A stretch of 64,000 nucleotides of DNA from Phormidesmis priestleyi Ana (GTDB taxonomy: Bacteria; Cyanobacteriota; Cyanobacteriia; Phormidesmidales; Phormidesmidaceae), in NCBI GenBank assembly GCA_001314865.1, contig LJZR01000001.1, positions 124,001 to 188,000 on the forward strand, in the 5' to 3' direction. Positions within the stretch are counted from its first letter, which is position 1; every line of letters starts with the position of its first letter. The notes beneath the pieces are model-generated. The model ran no database searches, was not told the DNA's origin, and saw nothing but the letters and a program-made list of their open reading frames with translations. A program made the position numbers and the translations under genes. Positions 1-64,000 of this stretch are shown in pieces.

Positions 1-222
1 CGCGCCCAAGCCCTGGGCCTTTACTATCGAGTCTTTGTCGAAGCCTCTGACCCATTTATGCAAGACGAAGTCAGAACGGTTGTCCCCGACGCCTTCCGCA
101 CCCAGTTTGAAGGGCGAACGATGATGCAGGTAGGCGCATTTCCGACTGAAGATGAAGCGAATGACCGACGACGGCTGCTAGAAGACAACAATTTGGACGC
201 TCGGGTAGAGTACATCCGCTAG
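1..222 (+). CDS. C-terminal fragment of a SPOR-like domain protein
   Basis: The frame is open from the first base to a TAG at 220-222, giving the last 73 residues of a protein whose start lies outside the window. The tail has the look of a SPOR-type fold: a short strand ending in YYRVFV, then VGAFPTEDEA followed by a basic helix and LDARVEYIR at the end. SPOR domains bind denuded peptidoglycan; here the similarity is by eye only, and the upstream domain that would define the function is not visible. It is followed by a repeat-rich gap and the convergent kinase gene. Confidence 0.5.
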   Translation, partial: RAQALGLYYRVFVEASDPFMQDEVRTVVPDAFRTQFEGRTMMQVGAFPTEDEANDRRRLLEDNNLDARVEYIR

Positions 223-325
223 GCAATTGTTTGTATTTTAGGTCTGGGTATTTTTGAGTCTGGGCTGAGTCAGAGGCTGGGATTAAGTCAAAGTCTGGGC
301 TTGAGTCAAAAGATAAGGCCGAGAT

Positions 326-2185
326 TCAAAAAATCAGGTCGAGGTCAAGCGGTCTTAAATTGATGACGAATAGAGATGATGACCCGTGGGTAGATGTGTT
401 TTTTACTGACGGGTCATTGTTTTGAGGTTGTTCTGAGATCTGTTCTGGGATCTGTTCTGGGATCTGTTCTGGGATCTGTTCTGGGATTTGTTCTGAGATC
501 TCTTGTGAACGCTGTTGTGAACCATTAGGGCTAGCGATTAGGAGTTGGTCGGGGGTGAGTGAGGCGATCGCACTATCTGCTGGCAGTCCTTCAATAACAC
601 CAATCAAATTGGTTGAGCGATCCAGCACAAGTGCCTGATCAGCGCGAATGAGAAGGTAGCCCCAACTCAAAGCAGCGATGCTTTGAAGTCGCGAATACTG
701 AGGAAAGTGTCTGATTTGAAAGGGCTTAAGACTGATCAGAATGAAACTTGAATCAGCCGTCGCGGTGCGAGCAATGAGCTGATAGGGCTCTGGCGTGCCA
801 GCAATATCGGCAATAGGAAAGTTAAAGGAGACCTGCCCCACAAACTCTCCGCGCCGGGTAAAGCATTCTAAAACCGTTTTTGAAAGTGCCTGAGTGGTTC
901 GTACGCGCAGCAAGTATCGGGAGTTAATCGCCAGTATTTGAATGACTTCAGATTGCAGGGCACTTAGGAGTTTGCTGGTTAGCCGTATGGGTTGACTTGT
1001 GGTTGCGCTTGCTGCTGAAAGCCGGTAAAGCAGACCTTGATCTGGGGCTTTGCATTCAGCCGCAGAATGCTGAGCAAAAGCAGCCAACCAGCGACCTTGA
1101 GGGTCTACGGCGATCCAGCTATTTTGGGTGAACTGCGCTACCCGCGACAGCTGCATTGCTTCGCTTAGCAGATAGTATGATTTGGCGGTAATCACAGCTA
1201 TGCCCAAACGACTGCCCAAACGAATCGGCAGTAGCTGCGTGATAAGGTCTGGGACTTGAGCGATCGCACCTCCCCCAAACTCTAATTTAACAACCGCTTT
1301 AGGAACAGATATCACCACAGAAGTAACATCGCTGGTCGCCTTGTGAATGCCAGCAAGCGACTGAAGGGCCGAAATCAGCGCGGCTGCACTGGCAAATCGC
1401 TGATCAGGCTCTTTGCTGAGGGCGACGCTAAGTAACTGACGGGCAGCGGGTGTTAAGGAAGCAGGGAGCGGCACCGGTTGGGTTTCGTGAGCAGCTCGCA
1501 GCATTTCGGGACTGCCTGAAAAGGGGCGATCGCCCAGCAGCATTTCGTACAGCATGATACCGACTGAGTAGAGATCAGAAGCAAAGCTTGACTGACCATC
1601 AAAGCGTTCGGGCGCAGCATAGGTCGGAGAGCCAATTTCGCGCCTAGATCGTTTGGGATACTGCACAAAGTAGGCACTGCCAAAGTCAGCAATTTTAGCC
1701 GTTGGAAAGCGGGAAGGCCCCTGGTCATCGGCAGCAGAAGGAAGCGGCAGGTAGGTAAGGAGAATATTTTCGGGCTTGAGGTCACCGTGAATAATAGACT
1801 GGCTGTGAAGATAGCCCAAGCCAAGCAAAATATCAGTAATCAGGGATTTGACTTTAGCCAAGGAAAATTGTGATCGCTCTCCAATGGCAACCCGCAGCGT
1901 TCCGCCCTCGCAATAGTCCAAAACGAACTCATAGCCGGTTTTGGTTTGAGCAATAGACTGGCAGCACACCAAATTGGGATGATTTAGCTCAGCCAAAATC
2001 CAAGCCTCTTGGGAGGCGCTTTCGGAAGTGTGGCGAGTTTGCTTAATCGCAACTAGCTGCCCCGTACGACGGTGAATTGCGCAGTAAACCTGGGCGAACT
2101 GTCCCTGCCCGACTAGGCCAAGTATCCGATAGTCTGCGCTTGGTGAAGGTTCCGAAGTGAGGGGATTGAGGGGAGTATTTGACAC
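326..2185 (-). CDS. Hanks-type serine/threonine protein kinase with an unknown C-terminal domain
   Basis: 619 residues. The kinase domain covers about residues 20-280: glycine loop GQGQFAQVY (27-35), ATP lysine in VAIK (Lys48), catalytic loop HGDLKPEN (133-140, HGD in place of the usual HRD), DFG at 167-169 and an APE motif near 191. All catalytic residues are present, so an active kinase is likely. No transmembrane segment is obvious. Residues from about 300 to 590 form a second, non-kinase region rich in beta-strand-like hydrophobic stretches that I do not recognise; a propeller-like sensor is possible. The C-terminus carries six tandem copies of a 4-residue unit (IPEQ/ISEQ). Two FHA proteins at 34-36 kb are potential phospho-readers elsewhere in the window, but a link is only inference. 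Confidence 0.9.
   Translation of the reverse strand: MSNTPLNPLTSEPSPSADYRILGLVGQGQFAQVYCAIHRRTGQLVAIKQTRHTSESASQEAWILAELNHPNLVCCQSIAQTKTGYEFVLDYCEGGTLRVAIGERSQFSLAKVKSLITDILLGLGYLHSQSIIHGDLKPENILLTYLPLPSAADDQGPSRFPTAKIADFGSAYFVQYPKRSRREIGSPTYAAPERFDGQSSFASDLYSVGIMLYEMLLGDRPFSGSPEMLRAAHETQPVPLPASLTPAARQLLSVALSKEPDQRFASAAALISALQSLAGIHKATSDVTSVVISVPKAVVKLEFGGGAIAQVPDLITQLLPIRLGSRLGIAVITAKSYYLLSEAMQLSRVAQFTQNSWIAVDPQGRWLAAFAQHSAAECKAPDQGLLYRLSAASATTSQPIRLTSKLLSALQSEVIQILAINSRYLLRVRTTQALSKTVLECFTRRGEFVGQVSFNFPIADIAGTPEPYQLIARTATADSSFILISLKPFQIRHFPQYSRLQSIAALSWGYLLIRADQALVLDRSTNLIGVIEGLPADSAIASLTPDQLLIASPNGSQQRSQEISEQIPEQIPEQIPEQIPEQISEQPQNNDPSVKNTSTHGSSSLFVINLRPLDLDLIF
429..500. repeat. Six 12-bp tandem units in the kinase 3' end
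   Basis: Unit TGTTCTGGGATC repeated six times, the outer copies reading TGTTCTGAGATC. Read leftward it encodes ISEQ, four IPEQ and ISEQ in the kinase tail. The unit is a multiple of three and keeps the frame. Confidence 0.95.
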
Positions 2186-2231
2186 AAGGTCAGTAGAGAC
2201 AGCAGTGGGAGAAGTTTAGTAAAAGAAAAGC

Positions 2232-2585
2232 TTAGTAAATGGGCACTGAGCGGTCAATTCGGCGGCTGTAGGCGTCAATGCCACCGGCCAAGTTTTTGAC
2301 GTTAGTAAAGCCCTGTTCACTCAGCCACTGGCACATTTGAGCTGAGCGCATCCCCATATGGCACATCACAATGGTCTCAGCATGGGGGTCAAACTGGGTG
2401 CTAATGGTAGGCGACCAAGCCGGAAACTGACTAAGCGGCAAATTGACAAAGTGAGGGACGCTGGCAATTTCTAGTTCGTGGGGCTCGCGGACATCAATGA
2501 GCTGAATCGCATCCAGATCGGTTTCGATACGTTGCACCAAGGTTTCAACATCTGTTGCTGCTAGAGCTGGGTAACCGTTCGTCAT
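2232..2585 (-). CDS. Single-domain rhodanese-like protein
   Basis: 117 residues, the size of a stand-alone rhodanese domain. The N-terminal part has the IQLIDVREPHE signature (28-38) and the active-site loop is CHMGMRS with Cys75 as the persulfide-forming residue; the ending NLAGGIDAYSR is typical. Such proteins move sulfane sulfur between cysteine and acceptors in the cytoplasm. It lies 46 bp upstream of the kinase gene, both leftward, so co-transcription is possible, though nothing links the functions. Confidence 0.92.
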   Translation of the reverse strand: MTNGYPALAATDVETLVQRIETDLDAIQLIDVREPHELEIASVPHFVNLPLSQFPAWSPTISTQFDPHAETIVMCHMGMRSAQMCQWLSEQGFTNVKNLAGGIDAYSRRIDRSVPIY

Positions 2586-2739
2586 GAATTTACAACTTTT
2601 TTAGCTAGTCGGTACGCACCATTCATCATAAGTTGACAGCTGCGGCTGTGGGATATGTGTAATCGACTCTTACCTGCGATTAACCTGCTGTTTGGGCTGT
2701 AAAAATGCAAAAGATTTAGCCCTTGCTGATAGCCATCGC

Positions 2740-3582
2740 TTATGGGCGCTCAGGAATGTCGGTGACCGAAATCGATAGGGTATCGGCAATTTGTTCAGGG
2801 CTCAAGCCTAGTGTTAAAAGCCTGGCAATGGCTGTCTGCTTCCCCTGCTCCGCCTTTTCCAGCGCTTGCTCTGCCTGGTCAGCTCGCTGCCTTTCTTGCT
2901 CAGCTCGCTGCCTTTCTTGCTCGGTTAGCTCTTCGCCCCACAGCAGCATTTCTCTATCTGCATTCCACCACCGCAACCACCAACCCGCGCGATCTTGGTG
3001 AGCACCTTCCCAGGCACCCAAAAATAAATTGGCCTCAGCCAACCAGTACAGCCCGTCTTGATCCGGCACCTGCGGCTCATACAGTCCAACCTCTGAAAGC
3101 TGATAGAACTCAATCGTGCCATTTTGGGGATGAAAAATGACGTAGTTAGGAACCTTGAGCACGCGCTCGTAGTAAAACCATTTGCCCGGCGGATAGGTTG
3201 GCTTGATAGAGTATTCAGTCCCCTCCGCCTCAGAGAGAAACTCCATCACGACAATGGGCAAATCGCCTTCTAATACCGGCGTGTAGCTGCGTTCGACTTC
3301 TGCTTTGGGAACCGCGATCGCCGGAATCCAAGCCCAGTCAGGCGCTTTTACGACGGTTTTGCCATCTACTTTGGCGCAAATTCCATAGTTGGTTGTAGTC
3401 GCGGCGAGTTGAGACAAATAGCCTGCCAAAAACAGGCTGTCGGTCAAGGCAGCAGCCAGTGCGGGCTGGTTGATATTATCCACGGGGTCGTCTGGTAAAA
3501 CGAAATCTTCGGGCAGTTTTTCCCAGACAATCTCTGGTTTAGGCGCAAGCTGAGCTTTTGGACGGATGGGCGTCGCGACCAT
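2740..3582 (-). CDS. Uma2-family (DUF820) restriction-endonuclease-like protein with a coiled-coil tail
   Basis: 280 residues from ATG 3582; the frame stays open to TTG 3606, but the ATG is the better start. The middle of the protein (VVMEFLSEAEG, then KWFYYERVLKVPNYVIFHP) follows the PD-(D/E)XK-like Uma2/DUF820 pattern that is hugely expanded in cyanobacteria; the family's biological role is poorly known. The tail is a charged helix (EQERQRAEQERQRADQAEQ) ending in LSPEQIADTLSISV, the helix-turn-helix-like end seen in many members. A 21-bp exact duplication at 2881-2922 lies in the coiled coil. Confidence 0.85.
   Translation of the reverse strand: MVATPIRPKAQLAPKPEIVWEKLPEDFVLPDDPVDNINQPALAAALTDSLFLAGYLSQLAATTTNYGICAKVDGKTVVKAPDWAWIPAIAVPKAEVERSYTPVLEGDLPIVVMEFLSEAEGTEYSIKPTYPPGKWFYYERVLKVPNYVIFHPQNGTIEFYQLSEVGLYEPQVPDQDGLYWLAEANLFLGAWEGAHQDRAGWWLRWWNADREMLLWGEELTEQERQRAEQERQRADQAEQALEKAEQGKQTAIARLLTLGLSPEQIADTLSISVTDIPERP
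2881..2922. repeat. Two exact 21-bp units in the Uma2-like gene
   Basis: A 21-bp unit beginning AGCTCGCTGCC and ending TTCTTGCTC occurs twice back to back, with a partial, diverged copy to the left. It encodes the heptad-like RAEQERQ segment. Confidence 0.9.
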
Positions 3583-3733
3583 TGGAAGTCCCAAATGGTA
3601 GAACAAAGAATTCTTTTATTGTAAGACTATCTCTAAAACCACGCACCACCCGCCCATATCTACCTCGGGCACGCTTAAGCCCTGAGATTTAGCCCAGATC
3701 GACTTAGCCTAGATGACACTAGCTCAGATGAAT

Positions 3734-5806
3734 CTAGTCCAAATCGACCTTTAGCTCATGCGCTAAAAAAGCCCACTTATCTGCCGCTTCTTCAATTTGC
3801 TTGGTGGTGGGTTTCCCTGCACCGTGACCCGCCTTGGTTTCAATTCGGATGAGCACAGGATTGTCGCCGCTATGCGCCGCCTGTAGCGCCGCCGCAAATT
3901 TGAAGCTGTGCGCTGGAACCACACGATCATCATGATCAGCGGTGATGATCATTGTGGGCGGATATTCGGTGCCGGGTTTGAGATTGTGCAACGGCGAATA
4001 AGCATAGAGCGCCTTAAATTCAGCTTCGTTTTGAGGGGAACCATAGTCCGATTCCCAAGCCCAGCCGATAGTGAACTGGTTGAAGCGCAGCATATCTAGC
4101 ACGCCTACAGCCGGGAGCGCTGCGCCAAAAAGGTCGGGGCGCTGGGTGATGCAGGCACCTACGAGCAAACCACCGTTGCTTCCGCCTGCGATCGCCAACT
4201 TCTCACTGCTCGTGTAGCCCTGATCAATCAGCCACTCAGCCGCCCCAATAAAATCGTCAAATACATTTTGCTTATTCAGCTTAATTCCCTGCTGATGCCA
4301 GCTTTCGCCATATTCGCCGCCACCCCGCAGGTTCGCCACCGCATACACCCCGCCCAGCTCCATCCAGACCAAATTACTGACCGAAAAGCTCGGCGTCAGC
4401 GAAATATTGAAGCCACCGTAGCCGTATAGCAACACCGGGTTTTCACCATTCAGCTCAAGACCCTTTTTGGCGGTGATGAACATAGGAATGTGGGTGCCAT
4501 CTTTGCTGGCATAAAAAATCTGACGAGTTTCGTAGGCGTCAGGATCAAACGGAATTGTCGGTTCGCGAAAGAGAGTGCTTTCGGCTGTCGTGAGGTTGTA
4601 GCGATAAATTCGGCTAGGCACGGTAAAGCTGGTAAAGCTATAGAAGGTTTCGGTATCGCTGCGTTTGCCGTTAAAGCCACCGGCTGAGCCAATACCAGGC
4701 AACACAACCTCGCGAACAAAACGCCCAGAAAGGTCGAAAATTTTGATTTGGGTGTAGGCATCCTTAAGGTAGTCGGCAATGAACTGATTATTGAGCACAC
4801 CAACCGATTCAAGCGTTTCTGCTGCCTCAGGAATCAGGGTTTGCCAGTTAGCTTTATCAGGACGCGTGATATCAATAGCGATGACTTTGCCCTTAGGCGC
4901 GTCTAAATCGGTACGGAACCAAAAAGTAGTGCCTTCATTGTCGATTAGGCTGTATTGCGCTTCAAACTCAGAAATGAGTTCAATGACTTCACTGTCTGGT
5001 TTTTGGAGATCTGGTTTTTGTAGATCTTTGTAGAACAGCAGATTTTGAGGTGCGGTGCCCCGCCACACAGAGATAATGAGGTAGCGACCGTCTTCGGTAA
5101 CGCCGCCACTAAAGCCCCAGTCAGGCTCATCAGGACGTTCATAAATGAGGATGTCTTGGGCCTGCGCCGTCCCAAGGGCGTGATAGTAAAGCTTTTGATA
5201 ACGGTTGACATCTTCTAGCTTGCTCTTTTCCTGCGGCTCGTCATAACGGCTATAAAAAAAGCCTTTGTGGTCATGCGTCCAAGCTGCGCCCGAAAACTTC
5301 ACCCACTGCACCAAGTCGCTGGTATCTTCGCCAGTTTCAATGTTGCGCACTTTCCATTCCATCCAGTCTGAGCCAGCGGTGGAAAGGCCATAGGCGATGT
5401 ACTGGCCATTTTCACTAATAGCAGTGCCAGAGAGGGCCACAGTGCCATCTTCTGAGAGCGTGTTGGGATCTAGTAAGACGGTCGGTTCAGCGTCTAAGTC
5501 CGGCAGGGTATACAGCACCGACTGGTTTTGCAGGCCATTATTTTTGTAGTAAAAGTATCTGTCACCCTGCTTAAAGGGAATGCCGTAGCGTTCGTAGTCC
5601 CAAAGTTCGGTGAGGCGAGCCTTAAGCTGGTCTCGTCCTGGCAAAGCGTTTAAATAGCCAAACGTCACTTTGTTTTGGGCTTCTACCCAGGCAGCAGTTT
5701 CAGGTGCATTCGGGTCTTCGAGCCAGCGATAGGGGTCGCCCACTGGGATGCCGTGGTAGGTGTCGGTATGGTCGTCTTGGCGCGTGGTGGGGTAGGTAAG
5801 GGGCAT
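3734..5806 (-). CDS. Prolyl oligopeptidase, family S9A
   Basis: 690 residues, the normal length for a cytosolic prolyl endopeptidase, which cleaves short peptides after proline. The N-terminal YRWLEDPNAPE motif, the propeller in the middle and the C-terminal alpha/beta-hydrolase are all present. The catalytic triad is visible: Ser543 in GGSNGG, Asp in DHDDRV (626/627) and His661 in AGHGAGKP. No signal peptide. The start ATG at 5806 places the family N-terminus correctly. It lies 38 bp downstream of the glycolipid-type gene, same strand. A 15-bp duplication at 4995-5024 adds one DLQKP copy in a propeller loop. Confidence 0.96.
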   Translation of the reverse strand: MPLTYPTTRQDDHTDTYHGIPVGDPYRWLEDPNAPETAAWVEAQNKVTFGYLNALPGRDQLKARLTELWDYERYGIPFKQGDRYFYYKNNGLQNQSVLYTLPDLDAEPTVLLDPNTLSEDGTVALSGTAISENGQYIAYGLSTAGSDWMEWKVRNIETGEDTSDLVQWVKFSGAAWTHDHKGFFYSRYDEPQEKSKLEDVNRYQKLYYHALGTAQAQDILIYERPDEPDWGFSGGVTEDGRYLIISVWRGTAPQNLLFYKDLQKPDLQKPDSEVIELISEFEAQYSLIDNEGTTFWFRTDLDAPKGKVIAIDITRPDKANWQTLIPEAAETLESVGVLNNQFIADYLKDAYTQIKIFDLSGRFVREVVLPGIGSAGGFNGKRSDTETFYSFTSFTVPSRIYRYNLTTAESTLFREPTIPFDPDAYETRQIFYASKDGTHIPMFITAKKGLELNGENPVLLYGYGGFNISLTPSFSVSNLVWMELGGVYAVANLRGGGEYGESWHQQGIKLNKQNVFDDFIGAAEWLIDQGYTSSEKLAIAGGSNGGLLVGACITQRPDLFGAALPAVGVLDMLRFNQFTIGWAWESDYGSPQNEAEFKALYAYSPLHNLKPGTEYPPTMIITADHDDRVVPAHSFKFAAALQAAHSGDNPVLIRIETKAGHGAGKPTTKQIEEAADKWAFLAHELKVDLD
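4995..5024. repeat. Two 15-bp units in the prolyl oligopeptidase gene
   Basis: TCTGGTTTTTGGAGA followed by TCTGGTTTTTGTAGA; encodes the repeated DLQKP in a loop of the propeller domain. Confidence 0.85.
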
Positions 5807-5844
5807 AGAGATGGGATGAGGGATGAGGGACGAGGGATGAAGGA

Positions 5845-7311
5845 TTAAGAATGAGAAACGGGATAATCAACTGTTTTTAATATTAGCTTGGCCATTTTGT
5901 TGGCTGCGCCTGCGGGACCGCGTAAAGTGCGCAGGGTTTGGCGCATGGCCTCTAGTTTTTCAGGATGGTTGAGGTAGGGCAGGGCAACTTGGGTGGCCTC
6001 GCTGGGGGTGATGGGGCCACAAAGTTCGGGGACGACTTCGCGTTGGGCCCAGATGTTGGGCCATGCAAATAGTTTGCCGGATTTTTGGATGGCTTTGAGG
6101 GCAAGAGGATTGATGAATTTTCGGGCGATCGCACTCATTCCAGGCAACCGAGCAATCATCCCTAGCCAGCCATCGGCAACGGTCAAAGCATCTAACTCCT
6201 GGGTAGGAATCAGCACGATCATAGGCGTGGTTAACGCCCCTAGCTGAGCTGTGTTGGCACCAATGGTCGTAAAGCAAAGAGTACATTGAGACAACAGATC
6301 TAGGGCTGGAAACTGCTGCCATAGAAAGACTTTAAAACCATTTTCAGTGCCGTTTTTGTTCTGATTTTTGATCTGTAAATAAGGGAGGCCAGTATCGGGT
6401 TCAATCAGGGTTACAAGGGGGGCGTTGAGGCGCTGGATAGCAGGATTAATGCTGGGTTCTGCGTAGTGCATCAGATCGGACAGCGTGAGGTTTGGGGCGA
6501 CGCTGATGACATATTGAAATGGGGGTTGTTGAAATGGGGGTTGTTGAAATGGGGGTTGAAACGAGGTTTGGTCAAGCGAATGCTGGTTATAGAGGCTTTG
6601 GGCGATCGCTAATATTAAAGGCATTCCCACTCTCAGCTTTATTGGCTTTGAGCCAGGCAAAAAGCCAATAATTTGAACATCAGCATCACAGCCCAGCCGA
6701 TCTGTAATTGCCTTGCGATCTGCCATGGCCTGCACATCTGCCATCAGATCACCCACCACCAAAAATTTGTGCCGATAGCGAGCCGCGACCTTTTGAGCCG
6801 GCTCAGCAGACATCGCCGCGAAGCGATCAATTAAGCTAGGCCAACGCGCATCCCATTCAGAGTAAGTCAGCGTTCGATAACCCAAGCGCTTAGCAACCAG
6901 CACCGTGTAGAGCTGATCGCCGCCCAAAAACACAACAATGCCTTGAGAATACCAATCCCAACAATCGGCTGTTTGGCCGGTCAACAGAAACTTAAAAAAA
7001 TGATCCGCGCGTTGCACGCGATCAACTTCGGGATACTGCTGTAGCGTTATATGCTCCTGCCCAGAAGCGTGAGGGCAAGGAGAGAGCATAACAGAAATCC
7101 GAAGAACTGCCGTTGCATCGGGCTTAGAGCCGCTTTGCGCCTGCCGCCGAATGGCTTGAACAACCGGCTTTACCCAGGTCGCCACTTCACCTGGGCCATT
7201 GGTCAAAATGACCACATCCGTAGGCGTATAGGAAAGCACAGCAGGCGGCGTATCAGACAGCACGGCAGAAGGCATACAAGCCAAGTCAACAAAAAAGGGC
7301 GACTTAGACAC
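5845..7311 (-). CDS. Lipid-A-disaccharide-synthase-related protein (GT-B fold)
   Basis: Up to 488 residues from GTG 7311; ATG 7275 is the alternative start and neither has a convincing ribosome site. The N-terminal VVILTNGPGEVATWVKPVV is the hallmark of a conserved cyanobacterial family related to LpxB. The central FLPGSKPIKLRVGMPLI and C-terminal FTTIGANTAQLGAL segments fit a GT-B glycosyltransferase that handles a nucleotide sugar. Substrate and product are unknown; classical lipid A synthesis should not be assumed. Two duplications are visible, an 8-residue VLSDTP/VLSYTP repeat near the N-terminus and three QPPFQ units. Confidence 0.85.
   Translation of the reverse strand: MSKSPFFVDLACMPSAVLSDTPPAVLSYTPTDVVILTNGPGEVATWVKPVVQAIRRQAQSGSKPDATAVLRISVMLSPCPHASGQEHITLQQYPEVDRVQRADHFFKFLLTGQTADCWDWYSQGIVVFLGGDQLYTVLVAKRLGYRTLTYSEWDARWPSLIDRFAAMSAEPAQKVAARYRHKFLVVGDLMADVQAMADRKAITDRLGCDADVQIIGFLPGSKPIKLRVGMPLILAIAQSLYNQHSLDQTSFQPPFQQPPFQQPPFQYVISVAPNLTLSDLMHYAEPSINPAIQRLNAPLVTLIEPDTGLPYLQIKNQNKNGTENGFKVFLWQQFPALDLLSQCTLCFTTIGANTAQLGALTTPMIVLIPTQELDALTVADGWLGMIARLPGMSAIARKFINPLALKAIQKSGKLFAWPNIWAQREVVPELCGPITPSEATQVALPYLNHPEKLEAMRQTLRTLRGPAGAANKMAKLILKTVDYPVSHS
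6514..6558. repeat. Three 15-bp tandem units inside the LpxB-like gene
   Basis: TTGAAATGGGGGTTG three times with no mismatch, encoding QPPFQ repeats in what should be a surface loop before the conserved YVISVAP strand. Confidence 0.95.
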
Positions 7312-7360
7312 GTTAGCCTATTACAGTTGTCTTTACTTTGCCCTCAAAAGATTTATCACC

Positions 7361-8188
7361 GTGATAGAGCCAGATGCCGTTCGTGAATTGCTCCAGGCCT
7401 TAGCTGCCGGTCGTCTCAGCCCGCAGGCAGCCTTTGACAAGCTACAAATACAACCAGATCAGGCAACTCACTATTCCGAAGCCTATTCAGAATCTCAAGG
7501 CTATCACCACAGCTATGAAACCGTCGGCGACTTCGCCAAAATAGATCATCAGCGAACTGAGCGAACAGGCTTTCCAGAGGTAATTTGGGGACAAGACAAA
7601 ACGGCAGCGCAAATTATCGACATTATGCGCGTGCTAGAACCACACCATCCGGTCGTAATGGCCACGCGAGTAGATGCCCTTAAAAGCGCAGAGATTCAGT
7701 CTGTATTGCCTCAAGTTACCTATTCTGAAATGGCGCGAATCTGTGCCATTCGGCCTGCGATGCCTCTGCCTCAGCGCCCAGGTCGGCTCAGCATTTTGAC
7801 CGCAGGAACAGCGGATTTACCCGTTGCCGAAGAAGCTGCTCTCACTGCTGAGCTGTGCGGATTTCGAGCAACTCGGCTGTGGGATGTGGGTGTGGCAGGC
7901 ATTCATCGGCTGCTGAGCAATCGCCATGTAATTGCTCAGTCGGATGTGCTGATTGTAGTGGCAGGTATGGAAGGGGCCTTGCCTAGTGTGGTGGCAGGCT
8001 TGGCCGACTGTCCGGTAATTGCGGTGCCCACAAGCATTGGCTACGGCGCGAGTTTTAACGGCTTAGCGCCGCTGTTGACGATGCTAAATTCTTGCGCCAC
8101 CGGAATCGGCGTGGTGAATATTGACAACGGCTTTGGCGCAGCAATTTTAGCAGGGCAAATTTTGCGAACGGCGAGACGAATGGCTTAG
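7361..8188 (+). CDS. larB: Nickel pincer cofactor biosynthesis protein LarB
   Basis: 275 residues from GTG 7361. LarB carboxylates and hydrolyses nicotinic acid adenine dinucleotide, the first step to the nickel-pincer nucleotide of lactate racemase and relatives. The N-terminus VRELLQALAAGRLSPQAAFDKL and the PurE-like C-terminal half (ILTAGTADLPVAEEAA, VAGMEGALPSVVAGL, PTSIGYGASFNGL) match the family along its whole length. LarC and LarE are not in the window. It is divergent from the LpxB-like gene with only 49 bp between, so the two promoters must overlap. Confidence 0.93.
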   Translation: MIEPDAVRELLQALAAGRLSPQAAFDKLQIQPDQATHYSEAYSESQGYHHSYETVGDFAKIDHQRTERTGFPEVIWGQDKTAAQIIDIMRVLEPHHPVVMATRVDALKSAEIQSVLPQVTYSEMARICAIRPAMPLPQRPGRLSILTAGTADLPVAEEAALTAELCGFRATRLWDVGVAGIHRLLSNRHVIAQSDVLIVVAGMEGALPSVVAGLADCPVIAVPTSIGYGASFNGLAPLLTMLNSCATGIGVVNIDNGFGAAILAGQILRTARRMA

Positions 8189-8201
8189 GTTACAACTTAG
8201 G

Positions 8202-8858
8202 TTAAAGGTCGGGCGATCGCATCACGGCTCCATTCAAGCCGCAAAGATTGTTTTTGAGTCGATTGCGTAAGGCTTCGCCATCGATTAACTGCTCGCTATA
8301 GCTGCGTTGCCATACGGGCGAACCGGGCTGATTGCGCAGAAGGTTGATGCGCTTGGCGCTTGCGGCTTTGAACCCAGCGATAAAGGAGGTAAGGGCACGG
8401 GGTTTACCGGGGCCCTGCTTCCGTTTACCCACGGTGCGCGGATCTAGCCGGTGGGTGGTAACTGGGGTGAGCGATCGCGCTAGCAAGTCGTCAGGATGGC
8501 TGGGCAAGTAAACGAGCGCCTGTAGCTCATCAGGCAAAATAACCCACTGGTCTAGGGCAATTTCCCAATGTCTGGCAGCTACCAATATCTCATCAGCGAC
8601 GACTTGCGCAAGCAACAGGGCAGTCGCCTGGGTCTGTTGCTCACGCTGATCGTTATTCAGACCGCTATTCAGACTGTCTGCGAGATCATCATTTTGCTCA
8701 TTCTGTAGCGGGTTGCTTGAACTTGTTGATGTTTTATTTGTTGATAGATGATCTGCCGACGGTACAAAAAGACTGCGGCTATTATGAGTTTTGAGCTGCA
8801 CATAGTAGAGTGCGGCTTCGACCGAAGGAATATTATTAAGTCTAGAATTTTTTATCAA
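8202..8858 (-). CDS. RAYT/Y1-transposase-like protein lacking the HUH histidines
   Basis: 218 residues from a TTG at 8858; no ATG exists in the frame, so the start is uncertain. The outline of a REP-associated tyrosine transposase is recognisable: YYVQLKTHNSRSLFV near the N-terminus, a middle WVILPDELQALVYLP where RAYTs read W-V-x-M-P-N-H-x-H, then SFIAGFKAASAKRIN and GSPVWQRSYSEQLI near the end. Both metal-binding His residues of the HUH motif are replaced, so nicking activity is unlikely. Residues about 40-75 are a low-complexity Asn/Ser/Gln insert. It ends 13 bp from the convergent larB stop. It may be a domesticated or decaying copy. Confidence 0.7.
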   Translation of the reverse strand: MIKNSRLNNIPSVEAALYYVQLKTHNSRSLFVPSADHLSTNKTSTSSSNPLQNEQNDDLADSLNSGLNNDQREQQTQATALLLAQVVADEILVAARHWEIALDQWVILPDELQALVYLPSHPDDLLARSLTPVTTHRLDPRTVGKRKQGPGKPRALTSFIAGFKAASAKRINLLRNQPGSPVWQRSYSEQLIDGEALRNRLKNNLCGLNGAVMRSPDL

Positions 8859-8993
8859 CGGACGGCCTGAACTATTGCAAAATGCCTGCCGTTAGACTGC
8901 CCAACTCAACATGTAAAGTCACGAAAAATCTGTTCAATAGGCTGAGAGTGCGATCGCTGAAACCCCTATTGAAATGAGGGGATCTGCCCTACA

Positions 8994-9353
8994 CTATTCG
9001 CCTTGAAAATGGCCTTGAAAGTGACCTTGAAAGTGACCTTGAAAACGGATCAAAAAAAAGAGAAGCTCATGAGCTTCTCTTTTTTCGTTTAGGTTTAATC
9101 CGTTTAGCTTTAAATCGTTTGAACCAGCATTCGGAACGGTGTTTGGATTGATGTTGGAATCGATATCCTTGCGAGCCGATGAGTCTTTCCCAAAGCGGTC
9201 TTTTTTGAGTGAGCCGTCAATGCCTGCTTGCAATCGTTTACGTAACTGCTTTTGTCTTTTTATGTACTGCCGCTGTTTCGCAGAACCGCCTCGCCCTTTG
9301 TGGTTTCTTCCCTGGTTACGTGGCGACTCCCAGCGCTTTAGCTGCTGAGCCAT
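8994..9353 (-). CDS. Small basic hypothetical protein with a repeat-derived tail
   Basis: 119 residues from ATG 9353. The first 60 residues are strongly basic (RNHKGRGGSAKQRQYIKRQK, then LRKRL), suggesting nucleic-acid or ribosome contact; I do not recognise the family. The last 30 codons run across a perfect 32-bp palindrome (9054-9085) and four 12-bp repeats, giving a tail of FQGH units. The ancestral gene may have ended before the palindrome, which looks like its terminator. It lies upstream of, and on the same strand as, the RAYT-like gene. Confidence 0.55.
   Translation of the reverse strand: MAQQLKRWESPRNQGRNHKGRGGSAKQRQYIKRQKQLRKRLQAGIDGSLKKDRFGKDSSARKDIDSNINPNTVPNAGSNDLKLNGLNLNEKREAHELLFFLIRFQGHFQGHFQGHFQGE
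9001..9048. repeat. Four 12-bp units at the 3' end of the small basic ORF
   Basis: CCTTGAAAATGG, CCTTGAAAGTGA twice, and CCTTGAAAACGG in tandem, encoding three GHFQ steps just before the stop codon. Confidence 0.9.
9054..9085. terminator. Perfect 32-bp palindrome, probable bidirectional terminator
   Basis: Left arm AAAAAAGAGAAGCTCA is followed directly by its exact complement TGAGCTTCTCTTTTTT, with no spacer. The GC core flanked by A and T runs is the form of a rho-independent terminator in both directions, yet it lies inside the open frame of the small basic protein. Confidence 0.7.
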
Positions 9354-9495
9354 CAGAAGTATTCTCCAAACTAAGAGTGCATTGCTAGTCTTAATGCTAG
9401 TCTCAACACTGTTGCAACCCCCATTATAGCAACGCCCCCATCAGAAGTTCGCCAGAAGTTTGCCAGAAACTAGCTAAGAAAATTAGCTAAGAGTA

Positions 9496-9577
9496 TGGGC
9501 AAGGAGAGACTCGAACTCTCACGACCGAAGCCGCCACATTTTGAGTGTGGTGCGTCTACCAATTCCGCCACTTGCCC
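9496..9577 (-). tRNA. tRNA-Leu(CAA)
   Basis: 82 nt including the discriminator A. Acceptor GGGCAAG pairs with CTTGCCC; anticodon loop CTCAAAA gives CAA; the long variable arm (class II) and T-loop GTTCGAGTC are present. CCA is not encoded. Confidence 0.97.
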
Positions 9578-9699
9578 AGGTAGGTTTTTTAGTATACAGA
9601 ATCAGGTGACTTTGTTACAGCCTTTCTACTGCCAAAATTCTGTTAACAGGCTGCCATTTTTTTGAGAATAGACAATTTGAATCGCTAAACGGTTATTAG

Positions 9700-10572
9700 C
9701 TACCAGTTCCGCCAGCCGCTGGTCGCCTCTTTTTTTTCAGAACTCACCAATGGCCGACGGCTGAGTAAAGACTGATAGTCAGATGTGCTGGCCCAGCGAT
9801 CAATTTCTCGGGCTCTTAAAACCGGCACCGGATGGCTGAGATCGTCAGTTTTTAGTCGTTTGAGTATTTCGCCTGTTTCGCTCTCGCTAATGGCATCGTA
9901 GGCGCGAGCCTGGTTAATAAAGGCATCTAAGTTGAGCTGAGGAGATAGGGTAGGGGAGCCTCCCGATAGCTTCATTAGCACAGAAGCGACAGTGCGAGCA
10001 TCTTGGGTGGCGAGGAGGGCAGCTCTATCACAGGTAAATTCGGCACAGCGAACCCATTCCATAATTTGTGACTGCCAGTTTTGCATTAGCACATTGCCAA
10101 AGGGCAGCTGGCTAGTGGCCAGTGTGAGCAAATTAGCCAGGGTTAAATACACGCCGTGGTCGCACTTGAGGTGCCCTAGTTCGTGACCGATAACGGCCTG
10201 CACTTCGGCTGGGTTGAGCAGTTCAATCAAAGAGGTATGCACCACAATAAAGGGCTGCTTGCCTCGCATGGCAAAGGTGTAGGCATTGGGAACAGGGTGC
10301 TGCTTAATATAAAGCTGCGGCACTTCTAAGTCTAAGACTTGGCAGGCTTCTACAAGGGCGTTATGTAGCTCAGGCAGCTGGTTAGGGCCAACCAAAACGC
10401 TGGCGGCGATGTTCTCTAAATAAAAAAACTGCTCACCCATTGGGCCTAGCAGACTGCGGATGGCAACATCTAAACCGGGTAGGCGCTGAAGTGCTTGAGT
10501 GGCTTTTTTGTCGAGCGGATGGCGAAAGTGATTGGCAGTCAGGCCAGTGAGGAGAGATTTAGAAGTGGCCAT
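9700..10572 (-). CDS. M48-family metallopeptidase
   Basis: 290 residues. The zinc motif is HELGH at 130-134, followed by a downstream CAEFTCDRAAL segment that supplies the third ligand (Glu). The arrangement YIKQHPVPNAYTF and PFIVVHTSLIELL before the motif is typical of the soluble or peripheral M48 group related to HtpX but shorter. There is no clear N-terminal signal and hydrophobicity is moderate, so a peripheral membrane position is possible. Role presumably in protein quality control. Ends near the tRNA-Leu gene; both are leftward. Confidence 0.93.
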   Translation of the reverse strand: MATSKSLLTGLTANHFRHPLDKKATQALQRLPGLDVAIRSLLGPMGEQFFYLENIAASVLVGPNQLPELHNALVEACQVLDLEVPQLYIKQHPVPNAYTFAMRGKQPFIVVHTSLIELLNPAEVQAVIGHELGHLKCDHGVYLTLANLLTLATSQLPFGNVLMQNWQSQIMEWVRCAEFTCDRAALLATQDARTVASVLMKLSGGSPTLSPQLNLDAFINQARAYDAISESETGEILKRLKTDDLSHPVPVLRAREIDRWASTSDYQSLLSRRPLVSSEKKEATSGWRNW

Positions 10573-10720
10573 AGGGTGTTGGTCAGGGCTACTTCGCTAG
10601 TATAGCGGGGGCGTTTTGGGGTGTGGGGAGCAGGGAGCGCTTAGATTAAGCATTGAATAAATCATTGAATAAATCACTGCCTACGCTCCCTGGTTCCCTT
10701 TTTTAGCCTTCAGATTTTTG

Positions 10721-10798
10721 TTCTTCAGACAAGTTCTTCAGACAAGTTCTTCAGACAAGTTCTTCAGATACATTCTTCAGATACGTTCTTCAGACTAC
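10721..10798. repeat. Six 13-bp tandem units between murA and the M48 gene
   Basis: TTCTTCAGACAAG three times, then TTCTTCAGATACA, TTCTTCAGATACG and TTCTTCAGACTAC. Non-coding; lies just after the murA stop codon (leftward gene). The period is not a multiple of three. Confidence 0.95.
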
Positions 10799-10805
10799 TT
10801 GCAGA

Positions 10806-12254
10806 CTACTTGAGCGCTGCTGCGATCGCGGGCTCTTCGGTAATAGTCGGCTGCGCTGCCTCGTCGGCTTCGCTCAGCGGAATGCGACGTAGGCGAGCGC
10901 CGACGTTAGTAAGTTTTTCTTCAAATTTTTCGTAGCCGCGATCTAGGTGGTGGAGGCCGTAGAGGGTGGTTTTGCCCTTGGCGGCTAAGCCTGCGATCGC
11001 CAAAGCTGCCGACGCCCTCAGATCGCTCCCAGTGACAGGCGCACCCGATAAATGGCTCACACCTCGCACAATCGCACAGTCACCTTTGACTCGGATATCT
11101 GCACCCATGCGGTTGAACTCTGCCACATGCTGCAAGCGATTTTCAAACACGGTTTCGGAGACCATGCTATTGCCTTCAGCAAGGGTCAGTAGCGCCATAA
11201 ACTGCGCCTGCATATCGGTTGGGAATCCAGGATAGGGAAGCGTCTGAACATCTGCCGGAGCAATTTTTTCGCCAGGGGAGATGCGAATTTGGCTGCGGTT
11301 TTCAATTTCTACTTTAGAGCCGGTTTCACGCAGCTTCGCAATCAGCGGTGAAAGATGGTCGGGATCAACAGGGCCTACCGTAATTTCAGAGCGGGTCAGG
11401 GCTCCAGCGACCAAATAAGTCCCTGCTTCAATGCGGTCAGGGATAATGGAGTAGTCAGTGCGGTGCAGGCTAGGAACGCCCATGATTGTAATGGTGTTGG
11501 TTCCTGCGCCTCGAATTTTGGCACCCATAGCCCGACAAAAATTCGCCAGGTCTATCACTTCAGGCTCTTGAGCAGCGTTTTCAAGGATGGTCTCACCCTC
11601 AGCGAGGGTCGCAGCCATCATCAGCGTTTCAGTGGCTCCCACACTGGGGTAGTCCAAATAGATTTTTGCACCTTTAAGCTTGCCGCGAGCACCCGGCACA
11701 TAGGCATGAACAACGCCGTGATCCATATGGACATGCGCCCCAAGTGCCTGCAATCCGCGAATATGCAGCTCGACAGGTCTGGCCCCGATTGCGCAACCGC
11801 CTGGTAACGGCACTCGCGCAACGCCCAAACGAGCCAATAAGGGACCAATCACAAAAAAGCTGGCCCGCAGCTTGCTAACAATGTCGTAAGGCGCTTTGGA
11901 ATGGCTGACATGGCTAGCGTCAATATCTAACATGCTGCCGTTGCGCGAAACTTTGAGCCCTAGTGCCGTGAGCACGCTAGCCATACGGCCAATGTCCATG
12001 AGGTCGGGGATGTTGCGAATGCGACAGGTTTCCGAACAAAGAAGTGTGCCCCCTAGCACGACCAACGCAGAGTTTTTGGCTCCGCTGATAGGAATATGGC
12101 CGCTGAGCGTCTGACCACCCCAAATTTCAATTACGGAGGCTGTGTCTGAAGCGGCTGCACTGTGCTGTGTAGAGTCGTGCTTGCTAGAGTCAGTTGCAGG
12201 GACTGTGTAGACAGTACCAGAAGAGGTCGGCGTGGTAATGGGAGTAGCCTCCAT
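10806..12254 (-). CDS. murA: UDP-N-acetylglucosamine 1-carboxyvinyltransferase (MurA)
   Basis: 482 residues from ATG 12254; the frame is open further upstream, but those residues are not MurA-like. It transfers enolpyruvate from PEP to UDP-GlcNAc, the first committed step of peptidoglycan synthesis, in the cytoplasm. Lys60-Asn61 in GAKNSAL and the PEP-binding Cys154 in GGCAIGARP match E. coli Lys22-Asn23 and Cys115; the cysteine form is the fosfomycin-sensitive type. There is a Ser/Thr/Ala-rich N-terminal extension of about 38 residues relative to E. coli. A 13-bp repeat array follows the stop. Confidence 0.97.
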
Positions 12255-12633
12255 AAAAATGATTGAGCCAAAGGTATAAATTTTGCAAAATTCCCTAAAA
12301 TTCCATTGTTTCAAAATCTCTTTTGGATAAACCTTTCTGAAGGAATATCCAAGCGATGTCAAAAAATGTTAAAGAATTTGGTATGGATTCTACCCGAAAC
12401 TTCAGAGTTTCTCCCGGTTGATTTGAACAAAATGGTCGCTACTGGTCAAGTTTGGTATCTTTTTTTAGGAGAAATTACGGAGACAGTCCGTTAGTTAGGC
12501 GAAAATCTAAGGCGTAGAGAACATACTTGAGCGTGGCGGCTGTTGACGAATGTCCCTTATTGCTAGAGTATGTGTAATCGCAGGATTTGAGAAATTAAAA
12601 AATTCTCTTAAACTGTGGGCGACGGTTGCTCAT
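12255..12633. other. Gene-free stretch between murA and tRNA-Leu(CAG)
   Basis: 379 bp that must carry the leftward murA promoter and the rightward tRNA promoter. An ORF of 62 codons (12306-12494) has no family resemblance and no ribosome site. An A/T-rich dyad GAGAA/TTCTC is seen at about 12588-12606. Nothing else can be supported. Confidence 0.5.
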
Positions 12634-12717
12634 GCGGGACTGGCGAAATTGGTAGACGCGCTAGATTCAGATTCTAGTGTTCGCAAGGACTTCCGGGTTC
12701 AAGTCCCGGGTTCCGCA
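12634..12717 (+). tRNA. tRNA-Leu(CAG)
   Basis: 84 nt including the discriminator A. Acceptor GCGGGAC pairs with GTTCCGC (one G-U); anticodon stem CTAGA/TCTAG with loop TTCAGAT gives CAG; long variable arm; T-loop GTTCAAGTC. CCA is not encoded. A terminator follows within 35 bp, so it is transcribed alone. Confidence 0.97.
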
Positions 12718-12747
12718 TCTCAATGGCTTCAGAAAAAAGCCTCAAAG

Positions 12748-12783
12748 AAAGCGTCTTAGCGGAGAATTGCTAAGGCGCTTTTT
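12748..12783 (+). terminator. Rho-independent terminator of tRNA-Leu(CAG)
   Basis: Stem AAAGCGTCTTAGC / GCTAAGGCGCTTT with one mismatch and loop GGAGAATT, followed by T residues. Confidence 0.85.
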
Positions 12784-12946
12784 GTTCTTTTAGCTGACAA
12801 ACGGATTGACATTAATCGGAACTTTCTATGGACTCAGTGTAAATACATAACAATTTAGCAATCCTTCCGATGTCGGCTTCATTAGGCCTGTTTTCAATTT
12901 TTTCTTTTTTCCTTTTGTTTGTTGTTCCTGCGGTTCCTGCTCATTT

Positions 12947-13744
12947 ATGTTGACGAGTCTTCAAAACCCCACCGTTAAGCAGCTGCGAAAGTTACAGCAG
13001 CCTAAAGAGCGCCGTAAGCAAGCTGTGCTGTTACTAGAGGGTACTCACTTGATTGAAGCAGCCTGTGCAGCGAACTATCCTTTGCAGATGTTGTGCTACA
13101 CCGAGGGCTGGCAGCAACAATATCCCGAAATTTATCAGGCGGCGATCGCCCAAGCCGATCACACAGAACAGGTGTCGGAAACAGTGCTGAAAGCGATCGC
13201 CAGTACAGTGACGCCAGACGGTGTGGTCGCAACAGCTCCAAAACGCAATGCATGGCAAGAAGCAGCAAGTCGGCCTAGCGAGCACATTAGCCTGGGACTG
13301 CTGCTAGAAACGTTGCAAGATCCCGGCAATCTTGGCACGATTATTCGGACAGCGGCAGCAGCGGGAATTGATGGCCTGTGGCTCAGTGAGGACAGCGTCA
13401 GCTTAGAGAATCCAAAGGTGTTGCGGGCATCAGTGGGTCAATGGTTTCGGTTGCCAATGGCGACCGTAGATATCACTGAAAAAGCGCAGCAGCTTAAGCA
13501 GCAGGGCGTTCAGGTGGTGGCGACCTCAGCGATCGCTGAGCTGGACTATTGGGATTTGGATTTGTCGCAGCCAACGGTATTTATGATGGGCAATGAAGGC
13601 GCTGGGCTCTCGGCAGCGCTGCTAGAGCATGCATCGGTGGGGGTACGCATTCCGGTGATGCCGGGCGTGGAGTCATTAAATGTGGCGGTGTCGGCGGCGC
13701 TATTGCTGTATGAGGCAAAGCGGCAGAGAGGAATGGGGAAGTAG
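12947..13744 (+). CDS. TrmH/SpoU-family RNA 2'-O-methyltransferase
   Basis: 265 residues. The SPOUT domain is clear in the second half: motif 1 LETLQDPGNLGTIIRTAAAAG, motif 2 MGNEGAGLS, and motif 3 IPVMPGVESLNVAVSAALLLYE, which together form the knotted SAM site. The N-terminal 90 residues resemble the substrate-binding domain of the RlmB/TsnR branch. It probably methylates a ribose in rRNA or tRNA; the exact nucleotide cannot be told. ATG 12947 fits the family start. Confidence 0.92.
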   Translation: MLTSLQNPTVKQLRKLQQPKERRKQAVLLLEGTHLIEAACAANYPLQMLCYTEGWQQQYPEIYQAAIAQADHTEQVSETVLKAIASTVTPDGVVATAPKRNAWQEAASRPSEHISLGLLLETLQDPGNLGTIIRTAAAAGIDGLWLSEDSVSLENPKVLRASVGQWFRLPMATVDITEKAQQLKQQGVQVVATSAIAELDYWDLDLSQPTVFMMGNEGAGLSAALLEHASVGVRIPVMPGVESLNVAVSAALLLYEAKRQRGMGK

Positions 13745-13752
13745 AGAGGCGT

Positions 13753-13790
13753 AAGGGCGGGGAGCAAACGAAAGGGCGGGGAGCAAACGA
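13753..13790. repeat. Two exact 19-bp units after the TrmH-type gene
   Basis: AAGGGCGGGGAGCAAACGA twice in direct tandem, starting nine bases past the stop codon. Non-coding. Confidence 0.9.
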
Positions 13791-13801
13791 AGTCGAGAAA
13801 T

Positions 13802-14077
13802 TTAGATTTCTGGGCTCGGTGAGGACTGAGAACGGGGTTGTTCTAGCCGGGTTCCTAGGCGCTGGGCGAGTGGAATCGCATCTAGCAGGCTGCCACCGAA
13901 TCGGTTAGGCGCTTCAGGAAGATCTACTTGAGGGGGATCTAATTGAAGAGGATCTAAATTTTCAAAGAGGCTGTTTTCGGCGATGCTGTCTGCGTGGAGA
14001 AGCGTTTCTAGTTGGTTGAGCGATCGCACAAAGTCTTCATCAGCGGCCTGTCGCTTTTCTTGTTTTTCCTGATCCAT
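13802..14077 (-). CDS. Small acidic hypothetical protein
   Basis: 91 residues from ATG 14077. It is acidic and low in hydrophobic residues, with DEDFVRSLNQLETLLHADSIA as a likely helix and a proline-rich middle (PLQLDPPQVDLPEAP). No family is recognised with confidence. It is convergent with the TrmH-type gene and divergent from lpdA, so it has its own promoter in the 14078-14221 gap. The balanced codon usage and helix pattern support a real gene. Confidence 0.6.
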   Translation of the reverse strand: MDQEKQEKRQAADEDFVRSLNQLETLLHADSIAENSLFENLDPLQLDPPQVDLPEAPNRFGGSLLDAIPLAQRLGTRLEQPRSQSSPSPEI

Positions 14078-14221
14078 ATGAGTCAGTTCCTGCTTTTTTC
14101 ATAGATTGCCTCAGGGTTGAGCCAAATCGAATCGTCGAAACTGACTAGGTGAGTCTGGGCGCTTGAGTTGTCTAAACCGACCGCTCTAGTTGAAAATAGC
14201 AAGAGACTTTAGGAGAAAGCA

Positions 14222-15655
14222 GTGGACTCAGCATTTGATTACGACTTGGTGATTATTGGCGCAGGCGTCGGTGGACATGGCGCGGCTTTACACGCGGTAA
14301 AACGCGGCCTCAAAACCGCCATTATTGAAGCCGGTGATATGGGCGGCACCTGTGTGAACCGAGGCTGCATTCCTTCTAAAGCGTTGCTGGCTGCTTCGGG
14401 CAAAGTGCGCGAAATGCGCGACGAGCAGCATCTTAAGGCGATGGGCATTAGCTTGACCGGGGTCGGATTCGACCGGGCCGCGATCGCCGATCATGCCAAA
14501 AACTTAGTGAGCAAAATCCAAGGCGACCTCACGAATAGTCTGACTCGCCTGGGCGTAGAAACCATTCGCGGCTGGGGCAAAATTGCCGGCAGCCAAAAGG
14601 TTTCGATTAAGGAAGAGAGCGGTACGCGCATCGTGACGGCCAAAGACATTATTTTGTCTCCAGGCTCGATTCCCTTTGTGCCCAGAGGCATTGAAACCGA
14701 TGGTAAAACGGTGTACACCAGCGACGAGGCAATTCGGCTAGACTGGCTGCCTGATTGGGTGGCGATTATTGGCAGCGGCTACATTGGCCTGGAATTTTCA
14801 GATGTATATACCGCACTCGGCTCAGAAGTGACCCTGATTGAGGCACTGCCTCAGCTGATGCCAACGTTTGATCCTGACATTGCTAAGCAAGCTGAACGGG
14901 TATTGATTAAACCTCGCGATATTGAAACGCGGGTGGGGCTACTGGCGAAAAAAATTACGCCGGGATCGCCGGTTGTCATTGAGCTAGCCGATCCTAAAAC
15001 AATGGAAACAGTAGATGTGCTGGAGGTAGATGCCTGCCTAGTCGCAACCGGCAGAATTCCGGCAACTAAGAACCTGGATCTCAATATGGTGGCGGTAGAA
15101 ACCGACCGTCGCGGGTTTATTCCAGTGAATGACCAGTTGGCCGTGATGCGCGATGGTAAGCCCGTTCCGCACCTCTACGCAATTGGCGATGCTAACGGCA
15201 AAATGATGCTGGCCCATTCAGCTTCGGCGCAAGGCATTGTCGCTGTAGATAATATTTGTGGTCAAAACCGGACGGTGGATTACAACGCGATTCCGGCGGC
15301 GGCTTTCACGCATCCTGAGGTGAGCTTTGTGGGCTTAACAGAGCCTGCGGCAAAAGCCAAAGCAAAGGAAGAAGGCTACGAGGTTGCGTCTGTGCGCAGC
15401 TACTTTAAGGCGAACTCTAAAGCACTCGCCGAAGGTGAGACCGAAGGGCTTGCTAAGGTGATATACCGCAAGGATACCGGCGAGGTGATGGGGGCACATA
15501 TTATTGGGCTCCATGCAGCTGATCTCATTCAGGAAGCAGCCAATGCGATCGCGCAAAAGCAATCTGTGACCCAACTCTCTGAGTTTGTCCATACGCATCC
15601 CACGCTTTCTGAGGTTTTGGACGAAGCATATAAGCGAGCTGTTGTGACTGCTTAA
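14222..15655 (+). CDS. lpdA: Dihydrolipoyl dehydrogenase (E3)
   Basis: 477 residues from GTG 14222, chosen because AGGAG at 14211-14215 stands six bases before it. E3 reoxidises the dihydrolipoyl groups of pyruvate dehydrogenase and the glycine cleavage system with NAD+. Visible: FAD dinucleotide fold [13 protein letters not shown], redox disulfide Cys44/Cys49 in [17 protein letters not shown] fold [13 protein letters not shown], and the C-terminal active-site His459-Glu464 in HPTLSE. The stop codon lies inside a 17-bp tandem repeat (15649-15699). Transcription may continue into trpC, 78 bp downstream. Confidence 0.96.
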
Positions 15656-15699
15656 CTAGCCCCTCTGCTTAACTAGCCCCTCTGCTTAACCCGCTGCTC
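15649..15699. repeat. 17-bp tandem repeat spanning the lpdA stop codon
   Basis: TGCTTAACTAGCCCCTC twice exactly and a third diverged copy. The lpdA TAA (15653-15655) is inside the first unit and is copied in the others. Confidence 0.9.
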
Positions 15700-15733
15700 A
15701 GAGGTTTTCCCTGTTCCCTTATTTTCTGTTTTC

Positions 15734-16702
15734 ATGCAAATTCGTCGTCGTCCGCCCAGCCCCGCTGTTTCTGTTGCCAGCCTCGAATACAAAGTCAACA
15801 CACCCGATTCTGAGCCCCGCAATATTTTAGAAAAGATTGTGTGGCACAAAGAAATGGAGGTAGCCCAACAGCGAGAGCTGCTACCGTTGAAAGCGCTGCA
15901 ACAGCAGGTACAGGGAATGCCTGAAACCAAAGGCTTTGTGGCGGCTTTGCGGCGGCGGCATGAAGAACAGCAGGGAGAACAGCAGGGAGAGCAGCAGGGA
16001 GAGCAGCAGGGAGAGCAGCGAGGAAACGAGTCAGAATCGGCGATCGCACGTCCTGCCATTATCGCTGAGGTCAAAAAGGCCTCGCCCAGCAAAGGGGTAA
16101 TTCGAGCTGACTTTGACCCGGTTGCGATCGCACGTAGCTATGAGTCTGGCGGAGCCACCTGCCTATCAGTACTCACCGACAGCAAATTTTTTCAGGGCAG
16201 CTTTGAATACCTCAGCCAGATTCGTCAGGCCGTCGATCTACCACTACTGTGCAAAGAGTTCATTATTTACCCCTACCAAATTTATCAGGCCAGGCAAGCG
16301 GGCGCAGATGCCATCCTACTCATTGCCGCGATTCTCTCCGATAAAGACCTCAACTATTTTTTGCGAATTGCTCGGCTGCTAGGACTCGATGCTTTGGTAG
16401 AAACGCATACAGCTGAAGAATTTGAACGGGTACTAGCACTAGAAGGCACTGAGCTAATAGGGATTAACAACCGAAATTTAGAAGATTTCACCGTGAGCTT
16501 GCAGGCAACCACCCAGATCATGGCGAAATATCGCGAGTCGATCACGCAAAAAAACCTGCTAATTGTCAGCGAATCAGGGCTGCACACACCTGAAGATGTG
16601 GCGACAGTGAGCGCCGCTGGAGCACAGGCAATTTTAGTCGGCGAGTCTTTAATGAAACAGGCCAATCCGGGAGAGGCGATCGCCCCATTGCTGAGCCTAT
16701 AA
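15734..16702 (+). CDS. trpC: Indole-3-glycerol-phosphate synthase
   Basis: 322 residues. Catalyses ring closure of CdRP to indole-3-glycerol phosphate in tryptophan synthesis. Motifs in order: [10 protein letters not shown] in the N-terminal helix, [12 protein letters not shown] (catalytic Lys), [52 protein letters not shown] and ILVGESLM at the end of the TIM barrel. Between the N-terminal helix and the first strand there is an insert of five EQQG units made by a 12-bp tandem repeat. The barrel itself is intact, so activity should be normal. A hairpin terminator follows at 16763. Confidence 0.96.
15965..16024. repeat. Five 12-bp units inside trpC
   Basis: Unit GAACAGCAGGGA with GAG variants, five times; the last is GAGCAGCGAGGA. 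Encodes EQQG repeats in a linker ahead of the TIM barrel. Confidence 0.95.
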
Positions 16703-16762
16703 ATTAATCGCCCGATTTCTCAGCCCATCACAGTTCAGCTAGAACCCCGCTAAAGTCCAGCC

Positions 16763-16800
16763 AAAGGCACTGTTAACCCATCTGCTTAACAGCGCCTTTT
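16763..16800 (+). terminator. Rho-independent terminator of trpC
   Basis: Arms AAAGGCACTGTTAA and TTAACAGCGCCTTT pair with one A-C mismatch around a nine-base loop; ends in TTTT. Confidence 0.8.
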
Positions 16801-16922
16801 CACCACATTGTCCGGGGAAGCATCAGGAACCTGTGAAATATATAAATTAAAAAGATAACTTTAAAGATAGAAGCCTAAGGCATATAGCCATCGTCGGATG
16901 CATACGCACAACAGCCAGCCAC

Positions 16923-16973
16923 TTAGCTCGTAGTACCTATTAGCTCGCAGCACCTATTAGCTCGCAATACATA
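16923..16973. repeat. Three 17-bp tandem units, non-coding
   Basis: TTAGCTCGTAGTACCTA, TTAGCTCGCAGCACCTA and TTAGCTCGCAATACATA in tandem. Confidence 0.88.
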
Positions 16974-17100
16974 ACGGCCCTGGCTATCACCCATGTATGA
17001 AGCGTGATGGATGAAGCCTAATGTAAGGTATGAAGCTAAGCGGCTAAAGCTATAGGCTTTAGGAAGCTCCCCAAACCGTCACCCCTCACGGCCTACTCGC

Positions 17101-17334
17101 ATGGCTCAAAATCGTCCGCCTTTGCCCCTGCCTTCACATATTCACTACGAACTATTGCTTCAGCTGTTAGAGCGACAAACAGCCAAAGGTATCCAGCAAG
17201 AACCTAATCAAAAAGAACAGCTTCAGGCTTTAATCATTACACTGCGAAAAGCGTTTTCTCAACAAAAACAGCTCGAAGAAAGCTGTCTACGAGCCCAAAT
17301 TCCGATTGAGTACCACTGGTCACTCAATCAATGA
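17101..17334 (+). CDS. Small conserved cyanobacterial protein, DUF5340-like
   Basis: 77 residues from ATG 17101. It starts PPLPLPSHIHYELLLQLLERQ and ends EYHWSLNQ, with a helical, Gln-rich middle. I believe this is the small cyanobacteria-restricted DUF5340 family, function unknown, but the assignment is from memory. Soluble, no cysteines apart from one near residue 65. The next gene, crtI, starts 98 bp downstream on the same strand. Confidence 0.7.
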   Translation: MAQNRPPLPLPSHIHYELLLQLLERQTAKGIQQEPNQKEQLQALIITLRKAFSQQKQLEESCLRAQIPIEYHWSLNQ

Positions 17335-17432
17335 GTAGCTTTATGAGTTAACTTTATGAGCTTCACATTAAGAAGTGTATAGTTCGTGAAACTGCTTTAT
17401 ACTAAGAGCCGTATAGCCAGTGAAACTACGGT

Positions 17433-19094
17433 ATGAGTCGCAAAAAAGCCATCATTATTGGTTCGGGGATCGGGGGACTATCTCTGGGCATTCGGTTGCA
17501 GAGCTTAGGGTTTGAAACCACAATTTTTGAAAAGCTAGATGCTCCTGGGGGGCGGGCCTATGTACGCAAGGCCGATGGCTTCGTTTTTGACATGGGGCCA
17601 ACCGTACTCACCGTACCTCACTTTATTGAAGAACTCTTCTCCCTCGAAAAAGACGCAGCAGCCTTAGGCGAGCCCGACTTCCCTGCCGAGATTATGGATC
17701 CCAAAGATCGGATCAAAACCGGCATTACCAGTGGCCCTAACACACTGAAATACGTCAAAATCATTCCGATTTTGCCCTTCTATCGCATTTATTTTGACGA
17801 TGGCACCTATTTTGACTACGACGGCGATCCTGAAAACACCCGCCGCCAAATAGAAGCCATTGAGCCCGAAGACTTAGAAGGCTACGACCGATTTCACGAC
17901 GCGGCCAAAGCCATTTTTGATCGCGGCTTTATAGAGCTGGGCTATACCTACTTTGGCGACATCTTTTCGATGCTGAAGGTTGCGCCTGATTTGATACGCC
18001 TAGACGCTGTACGCCCGCTATTTTCCTTTGTAAAAAGATACTTCAAAAGCCCCAAGCTTCAGCAGGTGTTTAGCTTTGAGCCGTTGCTTGTAGGCGGTAA
18101 CCCGCTAAAGGTTCCGGCTATTTACGCCATGATTCACTTTGTTGAAAAAACCTGGGGCATTCACTTTGCAATGGGTGGCACGGGTGCTTTGGTGAATGGA
18201 TTTGTGCGCAAGTTTGAAGAACTAGGCGGCACCATGCAGTACAACAGCGAAGTGGCCAAAATTGACGTAGAAGGCGCTTGGTTGGGTAAAAAAACCGCTC
18301 AGGGAATCACCCTAGCTGATGGCACCCAGCACACTGCTGACGTCGTAATTTCTAACGGCGACTACGCCCATACATACTCCAAGCTGATTGAGCCTAAATA
18401 TCGCTTGATCAACCAAGATCTAAAGGTAAAACTCACTGGGCAATCCATGTCCATTTTGGTGATTTACTTTGGCTTTAAAGCCGATGGGCTCGAAGATTTG
18501 GACTTACGCCATCACAACATCATTTTGGGGCCACGCTACGAAGAACTGCTCACCGAAATCTTCGATCAAAAAGTGCTGAGCCCCGACTTTTCACAATACT
18601 TGCACATTCCTTCTTTGACCGACCCCAGCATGGCGCCGCCCGGCCATCATGCCGCTTATACGCTGGTGCCCGTGCCAAACAATGCCAGCGGGATTGACTG
18701 GGATATAGAGGGGCCAAAGCTCACCGATAAAGTACTGACATTTTTGGAAGAGCGCGGCTATATTCCTGATCTCAAAGCACGCTTGGTGTACCAGAGCCAT
18801 GTTACGCCCGACTATTTTGAAGGCACGCTGAACAGCTACTTGGGCAATGGGTTTGGAGTAGAACCTGTGCTCACTCAGAGCGCGTTCTTCCGTCCGCATA
18901 ACCGTAGCGAAGATATCTCGAACCTGTACTTAGTCGGTGCGAGTTCTCAGCCCGGTGGCGGCACCCCTTCGGTGATGATGTGCGCCAAAATGACGGCGCG
19001 TGAAATCGCCAAGAACTTTAATATTTCCGCCGATGTGGTGAATGGGGTAGGGTCTTCTCGGGCTGAGTCCAAGCCTGAGGTTGCAAAGGTTTAG
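17433..19094 (+). CDS. crtI: CrtI-type phytoene desaturase / carotenoid FAD oxidoreductase
   Basis: 553 residues. CrtI enzymes desaturate phytoene with FAD in a single polypeptide. The N-terminal FAD fold [20 protein letters not shown], then [12 protein letters not shown] and [18 protein letters not shown] are classic CrtI motifs, and the C-terminal [23 protein letters not shown] corresponds to the bacterial-type signature. Most cyanobacteria use plant-like CrtP, CrtQ and CrtH instead, so the actual substrate could be a different carotenoid or an apocarotenoid. Stop and the next start are two bases apart, so it is translationally coupled to the S4 protein. About 60 residues longer than typical CrtI. 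Confidence 0.75.
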
Positions 19095-19096
19095 GC

Positions 19097-19888
19097 ATGC
19101 TCCCCAAAGAAGACATACTTAGGCGGGCTGAGAACAAAGAAGCACTCTCTCGCATTATTGATCGTGCAGAACAGGCAATTCGGACCTGGGAGCCGCTGGC
19201 GACTGACTTTCTTTCACCGCCTGAGTTGTTTGAGGCGCAGGCAATTTTTAGTCAGCTCAGTGATGTGCATATGATCGCGAGTGGGGGCTACCCTCAGGCG
19301 GAGCGGCAGCGCCTGGTAGTGGCTCGCAGCGAAGTTCCATTTGAAGAAGTAGCAGGTGAGAGCCTAGTGCCGCTGGCGGCGTTGAGCATTGCAGGCAATT
19401 TTTTGTTTGATACCGCTTCTCACCGCGATTTTTTGGGATCGCTGTTGGGCACGGGGATCGTACGCGACAAGGTGGGCGATATTATTGTGTTGGGCGAACG
19501 GGGTGCGCAGGCGATTGTTGTACCAGAATTGGTGGATTTTTTGACCGATTCGCTGGTGCAGGTGCGGTCAGTACCGGTGAAAACGCAGCCGATAGGGTTG
19601 AGTGAGCTACGGGTACGTGAGCCGAAAAAAAAGGAAATGACGACGGTGGAGGCTTCTATGCGGCTAGATGCGATCGCCTCTGCCGGATTTGGCATGTCCC
19701 GCAGCAAAATGGCCGACATGATTACCCATGGTGATGTAAGAGTGAACTGGAAACCCATCACGCAGTCTAGCCGCAGCGTTGAAACAGGTGACCTGATCGC
19801 GATTCGAGGCAAAGGCCGGTTAGAAGTTGGCGATGTTGTTGTGACTAAAAAGCAGCGCTACCGAGTGCAGCTTACAAGGCTAGTGTAA
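19097..19888 (+). CDS. Photosystem II S4-domain protein (YlmH-like)
   Basis: 263 residues. The C-terminal quarter is an S4 RNA-binding domain: MRLDAIASAGFGMSRSKMADMI, HGDVRVNW and RSVETGDLIAIRGKGRLEVG. The N-terminal part (FLSPPELFEAQAIF, MIASGGYPQAERQRLVVARSE, then FLGSLLGTGIVRDKVGDI) is the YlmH-type domain of the family annotated as photosystem II S4 domain protein in cyanobacteria and plants. Such proteins probably bind RNA or stalled ribosomal complexes; the link to photosystem II is by annotation. It is coupled to crtI with a two-base gap. Confidence 0.9.
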   Translation: MLPKEDILRRAENKEALSRIIDRAEQAIRTWEPLATDFLSPPELFEAQAIFSQLSDVHMIASGGYPQAERQRLVVARSEVPFEEVAGESLVPLAALSIAGNFLFDTASHRDFLGSLLGTGIVRDKVGDIIVLGERGAQAIVVPELVDFLTDSLVQVRSVPVKTQPIGLSELRVREPKKKEMTTVEASMRLDAIASAGFGMSRSKMADMITHGDVRVNWKPITQSSRSVETGDLIAIRGKGRLEVGDVVVTKKQRYRVQLTRLV

Positions 19889-20746
19889 TCTTCGCAGATC
19901 TGGTTATCGTGGGTCTAGGCAACCGGATTCCAGCCAAATAATCGTTAAGCTTTGAATAAGATACATTTTTCATATAGCTGGTTTTTGTATAACTAAAAGT
20001 GTCTATTCAAATAAAATTCAATTGATCAGGCACAATTGATTAAGTCTAATTGATTAAGCCTAATTGATTCGGCACAACCAATCAGACGAACCAATCAGGC
20101 ACACCAATCAGACACAGGGTGATAAGCCTCTAACCAATCAGGCACAGGGTGACAAGTCTCTAAAAAGCTTCCAAGCATCTGCGGGATTTTTTTCACGACG
20201 TACCGTTTTTGCCACGTATTTTGCTGCGTATGTTAGCTATGCAATCTAATTGACATCTGCATTGATCTCTAGATTAATCTCTATCTAGGGCGGCCTCTAT
20301 CTAAAGCGGCCTCTATCTAAAGCGGCCTCTATCTAAAGCGGCCTCTATCTAAAGCGGCCTCTATCTAAAGCAACTTCTATTTAGAGACTTGATGTAGAGA
20401 CTTGCGTACTGACTAAATGTGTATTTACCTTATATCTCAAGTACATCCAGGTAGATCACAGCATTGATCAGACGCCGCTTTCGACTTGGCTCAAGCGTAT
20501 GCCTTGAGCGCATTGACAGGCGTATTGCAGGCGTATTGACGGAGAGGCTGACAGCCAGTCAATTGTGATAACAGCGTAATCATTGATACTTGGCCGGCAT
20601 CCGTGAATATATGCAAATTTTGTTTAACTCGGTGTATCTTATTGACCAAGCAATCTGGTCAAATAGTCCAATATCTACAAGATTTTCTGTGGGTAGCGTT
20701 TTACCTCCCACAAAAATCATCGAGTTCCTGACATGAGTTTCTAATC
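19889..20746. other. 858-bp gene-free, repeat-rich stretch
   Basis: Contains at least three unrelated tandem arrays: AATTGATTAAGCCT-like units near 20025-20075, two 30-bp units at 20106-20165 (containing ATCAGGCACAGGGTGA), and five 16-bp units at 20291-20370. Also GGCGTATTG repeats near 20519-20540 and a dyad TTGACC/GGTCAA at 20642-20662, about 85 bp before the next gene. A 61-codon ORF here is made of repeats and is not credible. A non-coding RNA cannot be excluded. Confidence 0.7.
20291..20370. repeat. Five exact 16-bp tandem units
   Basis: CGGCCTCTATCTAAAG five times without mismatch, with diverged copies on both sides (CTCTATCTAGGG before, CAACTTCTATTTAGAG after). Non-coding; the period is not a multiple of three. 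Confidence 0.95.
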
Positions 20747-22183
20747 ATGGCCCGTCTGAGCGATCGCGCTTTTCAAATCATTAAAAATGAAATTGAGCGC
20801 CAATATAGCAACGCCCCCTCAAATCAACAAGATCAAATCGAGCGCGCTATTTTGCTCTCTCGGTTAGAAACCTTGAGAAGCGAACCGGGTAAGCCGATGA
20901 CGCGAGTGCAACTTTGGGAAATTCTGAGCGATATTGCGCCCAATTTTGATCAGAATGTACTAATGGATGCTGAAAGTGTAGAGACCGATCCGCCTTTGGC
21001 GGGGATTTCTGTGGGCGTTGGGGCAGTCGCTGTGCTGGTGGCAGCCGCAATGGGCATGAAGCATCTAACTGTTACTAGAGGAGAAGATGCTAACATTGCT
21101 ACGACTGCTCGCATCACAGGTGCGTGGGAGCAGCAGCCTGCAAAACAGGGAAAGCCCGTTGCAGCCAAATCATCAGATTCTTTTCAGAAAGCGACGCAAC
21201 GTCCGATAGCGGCATGGAATGGCGAACTTCCCCAACTGTTTAACTTGTTTTCTGTCAAGCCGAATGCTGACGAGAACTCACCCGAGGACATGGTCGGACA
21301 ATCACAGCCTGCAACGACCGCAACGACTCGCAGTCAAGGAATTTTTAGCCGCTTTAGGAACAATCCCATGGCTAACAATGCCTTTGAAAAGGCTCAAGAG
21401 TTGGGTTGGCAGGCTGCACTCAGAAGCCAAAACCCACCGTATAGCTCGCAACACTGGGGCAAAACAGAAGAAATGTGGCGTCAGGCGATCGCACATTTAA
21501 ATCAGGTGCCGCCCTACAGCGCTAATTACACGGCTGCGCAGCTTAAGAAAAAGACCTATCAGAAAAACCTTCAGGAAATTCAGAAGCAATACGCGATCGC
21601 AATCCAGCGTGAGCACCAGCGTGGACAACTGCTTCCAACAGTCGTGCCCAGTGCAGATTCAACGCCTCAGTTTTCGGCTTCCTCGCCCGCTGGGTTGCAG
21701 TCACCAGCTGCCGAAGCGTCTCCCGAAGCGCCTCCCGAAGATCCGCTCAAAATAGCAAAGAACTACGGCTGGCAGGCAGCCCTCGCGAGCCAAAATGCAC
21801 CCCATCCCCCCGAAAAATGGGCCGATATTTCCCGGCTTTGGCGGAGCGCGTTGCTGGTACTAAGTGGAATTGACCCAGCGCATCCGAGCTATGCTGAGGC
21901 GCAGCAGGTAAAGGCTCGCTATCAGCAAAACTTAAATATGATTCGCGATCGCTACCAGCAAGAGCAAGCGGCAACTCAGCGACTCCGATCTTTACAGGCA
22001 AACCTGACTGAGCTAAATAACTCAACGACCCCTAGCGCCGCTAAGTATTCTCAGCTAGAGGCGATTGTAACCAAGCTCCAAACCATTCCGCCAGGAACAC
22101 AAGCGCATAAATTGGCGCAGCCGCTGATCGGTGAGACGATGGGGAGCATGCGTGCGATCGCTGCAACCGCGACTGTCAACTAA
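20747..22183 (+). CDS. Unknown membrane-anchored protein with a duplicated 70-residue module
   Basis: 478 residues, no family recognised. Order: a cytoplasmic-looking helical region (1-80), one transmembrane segment (about 86-105, GISVGVGAVAVLVAAAMGM), a low-complexity linker, then two copies of a module at about 216-286 and 336-406 separated by a Pro/Ala/Ser linker. Both copies share GWQAAL-SQN-P, a Trp-Arg pair, a Pro-Tyr step, and YQ-NL-I at the end, so they arose by duplication. The module is helical and Gln/Tyr-rich and could be a protein-binding repeat. The stop codon lies inside a 14-bp repeat. A conserved cyanobacterial hypothetical is the likely status. Confidence 0.75.
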   Translation: MARLSDRAFQIIKNEIERQYSNAPSNQQDQIERAILLSRLETLRSEPGKPMTRVQLWEILSDIAPNFDQNVLMDAESVETDPPLAGISVGVGAVAVLVAAAMGMKHLTVTRGEDANIATTARITGAWEQQPAKQGKPVAAKSSDSFQKATQRPIAAWNGELPQLFNLFSVKPNADENSPEDMVGQSQPATTATTRSQGIFSRFRNNPMANNAFEKAQELGWQAALRSQNPPYSSQHWGKTEEMWRQAIAHLNQVPPYSANYTAAQLKKKTYQKNLQEIQKQYAIAIQREHQRGQLLPTVVPSADSTPQFSASSPAGLQSPAAEASPEAPPEDPLKIAKNYGWQAALASQNAPHPPEKWADISRLWRSALLVLSGIDPAHPSYAEAQQVKARYQQNLNMIRDRYQQEQAATQRLRSLQANLTELNNSTTPSAAKYSQLEAIVTKLQTIPPGTQAHKLAQPLIGETMGSMRAIAATATVN

Positions 22184-22224
22184 ACCAGGCAACCTAAACC
22201 AGGCAAACCAAACCAGGCAATAAC
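22181..22224. repeat. 14-15 bp tandem repeat starting at a stop codon
   Basis: TAAACCAGGCAACC, TAAACCAGGCAAACC and AAACCAGGCAATAAC. The first TAA is the stop of the 478-residue protein and is copied in the second unit. Confidence 0.85.
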
Positions 22225-22494
22225 TAGCCAGCAAACGGTCAGCAAACGGTCGGCAAACGGTCGGCAAACGGTCAGCAAATTTTTCTCAAATATCTAGTGC
22301 GCTAATTTACTTCAAAAGTAAAATATTTTTATTTAATTAAAATTGACATTTTTGGTTGCTCTCCTTCTAAAGCAACACAACCAGAACGACAGCTTGTGTC
22401 AATATAAAAACGGTTTGCCAACAATGGAAAACGTAATTAACGTAATTTAGACGAAAACGTATCCAAAAAACCTTGGCAGGAAATGGAGTAATCA
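22184..22494. other. Gene-free stretch upstream of ndhF1
   Basis: 311 bp with two repeat arrays at the left and an A/T-rich right half that should hold the ndhF1 promoter. TTGACA at about 22345 and TATAAA at about 22404 are present, but they do not form a properly spaced pair. Confidence 0.5.
22230..22273. repeat. Four 11-bp tandem units
   Basis: AGCAAACGGTC twice then GGCAAACGGTC twice, followed by a broken AGCAAAT copy. Non-coding. Confidence 0.92.
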
Positions 22495-24573
22495 ATGGAA
22501 TCCGCAGAGGCCATTTATCAATACGCTTGGATCATCCCCGTGTTGCCCTTGTTAGGGGCGGCGATTGTCGGTTCAGGTCTTATCAGCTACAACGAAGCAA
22601 CCAATAAGCTTAGAAAACCGGTTGCTGCTTTCATCGTCAGCCTAATTGGCGCGGCGATGACGTTATCTATTTTAATTTTGGTCAGTCAGTTACAAGGGCA
22701 TGCGCCCTACACCTACTTGTTAGAGTGGGCTTCGGCTGGTGACTTTCAAATAAACATGGGCTTTACCATTGACCACATCACCTCGCTGATGCTGGTCATT
22801 GTCACCACTGTTGCCTTTTTGGTGATGATCTACACCGATGGCTACATGGCGCATGACCCAAGCTACGTGCGATTTTATGCGTATTTAAGCCTGTTTAGCT
22901 CGTCTATGCTAGGCCTTGTCGTTAGCCCCAACCTGCTACAGGTGTATGTTTTTTGGGAGCTAGTGGGCATGTGTTCCTATCTGCTCATTGGCTACTGGTA
23001 CGACCGCGATGGCGCTGCCGATGCCTGTCAAAAGGCATTTGTGACTAACCGAGTGGGTGACTTTGGCCTACTGCTAGGAATGCTGGGCTTATTTTGGGCC
23101 ACAGGCACATTTGAGTTTGACCTAATGGGCAGTCGCCTCACTGACATGGTCAGTATGGGCACTATTTCAGGCGGACTCGCCGCGCTGTTTGCCATTTTGG
23201 TCTTTATGGGTCCGATGGCAAAGTCGGCTCAATTTCCGCTGCATGTATGGCTACCCGACGCCATGGAAGGCCCCACACCAATTTCGGCGCTGATTCACGC
23301 AGCGACAATGGTTGCCGCAGGCGTTTTTCTCATTGCCCGTATGTACCCGGTCTTTGAGCATATTCCGACCGTTATGAGCGTCATTGCTTGGATTGGAACT
23401 ATCACGGCATTTTTAGGGGCTTCGATTGCGATCACGCAAAACGATATCAAAAAGGGATTGGCCTTTTCGACCATGTCTCAGCTGGGCTACATGGTAATGG
23501 CTATGGGCGTCGGGGCCTACAGCGCTGGCCTATTTCACCTGATGACCCATGCCTACTTTAAGGCAATGCTGTTTTTGGGTTCAGGATCGGTCATTCACGG
23601 GATGGAAGAAGTCGTGGGTCATGATCCGGCCCTTGCTCAAGATATGCGACTGATGGGCGGACTGCGAAAGTACATGCCCATTACCGCCATTACCTTTTTG
23701 ATTGGTACGCTGGCAATTTCAGGACTGCCGCCTTTCGCCGGATTCTGGTCTAAAGATGAAATCTTAGGATCTGTGTTTGCAGTAAACCCCGTGATGTGGG
23801 CTATTGGCTGGCTGACTGCCGGAGCAACAGCGTTTTACATGTTTCGCATGTATTTTTCTACCTTTGAAGGTGAATTTCGGGGCAACGATATGGAAGCGCG
23901 CACTCGGGTGAAGCTGCAATCGCTGCAAATGGCAGGTGCCTCAATGGGCCCAGGTGCCATGAGTGCCCAGGAACTAGAAGTATCCTCTAGCGCTCACGAG
24001 TCAGGGGATCATCACCATGCTGAAAAGCCACACGAGTCGGCGCTAAGCATGACCTTTCCGCTGATGATGCTGGCGATTCCGTCTACGCTGATTGGCCTCG
24101 TGGGGACTCCGTTTGCTAACTACTTTGAAGCATTTATTCATCCGGCAGGAGAAGCTCTCACCGTGGCTGAAATTGCTGAAGAGTTTGATATGAACGAATT
24201 TGTGCGGATGGCAGGAGCCTCTGTGGCAATTTCAGTCGCGGGCATTATCTTAGCGGTGCTGATGTACCGGGCTCGTAAGATTGATCCCGCTGCGATCGCC
24301 AAAAAAATCAAGCCACTGTACAACCTTTCCCTCAACAAATGGTACATCGACGATATCTATCGCGAAGTGTTCATTAAAGGCACTCGCAATCTCGCTAAGG
24401 GCGTGCTGAACGTAGATGTCAAGATCGTAGACGGCATCGTAAACCTGACTGGGTTTGTCACCCTAGTGACGGGTGAAGGCTTGAAGTACTTTGAGAACGG
24501 ACGCGCTCAGTTCTACGCGCTGATTGTGTTTGGTGCGGTGCTGGGCTTGGTATTTGTGTCTGGGCTGACATAG
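22495..24573 (+). CDS. ndhF1: NAD(P)H-quinone oxidoreductase subunit 5 (NdhF1)
   Basis: 692 residues from ATG 22495, with GGAG at 22485-22488 six bases upstream. This large antiporter-like subunit sits in the membrane arm of the thylakoid NDH-1 complex and pumps protons during cyclic electron flow and respiration. Signatures: WELVGMCSYLLIGYWYDR, KSAQFPLHVWLPDAMEGPTP, SALIHAATMVAAGVF and GLPPFAGFWSKDEIL. A His-rich stretch near residues 500-520 (SGDHHHAEKPHES) lies in the long loop before the C-terminal segments. Paired with ndhD1 432 bp downstream, the usual composition of the respiratory NDH-1L form. Confidence 0.95.
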   Translation: MESAEAIYQYAWIIPVLPLLGAAIVGSGLISYNEATNKLRKPVAAFIVSLIGAAMTLSILILVSQLQGHAPYTYLLEWASAGDFQINMGFTIDHITSLMLVIVTTVAFLVMIYTDGYMAHDPSYVRFYAYLSLFSSSMLGLVVSPNLLQVYVFWELVGMCSYLLIGYWYDRDGAADACQKAFVTNRVGDFGLLLGMLGLFWATGTFEFDLMGSRLTDMVSMGTISGGLAALFAILVFMGPMAKSAQFPLHVWLPDAMEGPTPISALIHAATMVAAGVFLIARMYPVFEHIPTVMSVIAWIGTITAFLGASIAITQNDIKKGLAFSTMSQLGYMVMAMGVGAYSAGLFHLMTHAYFKAMLFLGSGSVIHGMEEVVGHDPALAQDMRLMGGLRKYMPITAITFLIGTLAISGLPPFAGFWSKDEILGSVFAVNPVMWAIGWLTAGATAFYMFRMYFSTFEGEFRGNDMEARTRVKLQSLQMAGASMGPGAMSAQELEVSSSAHESGDHHHAEKPHESALSMTFPLMMLAIPSTLIGLVGTPFANYFEAFIHPAGEALTVAEIAEEFDMNEFVRMAGASVAISVAGIILAVLMYRARKIDPAAIAKKIKPLYNLSLNKWYIDDIYREVFIKGTRNLAKGVLNVDVKIVDGIVNLTGFVTLVTGEGLKYFENGRAQFYALIVFGAVLGLVFVSGLT

Positions 24574-25005
24574 CCAAACACTCGCCTCAGAAAAAGTCTC
24601 AGAGAAAACCTAAAGGAGCAACGAATTAAGTTCGATGCTCCTTTATTTATTTATGGAACCTATCTCTTCGGGATAGGCAACCCTGGTGTGTAGGAAATAA
24701 ACACAGCGATCCTTAAGTTGATACTAAGCTGAGCGCCGTCTTTGATTAGTCGCAGTATCATTCACTGGGCGAGATGCGTTTCAGCTAAATTTTGGTTCAA
24801 CTAAGATTTTGGATTTTTTGGAACGCGGGTGCTCATCATGATTGCTTGAGGCGATCGCTTAAGAAAAAATAATTGCGCGATCGCAGACTCTATTTTTCTC
24901 TCTACAGTGTGAAAAGAAAATAGCGTCTTATCGATATAGTTCGTTTCATTAGCCCTATCATCATCCTTCTGTCCACCTACTAGCTGGCAGACTATCAATT
25001 TCGTT
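24574..25005. other. Gene-free stretch between ndhF1 and ndhD1
   Basis: 432 bp. It has a terminator after ndhF1 and two HIP1 octamers about 30 bp apart near 24850-24886, with A/T-rich sequence before ndhD1. The separation plus terminator suggest ndhD1 has its own promoter. The leftward 65-codon ORF here is not credible. Confidence 0.6.
24612..24645 (+). terminator. Terminator of ndhF1
   Basis: AAAGGAGCA pairs with TGCTCCTTT around a loop containing a short TCGAACTTAA-like inner stem; followed by TATTTATTTAT. Confidence 0.75.
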
Positions 25006-26604
25006 ATGGATCAATTCCCCTGGCTGTCGTTTATTGTTTTCTTCCCATTCCTAGCAGCACTGCTGATTCCCTTTATCCCCGATGAAAAAGGTCGCACAGT
25101 TCGCTGGTATTCCTTGGTAGTTGGCCTAATTGACTTCGCTGTCATTGTTTATGCCTTTGTCAACAACTACGACATCAGCAGCTCTGGGATGCAGCTGTAC
25201 GAAAGCTACACCTGGGTGCCCCAGCTGGACCTGCGCTGGTCGGTAGGGGTAGATGGCCTGTCGATGCCGCTAGTACTGCTGACGGGCTTCATTACAACGT
25301 TGGCTATCCTGGCGTCCTGGCCAGTTACCTTTAAGCCAAAACTGTTTTACTTCCTGTTGCTGAGTATGTACGCTGGTCAAATTGGCGTATTTGTCGTGCA
25401 AGACATGCTGCTGTTCTTCCTAATGTGGGAGCTAGAGCTGCTGCCCGTATATCTGCTGCTCTCAATTTGGGGCGGTAAAAAGCGACTATACGCGGCGACT
25501 AAATTTATTTTGTATACAGCAGGCGGATCACTGTTCATTCTGTTGGCTGCGTTAGGCATGGCCTTTTACGGCGATACGGTCACGTTTGACATGCAAGCGC
25601 TAATGGCCAAAGAATTTCCACTGCGACTACAGCTATTTTTGTATTCAGGATTTTTGATCGCCTACGCAGTGAAGCTGCCCATCATTCCATTCCATACTTG
25701 GCTACCCGATGCGCATGGAGAAGCAACTGCACCTGTACATATGTTGCTAGCAGGCATTTTGCTAAAAATGGGCGGCTATGCAATTATCCGCATGAACGTG
25801 GAAATGCTGCCCGATGCCCATGCGGTGATTGCGCCAGGGCTGGTGATTTTTGGTGTGGTCAACATCATTTACGCCGCGTTGACCTCGTTTGCACAGAATA
25901 ATTTGAAGCGAAAAATTGCCTACTCATCTATTTCCCACATGGGCTTTGTGATGATTGGCATCGGATCGTTTACCAACTTAGGCCTCAGCGGTGCGGTGCT
26001 GCAAATGGTTTCTCACGGGTTGATTGGCGCTAGCTTGTTCTTCCTTGTGGGTGCAACTTATGACCGTACACACACGCTGATTTTGGATGAAATGGGCGGT
26101 GTAGGCCGCAAAATGCCCAAGATCTTTGCGATGTTTACGACCTGCTCAATGGCGTCTTTGGCGCTGCCGGGAATGAGTGGCTTTGTCGCCGAGTTGATGG
26201 TGTTTGTGGGTTTTGCAAACAGCGATGCCTATGGCTTCAACTTCAAACTGATTGTGGTGATGCTAATGGCGGTAGGTGTGATTTTGACGCCGCTATATTT
26301 GCTGGCGATGCTGCGCGATATTTTCTATGGCCCTGAGAACAAGGAGCTGATTGAGAAAGAAGTGCTGATTGATGCTGAACCGCGTGAGGTGTTTGTAATT
26401 GCCTGCTTGCTGATTCCTATTATTGGATTTGGGCTGTATCCAAAGGGGCTAACGCAGCTGTATGACGCTAAAACAGTGCAAATTACTGAGCGAATTCGGA
26501 CAGAGATGTTTGCGATCGCTCAAAACAAAACCCCACCGCTCCCTATTGCCACCACCCCACTACTCAATGCACCTGAACTAGGTAATTCGCTGGGCAAACC
26601 ATAG
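25006..26604 (+). CDS. ndhD1: NAD(P)H-quinone oxidoreductase subunit 4 (NdhD1)
   Basis: 532 residues, a polytopic antiporter-like NDH-1 subunit. Conserved elements: [37 protein letters not shown], the helix [20 protein letters not shown], and [19 protein letters not shown]. With NdhF1 just upstream this is the NDH-1L (respiratory/cyclic) type; the carbon-uptake D3/F3 type is normally next to cup genes, which are absent. The TAG stop lies inside a five-copy repeat (26601-26683). Confidence 0.95.
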
Positions 26605-26683
26605 CGCAGCCCTAAAATAGTGCCAGCCCTAAAATAGTGCCAGCCCTAAAATAGCGCAGCCCTGAAATAGTGCCAGCTCTAAA
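26601..26683. repeat. Five 16-17 bp units that begin on the ndhD1 stop codon
   Basis: ATAGCGCAGCCCTAAA, ATAGTGCCAGCCCTAAA twice, ATAGCGCAGCCCTGAA and ATAGTGCCAGCTCTAAA. The ndhD1 TAG (26602-26604) is in the first unit and TAG occurs in every copy. Confidence 0.93.
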
Positions 26684-26708
26684 ATTCGGTCTAGCTGAAT
26701 AGATCGTC

Positions 26709-26738
26709 TTGACAGGTTGGCATCTAATCTTCTATAGG
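26709..26738 (+). promoter_or_regulatory. Candidate sigma-70 promoter of the ftsW/rodA gene
   Basis: TTGACA (26709-26714), an 18-bp spacer, and TATAGG (26733-26738). A perfect -35 and 4/6 -10; a start near 26745 would leave about 18 bases before the first possible start codon. Confidence 0.5.
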
Positions 26739-26762
26739 TCTAAAGAACATTTTTAAGCTGGG

Positions 26763-28244
26763 TTGCTTCTTTTGATTGCAAATTCGGGTGCGAATACCGC
26801 TGAAGACATCAGCCAAGACATCGGCCAAGACAGCGGCCAAGACAGCGGTGAGAGTATAGGCGAAAAGGTAATGGGCGGGCTGACCCGACTATTTTCAGTG
26901 CGGGGCTGGGCGCTAGAGGCTCGGTTACTGCGCTGGATGACGCTGCTATGGCTATCGATTGGGCTGGTTATTTTATTCTCGGCATCTTATCCGGTGGCCG
27001 AATCCGCTTTCGACGACGGTGCTCGCTACTTTAAAATCCAATTAGTTTGGGCGTTAGCGGGTCTGCTCATCTCGCGATGGGTCACGCGGCATCCCATCCA
27101 AAAGATACTGCGAATGTCGGGCTTCTTTTTACTGGTGTGCATGCTCATGGTGATGGCGACCCACATTCCAGGCGTGGGCGTTTCGGTGAATGGTGCGACT
27201 CGCTGGCTGCCATTTGGCCCTTTTTTACTTCAGCCTTCAGAGCTGATGAAGCCTTTTTTGGTTCTGCATAGTGCTCAGCTGTTTGGAAAATGGCACAAGC
27301 TAACAAACCAGACTCGGTTGGTTTGGCTAGGTATTTTTACCGGTGGGTTGCTGCTGATTTTGGCGCAGCCTAACCTAAGTACAACAGCAGTCTGCGGCAT
27401 TACGATTTGGCTCATTGCGTTTGCAGCAGGCATTCCTTATCGACAGCTGATGATAACGGCGGGTACCGGCCTGATGGCAGCGGTATTGAGTGTGAGTATT
27501 AAGTCTTATCAGCGCGATCGCATTACTTCTTTTATCAATCCTTGGGCCGACCCCAACGAGAACGGCTATCAGCTGATTCAAAGCCTGCTGGCTATTGGCT
27601 CTGGCGGGACGAGCGGAACAGGCTATGGGCTATCGGCCCAAAAGCTCGATTTTCTGCCGATTCAGTACACCGACTTTATTTTCTCGGTGTTTGCTGAGGA
27701 GTTTGGCTTTATTGGCGGCATCATGTTGCTGCTGTTTTTAGCGGTGTACAGCACGGTGGCTTTAATGGTCGCTATTCAGGCCAAAAGAACGGTTCATCGC
27801 CTCGTTGCCATTGGCTGTATGGTGCTGTTGGTAGGTCAGTCGCTGGTCAATATTGGCGTAGCGGCAGGCGTGCTACCCACAACCGGGCTGCCTTTCCCGA
27901 TGCTCAGCTATGGTGGCAGCTCCATGATGGCCAGCCTCCTGACTGCTGGCCTCCTGATTCGCGTGGCCAGAGAATCAAGAGATGCTGAGGTACTTACGCT
28001 CAAGCGCATTGAACATAATTTAGACCGGTCGGCACGGCGACGGGTTGGGAAGCTCCAAAAGCCGTTTGCTCACGCCAACGAAGCGATCGCAAGATCAAAC
28101 AAAGCCTCACCTGAAAAAGATTTGCGGACAGCTCACAATCTATTAAAAAAGTCGGTGCGAAGAAAGTCGGCTAGTGGCTTAGAGAGATCTGCCGACAACC
28201 CGACAGAAAACCCCGCAAATGAGCCTTTGTCTGAAAATCCGTAG
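26763..28244 (+). CDS. ftsW: FtsW/RodA/SpoVE-family peptidoglycan polymerase
   Basis: Up to 493 residues from TTG 26763; ATG 26871 (residue 37) is the more conservative start. SEDS proteins polymerise glycan strands from lipid II with a partner PBP at septum or side wall. About nine to ten membrane spans; signatures VSVNGATRWLPFGPFLLQPSE, the large loop with NPWADPNENGYQLIQSLLAIGSG, FIFSVFAEEFGFIGG, GLPFPMLSYGGSSMMASLL. FtsW versus RodA cannot be settled by eye. The leading 36 residues contain three GQDS units from a 12-bp repeat. The C-terminal 90 residues are basic and disordered. Confidence 0.9.
   Translation: MLLLIANSGANTAEDISQDIGQDSGQDSGESIGEKVMGGLTRLFSVRGWALEARLLRWMTLLWLSIGLVILFSASYPVAESAFDDGARYFKIQLVWALAGLLISRWVTRHPIQKILRMSGFFLLVCMLMVMATHIPGVGVSVNGATRWLPFGPFLLQPSELMKPFLVLHSAQLFGKWHKLTNQTRLVWLGIFTGGLLLILAQPNLSTTAVCGITIWLIAFAAGIPYRQLMITAGTGLMAAVLSVSIKSYQRDRITSFINPWADPNENGYQLIQSLLAIGSGGTSGTGYGLSAQKLDFLPIQYTDFIFSVFAEEFGFIGGIMLLLFLAVYSTVALMVAIQAKRTVHRLVAIGCMVLLVGQSLVNIGVAAGVLPTTGLPFPMLSYGGSSMMASLLTAGLLIRVARESRDAEVLTLKRIEHNLDRSARRRVGKLQKPFAHANEAIARSNKASPEKDLRTAHNLLKKSVRRKSASGLERSADNPTENPANEPLSENP
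26811..26846. repeat. Three 12-bp units near the ftsW start
   Basis: AGCCAAGACATC, then GGCCAAGACAGC twice; in frame with the long start, encoding SQDI and GQDS. Confidence 0.85.
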
Positions 28245-28267
28245 CCTCAAAACATGAATGCCAATCG

Positions 28268-28291
28268 TTCTATCGAAATAATTCGATAGAA
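28268..28291. promoter_or_regulatory. Perfect dyad directly upstream of ccdA
   Basis: Arms TTCTATCGAA and TTCGATAGAA (10 bp, exact) around ATAA. It lies 24 bp after the ftsW stop and 12 bp before the first possible ccdA start. There is no T-run, so it is more like an operator or a translation-blocking hairpin than a terminator. Confidence 0.55.
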
Positions 28292-28303
28292 TTGTAAGGC
28301 TAT

Positions 28304-29086
28304 GTGCCAATTACAGGTTTTATGGGCGATTCTCCATTCGAGACGCTGGGCGAGAGCCTACAACTTTTTCTTTATCATCTCAGTCAGCAGGCGAACGGTT
28401 GGGTAGAAGGCCAGTTGGGCCACTTGGGCTTTTCGAGTCTGGGAATTATTGCAGCGGCTGGGCTGCTAACAAGCCTGACGCCCTGTATGCTCTCGATGCT
28501 GCCGATTACGGTAGGCTACATGGGCAGCTACGAGCTAGAAACCCGCTGGCAGGCAGTTGGACAGTCGGTATGGTTTGCCACAGGGCTAGCAACGACCTTG
28601 GCAGCACTGGGGCTGTTGGCGAGTAGTTTGGGCTGGGTGTATGGCCAGGTCGGAATTGGGCTGCCAGTGATGGTGAGTGCGATCGCTATTCTGATGGGTC
28701 TCAACTTGCTAGAAGCACTGCCGCTGCCGCCGCTGCCCTCATTTAATGGCACAGATTTTTTAGAAAAAAACATTCCCCGATCGGTCAAGTCTTATTTACT
28801 AGGGCTCACGTTTGGCCTAGTGGCATCCCCTTGCAGTACGCCAGTGCTGGCGACGCTGCTGGCCTGGGTCGGAGAAAAAGGCGATCCGGTGCTGGGCGCT
28901 TCGCTACTGCTGGCCTACACGGTCGGCTATGTGGCCCCTTTAATGCTGGCTGGCATTTTTACCGCGTCGATTAAGCGTATTTTAGAGCTACGGCGCTGGT
29001 CAGGATGGATCACGCCTGCAAGCGGCGTTTTGCTCGTGGGCTTTGGCCTGTTTTCACTGGTGACTCGGCTACTGCCGGTAGCGTAG
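28304..29086 (+). CDS. ccdA: Cytochrome c biogenesis protein CcdA
   Basis: 260 residues from GTG 28304; ATG 28322 is the alternative. CcdA passes electrons across the thylakoid or plasma membrane to keep apocytochrome cysteines reduced before heme attachment. Six membrane spans are predictable; the two redox cysteines are in [10 protein letters not shown] (first span) and [10 protein letters not shown] (fourth span), the standard CcdA/DsbD arrangement. It precedes ccs1 by 28 bp on the same strand, so the two form an operon making System II cytochrome c. Confidence 0.93.
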
Positions 29087-29114
29087 ATTTTTACTTTTTT
29101 TCCTTCTTTTATTT

Positions 29115-30593
29115 ATGCTCCTCGCTATCAAACGCTACTTCCGTAAGGATTTGATTCCACTGCTGGCTGATCTGCGATTAGCGATCGCCCTGCTGTTGGC
29201 GATCGCCCTTTTTAGCATCAGCGGAACCATAATCGAGCAGGGCAAAAGCCTCGCCTTCTATCAAGAGAACTATCCTACAGAGCCTGCGCTGTTTGGGTTT
29301 GTTTCTTGGAAATTTATTTTGATTGCGGGGCTCAACCATGTGTACAGCACCTGGTGGTTTTTAGCGATTTTGATTCTGTTTGGAGCCAGCCTGACGGCCT
29401 GCACCTTTGCCAGGCAAATTACGGCACTGCGGTGGTTTTCGCGGACATGGAATTTTTATAGCCAGCCCCGCCAGTTTGGCAAAATGGCGCTGAGCACTGA
29501 GCTAGAGGGCTATTCGATTGAGGCGCTAAAGCAGCAGCTAGGCGATCGCCGCTACAAAATCTACGAAAAAGCCACTGAGGAAATAGCTCAAGAGACAGCT
29601 CAAGAAACGACTGAAAAAACGGTTGAGGAAACGACTAAAGAAAGACTTGAGCCTGATTTGATCAATCACGAAGCCCCCAAAATGCTATATGCACACAAAG
29701 GTCTCGTCGGTCGGATTGGGCCGATTGTGGTTCATGCCAGTATGCTGCTGATTTTGCTAGGCGCGATTGTTGGCGCGATGACGGGCTTTTTTGCACAGGA
29801 AATGGTGCCGAGCGGTGAGACATTTAGGATTCAAAATATTTTTGAAGCTGGGCCTTGGGCAGCTCCACAAGTTCCTAAAGACTGGTCGGTACGAGTCAAT
29901 CGCTTTTGGATTGACTATTCGCCTGAGGGCCGAGTCGATCAGTTTTATTCCGATCTTTCGGTGTTAAACGACGAGGGAACCGAGTTAAAGCGTAAGACCA
30001 TTCATGTAAACGAGCCCCTGCGCTACAAAAATGTGACGCTGTATCAGGCCGACTGGGCGGTCGGAGCAGTCAAGGTCAGGCTCAACAACAGCCCTGTGTT
30101 TAATTTACCCATGGCCCCTTTAAACACAGAGAGCGGCAAACTGTGGGGCACCTGGGTTCCGACCAAGCCTGACATGAGTGAGGGCGTTTCACTCATCGCC
30201 CAAGATTTGCAGGGCACGCTGCTGCTATACAACATGCAGGGGCAGCTGGCTTCTACCGTACGCGAAGGCGGATCTACGCAAGCTAACGGTGTAACGCTGT
30301 TTTTAGACGAAATTATCGGCAGTACCGGACTACAAATTAAGGCCGATCCGGGGATTCCGATTGTTTACTTGGGTTTTGGTTTGCTGATGATAGGCGTGAT
30401 GATGAGCTATGTATCTCACTCACAAGTATGGGCGCTGCAAATTGCCGATAGGCTATATGTCGGCGGACGCACTAACCGGGCTCAAGTCTCTTTTGAGCGC
30501 GAGCTGCTGGGCCTATTAGATGAACTAACCGCTAGTGACAGCCGCAGTCAGCCAGATGAACCGGTATTAGCTGCAATCGCATCTACTCAGTAA
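29115..30593 (+). CDS. ccs1: Cytochrome c biogenesis protein Ccs1/ResB
   Basis: 492 residues. Together with CcsA it forms the heme delivery and ligation complex of System II. The N-terminal spans ([23 protein letters not shown]), the [22 protein letters not shown] span with its heme-associated His, the lumenal domain and the C-terminal [21 protein letters not shown] span are all present. Between residues about 158 and 178 lies a Glu/Thr-rich insert of five degenerate 4-residue units from a 12-bp repeat, in the loop before the third span. CcsA itself is not in the window. Confidence 0.93.
29586..29645. repeat. Five degenerate 12-bp units in ccs1
   Basis: GCTCAAGAGACA and four diverged copies in frame, giving AQET-like units. 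More decayed than the other arrays, hence probably older. Confidence 0.8.
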
Positions 30594-30711
30594 TCACTTT
30601 AATAATCACTCGTTAAGGCAGCGCTTTTTTGTTAGCCTTACTTTCTGTTAGCCTTAACTTTCAATAGCCTTTCCTTTCCTTTAAGCCTTAGAAGCCTTAG
30701 CTAAACGCTCT

Positions 30712-31659
30712 ATGACATACGCCGCGCCTCAGCCGCCTGCTGCTCAAGAAGATGCCTGGTGGGTACAGCAATGGGTCGATTTGCTCAACGCCTATCGCTT
30801 TAAAAAGCGGCTAGAGCGAGGCCGCAACTACGCCCGTCAAGGGCATATTCTCAGCTTAGAATTTAAGAATTCTAAAGTATATGCAAAGGTACAGGGCACC
30901 GCCAACGAGCCCTATCAGCTCTCTATTTGGATTGAGCGGTTTTCGGATGAAGACTGGGGCTTTGTGATTGACACACTCAGTCAGCAAGCACTTTACTCGG
31001 CTCAGCTTTTGGCAGGCGAAATGCCAGATGATATTGAGCGTGTGTTTACCTCTAATGGCCTGAACCTATTTCCCTTTACGCTGGCCGATGTTAACTCCAA
31101 ATGCAGCTGCCCCGATCCTAAAAATCCCTGCAAGCACATCGCCGCCGTTTACTATCAGCTAGGCGACTTTTTCCGAGAAGATCCCTTCGTACTCTTTCAG
31201 CTGCGCGGTCGTACCAAGGAGCAAATTTTAGAGGCATTGCGGCTACGGCGTCAGCAGGCAATGGCCCAGTTAAACGAAGAGTCAAACGAAGGATCAAACG
31301 AAAAATCAGATGAAGCGTCAGGCGAGAGCAATGAGACTGATAGCCAGGCTGTAAACCAAGCCAGCGCCCAAACGAATAAAAAAGCTGCTAGCGAGTTAGC
31401 GGCCAATGCCGCCGCGATCGCACAAGACTCACCCGCCGCCGCTGGCCCTGCAAAGCAGCCTGTAAAAATCGATAGTTTCTGGCAATACAACCAGCCCCTA
31501 GATTCGTCTTTAGTGGTAATTACACCCTCAGAGCAAACGGTTTTAGAAGTGATAGGAGATATGCCGCTTGCCAGCACCGAGGCACAAGCCGTATCAGAAT
31601 ATTTGAAAACGCTGTATCAAGCTGTCGCTCAGCAAGCAATGATGACCGCGCTCAGCTAG
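30712..31659 (+). CDS. SWIM zinc-finger protein
   Basis: 315 residues. The SWIM motif is clear at about 131-143: CSCPDPKNPCKHIAAVYY (CxC...CxH), a zinc site found in proteins that act with Snf2-type helicases or recombination factors. The N-terminal part RFKKRLERGRNYARQGHILSLEF is the domain usual in cyanobacterial SWIM proteins that are encoded beside an SNF2 helicase; no such helicase is in the window. A disordered Glu/Ser/Asn region at about 188-230 contains four 12-bp units. C-terminal helices follow. Confidence 0.88.
   Translation: MTYAAPQPPAAQEDAWWVQQWVDLLNAYRFKKRLERGRNYARQGHILSLEFKNSKVYAKVQGTANEPYQLSIWIERFSDEDWGFVIDTLSQQALYSAQLLAGEMPDDIERVFTSNGLNLFPFTLADVNSKCSCPDPKNPCKHIAAVYYQLGDFFREDPFVLFQLRGRTKEQILEALRLRRQQAMAQLNEESNEGSNEKSDEASGESNETDSQAVNQASAQTNKKAASELAANAAAIAQDSPAAAGPAKQPVKIDSFWQYNQPLDSSLVVITPSEQTVLEVIGDMPLASTEAQAVSEYLKTLYQAVAQQAMMTALS
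31273..31320. repeat. Four 12-bp units in the SWIM protein gene
   Basis: AACGAAGAGTCA, AACGAAGGATCA, AACGAAAAATCA and GATGAAGCGTCA, in frame (NEES, NEGS, NEKS, DEAS). Confidence 0.85.
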
Positions 31660-31755
31660 CGCTATTCACCGATAGTTTCACCCATACATTAGCAATAGCT
31701 CTTGCCGCCCTAGCGATAACCAGCAAGAGCCTTGCTAGGTCAGTTGATCCTAAGG

Positions 31756-32556
31756 CTAGTTGACCATAGCTAGCAGACGACGGAGGCCCTGCCAGCCAAT
31801 AAAGGTGTAGCCGAATGTTAATAGCAAACTGCTCAAAGTGACGCGAACCGTGGCTTTGAGTGCCTCTGCTTTGAGTCTGGCTTCAGCTTCTTTCTGTTGC
31901 TCGCCAATGCGGGTTTGTAGCTGATTTTGGGCTTCGCCGACCTGCGAATTTAGGAAATTGTTGAGTTCCTCTGGGTTGTTGCGAAATCTCTCAATTTGCG
32001 CGAGCTGTGCCTCGTCGAGTTCGCCGCTGGCGATCGCAGCCTGTAACTGTTCCTCGTTTTCTAGCAGAGCAGCAATCTGCGTTCGTCTGGCGTTTAAGTC
32101 AGCGCTGAGTCGCTGTTCTAGCTCTGATGTTGCCTCCGTGGCTTCAGAGGCAACTTGTGAGAGGGCTTCGCGGCTTTGAATCCGCACATTGTTAGGATGC
32201 AGCACTGTCGTAAACAGGAACATCAAACCCAGTAGGCAAGAGAGCAAACAAGTCCAAAATCGGGCATCTAAAGCCAGGCTCACTCGCCGGGGCACCCTGC
32301 CTAAGCTGCTATCTATCCAATAACCCGTAAACAGCAGCGCAATGCCCACCAGTGGCACAATGCCCCGATCCACCAGTTGGGTAGTCGTCGCTAGCTGCCA
32401 AGCCCGATTGCCAAATTGAGGCGGCAGCAGCAGGGTCAAAAAATCAATTAGGGCGGCTAGAATCGTAATTGCCCCCACTAGCTTGAGCGAGATGGCCGCT
32501 AGCGGCGATGGCAGAATTTCTTTAGGAGCAGAAGTGGGTGGAGAAGAATGGGTCAT
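31756..32556 (-). CDS. HpsJ-like membrane protein
   Basis: 266 residues. Membrane segments at about 21-44, 65-81, 99-118 and 237-258, with a long charged coiled coil (about 130-230, LEQRLSADLNARRTQIAALL and following) between the third and fourth. The TTQLVDRGIVPLVGIALLF segment is the family signature I associate with HpsJ, named for hormogonium polysaccharide secretion in filamentous cyanobacteria but also widespread in non-filamentous ones. Function beyond that is unknown. Convergent with the SWIM gene. Confidence 0.75.
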   Translation of the reverse strand: MTHSSPPTSAPKEILPSPLAAISLKLVGAITILAALIDFLTLLLPPQFGNRAWQLATTTQLVDRGIVPLVGIALLFTGYWIDSSLGRVPRRVSLALDARFWTCLLSCLLGLMFLFTTVLHPNNVRIQSREALSQVASEATEATSELEQRLSADLNARRTQIAALLENEEQLQAAIASGELDEAQLAQIERFRNNPEELNNFLNSQVGEAQNQLQTRIGEQQKEAEARLKAEALKATVRVTLSSLLLTFGYTFIGWQGLRRLLAMVN

Positions 32557-32688
32557 AGAAGAGGTTCAGCTAGGTGCATGGGTACACCATTTTGCTCGCT
32601 AGTGTGGTCAAAATCGGTACGATTTCTCAACAAGAATAAAGCAAAGTTGATGAAATAGCGAACCCCTAGCGTACGTCTTATTTACTGT

Positions 32689-32733
32689 CTATGTCCATTT
32701 TGGCTATGTCCATTTTGGCTACGCCTATTTTGG
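32689..32733. repeat. Three 15-bp tandem units after the glycosyltransferase gene
   Basis: CTATGTCCATTTTGG twice and CTACGCCTATTTTGG, then a partial copy. The last units run into the final codons and stop (32725) of the leftward glycosyltransferase gene. Confidence 0.85.
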
Positions 32734-33492
32734 CTGTATTTTGGCGTAACTTACATTTATTTGGCTTTTGCGCTCGTACAGCCAGTTGAGCCTTTTGGGA
32801 TCTTGGCGGGTGAGATACATCAGCTTGAGTAGCTGGTTAAGGGCAGCCTGGCGGTAAATGCCGCGATCGCAAAATCGCCGCGCTGAGGTGATGACCTTGC
32901 CGGGTGCGATCGCAGGTCTTCCCCATTTTGCTAAAGCCAAACTAAGCGCCGTATCCTCAAAAATATCCATATCGGGGACACCGCCCACTGCTATCAGTAC
33001 CGAGCGCCTCACAAAGATGCAGTGATCCAAGTACAAAATGCGCTGTTGCTGCGATCGCACCCTCGTTGAATACCACGAGGTAAACCTGAGCAGCCAATGA
33101 TCGTGATCAAAACTATGCACAAACCCACCCCAGTCGGCCTTTTGCAAGGCAGCTTGGGCCTGAATAAGCGCGTCACCCATCGGTAATAGCGTCGCCGGGT
33201 GATGTAGCAACACATAGTCACCCCGACTCGCTTGGATACCCACATTGAGGCGTTGAGCCCGATTGGTTGCATTCGTCGTAATCACTTCTACAGTCGGAAA
33301 CTGCCGAATTATCTCTAGGGTCTCGTCCTGACTAGGGCTGACCACCGCAATTAGCTGATTAGGAACGGCTTGACCATCCGCTTGTTGGCAATCCGCTTGT
33401 TGGCAGTCCGCTTGTTGGCAAAGGTTTTTTAATACCTGAGGAAGATAGCCATGGCGAGATTCATTAAAACAAGGCAAAACAACAGAAAACAT
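32725..33492 (-). CDS. Family 2 glycosyltransferase, TIGR04283-like
   Basis: 255 residues from ATG 33492 (a GTG lies 15 bases upstream). The N-terminal FSVVLPCFNES and the ending SARRFCDRGIYRQAALNQLL match the group often annotated as TIGR04283/rSAM-associated glycosyltransferase 2. Where that group usually has H-A-D-T-R-L-P this protein reads HPATLLP, so the metal-binding Asp appears lost; EDTALSLAL in the acceptor region is kept. Three QQADC units from a 15-bp repeat sit in the first loop. Divergent from pgl with 47 bp between. Confidence 0.8.
   Translation of the reverse strand: MFSVVLPCFNESRHGYLPQVLKNLCQQADCQQADCQQADGQAVPNQLIAVVSPSQDETLEIIRQFPTVEVITTNATNRAQRLNVGIQASRGDYVLLHHPATLLPMGDALIQAQAALQKADWGGFVHSFDHDHWLLRFTSWYSTRVRSQQQRILYLDHCIFVRRSVLIAVGGVPDMDIFEDTALSLALAKWGRPAIAPGKVITSARRFCDRGIYRQAALNQLLKLMYLTRQDPKRLNWLYERKSQINVSYAKIQPK
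33377..33421. repeat. Three 15-bp units in the glycosyltransferase gene
   Basis: TCCGCTTGTTGGCAA, TCCGCTTGTTGGCAG, TCCGCTTGTTGGCAA; encodes CQQAD three times. Confidence 0.95.
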
Positions 33493-33539
33493 AGGTAGAA
33501 TCTGCACAGCGTGCCACGTGTAACCTTAATTTTACTGGA

Positions 33540-34352
33540 ATGATGAATATGTCTCCTATTGTCGAAATCCTGCCAGATAAAGACGCTCTGATTAAGCGGG
33601 CTTATGAAGTAATGGTGGCTCACATGCAAAACGCTGTTGATCTCAGGGGACGCGCCACTATTGCACTATCGGGCGGCAGCACCCCCAAACCGCTTTATGC
33701 TGCCCTGGCAAAAGCTGACCTGCCCTGGGACAAAATCTATGTGTTTTGGGGTGATGAGCGATATGTTCCCCACGACGATGAAAAAAGCAATTTTCGGATG
33801 ACTCGTGAAGCCTTGTTAAACCATGTTCCCATTCCAACCGAAAATATATTTCCAGTCCCAACCAGTGCCAACGATCCCACTATCGACGCTGTAAAATACA
33901 GCGAAACGCTGCAATCATTTTTTCAGGTAGATCCAGGTGATTTAGCTGATTCAGCGGATTCTACGGATTCTACGGATTCCACAAAGCCGAATTCCGCATG
34001 GCCTGCTTTGGACTTTGTTCTGCAAGGCATGGGGGATGATGGCCATACGGCTTCTTTGTTTCCTAATACAGCCGCTTTAGATGTGCGCGATCGCCTCGTC
34101 ACAGTCGGCAATCATAATGGAGAACCTCGAATCACCTTTACCGTGCCACTAATTAATCAGGGTCGTACCGTGATGTTTTTAGTCGCCGGAGAAAGCAAGC
34201 AAGAAGCGATCTCTCAGGTCTTTTCACCCAGTAGCGACGACCATGTCTATCCCAGCAAGCTCATTAACCCCGGCGGCACCTGTTTCTGGCTAATGGATGC
34301 GGCCGCAGGCCAGGGCGTCCCCCCAGCTTTTAACCCCGCTAACTTCGCGTGA
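33540..34352 (+). CDS. pgl: 6-phosphogluconolactonase
   Basis: 270 residues (ATG 33540, with further in-frame ATGs at codons 2 and 4). Hydrolyses 6-phosphogluconolactone in the oxidative pentose phosphate pathway. Signatures: IALSGGSTPKPLYAAL, VFWGDERYVPHDDEKSNFRM and MGDDGHTASLFP. A 12-residue Asp/Ser/Thr insert from a 9-bp repeat lies at about 136-147, just before the conserved PALDFVLQGMGDDGH. Its TGA overlaps the GTG of the following FHA gene, so the two are probably coupled. Confidence 0.95.
   Translation: MMNMSPIVEILPDKDALIKRAYEVMVAHMQNAVDLRGRATIALSGGSTPKPLYAALAKADLPWDKIYVFWGDERYVPHDDEKSNFRMTREALLNHVPIPTENIFPVPTSANDPTIDAVKYSETLQSFFQVDPGDLADSADSTDSTDSTKPNSAWPALDFVLQGMGDDGHTASLFPNTAALDVRDRLVTVGNHNGEPRITFTVPLINQGRTVMFLVAGESKQEAISQVFSPSSDDHVYPSKLINPGGTCFWLMDAAAGQGVPPAFNPANFA
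33945..33980. repeat. Four 9-bp units in pgl
   Basis: GCTGATTCA, GCGGATTCT, ACGGATTCT, ACGGATTCC; encodes ADS/TDS repeats. Confidence 0.85.
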
Positions 34353-35245
34353 CTACCATGATCACCTGCCCCAACTGCAACCACCAAAACCCCGAAGGCG
34401 CACTCCAGTGCGAAGCCTGCTATACGCCCCTGCCAGCAATGATGACCTGCCCTAGCTGCCACACCCCCGTGCAGGCAGATGCGAGCTTCTGCGGCCAGTG
34501 CGGACATGATTTGCGAGAACAATCTGAAGCGCCAGCTGCCGTTCCAGCAGCAGCCTCATTGACCAGCAGCAATACAGAAGTATCGGCCATTCCAGACGCC
34601 TCACCCCAAACTCAGAACTTCCTGTCAGAAAACGAATTTGCGCTCTCCTCTAGTTCAGTGACTCCAGCGGCCACACCACCAGACTTAGACTTTTCTAATT
34701 TGGTCGAACCCGAACCCCTAGTTGAGCCTGAACCGATCAGCATTGAGCCTGCTGGGGTCGGCCAGCCAGAAAGCCAGCCAGAAAGCCAGCCAGAAAGCCA
34801 GCCAGAAAGCCAGCCAGAAAGCCAGCCAGAAAGCCAGCCAGAAAGCCAGCCAGAAAGCCAGCCAGAAGGGAAAGCCGTAGCGATGCCCGCAGCACCTGTA
34901 GCCACTCAGCTACAGACCCTGAGCGCCCGCCTGCGTCAGATACAAACGAACACCCTGATCGAAATTCCCAGGCAGCTATCTATTGTACGGATTGGGAAAC
35001 CTAACAATCAAACGCCTCCCGATATTGATGTCTCTGGATTTCCAGACTCAGAAGTGGTTTCTAGGATGCATGCCAATCTTCGGATAGAAGGCGATGTCTA
35101 CTACATCGAAGATGTGGGCAGCTCTAATGGAACTTACATTAACGGGTTGCCTCTGGCTGCGGGGAATCGTCATCGACTGCGGCTAGGCGATCGCATTGCC
35201 TTAGGTAAAGGTGATAAAGTCAGCTTCATTTTTGAGACAGCTTAG
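34349..35245 (+). CDS. Double zinc-ribbon plus FHA-domain protein
   Basis: 298 residues from GTG 34349 (GTGA overlap with the pgl stop); ATG 34358 is possible. Residues 6-55 hold two CxxC zinc ribbons (CPNC...CEAC and CPSC...CGQC). A long disordered linker follows, including eight PESQ units and a final PEG from a 12-bp repeat. The C-terminal FHA domain (about 200-298) has VRIG, SRMH and SSNGTYINGL, the phosphothreonine-binding loops. FHA proteins read Ser/Thr kinase marks. With the second FHA gene and LRAT-like gene downstream it may form a signalling unit. Confidence 0.9.
   Translation: MTTMITCPNCNHQNPEGALQCEACYTPLPAMMTCPSCHTPVQADASFCGQCGHDLREQSEAPAAVPAAASLTSSNTEVSAIPDASPQTQNFLSENEFALSSSSVTPAATPPDLDFSNLVEPEPLVEPEPISIEPAGVGQPESQPESQPESQPESQPESQPESQPESQPESQPEGKAVAMPAAPVATQLQTLSARLRQIQTNTLIEIPRQLSIVRIGKPNNQTPPDIDVSGFPDSEVVSRMHANLRIEGDVYYIEDVGSSNGTYINGLPLAAGNRHRLRLGDRIALGKGDKVSFIFETA
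34763..34870. repeat. Nine 12-bp tandem units in the zinc-ribbon FHA gene
   Basis: CAGCCAGAAAGC eight times without mismatch and a ninth reading CAGCCAGAAGGG. Encodes QPES repeats. The longest array by copy number in the window. Confidence 0.97.
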
Positions 35246-35328
35246 GCTGGCGCACCCTCAACGAATTTAGTTTGAGCGATGCGCATTGTCGCTAGCTCAA
35301 ACTATGTTTTCCCTTTTGGTGTTGCGCT

Positions 35329-35727
35329 GTGTCTGCATTAAATAACATCATCACTCTCTCGTTGCTGCACCCGATTGATAAAACGCCTGTGCAAAGCTGG
35401 ACGTTTGAACGAGAGCAGGTTGTACGGATTGGTCGTTCAGTCAATAACGATGTCGTGCTGTACAGCGCAGTGGTATCGCGGCACCATGTCGAACTACATC
35501 CGATTAAAAATGGCTGGGAGATTCACAACATTGGCACCAACGGCACGTTTTTGGCAGGCCAACGCATTGATAAAGAAATCGTACAGGATGGTTTCGTCAT
35601 TCGGCTCGCGCGCTCTGGCCCTAATATCCAAATTAACGTGCTGAGGCAAACCAAGGGCATGTCTTCTATTCATGCGTTGATTGCAAGGCAAAAGACGAAT
35701 GACGACTCGACTCAGCCATTGGACTAA
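35329..35727 (+). CDS. Single-domain FHA protein
   Basis: 132 residues from GTG 35329. The whole protein is essentially one FHA domain: VVRIGRSVNNDVVL, SRHHVEL and NIGTNGTFLAGQ supply the phosphopeptide-binding Arg, Ser and Asn. No other domain or signal. It lies 83 bp after the first FHA gene, same strand. The stop TAA is inside a repeat array. Confidence 0.9.
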   Translation: MSALNNIITLSLLHPIDKTPVQSWTFEREQVVRIGRSVNNDVVLYSAVVSRHHVELHPIKNGWEIHNIGTNGTFLAGQRIDKEIVQDGFVIRLARSGPNIQINVLRQTKGMSSIHALIARQKTNDDSTQPLD

Positions 35728-35788
35728 TGAGCTATTGGACTCGACTCAGCCATTAGACTAATCAGCCATTGGATTAGCCATTGGACTA
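35704..35788. repeat. Nested tandem repeat across the stop of the small FHA gene
   Basis: A 25-bp segment containing CTCAGCCATTGGACTAAT occurs at 35704 and again, with one change, at 35738 (period 34), followed by shorter CAGCCATTGG copies. The FHA stop TAA (35725-35727) is duplicated at 35759-35761. Confidence 0.85.
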
Positions 35789-35885
35789 AATTGATGTAGG
35801 CACAGCGAAGCCGAAGCCAACATGCTAAATTTTTGATCCAACATCTTGATAAACCCAGCTGACCAGCTAAAAGCTGGCTAAGAGC

Positions 35886-36581
35886 ATGGCAAGGGGCGAT
35901 CAGGTCTACGCATTTCGGGAAATTGTAGGCATTCCTTACGAGCACCACGGCATAGACTGCGGCGATGGCACGATTATTCACTACAGCAAGGCCAGTGAGG
36001 CTCAGATTGCGCGGACATCTCGTCGTGATTTTGCCAGAGGCGGCGTAATTTATACCAAAAAGTCGGCGACTGCCTTTATTCCGGAGGTGGTGATCGAACG
36101 GGCTGAAAGTCGATTGGGTGAGCGCCAGTACGATTTATTTTTTAATAACTGTGAGCATTTTGCCAACTGGTGTAAAACCGGTCGGAACGAATGCATGCAG
36201 CTTGACAACTTTGGCTTGCGATCAGCGCAGATTAAGCTGCCTGAGGTGGCTGATTTGGCAAGCAGGGCGGCTCAAACTGAATCGCCCGCGCGCACTCAGC
36301 GGCTGTTTCAAGAAGCACTAGAGAATGTGGCGATCGCCACCAAAACCCTTTTACCCCAATATGAGCAGGCAACTAACGACATGCTCACCTGGCATCGGGT
36401 AGCCCAGCGAGCTTTGACCAAAGATCGTGAAGACCTCGCACGCGCGGCGCTGTATCGCAAGGTTGCAGCTAAAAAATCAGCCGCAGAAGCCAAGGCCCAG
36501 CTCACCCAGCTCTCTGAACTACAGCTAGCGCTTGAGCAAAATCAAACGCTCGTTGCCAATCGGCTGCTAGCCGAAATCTGA
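35886..36581 (+). CDS. LRAT/NC-domain protein
   Basis: 231 residues. The N-terminal 120 residues are a lecithin:retinol acyltransferase-like (NlpC/P60 superfamily) domain: GDQVYAF at the start, His21 in HHGI, His32 in IIHYS and the nucleophile Cys89 in NNCEHFANWCKTG, so the full catalytic triad is kept. Such domains act as thiol acyltransferases or lipases on phospholipids. The remainder (125-231) is a helical, charged tail of unknown role. It follows the FHA genes on the same strand. Confidence 0.88.
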   Translation: MARGDQVYAFREIVGIPYEHHGIDCGDGTIIHYSKASEAQIARTSRRDFARGGVIYTKKSATAFIPEVVIERAESRLGERQYDLFFNNCEHFANWCKTGRNECMQLDNFGLRSAQIKLPEVADLASRAAQTESPARTQRLFQEALENVAIATKTLLPQYEQATNDMLTWHRVAQRALTKDREDLARAALYRKVAAKKSAAEAKAQLTQLSELQLALEQNQTLVANRLLAEI

Positions 36582-36651
36582 TAGCCCGATCTACTGATAG
36601 CCAGAACTCATGGCAAGGACTTGATCTGTGCGATAGGTCGAGGGCGCGAGC

Positions 36652-38163
36652 CTAATGAATGTCGTAGCCAAACACATTGGCATCGGCTTCGTTTAGCTTG
36701 ATATCGTCTAAGCCATATTCTCGCCAGCGACGCCTGACCAAATCTGCCACATTCGGGTCAGACTCTAACTGCTCGCCCCATTCATGGGCGGTTTCAGGAG
36801 GAACTTTGGTCGTAGCATCAATGCCCATTCGGCTTCCTAAGCCCAGCCGCTCATTGGCAAAGTCTAGTGAGTCAAACGGGCTATCTGGCAGGATAAACAC
36901 GTCACGGATGGGATCGACCTTTGAGGTGACAGCCCACACGACCTGACGCGGGTCGCGGATGTTGATGTCTTTGTCTACAACGATTACAAACTTGGTGTAA
37001 GTGAACTGCGGTAGCGCCGTCCAAAAGGCCATGGCGGCACGGCGGGCTTGGCCAGGATAGGACTTATCAATGGAAATGATGGCTGCTTTGTAGCTGAGCG
37101 CTTCCATCGGTAGGAAAAAGTCTACGATTTCGGAAACCTGTTGACGCAGGATAGGCGTGTAGATGCGGTTGAGTGCGATCGCCATCATCGCTTCTTCTTT
37201 AGGGGGGCGACCGCTAAAGGTCGTGAGATACACCGGCGACTTACGATGCGTCATACAGTGAAAGCGAATCAGCGGGGCCTCTGGGTTAACGCCGCCGTAG
37301 TAGCCCATGTGGTCGCCAAAAGGGCCATCAGTGGCCGTTTCGCCCGGTGTAATGGTTCCTTCTAGCACAAACTCCGACATAGAGGGCACTTCAAGATCAA
37401 CCGTTTTACACTTGGCCAGTGACACGCCTTTACCGGCATATAGCCCTGCAAACAGCCACTCAGATAGATCGACAGGAATAGGGGTGGCGGCAGCAAGAAT
37501 AATCAGCGGATCAACGCCAATGGCGATCGCAACCTCCAAACTCTTCCCCCGCTCTGCGGCCTTCCGCAAATGTCTGGCCCCGCCGCGCACCGACAGCCAC
37601 TGCACCGTCATTGTGTTTTTGCCCTGCAGCTGCAAGCGATACACCCCCACGTTAGGCACGCCCGTTTCGCAGTCTTTGGTAATCACCAGCCCCAGCGTCA
37701 CCACCTTGCCGCCATCTTTAGGATAGGGACGAATCATCGGAATCTGAGTCAGATCGACCTGATCATCTAACCTAACCACCTGCTGGCAGGCGGGCAGCCA
37801 GTCTCGCGATGGCTTGGCCTTCACCACATCAAACAACACCTTGCCCAAGTCAATCGCTTGAGAAATTGTTTTGGGCGGCTTAGGCTGTTGCAGCATCCCT
37901 AGCTTTTTGCCCAACACCTCTAGCTCTTCGGGATGCTCCATGCCCATCGCCCAGCACACGCGCTCTACCGTACCCAGCAGGTTTACCACCACTGGATAGG
38001 GCGAGCCTTTAACATTTTCAAACAGCACAGCTGGCCCGCCCGCTTGCAGCAGCCGGTTAGAGATTTCAGCAATCTCTAGGTTGGGGTCTACCTGCGCAGT
38101 AATGGTGCGCAGCTGCCCTCTTGACCTCACTTTTTTGAGAAAATCTCTCAGATCCTTCGCCAT
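36652..38163 (-). CDS. UbiD-family decarboxylase
   Basis: 503 residues. UbiD enzymes use prenylated FMN to decarboxylate aromatic acids; in cyanobacteria a member takes part in plastoquinone synthesis from 4-hydroxybenzoate derivatives. Recognisable: LRDFLKKVRSRGQLRTI at the start, GPAVLFENVKGSPYPVV, PMIRPYPKDGGKVVTLG, GPFGDHMGYYGGVNPEAP and SKVDPIRDVFILPDSPFDSLD. Length is that of the family. The UbiX partner is not in the window. Convergent with the LRAT-like gene. Confidence 0.92.
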   Translation of the reverse strand: MAKDLRDFLKKVRSRGQLRTITAQVDPNLEIAEISNRLLQAGGPAVLFENVKGSPYPVVVNLLGTVERVCWAMGMEHPEELEVLGKKLGMLQQPKPPKTISQAIDLGKVLFDVVKAKPSRDWLPACQQVVRLDDQVDLTQIPMIRPYPKDGGKVVTLGLVITKDCETGVPNVGVYRLQLQGKNTMTVQWLSVRGGARHLRKAAERGKSLEVAIAIGVDPLIILAAATPIPVDLSEWLFAGLYAGKGVSLAKCKTVDLEVPSMSEFVLEGTITPGETATDGPFGDHMGYYGGVNPEAPLIRFHCMTHRKSPVYLTTFSGRPPKEEAMMAIALNRIYTPILRQQVSEIVDFFLPMEALSYKAAIISIDKSYPGQARRAAMAFWTALPQFTYTKFVIVVDKDINIRDPRQVVWAVTSKVDPIRDVFILPDSPFDSLDFANERLGLGSRMGIDATTKVPPETAHEWGEQLESDPNVADLVRRRWREYGLDDIKLNEADANVFGYDIH

Positions 38164-38330
38164 AAATTAAGCCAACTTGAGCGGCCTGGAATGTACTTAT
38201 GGGGGGAATGTAGCACTTCTGAGGGGTTATACCAACCTTTTTAGGAGAACAGGTTTTGAGAAGAACAGGTTTTGAGAGAACGGGCTGAAGAGAACAGAGC
38301 CGCAGAAAGATAGGGAGAAGTGAGGAGAAT

Positions 38331-39050
38331 TTACTCAGCCAAAGCGTTTCGCTGAAGTTGAAAAATTTCGCGCCCTCCTTTTTCGGCGTAGTCCAGCATG
38401 TGGTTTAACTGCGCCCGGTTAAAGCTACCTGCCTCGGCAGTCCCTTGCACTTCAATCAATTCAAGTTTTTCATTGAGGACGACGTTGAAGTCAATGTCGG
38501 CAGCGAAGTCTTCGGGATAGTTAAGGTCTAAAAAAGGGTCGCCCTGGAGCAAGCCAACAGAAATGGCAGCGATTTGATGACGGATAGGTGAGGCAGTAAG
38601 CTCGCCAGCGGCAATCAGGCAGGCGATCGCATCTTCTAACGCCACATAGGCACCGGTAATCGCAGTTGTTCGCGTACCACCATCGGCCTGCAATACATCA
38701 GCATCAATCGTAATCGTTCGCTCTCCAAGGGCCTCCATATCTAAGGCAGCACGCAAGCTCCGTCCAATTAGCCGCTGAATCTCCTGCGTGCGGCCCGACA
38801 GCTTCATGGTTTCCCGAGACTTACGGGTGTGCGTGGCCCCCGGAAGCATCCGGTACTCTGCCGTCAGCCACCCCTGCCCAGAATCCCTTAAAAAAGGAGG
38901 CACCCCCTCACTCACAGAGGCCGTGCAAATCACCTGTGTGTTACCACAATGGGCCAGCACCGAGCCCGCTGCATAGCGAGTGAATTTTCGCTCAAACTTA
39001 ATGGGTCGCAGCTCATCGGGCTGCCGGTTGTCAGGACGTTGCCAAGCCAT
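38331..39050 (-). CDS. rph: Ribonuclease PH
   Basis: 239 residues from ATG 39050, where homologues start ([15 protein letters not shown]); the frame extends another 42 codons upstream without family resemblance. RNase PH trims tRNA 3' ends phosphorolytically. Signatures: [27 protein letters not shown] (split across the first strands), [26 protein letters not shown] and [16 protein letters not shown]. Two 15-bp units GAACAGGTTTTGAGA lie in the gap beyond its end toward the ubiD-like gene (about 38246-38276). Confidence 0.95.
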
Positions 39051-39290
39051 AGGGGTGATAAAGCGCTGCAGAAATAAAGAGACCTCAGTCATACTACTTG
39101 GATTGCCTCCCTTTAGACCGGAGTGTAATGACATCATGTGAAGGAATCCCAAGGAATATCTCAATGAGTATTTCAATGAATTTAAGTAAAGCCCTATGCA
39201 TATAGCGCATTTACTAATGAGAGTGGCACCTACTACGCTATATTTAGTTGGTCCGTCGTTCTTGATTTATTGGCTGGCGCGACTACCCGC

Positions 39291-39326
39291 CTTGTCAGAA
39301 CGCTTGTCAGCACGCTTGTCAGAGCC
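39291..39326. repeat. Three 12-bp units upstream of the CobO-like gene
   Basis: CTTGTCAGAACG, CTTGTCAGCACG, CTTGTCAGAGCC. In the leader between rph and the CobO-like protein; two frames are open across it, but neither looks coding. Confidence 0.85.
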
Positions 39327-39392
39327 CTTCCAGACAGCGTTAAAACTACTCATTCACCAGCCACTTCCAGATACTTTATTTATTCATTACTT

Positions 39393-39959
39393 ATGCTTCC
39401 ACAGCGCCCTGCGGTCTCACAGCTCAGAGCAATGCCGAACGTATCGTCAGCGGTTCGCGCTCATCCTTTGCTGCGCGCGGTTGAAGGAACGGTTCAAATT
39501 TTCACCTCACAGCGTCGCACCTTTTTTACCAATGTCATGGTGCAGGCGGCTAGAGTTGCAGAACAAGGGCTGCCCGTCCTCATTGTTCAGTTTTTGAAAG
39601 GCGGTATTGGCCAGGGCCCCGATCATCCTTCTCAAATGGGCCAAAATCTTTCCTGGATTCGCTGCGAATCTCTAGACTGTGTCAGTGGCCCGGATGTCTC
39701 GGACGCAACCCGATCGGCGGTTCAAGCGCTGTGGAAGCACACACAAACCGTGGTAAATGAAGGTAAATACGGCCTAGTGGTACTTGACGAACTCAGCCTT
39801 GCGATTGACTTTGGTTTAATTAAAGAGAACGAGCTACTGAACCTGCTCAAAAGCCGTCCTGCCCATGTCGAGATTATTTTAACGGGCCCGCAAATGCCGG
39901 ACTCTATTATTGCTGTCGCCGATCAGGTGACTGAATTTCGTCGCAATTACGTTGTATAA
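39393..39959 (+). CDS. CobO/BtuR-like ATPase-fold protein without a Walker A motif
   Basis: 188 residues from ATG 39393; the frame is open further upstream through repeat sequence, so the start is inferred. The body follows cob(I)alamin adenosyltransferases of the CobA/CobO type: VLIVQFLKGG, the Walker-B-like YGLVVLDELSLAIDFGLI, and VEIILTGPQMP. In the place of the P-loop (GxGKGKT) it has FTSQRRTFFTN, so ATP binding in the usual manner is unlikely. It is probably a cyanobacterial paralogue with a different job. dcd follows 57 bp downstream. Confidence 0.8.
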   Translation: MLPQRPAVSQLRAMPNVSSAVRAHPLLRAVEGTVQIFTSQRRTFFTNVMVQAARVAEQGLPVLIVQFLKGGIGQGPDHPSQMGQNLSWIRCESLDCVSGPDVSDATRSAVQALWKHTQTVVNEGKYGLVVLDELSLAIDFGLIKENELLNLLKSRPAHVEIILTGPQMPDSIIAVADQVTEFRRNYVV

Positions 39960-40016
39960 CAGCGATTTGTATATTTTTTGTATAACAGCTATTTCAACTT
40001 CAAAAGAGCCCTACCC

Positions 40017-40628
40017 ATGATCAAAAACGATGCTTGGATCAAAGAATCAGCCCAAAATGGACTCATTGAGCCCTTTGAGCCCTCGCTCGTTCGCCGTGTG
40101 CAGCTACCAACTCATGGGCATAAACCCGGACATGAAACCCCGGTTATTAGCTACGGTTTGTCTTCCTATGGCTACGATATTCGTCTATCGCCCAACGAGT
40201 TTCGCATTTTCCGTCATGTCCCCGGTACGGTCATAGACCCTAAAAACTTTAATCCTGAAAACCTAGAACCTAGCAAGCTCAGAGAAGACGATAACGGCAG
40301 CTACTTTATTTTGCCGGCTCATTCCTATGGCCTTGGCGTTGCCCTAGAGCGTCTACAAATGCCCAATGACATTACCACTATCTGTATTGGCAAAAGCACC
40401 TATGCTCGCTGCGGCATTATCGCCAACCTGACGCCTGCCGAGGCCGGATGGCGCGGTCATTTAACGTTAGAATTCTCCAACTCTTCCAGCGCCGACTGCC
40501 GTATTTATGCCAATGAAGGCGTCGTTCAGCTTTTGTTTTTAGAAGGCGAGGAGTGCGAAGTTAACTACGAAACCCGACGCGGCAAGTATCAAGACCAGCC
40601 TGAAGCTGTTACGCTAGCTCGAATATAA
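40017..40628 (+). CDS. dcd: dCTP deaminase
   Basis: 203 residues from ATG 40017 (MIKNDAWIKESAQNGLIEPF). Deaminates dCTP to dUTP for thymidylate synthesis. Signatures: SSYGYDIRLSPNEFRIF, GKSTYARCGIIANLTPAEAGWRGHLTLEFSN (the LEF glutamate is catalytic; shown here as one conserved block at about 132-165) and GVVQLLFLEGE. The TAA stop sits inside a short direct repeat (40617-40651). Confidence 0.93.
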   Translation: MIKNDAWIKESAQNGLIEPFEPSLVRRVQLPTHGHKPGHETPVISYGLSSYGYDIRLSPNEFRIFRHVPGTVIDPKNFNPENLEPSKLREDDNGSYFILPAHSYGLGVALERLQMPNDITTICIGKSTYARCGIIANLTPAEAGWRGHLTLEFSNSSSADCRIYANEGVVQLLFLEGEECEVNYETRRGKYQDQPEAVTLARI

Positions 40629-40651
40629 ACTGGCTCGGAATATATAAACTG
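40617..40651. repeat. Direct repeat across the dcd stop codon
   Basis: GCTCGAATATAAACTG followed by GCTCGGAATATATAAACTG. The TAA stop (40626-40628) is inside the first copy and is duplicated. Confidence 0.75.
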
Positions 40652-40678
40652 CCTCAGATATCAGTCGAATGGGCGGTT

Positions 40679-42310
40679 CTATCTGCTCTGGCTACGTCTC
40701 CAGTTAAACCAGTTTTCGGCCCAGTCGCGTCGCCATTGGCCGGGCTGCCATCGCGATCGCCCTGCCTTTTTTGCCGCCGCTGCGACCAAGTCCATCAGAT
40801 CATCTGCGGCTAACTCTTTAATCAGGTGAGCGATCGCACTCACTGGCTTCCCGATCATCGCGGCCAAAGGGACAATCAGCTCGTCTGCGCCATCCCCGAT
40901 TAAATGAATGCTCTGTAATTTGCCTTCGTAGCAAATGAGCTTGCAGTAAGAAGGGGATGGGTCCATTCGCATCAGGTCGGTGCTGTTGGGGCTGCTAGCT
41001 GTCCATACTGACCAGCCATCCCAGCTGTCTTGGTTATTGAGATTGCTATTCAGATTGTTATTCAGATTAGCTAGATTAGCTAGATTAGCTAGGTTGCGAT
41101 CGCCATATTGGTCTTTTGCAATGGGCAACGACTGCCTGGCAAATCGCGGGGTTTGGCCCACCCGAGCAAAGCGATAATAGCCTTCTGGAATAGCCCGGTA
41201 GCGCATTCGCCGAGTCGGCAAAAATAGAGCATTGCGGACGGCAGTTTTGGCTTCGGCTATGGCGATCGCGCGATGCACCGAAAAGCCCGCAATCAAAGAG
41301 CCACAGGCAAATATGCGCGGATGGGAGGTCTGTAGACGATGATTTGAGTGCAGGTAGGTTTTGCCATGGCCTTGATGGTCGGTATAGGTCTGATCTTGAG
41401 TGGGGGATTTTACAAAGCCAGGGAGGATTAAGGCTGGTTGCCCTTGGCCCAGTAGCAACGCCTGTTCTGAAATGGCTGAATCGACCGTATTTTGCTGATT
41501 TTGCTGATCTTGACGATTGAAAAAAGAACTTAAAGGAATAATACTGACGCCCATAGCGATGAGCTGCGATCGCACCAACCGCCTCACATCCGCATCCTCA
41601 AATCGTAAAAAGCGATCGCTCACGAGCCGAACCTTGGAGCCCATTAGGCAAAGCGCTTCTGCCCACATCACAGCCTCCGCTGAGTCGCCAAAAATGGTGA
41701 TTTCATTAGGCAGTTCAGACGCGCTCAACAATGGATCTATCCCTGTCATAAAAGGGCTCAGTCGCTCTTCGGCATTTGTTTCGGCCTCGGCATCTGTTTT
41801 GGATGCTGCTGTAGCGGGCTCTAACTTAGCGGGCTCTAACTCAGCGGGCTCTAACAGAGAAGAAATCGGCAAAGGAACCGTGCCAAAGGCCGCTAAAACG
41901 CCCCTCGCTGTTAGCCTTCGGGTCGCGGTTGTGACCACTAGCTGGCGAGATAATCGCTCTGGCATTTCTAGTACCACATCAACGCCGCAGGCATTTAAGT
42001 AGTCAGCAGATAGGGTGGGATTTTGGGTTTGGGCAGCGATCGCACTCCATGCCAAAATCGCCTGCCAGTCCCACTGCGCTTGAACGGTGCCCTCGTTGGT
42101 CGTTTGCAGCTGCCGCACCACACCTTGCCGGTTGCCCCCTTCGCCTAGCTGCTGCAAAGCTTGAAGCAAATAGTGCTTTTGCTGCCGCTGCTCAAAGAGT
42201 CCTGGCGGCTCTACCAACGCCACTCGCGCCCCATAGCCCACAGCGGTAATGGCCGCAATGCGGCCCTCAAAGCTACCGCCTAAAATCACCAAATCGTAAT
42301 CAGAGGGCAT
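40679..42310 (-). CDS. FAD/NAD(P)-dependent oxidoreductase-like protein
   Basis: 543 residues from ATG 42310; the frame also opens at 42331. The N-terminus YDLVILGGSFEGRIAAITAVGYGARVALVEP (residues about 4-34) is a dinucleotide fold in which the usual GxGxxG reads GGSFEG. EITIFGDSAEAVMWAEALCLMGSKVRLV at about 225-252 is the second (NAD(P)) fold. The IFACGSLIAGFSVHRAIA segment is the FAD end motif. The redox CxxxxC of lpdA/merA relatives is absent, so a disulfide reductase is unlikely. Two in-frame repeats (ELEPAK units and NLA units) are present. Operon-like overlap with cobD upstream. Confidence 0.75.
   Translation of the reverse strand: MPSDYDLVILGGSFEGRIAAITAVGYGARVALVEPPGLFEQRQQKHYLLQALQQLGEGGNRQGVVRQLQTTNEGTVQAQWDWQAILAWSAIAAQTQNPTLSADYLNACGVDVVLEMPERLSRQLVVTTATRRLTARGVLAAFGTVPLPISSLLEPAELEPAKLEPATAASKTDAEAETNAEERLSPFMTGIDPLLSASELPNEITIFGDSAEAVMWAEALCLMGSKVRLVSDRFLRFEDADVRRLVRSQLIAMGVSIIPLSSFFNRQDQQNQQNTVDSAISEQALLLGQGQPALILPGFVKSPTQDQTYTDHQGHGKTYLHSNHRLQTSHPRIFACGSLIAGFSVHRAIAIAEAKTAVRNALFLPTRRMRYRAIPEGYYRFARVGQTPRFARQSLPIAKDQYGDRNLANLANLANLNNNLNSNLNNQDSWDGWSVWTASSPNSTDLMRMDPSPSYCKLICYEGKLQSIHLIGDGADELIVPLAAMIGKPVSAIAHLIKELAADDLMDLVAAAAKKAGRSRWQPGQWRRDWAENWFNWRRSQSR
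41065..41091. repeat. Three 9-bp units in the FAD oxidoreductase gene
   Basis: GATTAGCTA three times, flanked by diverged CAGATTG copies; encodes NLA units and an Asn-rich stretch. Confidence 0.9.
41812..41856. repeat. Three 15-bp units in the FAD oxidoreductase gene
   Basis: TAGCGGGCTCTAACT twice and CAGCGGGCTCTAACA; encodes LEPAE/LEPAK/LEPAT. Confidence 0.93.
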
Positions 42311-42321
42311 CGCACACCTCA

Positions 42322-43431
42322 TCATGAACAAATAGGCAGACTGGGCAATACATCTGCTAAGGCAGCAAGCAACCGCTGGTGGTCTTCTGGCGTTTTAACC
42401 GCAACGCGAAAGTAGCGATCGCCCAATGCCGCAAAACTCATGCAGTCACGAATGTATATTTGATGACGCGCTAGCAGCTGTTGCTGGAGCGCTGTCGCAG
42501 AAACCTGGCAAGCCACCAAAAAGAAATTAGCCGAGCTGGGTAAGGGAGCGAGTCCGGGCAGTGCCTGGAGCCCTGCAAACAGCTGCTCACTGCTCGTCTT
42601 CAGCCAATCCCAGGTTTTGGTTTGAAAAGGAGCATCGGCGATCGCAGCAACCCCCGCAGCAGCGGCTAGCGTATTCACCGACCAGGGATCGCGCCACTGC
42701 TGCCAGCGCTGAAGGACAGAGGGTTGAGCGATCGCATAGCCGAGCCGGATGCCCGGCATACTGTAAAACTTAGTGAGCGATCGCAGCACCACCAAATTCG
42801 GCAAATCGCCTACCCACTCAATCACGCTTTGCGATCGCTCAGGCGGCAAAAAGTCCATAAACGCCTCATCGACAATGACCAAACCAAACTGATCGGCCAA
42901 GGCACGAACCTGGGCCTTAGCAAACAGTGCGCCCGTCGGATTATGGGGGTTATTGAGCAAAATGCCACAGTTGCGAGCCTTCATACCCTTGGGGATCGCC
43001 TTCAATAGCAACCGATCCCAGTTCTGTAGCTGCCAACCGCTGGCAGTCAATAACGGAATATTTTGAGTGGGGACATTAAAGGCCCTCAGCGCTCGGTCGT
43101 AGTCGCTAAAGTTGGGTGATAGCTGAAAACACAGTTGAGCCTGCTCGGAGAAGTCACGAGCAGCCCAGGTTAGCAGCTCTGCTGCGCCATTGCCGGGAAG
43201 GATATAGTCACTAGAAATTTGGTGGTGTTGGGCGATCGCCCCCCTTAGCGATCCATAAGCTGGGTCAGGATAGGCCACCACAGACGAAAAAGCCGCCTGA
43301 ATCGCTTCACTCACAGAGTGCGGCGGCCCAAGCGGACTGATGCTAGCTGAAAAATCTAGCAGTTCACGAGGAGAACAGCGAGCGATCGCAGCCGCCCAAA
43401 CCAAATTGCCCCCGTGAACGGGTCTAGACAT
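42322..43431 (-). CDS. cobD: Threonine-phosphate decarboxylase-like PLP enzyme (CobD/CobC)
   Basis: 369 residues from ATG 43431 (MSRPVHGGNLVWAA); the longer open frame overlaps the gene for HU and is rejected. The N-terminal HGGNLVWAAAIARCSPRELLDFSASISPLGPP is the CobC/CobD family start; NNPHNPTGALF, VVDEAFMDFLP and SLTKFYSMPGIRLGYAI (Schiff-base Lys in SLTK) are the class I/II aminotransferase motifs. It makes the aminopropanol part of cobalamin (or the pseudo-B12 side chain) and relates to HisC. It ends 12 bases before the oxidoreductase start. Confidence 0.88.
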   Translation of the reverse strand: MSRPVHGGNLVWAAAIARCSPRELLDFSASISPLGPPHSVSEAIQAAFSSVVAYPDPAYGSLRGAIAQHHQISSDYILPGNGAAELLTWAARDFSEQAQLCFQLSPNFSDYDRALRAFNVPTQNIPLLTASGWQLQNWDRLLLKAIPKGMKARNCGILLNNPHNPTGALFAKAQVRALADQFGLVIVDEAFMDFLPPERSQSVIEWVGDLPNLVVLRSLTKFYSMPGIRLGYAIAQPSVLQRWQQWRDPWSVNTLAAAAGVAAIADAPFQTKTWDWLKTSSEQLFAGLQALPGLAPLPSSANFFLVACQVSATALQQQLLARHQIYIRDCMSFAALGDRYFRVAVKTPEDHQRLLAALADVLPSLPICS

Positions 43432-43456
43432 GAGTAGTACCGGATAATCAAAGAAA

Positions 43457-43744
43457 TTACTTTTTCTTTTTCCCAGCCACCATCTCTTTAAACTGCTTAC
43501 CTGCTGAAAATGCAGGCACCGTGGTTGCGGGGATAACCATCGTATCGCCAGTTTTAGGATTTCGACCTTCTCGCTCTTTACGAGCACGGGGTTCAAACGA
43601 ACCAAATCCGACTAACGTTACCTTTTCACCTTTGGACACGGCTTCCATAATGGACTCTACAGCCGCAGAAATCACAGCATCAGCCTGCTTTTTAGTCACT
43701 GAAGACTTTTCTGCAACAGTATCGACGAGTTCACCTTTATTCAT
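43457..43744 (-). CDS. hup: DNA-binding protein HU
   Basis: 95 residues with AAAGGAG six bases before the ATG at 43744, the best ribosome site in the window. HU bends DNA non-specifically and packs the nucleoid. Signatures: MNKGELVDTVAEKSSVTKKQ, VSKGEKVTLVGFGSFEPRAR and GRNPKTGDTMVIPATTVPAFSAGKQFKEMV, the beta-arm and its flanks (residues about 35-88). The C-terminal AGKKKK tail is typical. Single-gene unit upstream of cobD. Confidence 0.97.
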   Translation of the reverse strand: MNKGELVDTVAEKSSVTKKQADAVISAAVESIMEAVSKGEKVTLVGFGSFEPRARKEREGRNPKTGDTMVIPATTVPAFSAGKQFKEMVAGKKKK

Positions 43745-44211
43745 GCTTATCTCCTTTAGAAGATGGTTGGATTACTTTGATCTCTGATTAGAGATTTAGC
43801 GAGAACTACACATTGCCGCATGGCAAATTTAAAGTTTCTATGAGGCCCTAAAAAATTAGGTCAGAGCAGCAATCGCTGAAACCCCTGAAACCTCATAAAA
43901 TTACTGCACCATTTTAAGGGGTACATGTGCAATATGAACAGGGAAACCCTTTAATTTCTATGGATTCTAGGGATTTTCAAGAAAGTTCATACTTTTCAAG
44001 GGAAAAATTAAAAAATCTGTCTTGACAAAAAGCCAATGCCTCCCTTAAATCCAGGCAGCATTGGCTTTTTGTCTATTTTGGCCTTATCTAGATTTGGCCT
44101 AGATTTGGCCTAGTGTTAGCCTTTGCAAGTTGAACGGCAAAGGCACTTGTCTTCAGTCATGCGTTGATCTCTAGCGATCGCACTCAACTCACATACCTAG
44201 CGCTGAAATAC
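43745..44211. other. Gene-free stretch between hup and pilQ
   Basis: 467 bp with the hup promoter region on the left and the pilQ terminator at 44024-44073. A dyad ATCTCT/AGAGAT lies at 43780-43795, about 40 bases before the hup start; a smaller TTGCC/GGCAA dyad at 43813-43826. GATTTGGCCTA repeats at about 44090-44112. No additional gene is seen. Confidence 0.6.
44024..44073 (-). terminator. Strong terminator of the pilus operon
   Basis: Sixteen-base arms GACAAAAAGCCAATGC and GCATTGGCTTTTTGTC are exactly complementary across an 18-base loop. Placed about 140 bp after the pilQ stop; the T-run suits leftward transcription. The TTGACA at its edge is part of the hairpin. Confidence 0.88.
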
Positions 44212-44222
44212 CTAGCGCTGAA
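44193..44222. repeat. Two 15-bp units spanning the pilQ stop codon
   Basis: ATACCTAGCGCTGAA twice exactly. The pilQ TAG (44212-44214) lies in the right copy and is repeated in frame in the left. Confidence 0.9.
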
Positions 44223-46416
44223 TTTGACGATCTTCTAGCAATTGTTGAACATCTTCACCGGGCGTATAGCTGTAGCCATACACACTTTCATCCGAATCAT
44301 CCAGCACTTGAGGTGTTAGCAATACAATAAGTTCACGACGTTCGCTAGAGCGATTCGTACGTCTGAAGAGCGCCCCCAAAATCGGAATATCTCCTAGGAT
44401 AGGTACTTTTGAAACTTCTGTACGATCAGACTCTTGGATAATTCCGGAGAGTATAAGTGTTTGACCATCTCTGACGCGAATTTGTCCTGAAGATAGCTGA
44501 CGTTCTGCTAATAGAGTCGCTGTACCAACATCACCAACTTGAAAGGTAGCCGTTGGCGCAGATATAGTAGGCGCAACAGACAAATTGACGAAGCCGTTGT
44601 CATCAATTCTTTCTATTTGAACCTGTAAACTCAAGCCTGCGTTTCCTTTCTCAAAACTTGTCGTTGTCACAGTACCAGCGTCGGTGGACTCTCTTTCTAT
44701 AGTGATATTCGTCACGATTTCTTGAGTAAGATCAACAGCAGCAGTTTGACCTTCTTGTACAACTAGTGTTGGATCGGTCACAATTTTAGCCTGACCATTA
44801 GTTACGACAGCTTGCAGTTGAGACAAAAATCTAGATGCAATGTTGAAAGGTAAAGATCCGAATACAGGTGCGAGTCCTCTTCCAACTTGACCAGGATTCA
44901 AGCTTGTAGAAGCTGGCGCTCCAGCTCCAAAATTAACCAGTCCCAATCCGCCTGTCTGAACGAGACTTGTATCACCAGCACTAAATGAGAAACTGGTGCC
45001 AAACGCATCAAGAGAATCGAGGTTTACATCGATCACGCGCAGATTCACTGCCACCTGACGACGGCGCAGATCCAACTGGACAAGCTGAGCAGAAGCAATC
45101 TCAATTTGACGAGGCGTACCAATTAAGGTGAGTGCATTGGTTCTTTCATCACCCACAACCTGCAACCCTCTAAGCAGAGGCAGTGAATCTTCAAAATCAA
45201 TCCGCTGGTTTTCAACGTCTGTCGACGAAGTTGATGTACTTGTCCGTGCCGTTTCGCTAATGTCTGCGCCTTCACCGACTTCAGTGGCATTGACATTAGT
45301 CACTGTACGCTCACTAGAAACGGCTGTCTCCGCACCCATGGCAACAAGGAAACTGAGCGCTGAAGCTACATCTACTTGATTCAAGCGAATGCTTCGAATT
45401 AAAACGTTACGAGCGCTATTAGGCAACCGTGGCCCCACAAAAATAGTCCTTCCTACTCTATTCGCCTCTAGCCCAGAAATCTGTAGCACATAATTAAATA
45501 CGTTCTGAACCGGCTCATTCTCAATATCTATGGACACTCGAATATCCTCTGGAGTCGCTGTCGCCCCTTCTTCACCATCCGTAGCGTTGGTGAAAGCTAG
45601 GTTTAACCCTGCCGCCCGAGCTAGCAAAGACAATACCTCACGAGCAGAAGCATCCCGTAACACTAGCCTAGGAACACGCTCAGCCGTTCCCAAATCTATT
45701 TCATCAAGTCTAGAGTCGATATCTGAGATAGAAAGATCGCCTACCGGGGGAGCAACCGCACGCGGCAAAAACGGTGGAGCACCATTAACACGAGGAGCCA
45801 ATACAGGCTCACCATCAATAATGACCTCTGGGTTCGGAATCAAAATTTCTGGCGCATCTTCGGTTTGCTGAGCAATCTGCCAGGGGCCAACGCTTCTAAG
45901 CGAAGGAAACCGAAGCGCCCCCTGTGGTTCGTCACCTTTTGTTTGAATGGAGGTCGTCTGAATGGAGGTCGGCAGTTTAGACGGCGTTGCCTTCGCACCT
46001 GCACTCGCATCTAAACTAATCACAACAGAATCACGATCTGCGGCTTTTTTGATATCGCCGATAGGCGCCTTATCCTGACCTTTTACCGTTAACCGCACTC
46101 GATTATTCTCCAGCGCATCAAGCTGAATAGACTCAATGCCAGGCGCTGGATTTTGTTGTGTGAAACTTTTGCCTTTGGGCAACTGTAGCTGTGCGTGAGC
46201 AATGTCGGCTTGAAAGGTTTTACCGGTACTCGTAGAAAACAGCTGAGGCGTATCGCCAGAGGTCTCTAGCGTGAGAGTCAAGCCTTTTTTGGTTTCTCGC
46301 AAAGAGATGCCTTCGACAGTGGTGGCACCATACGCAGACTCAGCAGCTAAGGGGCTAGCTAGAACAGCTAAAGCACCTCCAACCATTAGGCTTTTAAAAT
46401 TAAGACGGCGTTTCAC
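44212..46416 (-). CDS. pilQ: Type IV pilus secretin PilQ
   Basis: 734 residues. PilQ forms the outer-membrane channel of the type IV pilus, needed for motility and natural transformation in cyanobacteria. Order: signal peptide (1-29, MVGGALAVLASPLAAESAYG), an AMIN domain (about 30-125) that binds peptidoglycan, a linker, an STN/secretin N domain with VLSLLARAAGLNLAF and VNVNLRVIDVN-type strands, and the C-terminal secretin barrel ending VPILGDIPILGALFRRTNRS and ELIVLLTPQV. A SIQT duplication (two 15-bp units near 45945-45975) lies in the linker. Last gene of the leftward operon. Confidence 0.97.
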   Translation of the reverse strand: MKRRLNFKSLMVGGALAVLASPLAAESAYGATTVEGISLRETKKGLTLTLETSGDTPQLFSTSTGKTFQADIAHAQLQLPKGKSFTQQNPAPGIESIQLDALENNRVRLTVKGQDKAPIGDIKKAADRDSVVISLDASAGAKATPSKLPTSIQTTSIQTKGDEPQGALRFPSLRSVGPWQIAQQTEDAPEILIPNPEVIIDGEPVLAPRVNGAPPFLPRAVAPPVGDLSISDIDSRLDEIDLGTAERVPRLVLRDASAREVLSLLARAAGLNLAFTNATDGEEGATATPEDIRVSIDIENEPVQNVFNYVLQISGLEANRVGRTIFVGPRLPNSARNVLIRSIRLNQVDVASALSFLVAMGAETAVSSERTVTNVNATEVGEGADISETARTSTSTSSTDVENQRIDFEDSLPLLRGLQVVGDERTNALTLIGTPRQIEIASAQLVQLDLRRRQVAVNLRVIDVNLDSLDAFGTSFSFSAGDTSLVQTGGLGLVNFGAGAPASTSLNPGQVGRGLAPVFGSLPFNIASRFLSQLQAVVTNGQAKIVTDPTLVVQEGQTAAVDLTQEIVTNITIERESTDAGTVTTTSFEKGNAGLSLQVQIERIDDNGFVNLSVAPTISAPTATFQVGDVGTATLLAERQLSSGQIRVRDGQTLILSGIIQESDRTEVSKVPILGDIPILGALFRRTNRSSERRELIVLLTPQVLDDSDESVYGYSYTPGEDVQQLLEDRQIQR

Positions 46417-46533
46417 AGGGCACTCCTTGAGTCGAAACTAGCGGTAAACAGAACAACAACACAAAAATGTAAAAGCGAAAAAGAAACAAAACTGAGTAAT
46501 CTATCGCAATGAGCAAGCTAAAGAGACAGACTT

Positions 46534-47376
46534 TTAACCTCCTTCGGGTGGTGCGCCTTCTGCTGGTGCGCCTTCAGCGGGTACACCTTCAGCCGGTGGC
46601 GCGATCTCTGGCGGCACATCTGCATTGGCGGTCGGCATTAGCGCCTCGATATTAAAAGAGGTTGTAATCGGCGTTTTGGGCCGAGACACCACTTGGCCGT
46701 TGTCGCCAATGACCGTTTCTTCAACATTTTGGCCGCTGACAATGCTGAAATCTCTCACCAGCAACAGTGGCTCTAAGCGCTCCAAATTGCGAAGCACCGC
46801 CTGCGTTTGCGCATAGTCGCCAGAGAACCGAACCGAATATGTTTCGCGTTTTAGCTTGCCGTTAACCTGCTCTCCTAACGAGCTGTCTATGACCTCTGCT
46901 TTTTCTCCAGGAATAAAAGACTCTAACTTGGCTTCTACCAAAATGGGGGGAATACCGCGTTCAAAAACCTGGTTGCGCACACCGATCAGCGAGGCATTGT
47001 TGCTCTCAATTCGCTGGTTAATGTCTAGTAGCAGCGTATCCATTGTTTTTTCATTGGCAAATAAGCCGTAAACATTACGACGACGCTGCATTGCGGTTTC
47101 TAGCTCGGCCTCTATTTTGGCAATGTCTTGCAGTTGTTGCTGCTGCGACGATAGTTGGCCTTCTTTGGTGGTAATTTCTTGCTGTAGCTCAGTGTTGCGT
47201 ACCTGCACGGGCTTTACAAACTTGATAAAGCCGTAGATAGCAGCACCTATCCCAATCGCAGCAATAATTCCGCCAATGATAGGCGGGGATAATTCAATGC
47301 CAAAAACGACCGGGTTAGACGGTTCGTCAATAAAATCAGCATCATCGGGTGGAATAAAATCTCCAACGGCAGCCAT
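46534..47376 (-). CDS. pilO: Type IV pilus assembly protein PilO
   Basis: 280 residues. PilO is an inner-membrane protein that pairs with PilN in the pilus alignment complex. One membrane span at about 33-53 (PIIGGIIAAIGIGAAIYGFI), a coiled coil (65-105) and the periplasmic ferredoxin-like domain follow. The C-terminus is a Pro/Glu/Gly tail made of 15-bp repeats. Its ATG overlaps the pilN TAA by one base, so translation is coupled. No pilP follows, as usual in cyanobacteria. Confidence 0.93.
   Translation of the reverse strand: MAAVGDFIPPDDADFIDEPSNPVVFGIELSPPIIGGIIAAIGIGAAIYGFIKFVKPVQVRNTELQQEITTKEGQLSSQQQQLQDIAKIEAELETAMQRRRNVYGLFANEKTMDTLLLDINQRIESNNASLIGVRNQVFERGIPPILVEAKLESFIPGEKAEVIDSSLGEQVNGKLKRETYSVRFSGDYAQTQAVLRNLERLEPLLLVRDFSIVSGQNVEETVIGDNGQVVSRPKTPITTSFNIEALMPTANADVPPEIAPPAEGVPAEGAPAEGAPPEGG
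46541..46600. repeat. Four 15-bp units in the pilO 3' end
   Basis: CCTTCGGGTGGTGCG, CCTTCTGCTGGTGCG, CCTTCAGCGGGTACA and CCTTCAGCCGGTGGC; encodes APAEG-type units immediately before the stop. Confidence 0.9.
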
Positions 47377-48137
47377 TACTCAATTGCTCCTGTGGCTTGT
47401 AGGGCTCTAATACGGGCAGCAAGTCCGGTAGATTCTTGCTGGCGGTTTAATTCGTCGAGCAGGGCTGTTGCCGGAATGCTCTTAATGTCTCCAGTGATGG
47501 TGTAGTTGACTAGCGCCAAAGGTATTCCATTTTCTACTTCACCCGGACAGCGTCCTTCGACCTCGCCGCCGAGTGCAGCGGTAGTAATTTCAACCGTGGA
47601 ACCCTCTAGGAATGGCGAGTTTTTGAGCGTCAGCATAAAGTCGTTAACATCGTCAAAGGAGCAGGCATTGCCCTGAATAGAGAGGCCACCTGCCACAGAA
47701 GTCACAGTCGCTTCTGGCCCTTCTTCGGGCGTGGTCTGCGTGAGGGCAGAAATTTGGGTGCGATTGGGGGTGCGGCTTTGAAGGTCTCGCACGATGGCAG
47801 ACCAAGGGCGAATGCGCTCGAATACGCTGGCCAAGGCTTGAATCTCTGTTTCGACCGCTTGGGTCTGCTGAACGATGATGTCTACCTGGTCTAGCTTTTG
47901 CTGAAGCTCGGAGAGCTGTGAGTCGAGGGCGGCGTTTTCAGAAATGAGGCCCTTTTGCTGGTTTTGAAAGATAAACCAGGAGCCACCTACGCCAGCAAAG
48001 GCTGCGATCGCAATCCCCACGCCCACTAACATGGGCGTTTTACTACCACTACTGCCGCGTGATTTTTTGAGCGGAACAATCGCCGCTGAAGGGCGATCAA
48101 CGCGATCATTCAAAAAGTTAATATCAATTCCGTACAT
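47376..48137 (-). CDS. pilN: Type IV pilus assembly protein PilN
   Basis: 253 residues. The cytoplasmic N-terminus MYGIDINFLNDR is the conserved segment that binds PilM; one membrane span at about 36-56 (MLVGVGIAIAAFAGVGGSWFI); then a coiled coil and a periplasmic domain with PWSAIVRDLQSRTPNRTQI and the FDDVNDFMLTLKNSPFLEG segment. Together with PilM and PilO it forms the alignment complex below the PilQ channel. Twelve bases separate it from pilM and it overlaps pilO. Confidence 0.95.
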   Translation of the reverse strand: MYGIDINFLNDRVDRPSAAIVPLKKSRGSSGSKTPMLVGVGIAIAAFAGVGGSWFIFQNQQKGLISENAALDSQLSELQQKLDQVDIIVQQTQAVETEIQALASVFERIRPWSAIVRDLQSRTPNRTQISALTQTTPEEGPEATVTSVAGGLSIQGNACSFDDVNDFMLTLKNSPFLEGSTVEITTAALGGEVEGRCPGEVENGIPLALVNYTITGDIKSIPATALLDELNRQQESTGLAARIRALQATGAIE

Positions 48138-48149
48138 GGCCTAAACCTC

Positions 48150-49241
48150 CTATATCTCTCTAAGGCCTAAGCCAAGCACCGTGGCCAGGCCAGAGCGTTG
48201 GGCGGGCGAAAGCTCTTCATCGGTCTCTAATGCCAACGAGCTGATCGGATCAATTACGCTAGCAGGCAGTCCAAGCCGCTGCGAAAAGAACTCATCCAAA
48301 TTGCCGATAGCACTACCGGCACCGGCCAGCAGCAGCTGCGCCACCTCCATGTCTTCTCCTTGATTAAGGTAGAAATCAATCGAGCGCCTCAGCTCATCCG
48401 AAAGTTCGCCAATGACTCTCAACATAGCCGCTGTACCAGGGCTCATACCGCCTTTTGGCCCGCCTGCCATTGGCCCAGGAGGAATCGACATGCCTTGCAA
48501 CAGATCGGCGTTGCGCGAAGGTGGCAAATTCATCGCTCGACTCAGCGCAGTCTGAATTTGGGCGGTGCCTAACGGCACTGTTCGCGAAAAATGGGGAATA
48601 CCGTCAACCACAATTGAAATTTCAGTGCTCTCAAACTGAATATCGACAATGGCCGCAGCCTCCTGCGAGGTAAACTGCCGCAGCTGTTCGCGAACGGTGC
48701 GAATGAGCGCAAAGCTGCTGGTTTCTAGCACGTTGAGGTTTAGCCCTGCCTGGGCAAACGTTTCAGTGTAGGTATCGGTAATGTCTTTTTTGACCGCGAC
48801 CAGCAAAACCTGTACTTTTTCAATCCCGTCATCATCGACAAAAAAGCCCAGCTTTTGGTAGTCCACATCTGCTTCATCGCGAGGAAACGGCAGATATAAA
48901 CTGGCTTCTTGGTTGAGCACCATTTCCCGCAGCTCATTATCATCTAGTTCGGCAGGGACCGGAATCACCCGAGTCACGGCTCGTCCGGGCACCGCTGTCG
49001 TTGCCTGGTTAACTTTAATTTTGTTTTCAGCCAGCGTAGATTGAATAATCTCTGCCATCACAGGGCTATCAATAATCTGGCCTTCTTCAAAGACTCCTTC
49101 AGGAATTTCGGCAGTGACCAGAGTTTGTAACTTGAGCTTTTGGCCCTGCTTTTTGAGTCGAGCGATATTAATGCGCTCAGGCGTTAGCTCAATGCCCACA
49201 CCCGACGATTTCTTAGAAAATAAAGACTTGAGGCTATTCAC
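48150..49241 (-). CDS. pilM: Type IV pilus assembly protein PilM
   Basis: 363 residues, actin-like ATPase fold on the cytoplasmic side of the pilus machine. Visible: SGVGIELTPERINIARLKKQG, the central AAAIVDIQFESTEISIVVDG (phosphate-1-like) and LLLAGAGSAIGNLDEFFSQRLG (adenosine-binding) segments. First gene of the leftward operon pilM-N-O-Q; its promoter must lie in 49242-49600. Confidence 0.95.
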   Translation of the reverse strand: MNSLKSLFSKKSSGVGIELTPERINIARLKKQGQKLKLQTLVTAEIPEGVFEEGQIIDSPVMAEIIQSTLAENKIKVNQATTAVPGRAVTRVIPVPAELDDNELREMVLNQEASLYLPFPRDEADVDYQKLGFFVDDDGIEKVQVLLVAVKKDITDTYTETFAQAGLNLNVLETSSFALIRTVREQLRQFTSQEAAAIVDIQFESTEISIVVDGIPHFSRTVPLGTAQIQTALSRAMNLPPSRNADLLQGMSIPPGPMAGGPKGGMSPGTAAMLRVIGELSDELRRSIDFYLNQGEDMEVAQLLLAGAGSAIGNLDEFFSQRLGLPASVIDPISSLALETDEELSPAQRSGLATVLGLGLREI

Positions 49242-49600
49242 GACAACGTTTGCCCAGTGATGAATGACGGAATGATAACGGTCATGATTCGGGAGGCATT
49301 TTTAGCACTTTTAGAGGATGTGACCGCCATGAAGCTAAAAGATCCGAATTTGGGCTCTAGATTGCCCAGTTCCTAACAATAAAATTACATTCGAGCCCGA
49401 AGCCAGCCAGTGCTATTACGCTTGTAGTCCTTCGGTTGGGATACTCGCTTCGGCGCTATATGACAGACCCAACTGTGATAAACAGTAAACCTACTGAGAA
49501 AACCTTCTTAAAAAACTGGGGTCTTAACCGATAAGAGATATGAGACAGTGGTGTGACCTCCCAAAACGTACAGCTAACGGTGATATCCAAAGGTCGTTCT
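49242..49600. other. Divergent promoter region between pilM and purT
   Basis: About 350 bp. It should hold both promoters, but no convincing sigma-70 pair is visible. A partial dyad AACTGTGATAAACAGT lies near 49469-49485. If purT starts at the GTG 49553 instead, the last 48 bases are coding. Confidence 0.5.
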
Positions 49601-50839
49601 ATGAGTTATTCCTCTGCTTCTGCTACGCCCACCCATGACTTGCGGCATGAACGATGGGGGGCACCCGGTAGCCATGATGCTAAGCGACTGCTGTTGCTAG
49701 GCTCCGGAGAGCTAGGCCGCGAGGTTGCTTTGGAAGCAATGCGCCTAGGCATAGAGGTGATAGCGGTAGACGCCTACGAAAAGGCGCCAGCAATGCAGTT
49801 TGCCCAACGTTGCTATGTAACAAACATGCTTGATGGGAAGGCCCTAGAGGATTTGGTTGAGCAGGTTCAGCCGGATTTAATTGTGCCGGAGGTAGAGGCG
49901 ATCGCTACAAACACCCTCATAGAGCTTGAAAAAGCAGGCTGGCGTGTCATCCCCACAGCTCTTGCGACCAACCTCACCATGGATCGTGAAGGCATCCGCC
50001 GCCTAGCGGCTGTTGACTTGAACCTAAAAACCTCTCCGTATAGATTCGCCTCTACCGTTGAAGAATACAGAGAAGCGGTAGAAGCCATCGGCCTGCCCTG
50101 CGTGGTCAAGCCGGTGATGAGTTCGTCGGGCAAAGGCCAAAGCACCGTCCGCACTCCTGAGCAAATAGACATTGCCTGGAACTACGCCTGGGAAGCCGGT
50201 CGAGGGCAGGAAGCCAGAGTCATTGTCGAGGGCTTTGTAGACTTTGAAACCGAGATTACTCTGCTCACTGTTCGATCTATCTCTGGCACTCACTTCTGCC
50301 CGCCCATTGGCCATATTCAGCAAGACGGCGACTATCGTGAATCTTGGCAGCCTTGCGCCCTGCGCAGTGAAACCCTTCAAGCCTGCCAGGAGATGGCCGC
50401 CAAAGTGACCGAGGCCCTCGGTGGCTGGGGGCTCTTTGGCGTAGAGCTATTTATTGCCGGTTCAGCCGATGGCGAGCAAACGGTGTACTTTAGCGAGGTC
50501 AGCCCTCGCCCTCACGACACTGGGATGGTGACAATGGTCAGCCAAAATCAGTCAGAATTCGCGCTGCATGTCCGGGCAATTCTGGGCCTGCCCATTGGCG
50601 AAATAGAGCTCACTCGGCCTGGCGCTTCCGCCGTTATTCTGGCTCCCGAGGCCACCGACATGCCTCACTTCAGCGGTATGGCCGAGGCTTTAAGCGTGCC
50701 GACTAGCCAGCTGCGATTGTTTAGCAAGCCCAGGGCGTATAAGAATCGGCGCATGGGCGTTGCATTGGCGCTGGGCGATACGACAGATGAGGCGCGCGAT
50801 CGCGCAAAAAGCTGTGCGAGCAAAATTCAGATTACATAA
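49601..50839 (+). CDS. purT: Formate-dependent phosphoribosylglycinamide formyltransferase (PurT)
   Basis: 412 residues from ATG 49601 (AAAGG about ten bases upstream); GTG 49553 would add 16 residues without family resemblance. An ATP-grasp enzyme that formylates GAR using formate instead of formyl-THF, in purine synthesis. Signatures: [39 protein letters not shown] (ATP-grasp loop), GVELFIAG and [16 protein letters not shown] with the metal-binding Glu/Asp residues. Full length. Confidence 0.95.
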
Positions 50840-50998
50840 AATTTAGAGTCTTCAGATTGCCGTCAGATTACCGTCAGCTTACAGAGGGCGGGAGCGCCAA
50901 ACAACGCATCCAAAAAAGCGGCCTATATAGACCATCCAAATGCGCGATCCGTGCTGTAAAGTCACATACACATTGCGCTGTGAATTGTAGAACCTATC

Positions 50999-52291
50999 AT
51001 GTCTTTCATCCGCCACTGGAAACGGTTTATTGCCCTTGCCCTCATCGGCCTGCTCTCAAGCTGGCTAGTCACCAGCTGCGGCAATACCACCACCACCGCT
51101 AGCTCCGAGGGTGGCCCCGCCGAAGTCGAATTCTGGACCATGCAGCTATCCCCCAAGTTCGACGACTACTTTAATCAGCTGATTGCCGACTTTGAAACCG
51201 AAAACCCCGACATCACCGTCAAATGGGTAGATGTGCCCTGGGGCGATATGGAAACCAAAATTTTGGCTGCGGTTTCAGCAGGAAATGCGCCAGATGTCGT
51301 AAATCTGAACCCTAACTTCGCTTCACAACTGGCCTCTAAAGGCGCTTGGCTCACCCTAGATGACAAGCTCTCGCCTGAAGATCAGGCCATGTATCTGCCC
51401 AAAATTTGGGAAGCGACGCAGCTCAACGGCGAAAGCTTTGGCTTCCCTTGGTACCTCACTGCCCGAATCACCCTGTACAACACCGACATTTTTAAAGCAG
51501 CAGGCATCACTGAGCCGCCTGCTACGTTTGAAGAACTCGCTGAGGTCGCTAAAACGGTCAAAGAAAAAACAGGCAAGTACGCCTTTTTCATCACCTTCGT
51601 GCCTGAAGATGCTGCCGATGTGCTTCAGTCCTTTGTGCAAATGGGCGTGCCTTTAGTCGATGACGCAGGCCAAGCTGCCTTTAATACGCCAGCCGGGAAA
51701 GCGGTATTTCAATACTGGACAGACCTTTACCAAAACGATTTGCTGCCCCGAGAAGTGCTCACTCAAGGACATGCGCAGGCTGTCCAGCTCTATCAAGCGG
51801 GCGAGACAGCAATTTTGACCTCAGGTGCAGAATCGTTGGATACTATCGCGACAAATGCGCCCAGCGTGGCAGCCGCGACGAAAGGCACCCCCCAAATTAC
51901 CGGTAGCACAGGCAAAAAAAACGTCGCTGCGATGAACTTGGTGATTCCAGAATCGACCGATGTCGAGGCAGCTGCGATAAAGTTTGCGACCTATGTTACA
52001 AACGATGCCAATCAGCTGGAATTTGCCAAGCAAGCGAATGTGCTGCCCTCTACGGTAGAAGCGATGAAAGACAGCTACTTTTCTGAGGTTTCGGCAGAGT
52101 CAACCCCGGTTGAAGTGGCGCGTTCGGTCAGCGCCAGTCAGCTGGGCGATGCCGCCGTTTTAATCCCCGCGATGGAAGATGTCAAAGCGCTGCAAAAAAT
52201 CATCTACGACAACCTTCAAGCTTCTATGCTGGGCTCCAAAACGGTTGACCAGGCAGTTACTGACGCTGCTACAGCGTGGAACAACCGGTAG
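50999..52291 (+). CDS. Extracellular solute-binding lipoprotein of a sugar-type ABC transporter
   Basis: 430 residues. An N-terminal lipoprotein signal ends in LVTSC with Cys27 as the lipidated residue. The body is a family 1 (MalE/UgpB-like) binding protein: VEFWTMQLSPKFDDYFNQLI, NPDITVKWVDVPWGDMETKI, PDVVNLNPNFASQLASKG and FGFPWYLTARITLYNTDIF. Substrate probably a sugar or glycerol derivative. No permease or ATPase for it is adjacent; the ABC pair that follows is an exporter on the opposite strand. Confidence 0.9.
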   Translation: MSFIRHWKRFIALALIGLLSSWLVTSCGNTTTTASSEGGPAEVEFWTMQLSPKFDDYFNQLIADFETENPDITVKWVDVPWGDMETKILAAVSAGNAPDVVNLNPNFASQLASKGAWLTLDDKLSPEDQAMYLPKIWEATQLNGESFGFPWYLTARITLYNTDIFKAAGITEPPATFEELAEVAKTVKEKTGKYAFFITFVPEDAADVLQSFVQMGVPLVDDAGQAAFNTPAGKAVFQYWTDLYQNDLLPREVLTQGHAQAVQLYQAGETAILTSGAESLDTIATNAPSVAAATKGTPQITGSTGKKNVAAMNLVIPESTDVEAAAIKFATYVTNDANQLEFAKQANVLPSTVEAMKDSYFSEVSAESTPVEVARSVSASQLGDAAVLIPAMEDVKALQKIIYDNLQASMLGSKTVDQAVTDAATAWNNR

Positions 52292-52330
52292 CCGTTAAAT
52301 AAGCCGTATCTACCCGCATTGATAATCTTT

Positions 52331-52368
52331 TGATGGGCCGTCCATGCAGATGTTTGGGCGGCCCATCA
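52331..52368. terminator. Hairpin between the convergent solute-binding and ABC permease genes
   Basis: Arms TGATGGGCCG and CGGCCCATCA are exactly complementary, with extra GG/CC pairing inside. There is no good T-run on either side, so termination is likely but unproven. Confidence 0.55.
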
Positions 52369-52410
52369 TCAGTTAAAAAACTATCTCTTTTGTTGAACGC
52401 TTTTGTTGGC

Positions 52411-53184
52411 TTAGTATCCGCCCAAACTTCCCTGCCGCTTTGCCTTTCCTTCTGCCCAGCGAAACACTAAAGTACCGAGGGTAAAGTAAAACAGGCCATT
52501 GGCTAGCGCGATCGCCCACACCCCCCAATCCAAGCCTTCATTCCTTGCCATCAAATCTCGCAGCAGTCCAATGCTGGGGACAATCGGCATCATATAAGCC
52601 GCCAACTTTGCCCCGCCCACCCAGGTTTCTGTCGGCGCAAGCAGTAAAAACAGCAGCACAAATTGAAACAGCCCTAGCACCTGCTGCACCTTTTTGAGCA
52701 CCAGCGCAAAAGACCCAATAAAAAAAGCCAGCCCGTAGGCGCTCAATAGCAGCGTCGCTAGAGGCAGCAGAAGCAGAACCGGAAAGGCCAGCTGACTTCC
52801 GGTAATGAACATAATAATTACCATCACGATCATAATCAGCATTAGCCGCAGGGTTAAGCTCGCAACGGCTCGCGCCAAAAACACCCGAGGAGCGCCAAAG
52901 GGTGATAAAAATACCTGCTCTAACGTCCCCGTTTGGGCCTCTAGCTGAAGATTGTTCGCAATGTCATTAACGATATAGAGCACCAGCGTCCAAATGACAT
53001 AGCCGACCACAATCGCGTCTAGTCGGTTGCCAAAGTTCGTGGTTGGCCCTGCCATGTACTGACTACTGACAAAAATGCCGTAAAACACGCTCGTTAAAAT
53101 CACGATGCCGCCAATTACCTCCGCTGGGTAACGGCGAGTTTGTATCCAGGTGCGCTTAAATTCACCGATCAAAAGATCAATCAT
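52411..53184 (-). CDS. ABC-2 type exporter permease
   Basis: 257 residues with about six membrane spans (for example VIGGIVILTSVFYGIFVSS, VIWTLVLYIVNDIANNL and the C-terminal LFYFTLGTLVFRW). The middle LEQVFLSPFGAPRVFLARAVA is the family's conserved cytoplasmic stretch. Forms an exporter with the ATPase encoded immediately upstream, which it overlaps by 8 bases. Substrate unknown. Confidence 0.9.
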   Translation of the reverse strand: MIDLLIGEFKRTWIQTRRYPAEVIGGIVILTSVFYGIFVSSQYMAGPTTNFGNRLDAIVVGYVIWTLVLYIVNDIANNLQLEAQTGTLEQVFLSPFGAPRVFLARAVASLTLRLMLIMIVMVIIMFITGSQLAFPVLLLLPLATLLLSAYGLAFFIGSFALVLKKVQQVLGLFQFVLLFLLLAPTETWVGGAKLAAYMMPIVPSIGLLRDLMARNEGLDWGVWAIALANGLFYFTLGTLVFRWAEGKAKRQGSLGGY

Positions 53185-54265
53185 GAAGAGTATCAGAGCC
53201 GTGGCTATCAGGAGATGGGGTTTGAGTAAGCTGCAAAAAAACCTCGGTCAGGTCGGCGCGATCTTGGCGAACAGATAATAAAGGAAGGGGTGCAAGCAGA
53301 TTCAGAATTTTGTAGAGAGTTGCCGATGAGGCGAGTTTGTCTGACTGGGCATTGCCTTGAGACAGCGGATTATAGTGAATTTTTTGGGCTTTAACGGTGG
53401 CTCCGAGCTGCGCGATCGCGCCAGCGGCTTCCTCACTGAGCACGCCCTCATACTCAATGTGATAGGCCGCCCCGTTAGAGAACTGCTGAATCAACGCCTG
53501 GGTGGGCTTTTCTGCAACAATTTTCCCGGCGCGAATTACCGCGACCCGATCCGAAAGTTCTTCGGCCACATTGAGCTGATGGGTCGTCAGCAAAATTGCG
53601 CAGCCCAGGTTGGCCACCTGTCGGACAATCCGCTTGACCGTTTCACCCGACTCTACATCGAGTCCCAAGGTGGGCTCGTCCAACAGCAGCAGTGAGGGCT
53701 CATGAATGAGGGCAACTGCGATCGCAATCTTTTGCTGCATCCCCCGCGATAGCTTTTGCACCGGAATGTTGCGCTTATCACTCAGGCCAAACTCTGCCAG
53801 CAGTTTTTCGCCTCGCGATCGCGCCAACCGTCGGCGCATTTGCCTGAGCACGCCAAAATACTCCAAATTCTCCATCGGCGTCAGCCGCCAATACAAGTTG
53901 CGGTTCCCTTCTAGCACTGCGCCAACGCCCGTCAGGGCACGGGGCTGACGGTGCGGATCAGCGCCCGCAATTTTGACCCAGCCTGCATCCGGTCGCACTA
54001 AGCCCGCAATCATTTTAATGGTGGTGGTTTTACCCGCACCGTTAGGCCCCAAAAACGCCAGCACTTCCCCTGCCGAAATACTCAGTGAAACCCCTTGTAC
54101 TGCTTCAAAGCGGCGCTTTCCTCGACCGTAGCTTTTCCGAAGGTCAAAAGACTCTAATGCAGGCTTAGAAAGCGATAGAGGAACTGATAGAGGCGCTGAG
54201 CTATTAGACACTGAGCTAGTAAACACCGAGGGAGGGACTGATACCGATAAATCAGAAGGCATCAT
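53177..54265 (-). CDS. ABC transporter ATP-binding protein (exporter type)
   Basis: 362 residues. Walker A GPNGAGKTT, signature LSRGMQQKIAIA and Walker B LLLLDEPTLGLD are all present in order, followed by the switch H in TTHQLN. The N-terminal 45 residues are Ser/Leu/Val-rich and not part of the domain. The C-terminal 120 residues (VVEKPTQALIQQF onward) are the regulatory extension common in ABC-2 ATPases. Pairs with the permease gene; the two are translationally coupled. Confidence 0.93.
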   Translation of the reverse strand: MMPSDLSVSVPPSVFTSSVSNSSAPLSVPLSLSKPALESFDLRKSYGRGKRRFEAVQGVSLSISAGEVLAFLGPNGAGKTTTIKMIAGLVRPDAGWVKIAGADPHRQPRALTGVGAVLEGNRNLYWRLTPMENLEYFGVLRQMRRRLARSRGEKLLAEFGLSDKRNIPVQKLSRGMQQKIAIAVALIHEPSLLLLDEPTLGLDVESGETVKRIVRQVANLGCAILLTTHQLNVAEELSDRVAVIRAGKIVAEKPTQALIQQFSNGAAYHIEYEGVLSEEAAGAIAQLGATVKAQKIHYNPLSQGNAQSDKLASSATLYKILNLLAPLPLLSVRQDRADLTEVFLQLTQTPSPDSHGSDTLHD

Positions 54266-54622
54266 TGAATCAAAATAATCAAAAAAACAATCAAAGAAAG
54301 GCCTAAAAAAGGCGTGGGATAGTATCGTAACGCGCTATGACAAAGCCTATCGCGCAAGATCTAGCGTTGTCCATCTGCCAAACCGATGGACGGTTTCCCG
54401 ATCTAAATGTAAATATAATATTTCCTTAACGATCAGTTACAATTCTAGAAATGTCCGCTCGTCAACCTCACCGTCACCCAATTGTTACCAACCGATCCTT
54501 AACCAACCGATCCTTAACCAACCGATCCTTAACCAACCGATCCTTAACCAAGTAATCGCAATCAAGTAATCGCAACCAAGCAATCGTAACCAAGCAGTTA
54601 GCCAGGATTTTTACCTGTCAAT
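54266..54622. other. Divergent intergenic stretch with repeats and nested dyads
   Basis: 357 bp between the leftward ABC ATPase and a rightward membrane-protein gene. Overlapping dyads GTCCATC/GATGGAC (54369-54391) and AAACCG/CGGTTT (54380-54396) sit just before a TATAAT hexamer (54414-54419). Then come four 15-bp units (54487-54546) and three 14-bp units (54547-54588). Confidence 0.7.
54487..54588. repeat. Four 15-bp units followed by three 14-bp units
   Basis: ACCAACCGATCCTTA four times exactly, then ACCAAGTAATCGCA, ATCAAGTAATCGCA and ACCAAGCAATCGTA. Two different units arranged head to tail, in the leader of the following gene. Confidence 0.93.
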
Positions 54623-55414
54623 ATGACTTCTTTTGATCTAAACGAACCGCTATTGCCTCCCCATGCTGAAACAGTAGGGATGCAAGACCTCAATGGGCTG
54701 ACCAAAGCTCACTTTCAGCAAGCCAGGAGGCGATCGCTCAAGCGTATCGCTGCGGCCATGCCAGCCCTCTCTTTTTCAGAACTCGATCAGGCTTTTATCA
54801 TCTGGGGCTTTATTGCGCTGGCTATTTTCTTGCTGGCTCAGTTTTCTATGCTGAGCTGGCCTGATCAGGCGTTGGTAGACGCCGCCCTCACAGGACTCGG
54901 CATTGTCAGTACCTCTAAGCTCACCTGGCGACTGGCCTGTAGTGAAAGCCTTCGCTGGGTCGTGTGCCTGTGGGCGGTGCTGATGATGGGCGGCATGATA
55001 GCGACGGCCTACGGCATCTTTTGCGGCGTCGGCATTATTTTGGCGAACCTATGCTTGTTGTGGCTCAGCCTTTGTGCAGCGGGTTACTTGGCAATGGGGA
55101 TAGGATTGCGATCGCGCTGCTTTACCGCCGCTAGCCTGGTTCATGGCTTTGCCCTGATCGAAGTTCAACTACATCCGAGCGATCAGTTTCTAGTCAGCGG
55201 GTTAGTAATGGCTGTCACCCTATTTTTCTTCTCGGTGGTTCCGTGGGACATGCGCGCGGCTGAAGCTGAAGAGCTTTGCGGTATTCAGCCTATCACCAGG
55301 CAAATCTCTAGGCAGATCTCTGGGCAGATCTCTGGGCGGATCTCTAGGCAGATCTCTGGGCGGATCTCTGGGCAAATCTCTGCATGGAGATCTGAGTCCA
55401 TCAATAGAAAGTAA
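54623..55414 (+). CDS. Unknown polytopic membrane protein with a repeat-derived tail
   Basis: 263 residues, not recognised. About five membrane spans from residue 58 on (AFIIWGFIALAIFLLAQF, WVVCLWAVLMMGGMIATAYG, GVGIILANLCLLWLSLCAAG, and two more to about 215). The N-terminus is soluble and basic (QQARRRSLKRIAAAM). The last 40 residues are seven tandem QIS-type units made by a 12-bp repeat. Overlaps nothing; the convergent GGDEF-EAL gene ends three bases after its stop. Confidence 0.7.
   Translation: MTSFDLNEPLLPPHAETVGMQDLNGLTKAHFQQARRRSLKRIAAAMPALSFSELDQAFIIWGFIALAIFLLAQFSMLSWPDQALVDAALTGLGIVSTSKLTWRLACSESLRWVVCLWAVLMMGGMIATAYGIFCGVGIILANLCLLWLSLCAAGYLAMGIGLRSRCFTAASLVHGFALIEVQLHPSDQFLVSGLVMAVTLFFFSVVPWDMRAAEAEELCGIQPITRQISRQISGQISGRISRQISGRISGQISAWRSESINRK
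55298..55381. repeat. Seven 12-bp tandem units at a gene's 3' end
   Basis: Unit GGGCAGATCTCT with AGG/GGG and CAG/CGG/CAA variants, seven times in frame; encodes RQIS/GQIS/GRIS steps. Confidence 0.95.
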
Positions 55415-55417
55415 GCG

Positions 55418-57373
55418 CTAAAGTTTGGCGACCTGGCTAAACGTCCCTTCACTCAGCAAGCAGTCTATTTGATGGGTCGTTAGCGGACGGCTAAACCAGT
55501 AGCCCTGCGCATAGTCGCAGCCCATTTTGATCAAAACCTCAACCTGCTCAGGGGTTTCAATACCTTCGGCGAGCACCTTAAAGTTAAGACCTTTGGCTAA
55601 AGCGATGATGGTTGATGCGATCGCCGCATCACTAGAGCTATCAACCAAGTCCATCACAAAAGATCGGTCAATTTTAATCGTATCTAACGGAAAATGCTTT
55701 AGCACGCTCAGCGACGAATAGCCGGTGCCAAAGTCATCCATAGCAATCTGCATACCCGCGTGCGAAAGCTTCTCTAACACGCCAATCGCAAAGCCCACAT
55801 CATGCATTGCCGCACTTTCAGTAACCTCTAGCTCTAAATAGCGCGGGTCAAAATCAGTCGCCTTTAAAACCTGCAAAATAGAGCGAACCAGGTAGCTACG
55901 GTGAAACTGATGCGGAGATAGATTGACCGCTAACCGAAATTTGGGCATTCCCATTTTTTGCCACGCGCCATACTGAGCACAGGCTTCCTGCAACACCCAG
56001 TGACCAATCGGCTCAATGAGGCCCGTTTCTTCAGCGATCGGAATAAACTTGGCCGGTGGAATCAGCCCTAATGTTGGATGTTGCCAGCGAACCAGCGCCT
56101 CTAGCCCAATCCACTGTCCACTCAATAAATCAACCTGCGGTTGGTAACACAAAAATAGCTCGCCGTTGTCAACAGCTCTGCGCAGATCGGTTTCTAAGTT
56201 GAGCTGATTGCGAGCATCGGCGTTGATTTCTTCAAAATACACCTGATAGTTGTTTCGCCCCTTGGCCTTGGCCTGATACATCGCGGCATCAGCATTTCGC
56301 AGGAGGGTTTGGCCGTCTTCCCCGTCATAGGGCGCAAGCGCAATCCCTAAGCTAGCCGTCACATACAGCTCCTCTCCCTGAACCTGAAAAGGGGCAGAAA
56401 GACGCTGCAAGAGCCGCTCAGCAATGTTGGTAATATCTTCGGCTGAGAGCAGGTTAGAGAGCAACAGCGTAAATTCATCGCCGCCCCACCGAGCCACGAC
56501 ATCGTAACCGCGTAGGCAGCTTTTCAAACGAATAGCAACCTGCTGCAACAGACAATCACCCACCTCATGACCCAGCGTATCGTTGATGTTTTTAAACCGG
56601 TCTAAGTCTAAAAAAGCGACGCCAAGCATCGTATCTTGCTCTTTGGCGACCGCAATCGATCGCACTAGCTGCTGGTTAAATAGCATGCGGTCGGGCAGCT
56701 GCGTGAGCTGATCATAAGCACTGTGTGAGCGCGTCACCTGATCGAGATGCGATCGCCGCAAGGCCAAATACATTTGGCTCGCAACCAGTTCTACCTGCCG
56801 CTTTTCGGCAGGTAGCCATTCTCCTTGCTCAGCCAAACGCAGCAAAACCAGCAGCCCAAAGCAGTCGGGCGCCTGCATACGATTAGAATCTGAGCACTGT
56901 GAATCGATCTGTTCAGCTTTGTAGCTCAGTGGCAGCAAAAGTAAATGTCGGCCTCGACTAAGACCCAAAATGGCGGTTAGCTGGGGGGGCCAGTGATTGC
57001 TAGCATGCACGATCGCGCCTTTGAGGTGAAAGTCTTTCCCGGTTGCGATCGCAGCTAGTTGCGATCGCAAATCAGTTGCCTGATCCTGCCATAACAAATT
57101 AACCTCTGAGTGGCCAAGCTCCAGATACTGCCATAGCGCCGCTACGCTATCAGCCGAAGGCGGCTGCATGTATTCCCACTCATGCCCTTCAGCCTGCCAC
57201 GAACAGTAAGTATTAGTGCTCACTGTTTCTGGTAAAAATAGCTGCGCTGAAGTACTACCAAACGCATTACTGACAATCGCTAGCAGCTGTGGCCATAGCT
57301 GTGGCGTATCAATAGGGCAGTGCAATAAATAGCTCACCCGACTGATTAAAGCATCTGGTGATTGCTCAGACAT
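55418..57373 (-). CDS. GAF-GGDEF-EAL cyclic-di-GMP signalling protein
   Basis: 651 residues from ATG 57373; GTG 57433 would add 20. A GAF-like sensory region (about 20-210) precedes the GGDEF domain with WGGDEFTLLL (intact diguanylate cyclase site) and the EAL domain with LEALVRW, DDFGTGYSSL and KIDRSFV (intact phosphodiesterase site), ending CDYAQGYWFSRP. Both catalytic motifs are kept, so it may be bifunctional or switch-regulated. Cyclic-di-GMP controls pili and phototaxis in cyanobacteria, consistent with the pilus operon 8 kb away, but no direct link is visible. Confidence 0.93.
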   Translation of the reverse strand: MSEQSPDALISRVSYLLHCPIDTPQLWPQLLAIVSNAFGSTSAQLFLPETVSTNTYCSWQAEGHEWEYMQPPSADSVAALWQYLELGHSEVNLLWQDQATDLRSQLAAIATGKDFHLKGAIVHASNHWPPQLTAILGLSRGRHLLLLPLSYKAEQIDSQCSDSNRMQAPDCFGLLVLLRLAEQGEWLPAEKRQVELVASQMYLALRRSHLDQVTRSHSAYDQLTQLPDRMLFNQQLVRSIAVAKEQDTMLGVAFLDLDRFKNINDTLGHEVGDCLLQQVAIRLKSCLRGYDVVARWGGDEFTLLLSNLLSAEDITNIAERLLQRLSAPFQVQGEELYVTASLGIALAPYDGEDGQTLLRNADAAMYQAKAKGRNNYQVYFEEINADARNQLNLETDLRRAVDNGELFLCYQPQVDLLSGQWIGLEALVRWQHPTLGLIPPAKFIPIAEETGLIEPIGHWVLQEACAQYGAWQKMGMPKFRLAVNLSPHQFHRSYLVRSILQVLKATDFDPRYLELEVTESAAMHDVGFAIGVLEKLSHAGMQIAMDDFGTGYSSLSVLKHFPLDTIKIDRSFVMDLVDSSSDAAIASTIIALAKGLNFKVLAEGIETPEQVEVLIKMGCDYAQGYWFSRPLTTHQIDCLLSEGTFSQVAKL

Positions 57374-57740
57374 TAAAGCTCGATCCGGCTGAGCAGATGC
57401 AGACAAAGGCGGAGAATAAGTCACCCTACACACACCTCATGAACATGAGGTAAAAACATAAATTGATGCTAGTTAGCACAATGTTCCCGAACAGCAATTC
57501 CAACTTCCAACTTACAGACGTGATTTTTGCCTTAATCCGGAAGGAGTTTGCTAGGTTTTAGCCATTCAAGGCAACAAGTCAGATTTGGCCATGATCTGAA
57601 ACGAACAAGAAATCAAGGAGTTTGGACGTACGCAGTCTAAAATGTGGAATTGCTGGCTCCCAAAATCTATGGCTCAAATCTACGGCTCACGGTAAAACCA
57701 GCAACCGTCACTTGTGTGTCTGTCGCGCTAGCACTTATTT
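57374..57740. other. Gene-free stretch upstream of the GGDEF-EAL gene
   Basis: 367 bp. A perfect dyad CCTCATG/CATGAGG with AA between occupies 57435-57450, directly upstream of the alternative GTG start (57433). The rest (57451-57740) shows no repeat array and no credible ORF; two 66-83 codon rightward frames are incidental and overlap the MCE gene. Confidence 0.6.
57435..57450. promoter_or_regulatory. Small perfect dyad near the GGDEF-EAL start
   Basis: CCTCATGAACATGAGG: 7-bp arms and a 2-bp centre. Candidate operator, or a hairpin over the start if translation begins at GTG 57433. Confidence 0.4.
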
Positions 57741-59063
57741 TTATTGGCCCTCAGCAGAAACACCCGCAGGCGACCTATGCGGCGTTCTTTCGGCGAGGCG
57801 ATCGTCCGACCGCAGAATATAGCGCTCGCCGTCAAAAACAAGAATCGGGAGACCTTCATCGAACTCGGCAGCAGTTTTGGGTAGTACCTGTGTAGCTGGC
57901 ACCGTCGTTGTAGCGGACAGGCTAAGCGGGGTGAGTACCCGCGCCACTTCAGTCTGCTGCTCTAAAGACCGGGTTGAAGAGACCAAACCGCTCAGGCCGT
58001 TAATCAGTTGGCGTAGCTGATCGCGAATCGCCGGATCGCCCGTAATTTCATCAACGTCGGCCATTACCTTTTGGGCACTGGCAAGGGCATCACGGGCAGA
58101 TTCTAATGTTTGCTGAAGCAGTATTAGGTTAGCGGGCGTATTCAGCGAACTCGTAATGGATTGCAAATCAGCAGAAGCAACCGATGCATTGCTCACTAAT
58201 CTTTCCAAATCACCAACGAGCTGGCCACTTTGAATCGTTGGCGTTAAGACATCAGCCGCGCTACGGAGCTGTAGGCTGGTGGCCTGCAAGTTGCCTAGCG
58301 TATCTACCAAAACCCCACGGTTCTCACCAATGAGTCCGTTAATGTCGGTTGCCGTCAGCGTAAACTGAGCCGCAGCCGCTTCTACCTGCTGAGCAGCGCT
58401 ACTTGCCGAGGCTGTTGCCCCTCTCGCCGCTTCAGAAAGCGGCATAATTTCACCTCTAGCAGTTCTGGCTAGCTCAGTCGCTTCTTCCGCTAACAATCCT
58501 GCCTGCGCTGTTGTACTCGAAACCGTCTCTAGCACAGTTTTAAGCTGAGCAATCAACTCAGGATCGGCCAGTAAATCGGCGACTTCACCCGCTGAACGCA
58601 GCAGCGCTTCGTAGCTAGGCCCCACCTGCCCTTGCAGATAATCTCCATCACAAAGAATAATGCTGCTATCACAATCAGGGCCTGAAGGACTGATCTCTGC
58701 CGCACTGACTGCCAGCTCTTCTAACGGCGTAATATCCACTGACATCTCACCAATGAGGCCAGATTCAACGGTTTCTACATTCACCTCATTGGGCATTCTC
58801 AAATCCCGCTCTGTAATCTCTAGCTCTAGCTCTACGCTGTTAGAGAGTGGCCTAATTGAGAGTACTCGGCCAACCGGAACGCCTCTATACATCACGGGGG
58901 TTCCTATTTGAATGCCCATGGCATCTTCAAATTCAGCAATTAGCCGGTAAGGCCGGTTATTAGGATTAAACCCACGTAGCCACAGCACTAACCCTACAAA
59001 TAAACCAATTCCAAATAGAATCAGCAGCCCCACAGAACCTTCTCGAATTGTTCGTGCCCGCAT
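57741..59063 (-). CDS. MCE/MlaD-family lipid transport protein
   Basis: 440 residues. One N-terminal membrane anchor (about 12-32, LLILFGIGLFVGLVLWLRG) and an MCE domain (about 38-115; FEDAMGIQIGTPVMYRGVPVGRV), then a long helical coiled-coil tail to residue 390. MlaD/TGD2-type proteins bind phospholipids or glycolipids and bridge membranes. With the MlaF-type ATPase 99 bp upstream it forms two of the three parts of an MCE importer; the MlaE-type permease is not in the window. Confidence 0.92.
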   Translation of the reverse strand: MRARTIREGSVGLLILFGIGLFVGLVLWLRGFNPNNRPYRLIAEFEDAMGIQIGTPVMYRGVPVGRVLSIRPLSNSVELELEITERDLRMPNEVNVETVESGLIGEMSVDITPLEELAVSAAEISPSGPDCDSSIILCDGDYLQGQVGPSYEALLRSAGEVADLLADPELIAQLKTVLETVSSTTAQAGLLAEEATELARTARGEIMPLSEAARGATASASSAAQQVEAAAAQFTLTATDINGLIGENRGVLVDTLGNLQATSLQLRSAADVLTPTIQSGQLVGDLERLVSNASVASADLQSITSSLNTPANLILLQQTLESARDALASAQKVMADVDEITGDPAIRDQLRQLINGLSGLVSSTRSLEQQTEVARVLTPLSLSATTTVPATQVLPKTAAEFDEGLPILVFDGERYILRSDDRLAERTPHRSPAGVSAEGQ

Positions 59064-59162
59064 GAGTTTCCTAACGCTTAATTACCCAACTCTAAACCGC
59101 TCTTACACTCTGAGGCGTCCTAAACCTAGCGCATCCTCAAAGCTGCCTTTAATGGCACCTGT

Positions 59163-60119
59163 TTATCCCGTTACATGAATAGGGCCCTCTGTTTTGGCAC
59201 TAAAAAACTGACGCACAAAAGGATTGTCTGTGGTGTCAATTTCATCGACCTTACCGACCCACTGTACTAACCCGTCATGCAAGAAAAGAACCCGGTCTGC
59301 GGTTCGGCGAATCGTGCTCTCTTGGTGAGTCACAATCAAATATGCACCGCAGCCGTTGTCGTTATGAACGTGGCGAATTAAATCTTCAATCAGGGTCGAA
59401 GCAATAGGATCAAGACCCGCCGTCGGCTCATCGTACAGTAAAAGGTTCGGATGATCGGTCGGATTGTAGGGGTTAGACATCACTGCTCGGGCAAAGCTGA
59501 CCCGCTTGCGCATACCGCCTGACAGCTCAGCCGGATAGCGGGTGGAGATATCGGGCAACCCTACTCGGGCGAGCGCCTCAACCACGAGCTGCTTAATTTC
59601 GCGATCGGGGAGGCGAGTGTGCTGATACAGCAAAAAACCGACATTTTCGGCGACTGTGAGTGAGTCGAAAAGAGCTGCCTGCTGAAAGACCATGCCAATG
59701 CCTAACGAGTCGGGTGAATCTTCGACTAGGCCTAGTCGCCTTTGCCCACCGACCCACACTTCTCCCGCATCGGGTGCCAGCAAGCCCGCAACAATTCGCA
59801 AAATGGTAGATTTTCCAGTTCCTGAGGGGCCAATAATGGCGATCGCTTCACCCGCATTCACAGTAAAGTCGATCTGCTTGAGTACAGGATTGCCGCCAAA
59901 CTGCTTAGAAATTCCCCTCAGTTCTACGAGCGGGGTTGCGCCTGCCGTTGGTTCGCCTGCCGCAGTTTCACCGCCTGAGCCATTTGTCGTTTGGCCTGGT
60001 TTGACCGGCACAGCAACCTTCGAAAACAGACTACGGGCCTCACCATACGGCCGCGCTTGGTTTATAGGCCGCCCTGCCGATGGATCGGATTGTGAAGATT
60101 GAGGTTGGGCCATATCCAA
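59163..60119 (-). CDS. MlaF-type ABC ATPase
   Basis: 318 residues. Walker A GPSGTGKST, signature LSGGMRKRVSFARA and Walker B LLLYDEPTAGLDP in order. The GMRKR form of the signature and the PTAGLDPIAS sequence are typical of the ATPase of MCE (Mla/TGD3) systems. A disordered 65-residue N-terminal region is odd for the family. It powers lipid transport together with the MCE protein encoded downstream. ATG at 60113 (two codons in) is equally possible. Confidence 0.93.
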   Translation of the reverse strand: MDMAQPQSSQSDPSAGRPINQARPYGEARSLFSKVAVPVKPGQTTNGSGGETAAGEPTAGATPLVELRGISKQFGGNPVLKQIDFTVNAGEAIAIIGPSGTGKSTILRIVAGLLAPDAGEVWVGGQRRLGLVEDSPDSLGIGMVFQQAALFDSLTVAENVGFLLYQHTRLPDREIKQLVVEALARVGLPDISTRYPAELSGGMRKRVSFARAVMSNPYNPTDHPNLLLYDEPTAGLDPIASTLIEDLIRHVHNDNGCGAYLIVTHQESTIRRTADRVLFLHDGLVQWVGKVDEIDTTDNPFVRQFFSAKTEGPIHVTG

Positions 60120-60412
60120 GATGTTGAGGGGTTAAGCGCTGAATCTGGGTAGAAACTAAGTTGGGCGTTGGTGCAGAAAATGACAAGGCAAGGGCGATAT
60201 TTGAAGAAATGTTAGAAATGTTTCAAGGCTAGTTTTAGGCCGAGTTTAGGCCGAGTTTCCAAGTAATGGCTAAGACAAGGCTTAGGGTGGGAAAAGGCTT
60301 AAACGAAATCTACATTAGCATTAGCCTTTTTGCTGTATAACCCTAATGCATGATGCCAAATGCGTGATGCCATCTACCTAGTGCAATCCTTCCGGCCGTT
60401 CAAGCCAATACT

Positions 60413-61744
60413 ATGCGTCCCAATCGTAAACAACAGTTAACTGCCAAGCCTAAACTTTGGATGAGATGGCTCAGACCGGGGCTGTTTGTTAAGCGTTGGA
60501 TGTTTTTGAGCACGGTTGGCATTCTGGCGGTGGGTCTTGGCATTATGGTGTGGACCGGGCAAACACCTGTATTTTACACGGTGAGGTTTGTCGGTAACCT
60601 GCTCAACCTAATTACGCGCTTAGTGCCTAACTATATTAGCGGGCCGCTAGCCGTCATTGGCGGGCTGCTGTTTATTATTTGGGGGCAAACTCGGACGCTC
60701 GGCGCCATTACCGAAGTTTTGCTACCGGGCAATAACGAGGATAATTTATGGGATGCGATCGCCACCCATCGCCGCCTCCGCAAAGGCCCTCGCATCGTCG
60801 TGATTGGCGGTGGCACGGGGCTCTCTAACCTACTGCGCGGCCTTAAGCATTACAGCGGCAATATTACTGCGATTGTCACCGTTGCTGACGACGGCGGCTC
60901 CTCGGGACGACTGCGGCGGGAGATGGGCGGCATTCCACCGGGCGATATTCGCAACTGTCTCACGGCCCTTGCCGATGAAGAAAAGCTACTGACTGAGCTT
61001 TTTCAGTATCGCTTTGAGTCGGGCAGTGGGCTGAGTGGTCATAGCTTTGGCAATTTGTTTTTGTCGGCAATGAATGAAATTACGGGAGACTGGGAGCAGG
61101 CGATCGCTGCAAGTTCTCAGGTACTCGCGATTCGAGGGCGCGTTTTGCCCTCTACCCTGAGCGATGTCAGCTTATGGGCCAACCTCAGCGATGGTCGCCA
61201 TATCAAGGGCGAATCTAACATTACCAAAGCCAGAGGCAGCATTGACGAAATTGGCTGCTTGCCTGCGGCGCCGCCTGCACTGCCGCAGGCCGTTGAGGCG
61301 ATTGAAGAAGCCGACTATATTGTGATTGGCCCAGGTAGCCTGTACACCAGCATTATTCCTAATCTATTAGTGCCGGAACTGGTGGATGCGATCGCCCGAT
61401 GCAAAGCGCCCCGTATATACATCTGCAACATTATGACCGAACCCGGCGAAACGCAGGGCTATACGGTCTCCGAACATATCCAGGCAATTGATCGCGCCTG
61501 TGGCCAATATTTATTCGATGCGGTTTTAATCCAGAAAAAAATGCCCTCACAGATCGCCATCGACCGATACCTGAAAGAAGGCTCTACACCCGTCATGCTC
61601 GACCGCAAAGCCGTAACCGACTCAGGCCGCAGAATCGTCATTGCCAACGTCATGAGCGAAGTCAACGGCACTGTACGCCACGATCCCAAGCGTCTGGCCC
61701 ATGTCCTATTTAGGTGGTACGAACGCACTCGCGGCAGCTGGTAA
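60413..61744 (+). CDS. yvcK: YvcK/CofD-like UDP-GlcNAc-binding protein
   Basis: 443 residues. The N-terminal 100 residues carry two membrane spans ([19 protein letters not shown] and [16 protein letters not shown]), a common cyanobacterial variant. The CofD-like core begins with [16 protein letters not shown] and has [30 protein letters not shown] and [16 protein letters not shown]. YvcK-type proteins bind UDP-GlcNAc and tune cell-wall and central carbon metabolism; the catalytic CofD reaction is not expected. Confidence 0.93.
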
Positions 61745-61783
61745 CCTATTGTCTGATTTAACCGTCTGGCTTTACCCTCTGTT

Positions 61784-62053
61784 TTACCCCTCTGTTTTTT
61801 TCAAGAACTTACTGCTAACCCAGCTAGAAACGCCACTAATCAGTGCGCCTGCCATCAAAATGCCAATTGAGGGCATAATCACCGGCTCCCACAGGCCATA
61901 CCATAGGTCAAACCCCAAATCCACATCGGCAGACCGACCGACTAGAGCGATGGCAAACCAAAAGAAGCAAAACAAAACAAAAAAGAGATTGAACATCAAT
62001 AGCGTGTTCAATACATTGAAGAAGCGGTCTTTCAAGCGGGTTGTCATCGTCAT
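61784..62053 (-). CDS. Small membrane protein, unknown
   Basis: 89 residues from ATG 62053. Two membrane spans: LLMFNLFFVLFCFFWFAIALVG (about 18-39; shown here as one hydrophobic block) and PVIMPSIGILMAGALISGVSS (about 57-77), with a charged C-terminal FLKKTEG. I believe it is a conserved cyanobacterial hypothetical. Convergent with yvcK; the stops are 39 bases apart. Confidence 0.65.
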   Translation of the reverse strand: MTMTTRLKDRFFNVLNTLLMFNLFFVLFCFFWFAIALVGRSADVDLGFDLWYGLWEPVIMPSIGILMAGALISGVSSWVSSKFLKKTEG

Positions 62054-62139
62054 AGGTGGCGTTATCGGCGGCTATTGTTTCAGTTATTCCTCAGTTATTC
62101 CATAGTCTCATACAGACTAAACGCTCCCTTGAACTAAAG

Positions 62140-62169
62140 ATGGCTGCCTCTATTGGGAGAAGCAGCCAT
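62140..62169. terminator. Hairpin between two leftward small genes
   Basis: ATGGCTGC pairs exactly with GCAGCCAT, with further CTC/GAG pairing inside. No T-run on the leftward side. Confidence 0.4.
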
Positions 62170-62198
62170 GTGGCAGTTATATTTCATTGAATTTGGAT

Positions 62199-62220
62199 TG
62201 CCCTTTCTCAAGAAAGGGCA
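62199..62220. terminator. Hairpin directly after the 64-residue gene
   Basis: Exact 10-bp arms TGCCCTTTCT and AGAAAGGGCA around CA, six bases past the stop of the leftward small gene. No T-run; could act as a 3'-end stabilising stem. Confidence 0.5.
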
Positions 62221-62226
62221 CAACGC

Positions 62227-62421
62227 TTAGATGGCCGTAGGAATATCTAATTCGCCCGCCAAAATGTTGTCAGGGTCAACGTAATGGCAAACCGCATCAT
62301 CAACACAAATAAGTGCCCAGCCCGATTTGTCAATCTCTACGAACGTATAGTCAGTTTGTTGGACGTAGCAGCCTTTGTGATTCCGTGTCTCTGGCTTGAT
62401 TGCAACAGTTCGAAGGTTCAT
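62227..62421 (-). CDS. Small hypothetical protein
   Basis: 64 residues from ATG 62421, chosen because GGAG lies about ten bases upstream; the frame continues further upstream to 62544 but without a better start. Soluble, with two cysteines and a strand-rich pattern (YVQQTDYTFVEIDKSGWALI, then CVDDAVCHYVDPDNI). No family recognised. Confidence 0.55.
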   Translation of the reverse strand: MNLRTVAIKPETRNHKGCYVQQTDYTFVEIDKSGWALICVDDAVCHYVDPDNILAGELDIPTAI

Positions 62422-62847
62422 AATAGGTGACTCCCGAAGTGGAATAAAGTGTGTGTAAGGGTTTAAGCAATAAGCACTTGAGCTGAGTGTTTGATTCTTA
62501 ATGCCTACTTCACACATAAGGAGTAGTTCTATAAGATTCAACACTTAAGCTGGGCTTATCGCTTGCTTCACTTAATCTTATCAGTCAGGTCGGGGATCGC
62601 TCGTTAAGTTATTGTTTCGCGCCTTTGAGTATTCTTTTGAGATATATAAATAGGCTCTTTGAGTCGCTTTACCCTTCTCAAACGCCCATCTATAAAGCCA
62701 TTAAGAAGGGCAGCGGGGATCGCTAAAAACCGCGATCTCCACTGCCCCTTTATAATTTTCGTTGCAATACTTAATGAAGTTATGAGAAGGCCGTCATGAG
62801 AATTTGATTGCCAGATTAACGGCTAAAAGACTGTCATACCAGCATTG
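62422..62847. other. Gene-free stretch before the TPR gene end
   Basis: 426 bp between two leftward genes. It contains the promoter region of the 64-residue gene and, at 62708-62747, a long hairpin. Nothing else is seen. Confidence 0.5.
62708..62747 (-). terminator. Long hairpin downstream of the TPR gene
   Basis: Arms GGGCAGCGGGGATCGC and GCGATCTCCACTGCCC pair with two mismatches around TAAAAACC. About 100 bp past the TPR stop. Probable terminator, though the T-run is poor. Confidence 0.5.
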
Positions 62848-63267
62848 TTAGTCTTCAAATATCCATTTTTGGACGCGCTTTAGGTTTTTCCAATCTGGCT
62901 TTCTCCTTAATCCTTCTTCAAGATTTTCCTTTATCTCAACTTTGAGATCATCGACAGCTGAAACAAACGGCACAATTTTCTCTACCTGCTCCCGTACGCC
63001 ACTTTTGCCGATTTCTAGCATAGCGATAGACAGGTTGACGCGCGCTTGCGGATCGCTAGGGGCTAGCTTAACTGCCCGCTGCGCTGCTTTGTAGGCGGCG
63101 TTGGGTTTGTCGGCAAGTAAATACAGCCAAGACAGGCAGGTTTGAGCTGCGCTGTTTTTGGGGGCTTGGGCGCAGATTTCTTTGAATACAGGCAGCAAAG
63201 ATTCGGCAGACTCACCGTCTTTATAGCGAGCGATGCCTTCGTCAAATTGGGTTTCTAAGGTTTGCAT
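62848..63267 (-). CDS. TPR-repeat protein
   Basis: 139 residues, nearly all tetratricopeptide-like helices: LPVFKEICAQAPKNSAAQTCLSWLYLLADKPNAAYKAAQRAVKLAP (residues about 25-70) and a second pair to about 100, with the small Gly/Ala residues of the motif. The end KKRVQKWIFED is typical of small cyanobacterial TPR proteins. A scaffolding or chaperone role is likely; partner unknown. It lies 48 bp downstream of the Fe-S gene, same strand, possibly co-transcribed. Confidence 0.85.
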   Translation of the reverse strand: MQTLETQFDEGIARYKDGESAESLLPVFKEICAQAPKNSAAQTCLSWLYLLADKPNAAYKAAQRAVKLAPSDPQARVNLSIAMLEIGKSGVREQVEKIVPFVSAVDDLKVEIKENLEEGLRRKPDWKNLKRVQKWIFED

Positions 63268-63315
63268 ACTTGATAAGGAAACATTGAAGAAAGGATAGAA
63301 ATAGAAGCCAACCAG

Positions 63316-63750
63316 TTAGGTTCCAAATGACTTGCCGCAGCCGCAGGTTTGGTTTGCATTCGGATTTGTAAACTGAAATCCGCCGCCAATTAGCGCGTCA
63401 CTGTAGTCCAGCATGAGGCCGTATAGATATAGCAGGCTTTTGCGATCGCATACAACCTGAAATCCATCGTAGTCATAAACTTCGTCGTGTTCGCCGATGT
63501 TGCTTGCGTCTTCAAAGTCCATCATGTATGACATGCCAGAGCAGCCCCCCTGGCGGACACCGACACGCAGGCACAAGTCGCTACCCTGTTTTTCTCGTAG
63601 CGCCTTGACATGAGCAAGCGCCGTTTCAGACATTAAAATGCCTTTGGCCTCTGGGTTAACGGCCTGAGCAGTGCCTTGACTGGTGCCTTGACTGATACTT
63701 TGATCCACAGTCTGAACAGTTGCTTCAGCAGATGGAGTAGCTTGTGTCAT
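63316..63750 (-). CDS. sufA: SufA/IscA-type iron-sulfur assembly protein
   Basis: 144 residues. A-type carrier that passes Fe-S clusters to apoproteins. The three ligand cysteines are Cys70 in RQGGCSGM and Cys136/Cys138 in TCGCGKSF. The [24 protein letters not shown] block (about 103-126) is typical of the cyanobacterial form. The N-terminal 38 residues are a Gln/Ser/Thr-rich extension with a SQGT duplication from a 12-bp repeat (63671-63694); a start at Met40 would remove it and give the usual length. Confidence 0.93.
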
Positions 63751-63813
63751 AGGGATTAAGATAGGTTGGGTACGTTGCTTTAGTTTAACGCAGCAGAGCT
63801 GGATAGAATCTCA

Positions 63814-64000
63814 ATGCATCAACTGAGTCCATTTACTTGTCGTCGCCTGAGTCAACTGCCTCGACTCTCTAGTGTTTGGGAATGTGATCGCCGTCCGCTC
63901 GCCGCCGCTGGTTATCAATTGTCTGATTCAGCTAGCCCAGAAGATATTGCTGCCTCTGAAGGGGACTGCATTATGTGGGCCGACGGGTTGCAGGGTGTGG
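63814..64000 (+). CDS. N-terminal fragment of a conserved hypothetical protein
   Basis: 62 codons from ATG 63814 to the window edge. Contains LPRLSSVWECDRRPLAAAGY and GDCIMWADGLQG; the pattern suggests a cyanobacterial family (possibly DUF6930-like), recalled with low certainty. Divergent from the Fe-S gene with 63 bp between. Confidence 0.5.
   Translation, partial: MHQLSPFTCRRLSQLPRLSSVWECDRRPLAAAGYQLSDSASPEDIAASEGDCIMWADGLQGV

Follow-up and report, generated by a model that had tools for sequence, protein, structure and literature searches.

REP-associated tyrosine transposases (RAYTs) have been called domesticated on the grounds that they are single copy and vertically inherited (PMC8049555). 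The survey of Quentin et al. (2018) was reduced from 924 to 722 sequences by dropping those without complete core motifs, which were suggested to be non-functional (PMC6006769). E. coli TnpA-REP binds DNA through helix alpha-3, whose K82 touches the bulge; GTAG is contacted by Q95 and R104 (PMC8266576). In Nostoc punctiforme, the J-Box (i.e., GGGaAtacT) is the extended -10 element of SigJ-dependent hormogonium promoters; its three G residues are absolutely conserved, its A and T are almost absolutely conserved, and sigC has one (PMC6495340). In the open-licence PMC literature, we found neither a catalytically dead RAYT family nor a RAYT in the SigJ regulon.

Here we analyze one open reading frame in a window of 64,000 nucleotides of the Phormidesmis priestleyi Ana genome. 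A preliminary description had read it from the window alone as a RAYT-like protein without HUH histidines, possibly domesticated, and had suggested comparing its fold with Y1 transposases, searching for orthologues with the same His loss, estimating dN/dS, and looking for REP-like hairpins genome-wide. The comparisons presented below indicate that a cyanobacterial family has kept a former transposase, its cutting machinery gone, for a very long time under strong selection. The explanation that we prefer, and regard as fairly probable, is that the protein is exapted and non-catalytic, a probable hairpin binder expressed with the motility sigma cascade, for which we infer both the binding and the target.

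Results

The HUH-less RAYT derivative occupies positions 8202 to 8858 on the minus strand (218 codons; TTG start), and the frame is intact, as described earlier, with no internal stops. An in-frame stop (TAA) lies 34 to 36 bases upstream of the TTG, overlapping a conserved promoter-like element, and TTG is the first in-frame start codon after this element in 26 of 48 copies; the TTG start therefore fits. The proposed kinship with RAYTs was borne out by NCBIfam NF047646 (REP_Tyr_transpos; 30.4 bits, E = 3e-7, below the 80-bit cut-off) and by the match to the Y1 fold presented below. NF047646 also matches 23 of the 29 family-alignment members at E ≤ 1e-3. Nothing relevant was found in Pfam for the window protein, including Y1_Tnp at E ≤ 10 (1 of the 29 members matches Y1_Tnp), and a PDB sequence search with the HUH-less protein or profile gave no relevant match.

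The reported HUH loss was likewise confirmed: codons 109 to 113 (8520 to 8534, minus strand) read PDELQ (P109-D110-E111-L112-Q113) where RAYTs read PNHxH, and both histidines are gone. Two further losses, absent from the preliminary description, emerged from the family alignment. Codon 204 (8247 to 8249, minus strand), in the catalytic Tyr column of RAYTs (YIxxNP), is Asn, and the metal-binding Asn column four codons later is Leu. Codons 154 to 175 (8334 to 8399, minus strand) form a predicted helix that corresponds to alpha-3, with which TnpA-REP binds DNA, and that is near-invariant in the family; the WQRSYSE strand (codons 183 to 189; 8292 to 8312, minus strand) is retained. The window copy also has an inserted stretch near its N terminus and a longer loop; codons 33 to 77 (8628 to 8762, minus strand) are insertion-rich, poorly conserved, and peculiar to this copy, with largely low model confidence. 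No second copy was found in the window's genome (5.93 Mb), and the nearest named relatives are in Phormidesmis genomes. Judged by its sequence, the window ORF is derived from RAYTs and would not be a functioning RAYT, since the defining catalytic features fail.

The suggested orthologue search covered 63 genomes of the order (Phormidesmis, Leptolyngbya, Nodosilinea, and Adonisia; all 63 are placed in one family) and returned the same His loss in 55 of them, with one HUH-less gene per genome; the orthologues are not all frameshifted. A profile search matched 56 of the 63 genomes at E ≤ 0.01, and the tally of 55 was drawn by hand from this search, frame reading, the alignment, and the reading of additional places. 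The alignment contains 93 rows from 98 unique matches; rows shorter than 150 residues were dropped apart from one named exception, one row (L107) was added from a related-locus search, and two identical sequences (L070 and L071) share a row. All 38 catalytic rows retain the histidine pair together with the catalytic Tyr and the Asn. None of the 55 HUH-less rows has both histidines (eight keep one, i.e., three the first and five the second), another residue takes the place of the catalytic Tyr (E. coli Y115) in 55/55, and the metal-binding Asn (E. coli N119) is replaced in 53/55, with Asn in the other two. Named strains in the family include Leptolyngbya sp. PCC 7375, PCC 6406, and Nodosilinea nodulosa PCC 7104.

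Eight of the 63 genomes lack the HUH-less gene, which is thus dispensable somewhere. One of them has catalytic-type pieces only (G012), another has a catalytic-type copy (G035), and six (G038 to G041, G050, and G060) have no match to the profile. The idea that some genomes hold two or more dead copies was rejected after 20 further places had been read: 18 contained catalytic-type copies or fragments, one proved to be the opposite contig end of the G059 copy, with the same residues, and one (L233) gave nothing. In a sample of the phylum, 68 of 386 genomes had a match, and all 27 loci fetched outside the order, which were the stronger matches, keep the HUH motif.

In a maximum-likelihood tree built from 142 columns that exclude those of the HUH motif and the Tyr, a single branch splits the 55 HUH-less rows from the 38 catalytic rows (support, 100/100; present in 100% of 200 bootstrap trees). 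In the established view, the HUH motif and the Tyr are the ancestral state in Y1 transposases. The tree itself is unrooted, and it is on the basis of this ancestral state that we read the direction of change as loss rather than gain.

AlphaFold2 models (28 sequences) were obtained for the window protein (pLDDT, 79.9; pTM, 0.72) and for its Phormidesmis RL_2_1 relative (pLDDT, 82.6; pTM, 0.76). Foldseek matched both to Y1 transposases only among PDB chains at E ≤ 0.001 (29 chains for the window model and 30 for the relative), so the suggested structural comparison did yield a Y1 match. The top 16 VIA-align entries for the window model are all Y1 transposases, including IS608 (Z = 13.3) and REP-bound E. 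coli TnpA-REP (4er8; Z = 12.2, rmsd 2.6, 121 residues). The relative's model gave Z values of 12.8 and 11.6 for these two, and the next unrelated entries scored 9.2 and 8.1.

Residues were mapped to E. coli TnpA-REP (i.e., H59/H61, W94-Q95, Y115, and N119) through a profile of 14 catalytic relatives that matches 4er8 (E = 2e-4). The family has lost H59/H61 (as a pair), Y115, N119 (53/55), and the R104 equivalent, together with the N-terminal R..RL..Y.Y and the C-terminal NP..W..D motifs. It keeps the W of the WQRxY strand in 100% of rows (W183, 55/55), the Q in 93% (Q184), the R in 89%, Y187 in 100%, and E189 in 91%. In the alpha-3 equivalent, L156, F159, A161, K164, A165, A168, K169, R170, I171, N172, and L173 are each present in 95 to 100% of rows, and K164, A168, R170, N172, and L173 in 55/55. 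Most of these alpha-3 columns vary among catalytic RAYTs; the alpha-3 and WQRxY columns were retained or became more uniform as the active site disappeared. In our reading of the motif, which lies outside the profile-based mapping, K164 would be the equivalent of K82. Since R104, a GTAG contact in E. coli, has no counterpart, the specificity must have changed. By alignment and model, the chemistry appears lost and the gripping face retained, and from the DNA-binding helix and the WQ motif we infer that the family protein still binds nucleic acid.

It is also conceivable, if rather unlikely, that nucleic acid binding was lost too and that the present use of the fold is in protein-protein contacts, e.g., in a motility or envelope complex. 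Compared with catalytic RAYTs, A161, A165, and A168 are more fixed, for which packing or a partner could be the reason, and the loss of the R104 equivalent points the same way. However, the basic residues K164, K169, and R170 of alpha-3 are kept, as is Q184, and their counterparts lie in or contact DNA.

Strict scans of 500-bp flanks identified hairpins of the GTAGGGGCG..CGCCCCTAC type beside 5 of the 38 catalytic relatives and GTAG-tagged REP hairpins in none of the 55 flanks of HUH-less genes. The REP pattern GGGGCGNACN{2,8}GTNCGCCCC (GGGGCG-type), the one pattern used in the genome-wide search, was found in 24 of the 63 genomes and in none of the seven genomes of the window's genus. On these counts (0/55 versus 5/38 flanks; 0/7 genomes), an association of the HUH-less gene with REPs was rejected, and the REP-like hairpins that the preliminary description had proposed to look for were not found in the genus with this pattern. 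In seven genomes with the HUH-less gene (G000, which is the window's genome, G009, G018, G052, G053, G054, and G056), there was no NF047646 match at E ≤ 1e-10. PF01797 matches in the window's genome comprise one weak piece and two frames with internal stops, the latter being broken Y1_Tnp (IS200-like) frames at G000:C69:419-718 and C131:2120-2470. Some genomes thus keep the HUH-less gene with neither a GGGGCG-type REP nor an intact catalytic RAYT that we could find.

These counts bear on the suggestion that a catalytically dead RAYT regulates active RAYTs or REPs in trans, as a dominant negative or a REP-binding silencer. Such a role would suit the hairpin-binding helix and WQ motif, which active RAYTs have as well, and active RAYTs are also present in many genomes of the family. 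We nevertheless consider it unlikely, given the seven genomes without an NF047646 match, the broken or weak Y1 matches that are all the window's genome otherwise offers, and the absence of the REP pattern from the genus and of REP hairpins from the flanks.

Upstream of the gene, an element reading TGGGCAGTCTA (8893 to 8903, minus strand) ends 34 nt before the TTG and exactly matches TGGGMANNCTA. In the upstream alignment, it is accompanied by a weakly conserved upstream half (GAKRNT; here GTGACT, 8917 to 8922, minus strand) that may be a -35 hexamer. Eight or nine of the nine specified positions of TGGGMANNCTA are matched in 48 of 54 family upstream regions (32 in full), in 1 of 127 upstream regions of neighbouring genes at the same loci (none in full), and in 4.1% of dinucleotide shuffles (0.17% in full); the element was at first read as a possible operator, so that the J-Box interpretation is post hoc and the control gene set was run afterwards. 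This element, which lies shortly ahead of the start, has the GGG, the A, and the T of GGGaAtacT (48/54, with at most one mismatch). TGGGMANNCTA therefore fits the J-Box and is a predicted SigJ-type extended -10.

In the window's genome, a longer form of the pattern has two zero-mismatch sites, one before the HUH-less gene and one 57 nt before sigC (NCBIfam SigC, 674.9 versus a cut-off of 554). Among the sigC loci of 27 other genomes, two of them with partial genes, TGGGMANNCTA is present in full or with a single mismatch at 23 (2.1 expected by shuffling), and a one-mismatch form also precedes a sigC gene outside the family (L217). Allowing one mismatch, the longer pattern is not enriched in the window's genome (19 sites versus 20 for the reversed control); it is enriched in G022 (55 versus 18). 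The upstream DNA was also considered as a dispersed repeat, and this was rejected: in its own genome it matched only itself, apart from short weak matches mostly over the part holding GCGATCGC.

Nine catalytic RAYTs from two tree clades carry GGGNANNNT at a distance like that in the HUH-less family, ending 101 to 107 nt before the core Tyr-Phe codons; these nine were grouped after five had already shown the element, and among the other 29 only one (L146) reaches 8 of 9 positions, without the GGG. In these nine (L122, L124, L010, L014, L081, L025, L057, L073, and L076), the J-Box-like element lies shortly before the start. Their expression looks as if it were tied to the motility sigma cascade, and since these catalytic relatives have the element in common with the family, the promoter class appears to be older than the loss of catalysis.

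The element might instead be an operator bound by the HUH-less protein itself (i.e., autoregulation), and its travelling with the gene and its presence in the nine catalytic relatives would accord with this. We regard this as quite unlikely, because the element matches the published extended -10 and stands before sigC, a known J-Box gene, including, in the one-mismatch form, the sigC gene outside the family.

Other J-Box-like sites were observed elsewhere. The element lies upstream of a PilH-type response regulator gene in G015 and G020 (with a 12/14 match in G016), and a search of 16 further genomes at E ≤ 1e-40 recovered no orthologue of this regulator, which is therefore no more than a lead to a second conserved J-Box target. 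In G015 (L198, 3990 to 4019 and 6386 to 6415), and also in G020, two zero-mismatch sites lie 2.4 kb apart. One of the L198 sites stands 57 nt ahead of a CheY-like gene that belongs to a response-regulator/CheW/MCP cluster, and the other precedes an apparent remnant of a duplicated response regulator. Another zero-mismatch site (L201/L173; G015:C5:1932845-1932874) stands 110 nt ahead of an actin-like gene with distant similarity to the filament-morphology protein FcmB (33.6 bits, far below the cut-off of 300).

The position of the HUH-less gene changes from clade to clade but is conserved inside each. An M48 peptidase gene lies nearby upstream at 23 of 55 loci, a Ser/Thr kinase gene (domain assigned by eye) at 20, and a RimM gene (also by eye) is convergent at 20; in the window's genus, the order MurA-M48-RAYT holds. 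A small, basic ORF without a Pfam match (ORF119; 8994 to 9353, minus strand) adjoins the gene in the window, and in several genomes a sequence that conserves its first ~50 residues sits between the M48 gene and the RAYT gene. Between this ORF and the HUH-less gene, a 14-bp hairpin with flanking A/T runs (9054 to 9085) is a likely terminator, which suggests that the HUH-less gene is an independent transcription unit. Short tandem repeats with a CCTTGAAA-type unit were seen by eye beside the hairpin (approximately 9000 to 9045).

The dN/dS estimate proposed in the preliminary description gave a median (NG86) of 0.195 for the HUH-less family (159 pairs), tighter than the 0.43 of catalytic RAYTs (128 pairs); values were pairwise, with dS between 0.05 and 1.5, and are descriptive because pairs share branches. 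The window copy is absent among the 40 closest pairs listed, and it matches the family in 29 of the 35 columns whose conservation reaches ≥85%. By this comparison, purifying selection appears to maintain the HUH-less gene as a host gene present once per genome. The earlier view that the frame is not plainly a decaying pseudogene is upheld by the family conservation and a dN/dS of ~0.2. The domestication proposed at the same time gains support from the loss of catalysis, purifying selection, one origin, positions conserved within clades, and the Y1 fold.

A decaying pseudogene or recently inactivated transposase copy, to which the lost catalytic residues and the insertions and TTG start of the window copy might point, is highly improbable given a copy in 55 of 63 genomes, a dN/dS of ~0.2, and a single ancient origin, and was rejected for the family on conservation and dN/dS. 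That the protein is still a nuclease via other residues is hardly credible: nothing speaks for it beyond the single histidine in 8 of 55 rows, the HUH pair and Tyr are absent in 55/55 and the metal Asn in 53/55, Y18 and Y187 are common to catalytic RAYTs, and, apart from D89, E90, and D103, the rows show no obvious new set of conserved His, Tyr, or Asp residues.

Discussion

Under the preferred explanation of an exapted hairpin binder, the ancestor would have been a cyanobacterial RAYT that most resembled subclass 2.4 (group 4) and already had a J-Box-like promoter. The HUH histidines, the catalytic Tyr, the metal-site Asn, and the C-terminal tail would have been lost once, in the ancestor of the Phormidesmis/Leptolyngbya/Nodosilinea family, and purifying selection would afterwards have maintained the gene, in single copy, for the host. 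Alignment and model show that the Y1 fold is still there, as is the alpha-3/WQ surface with which TnpA-REP holds hairpin DNA, and the most likely role would be that of a non-catalytic binder of hairpins or other structured single-stranded DNA or RNA. Transcription would most likely start from a SigJ/SigF-type J-Box promoter, and co-expression with the motility/hormogonium sigma cascade is suggested by the promoter element that the gene has in common with sigC. A gene with a motility-type promoter has thus probably become a nucleic-acid-binding host protein.

A more specific version, which we put forward tentatively, is that an active REP transposase wired to the hormogonium/motility cascade lost its chemistry and became a family-wide developmental nucleic-acid-binding regulator. 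This regulator would be a hairpin-binding single-stranded DNA/RNA chaperone or repressor, i.e., a Y1 exaptation without HUH or Tyr. Because the fold and the DNA-binding face were kept after catalysis was lost, even in genomes in which we found neither a REP nor an intact RAYT, selection for transposition is unlikely.

Among known systems, the HUH-less family resembles RAYT/TnpA-REP subclass 2.4 (group 4 of Bertels) in its fold, motif order, WQRxY strand, alpha-3, and N-terminal strand; the assignment of the ancestor to this subclass rests on motifs given in PMC6006769 and not on a tree with its sequences. In contrast to that subclass, the family is without the HUH pair, the Tyr, and the NP/W C-terminal tail, has the Asn in 2 of 55 rows, and is single copy, with no flanking REP found. 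The window protein is like E. coli TnpA-REP in its fold (Z = 12.2) and in keeping the W94-Q95 equivalents, whereas the equivalents of H59, H61, Y115, N119, and R104 are lost in the family. The predicted promoter element resembles the Nostoc punctiforme J-Box, as a GGG-n-A-n3-T extended -10 located near the start and also before sigC; SigJ dependence is a Nostoc punctiforme result. A J-Box-like element is common to the HUH-less family and the nine catalytic RAYTs.

The sequences set aside by Quentin et al. (2018) are like the HUH-less family in being Y1-like with an incomplete HUH/Y core. This family would escape any survey in which Y1 proteins are set aside as non-functional for want of HUH/Y motifs. 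The HUH-less family separates binding from catalysis; the predicted J-Box class and the named strains make a RAYT-type host function directly testable.
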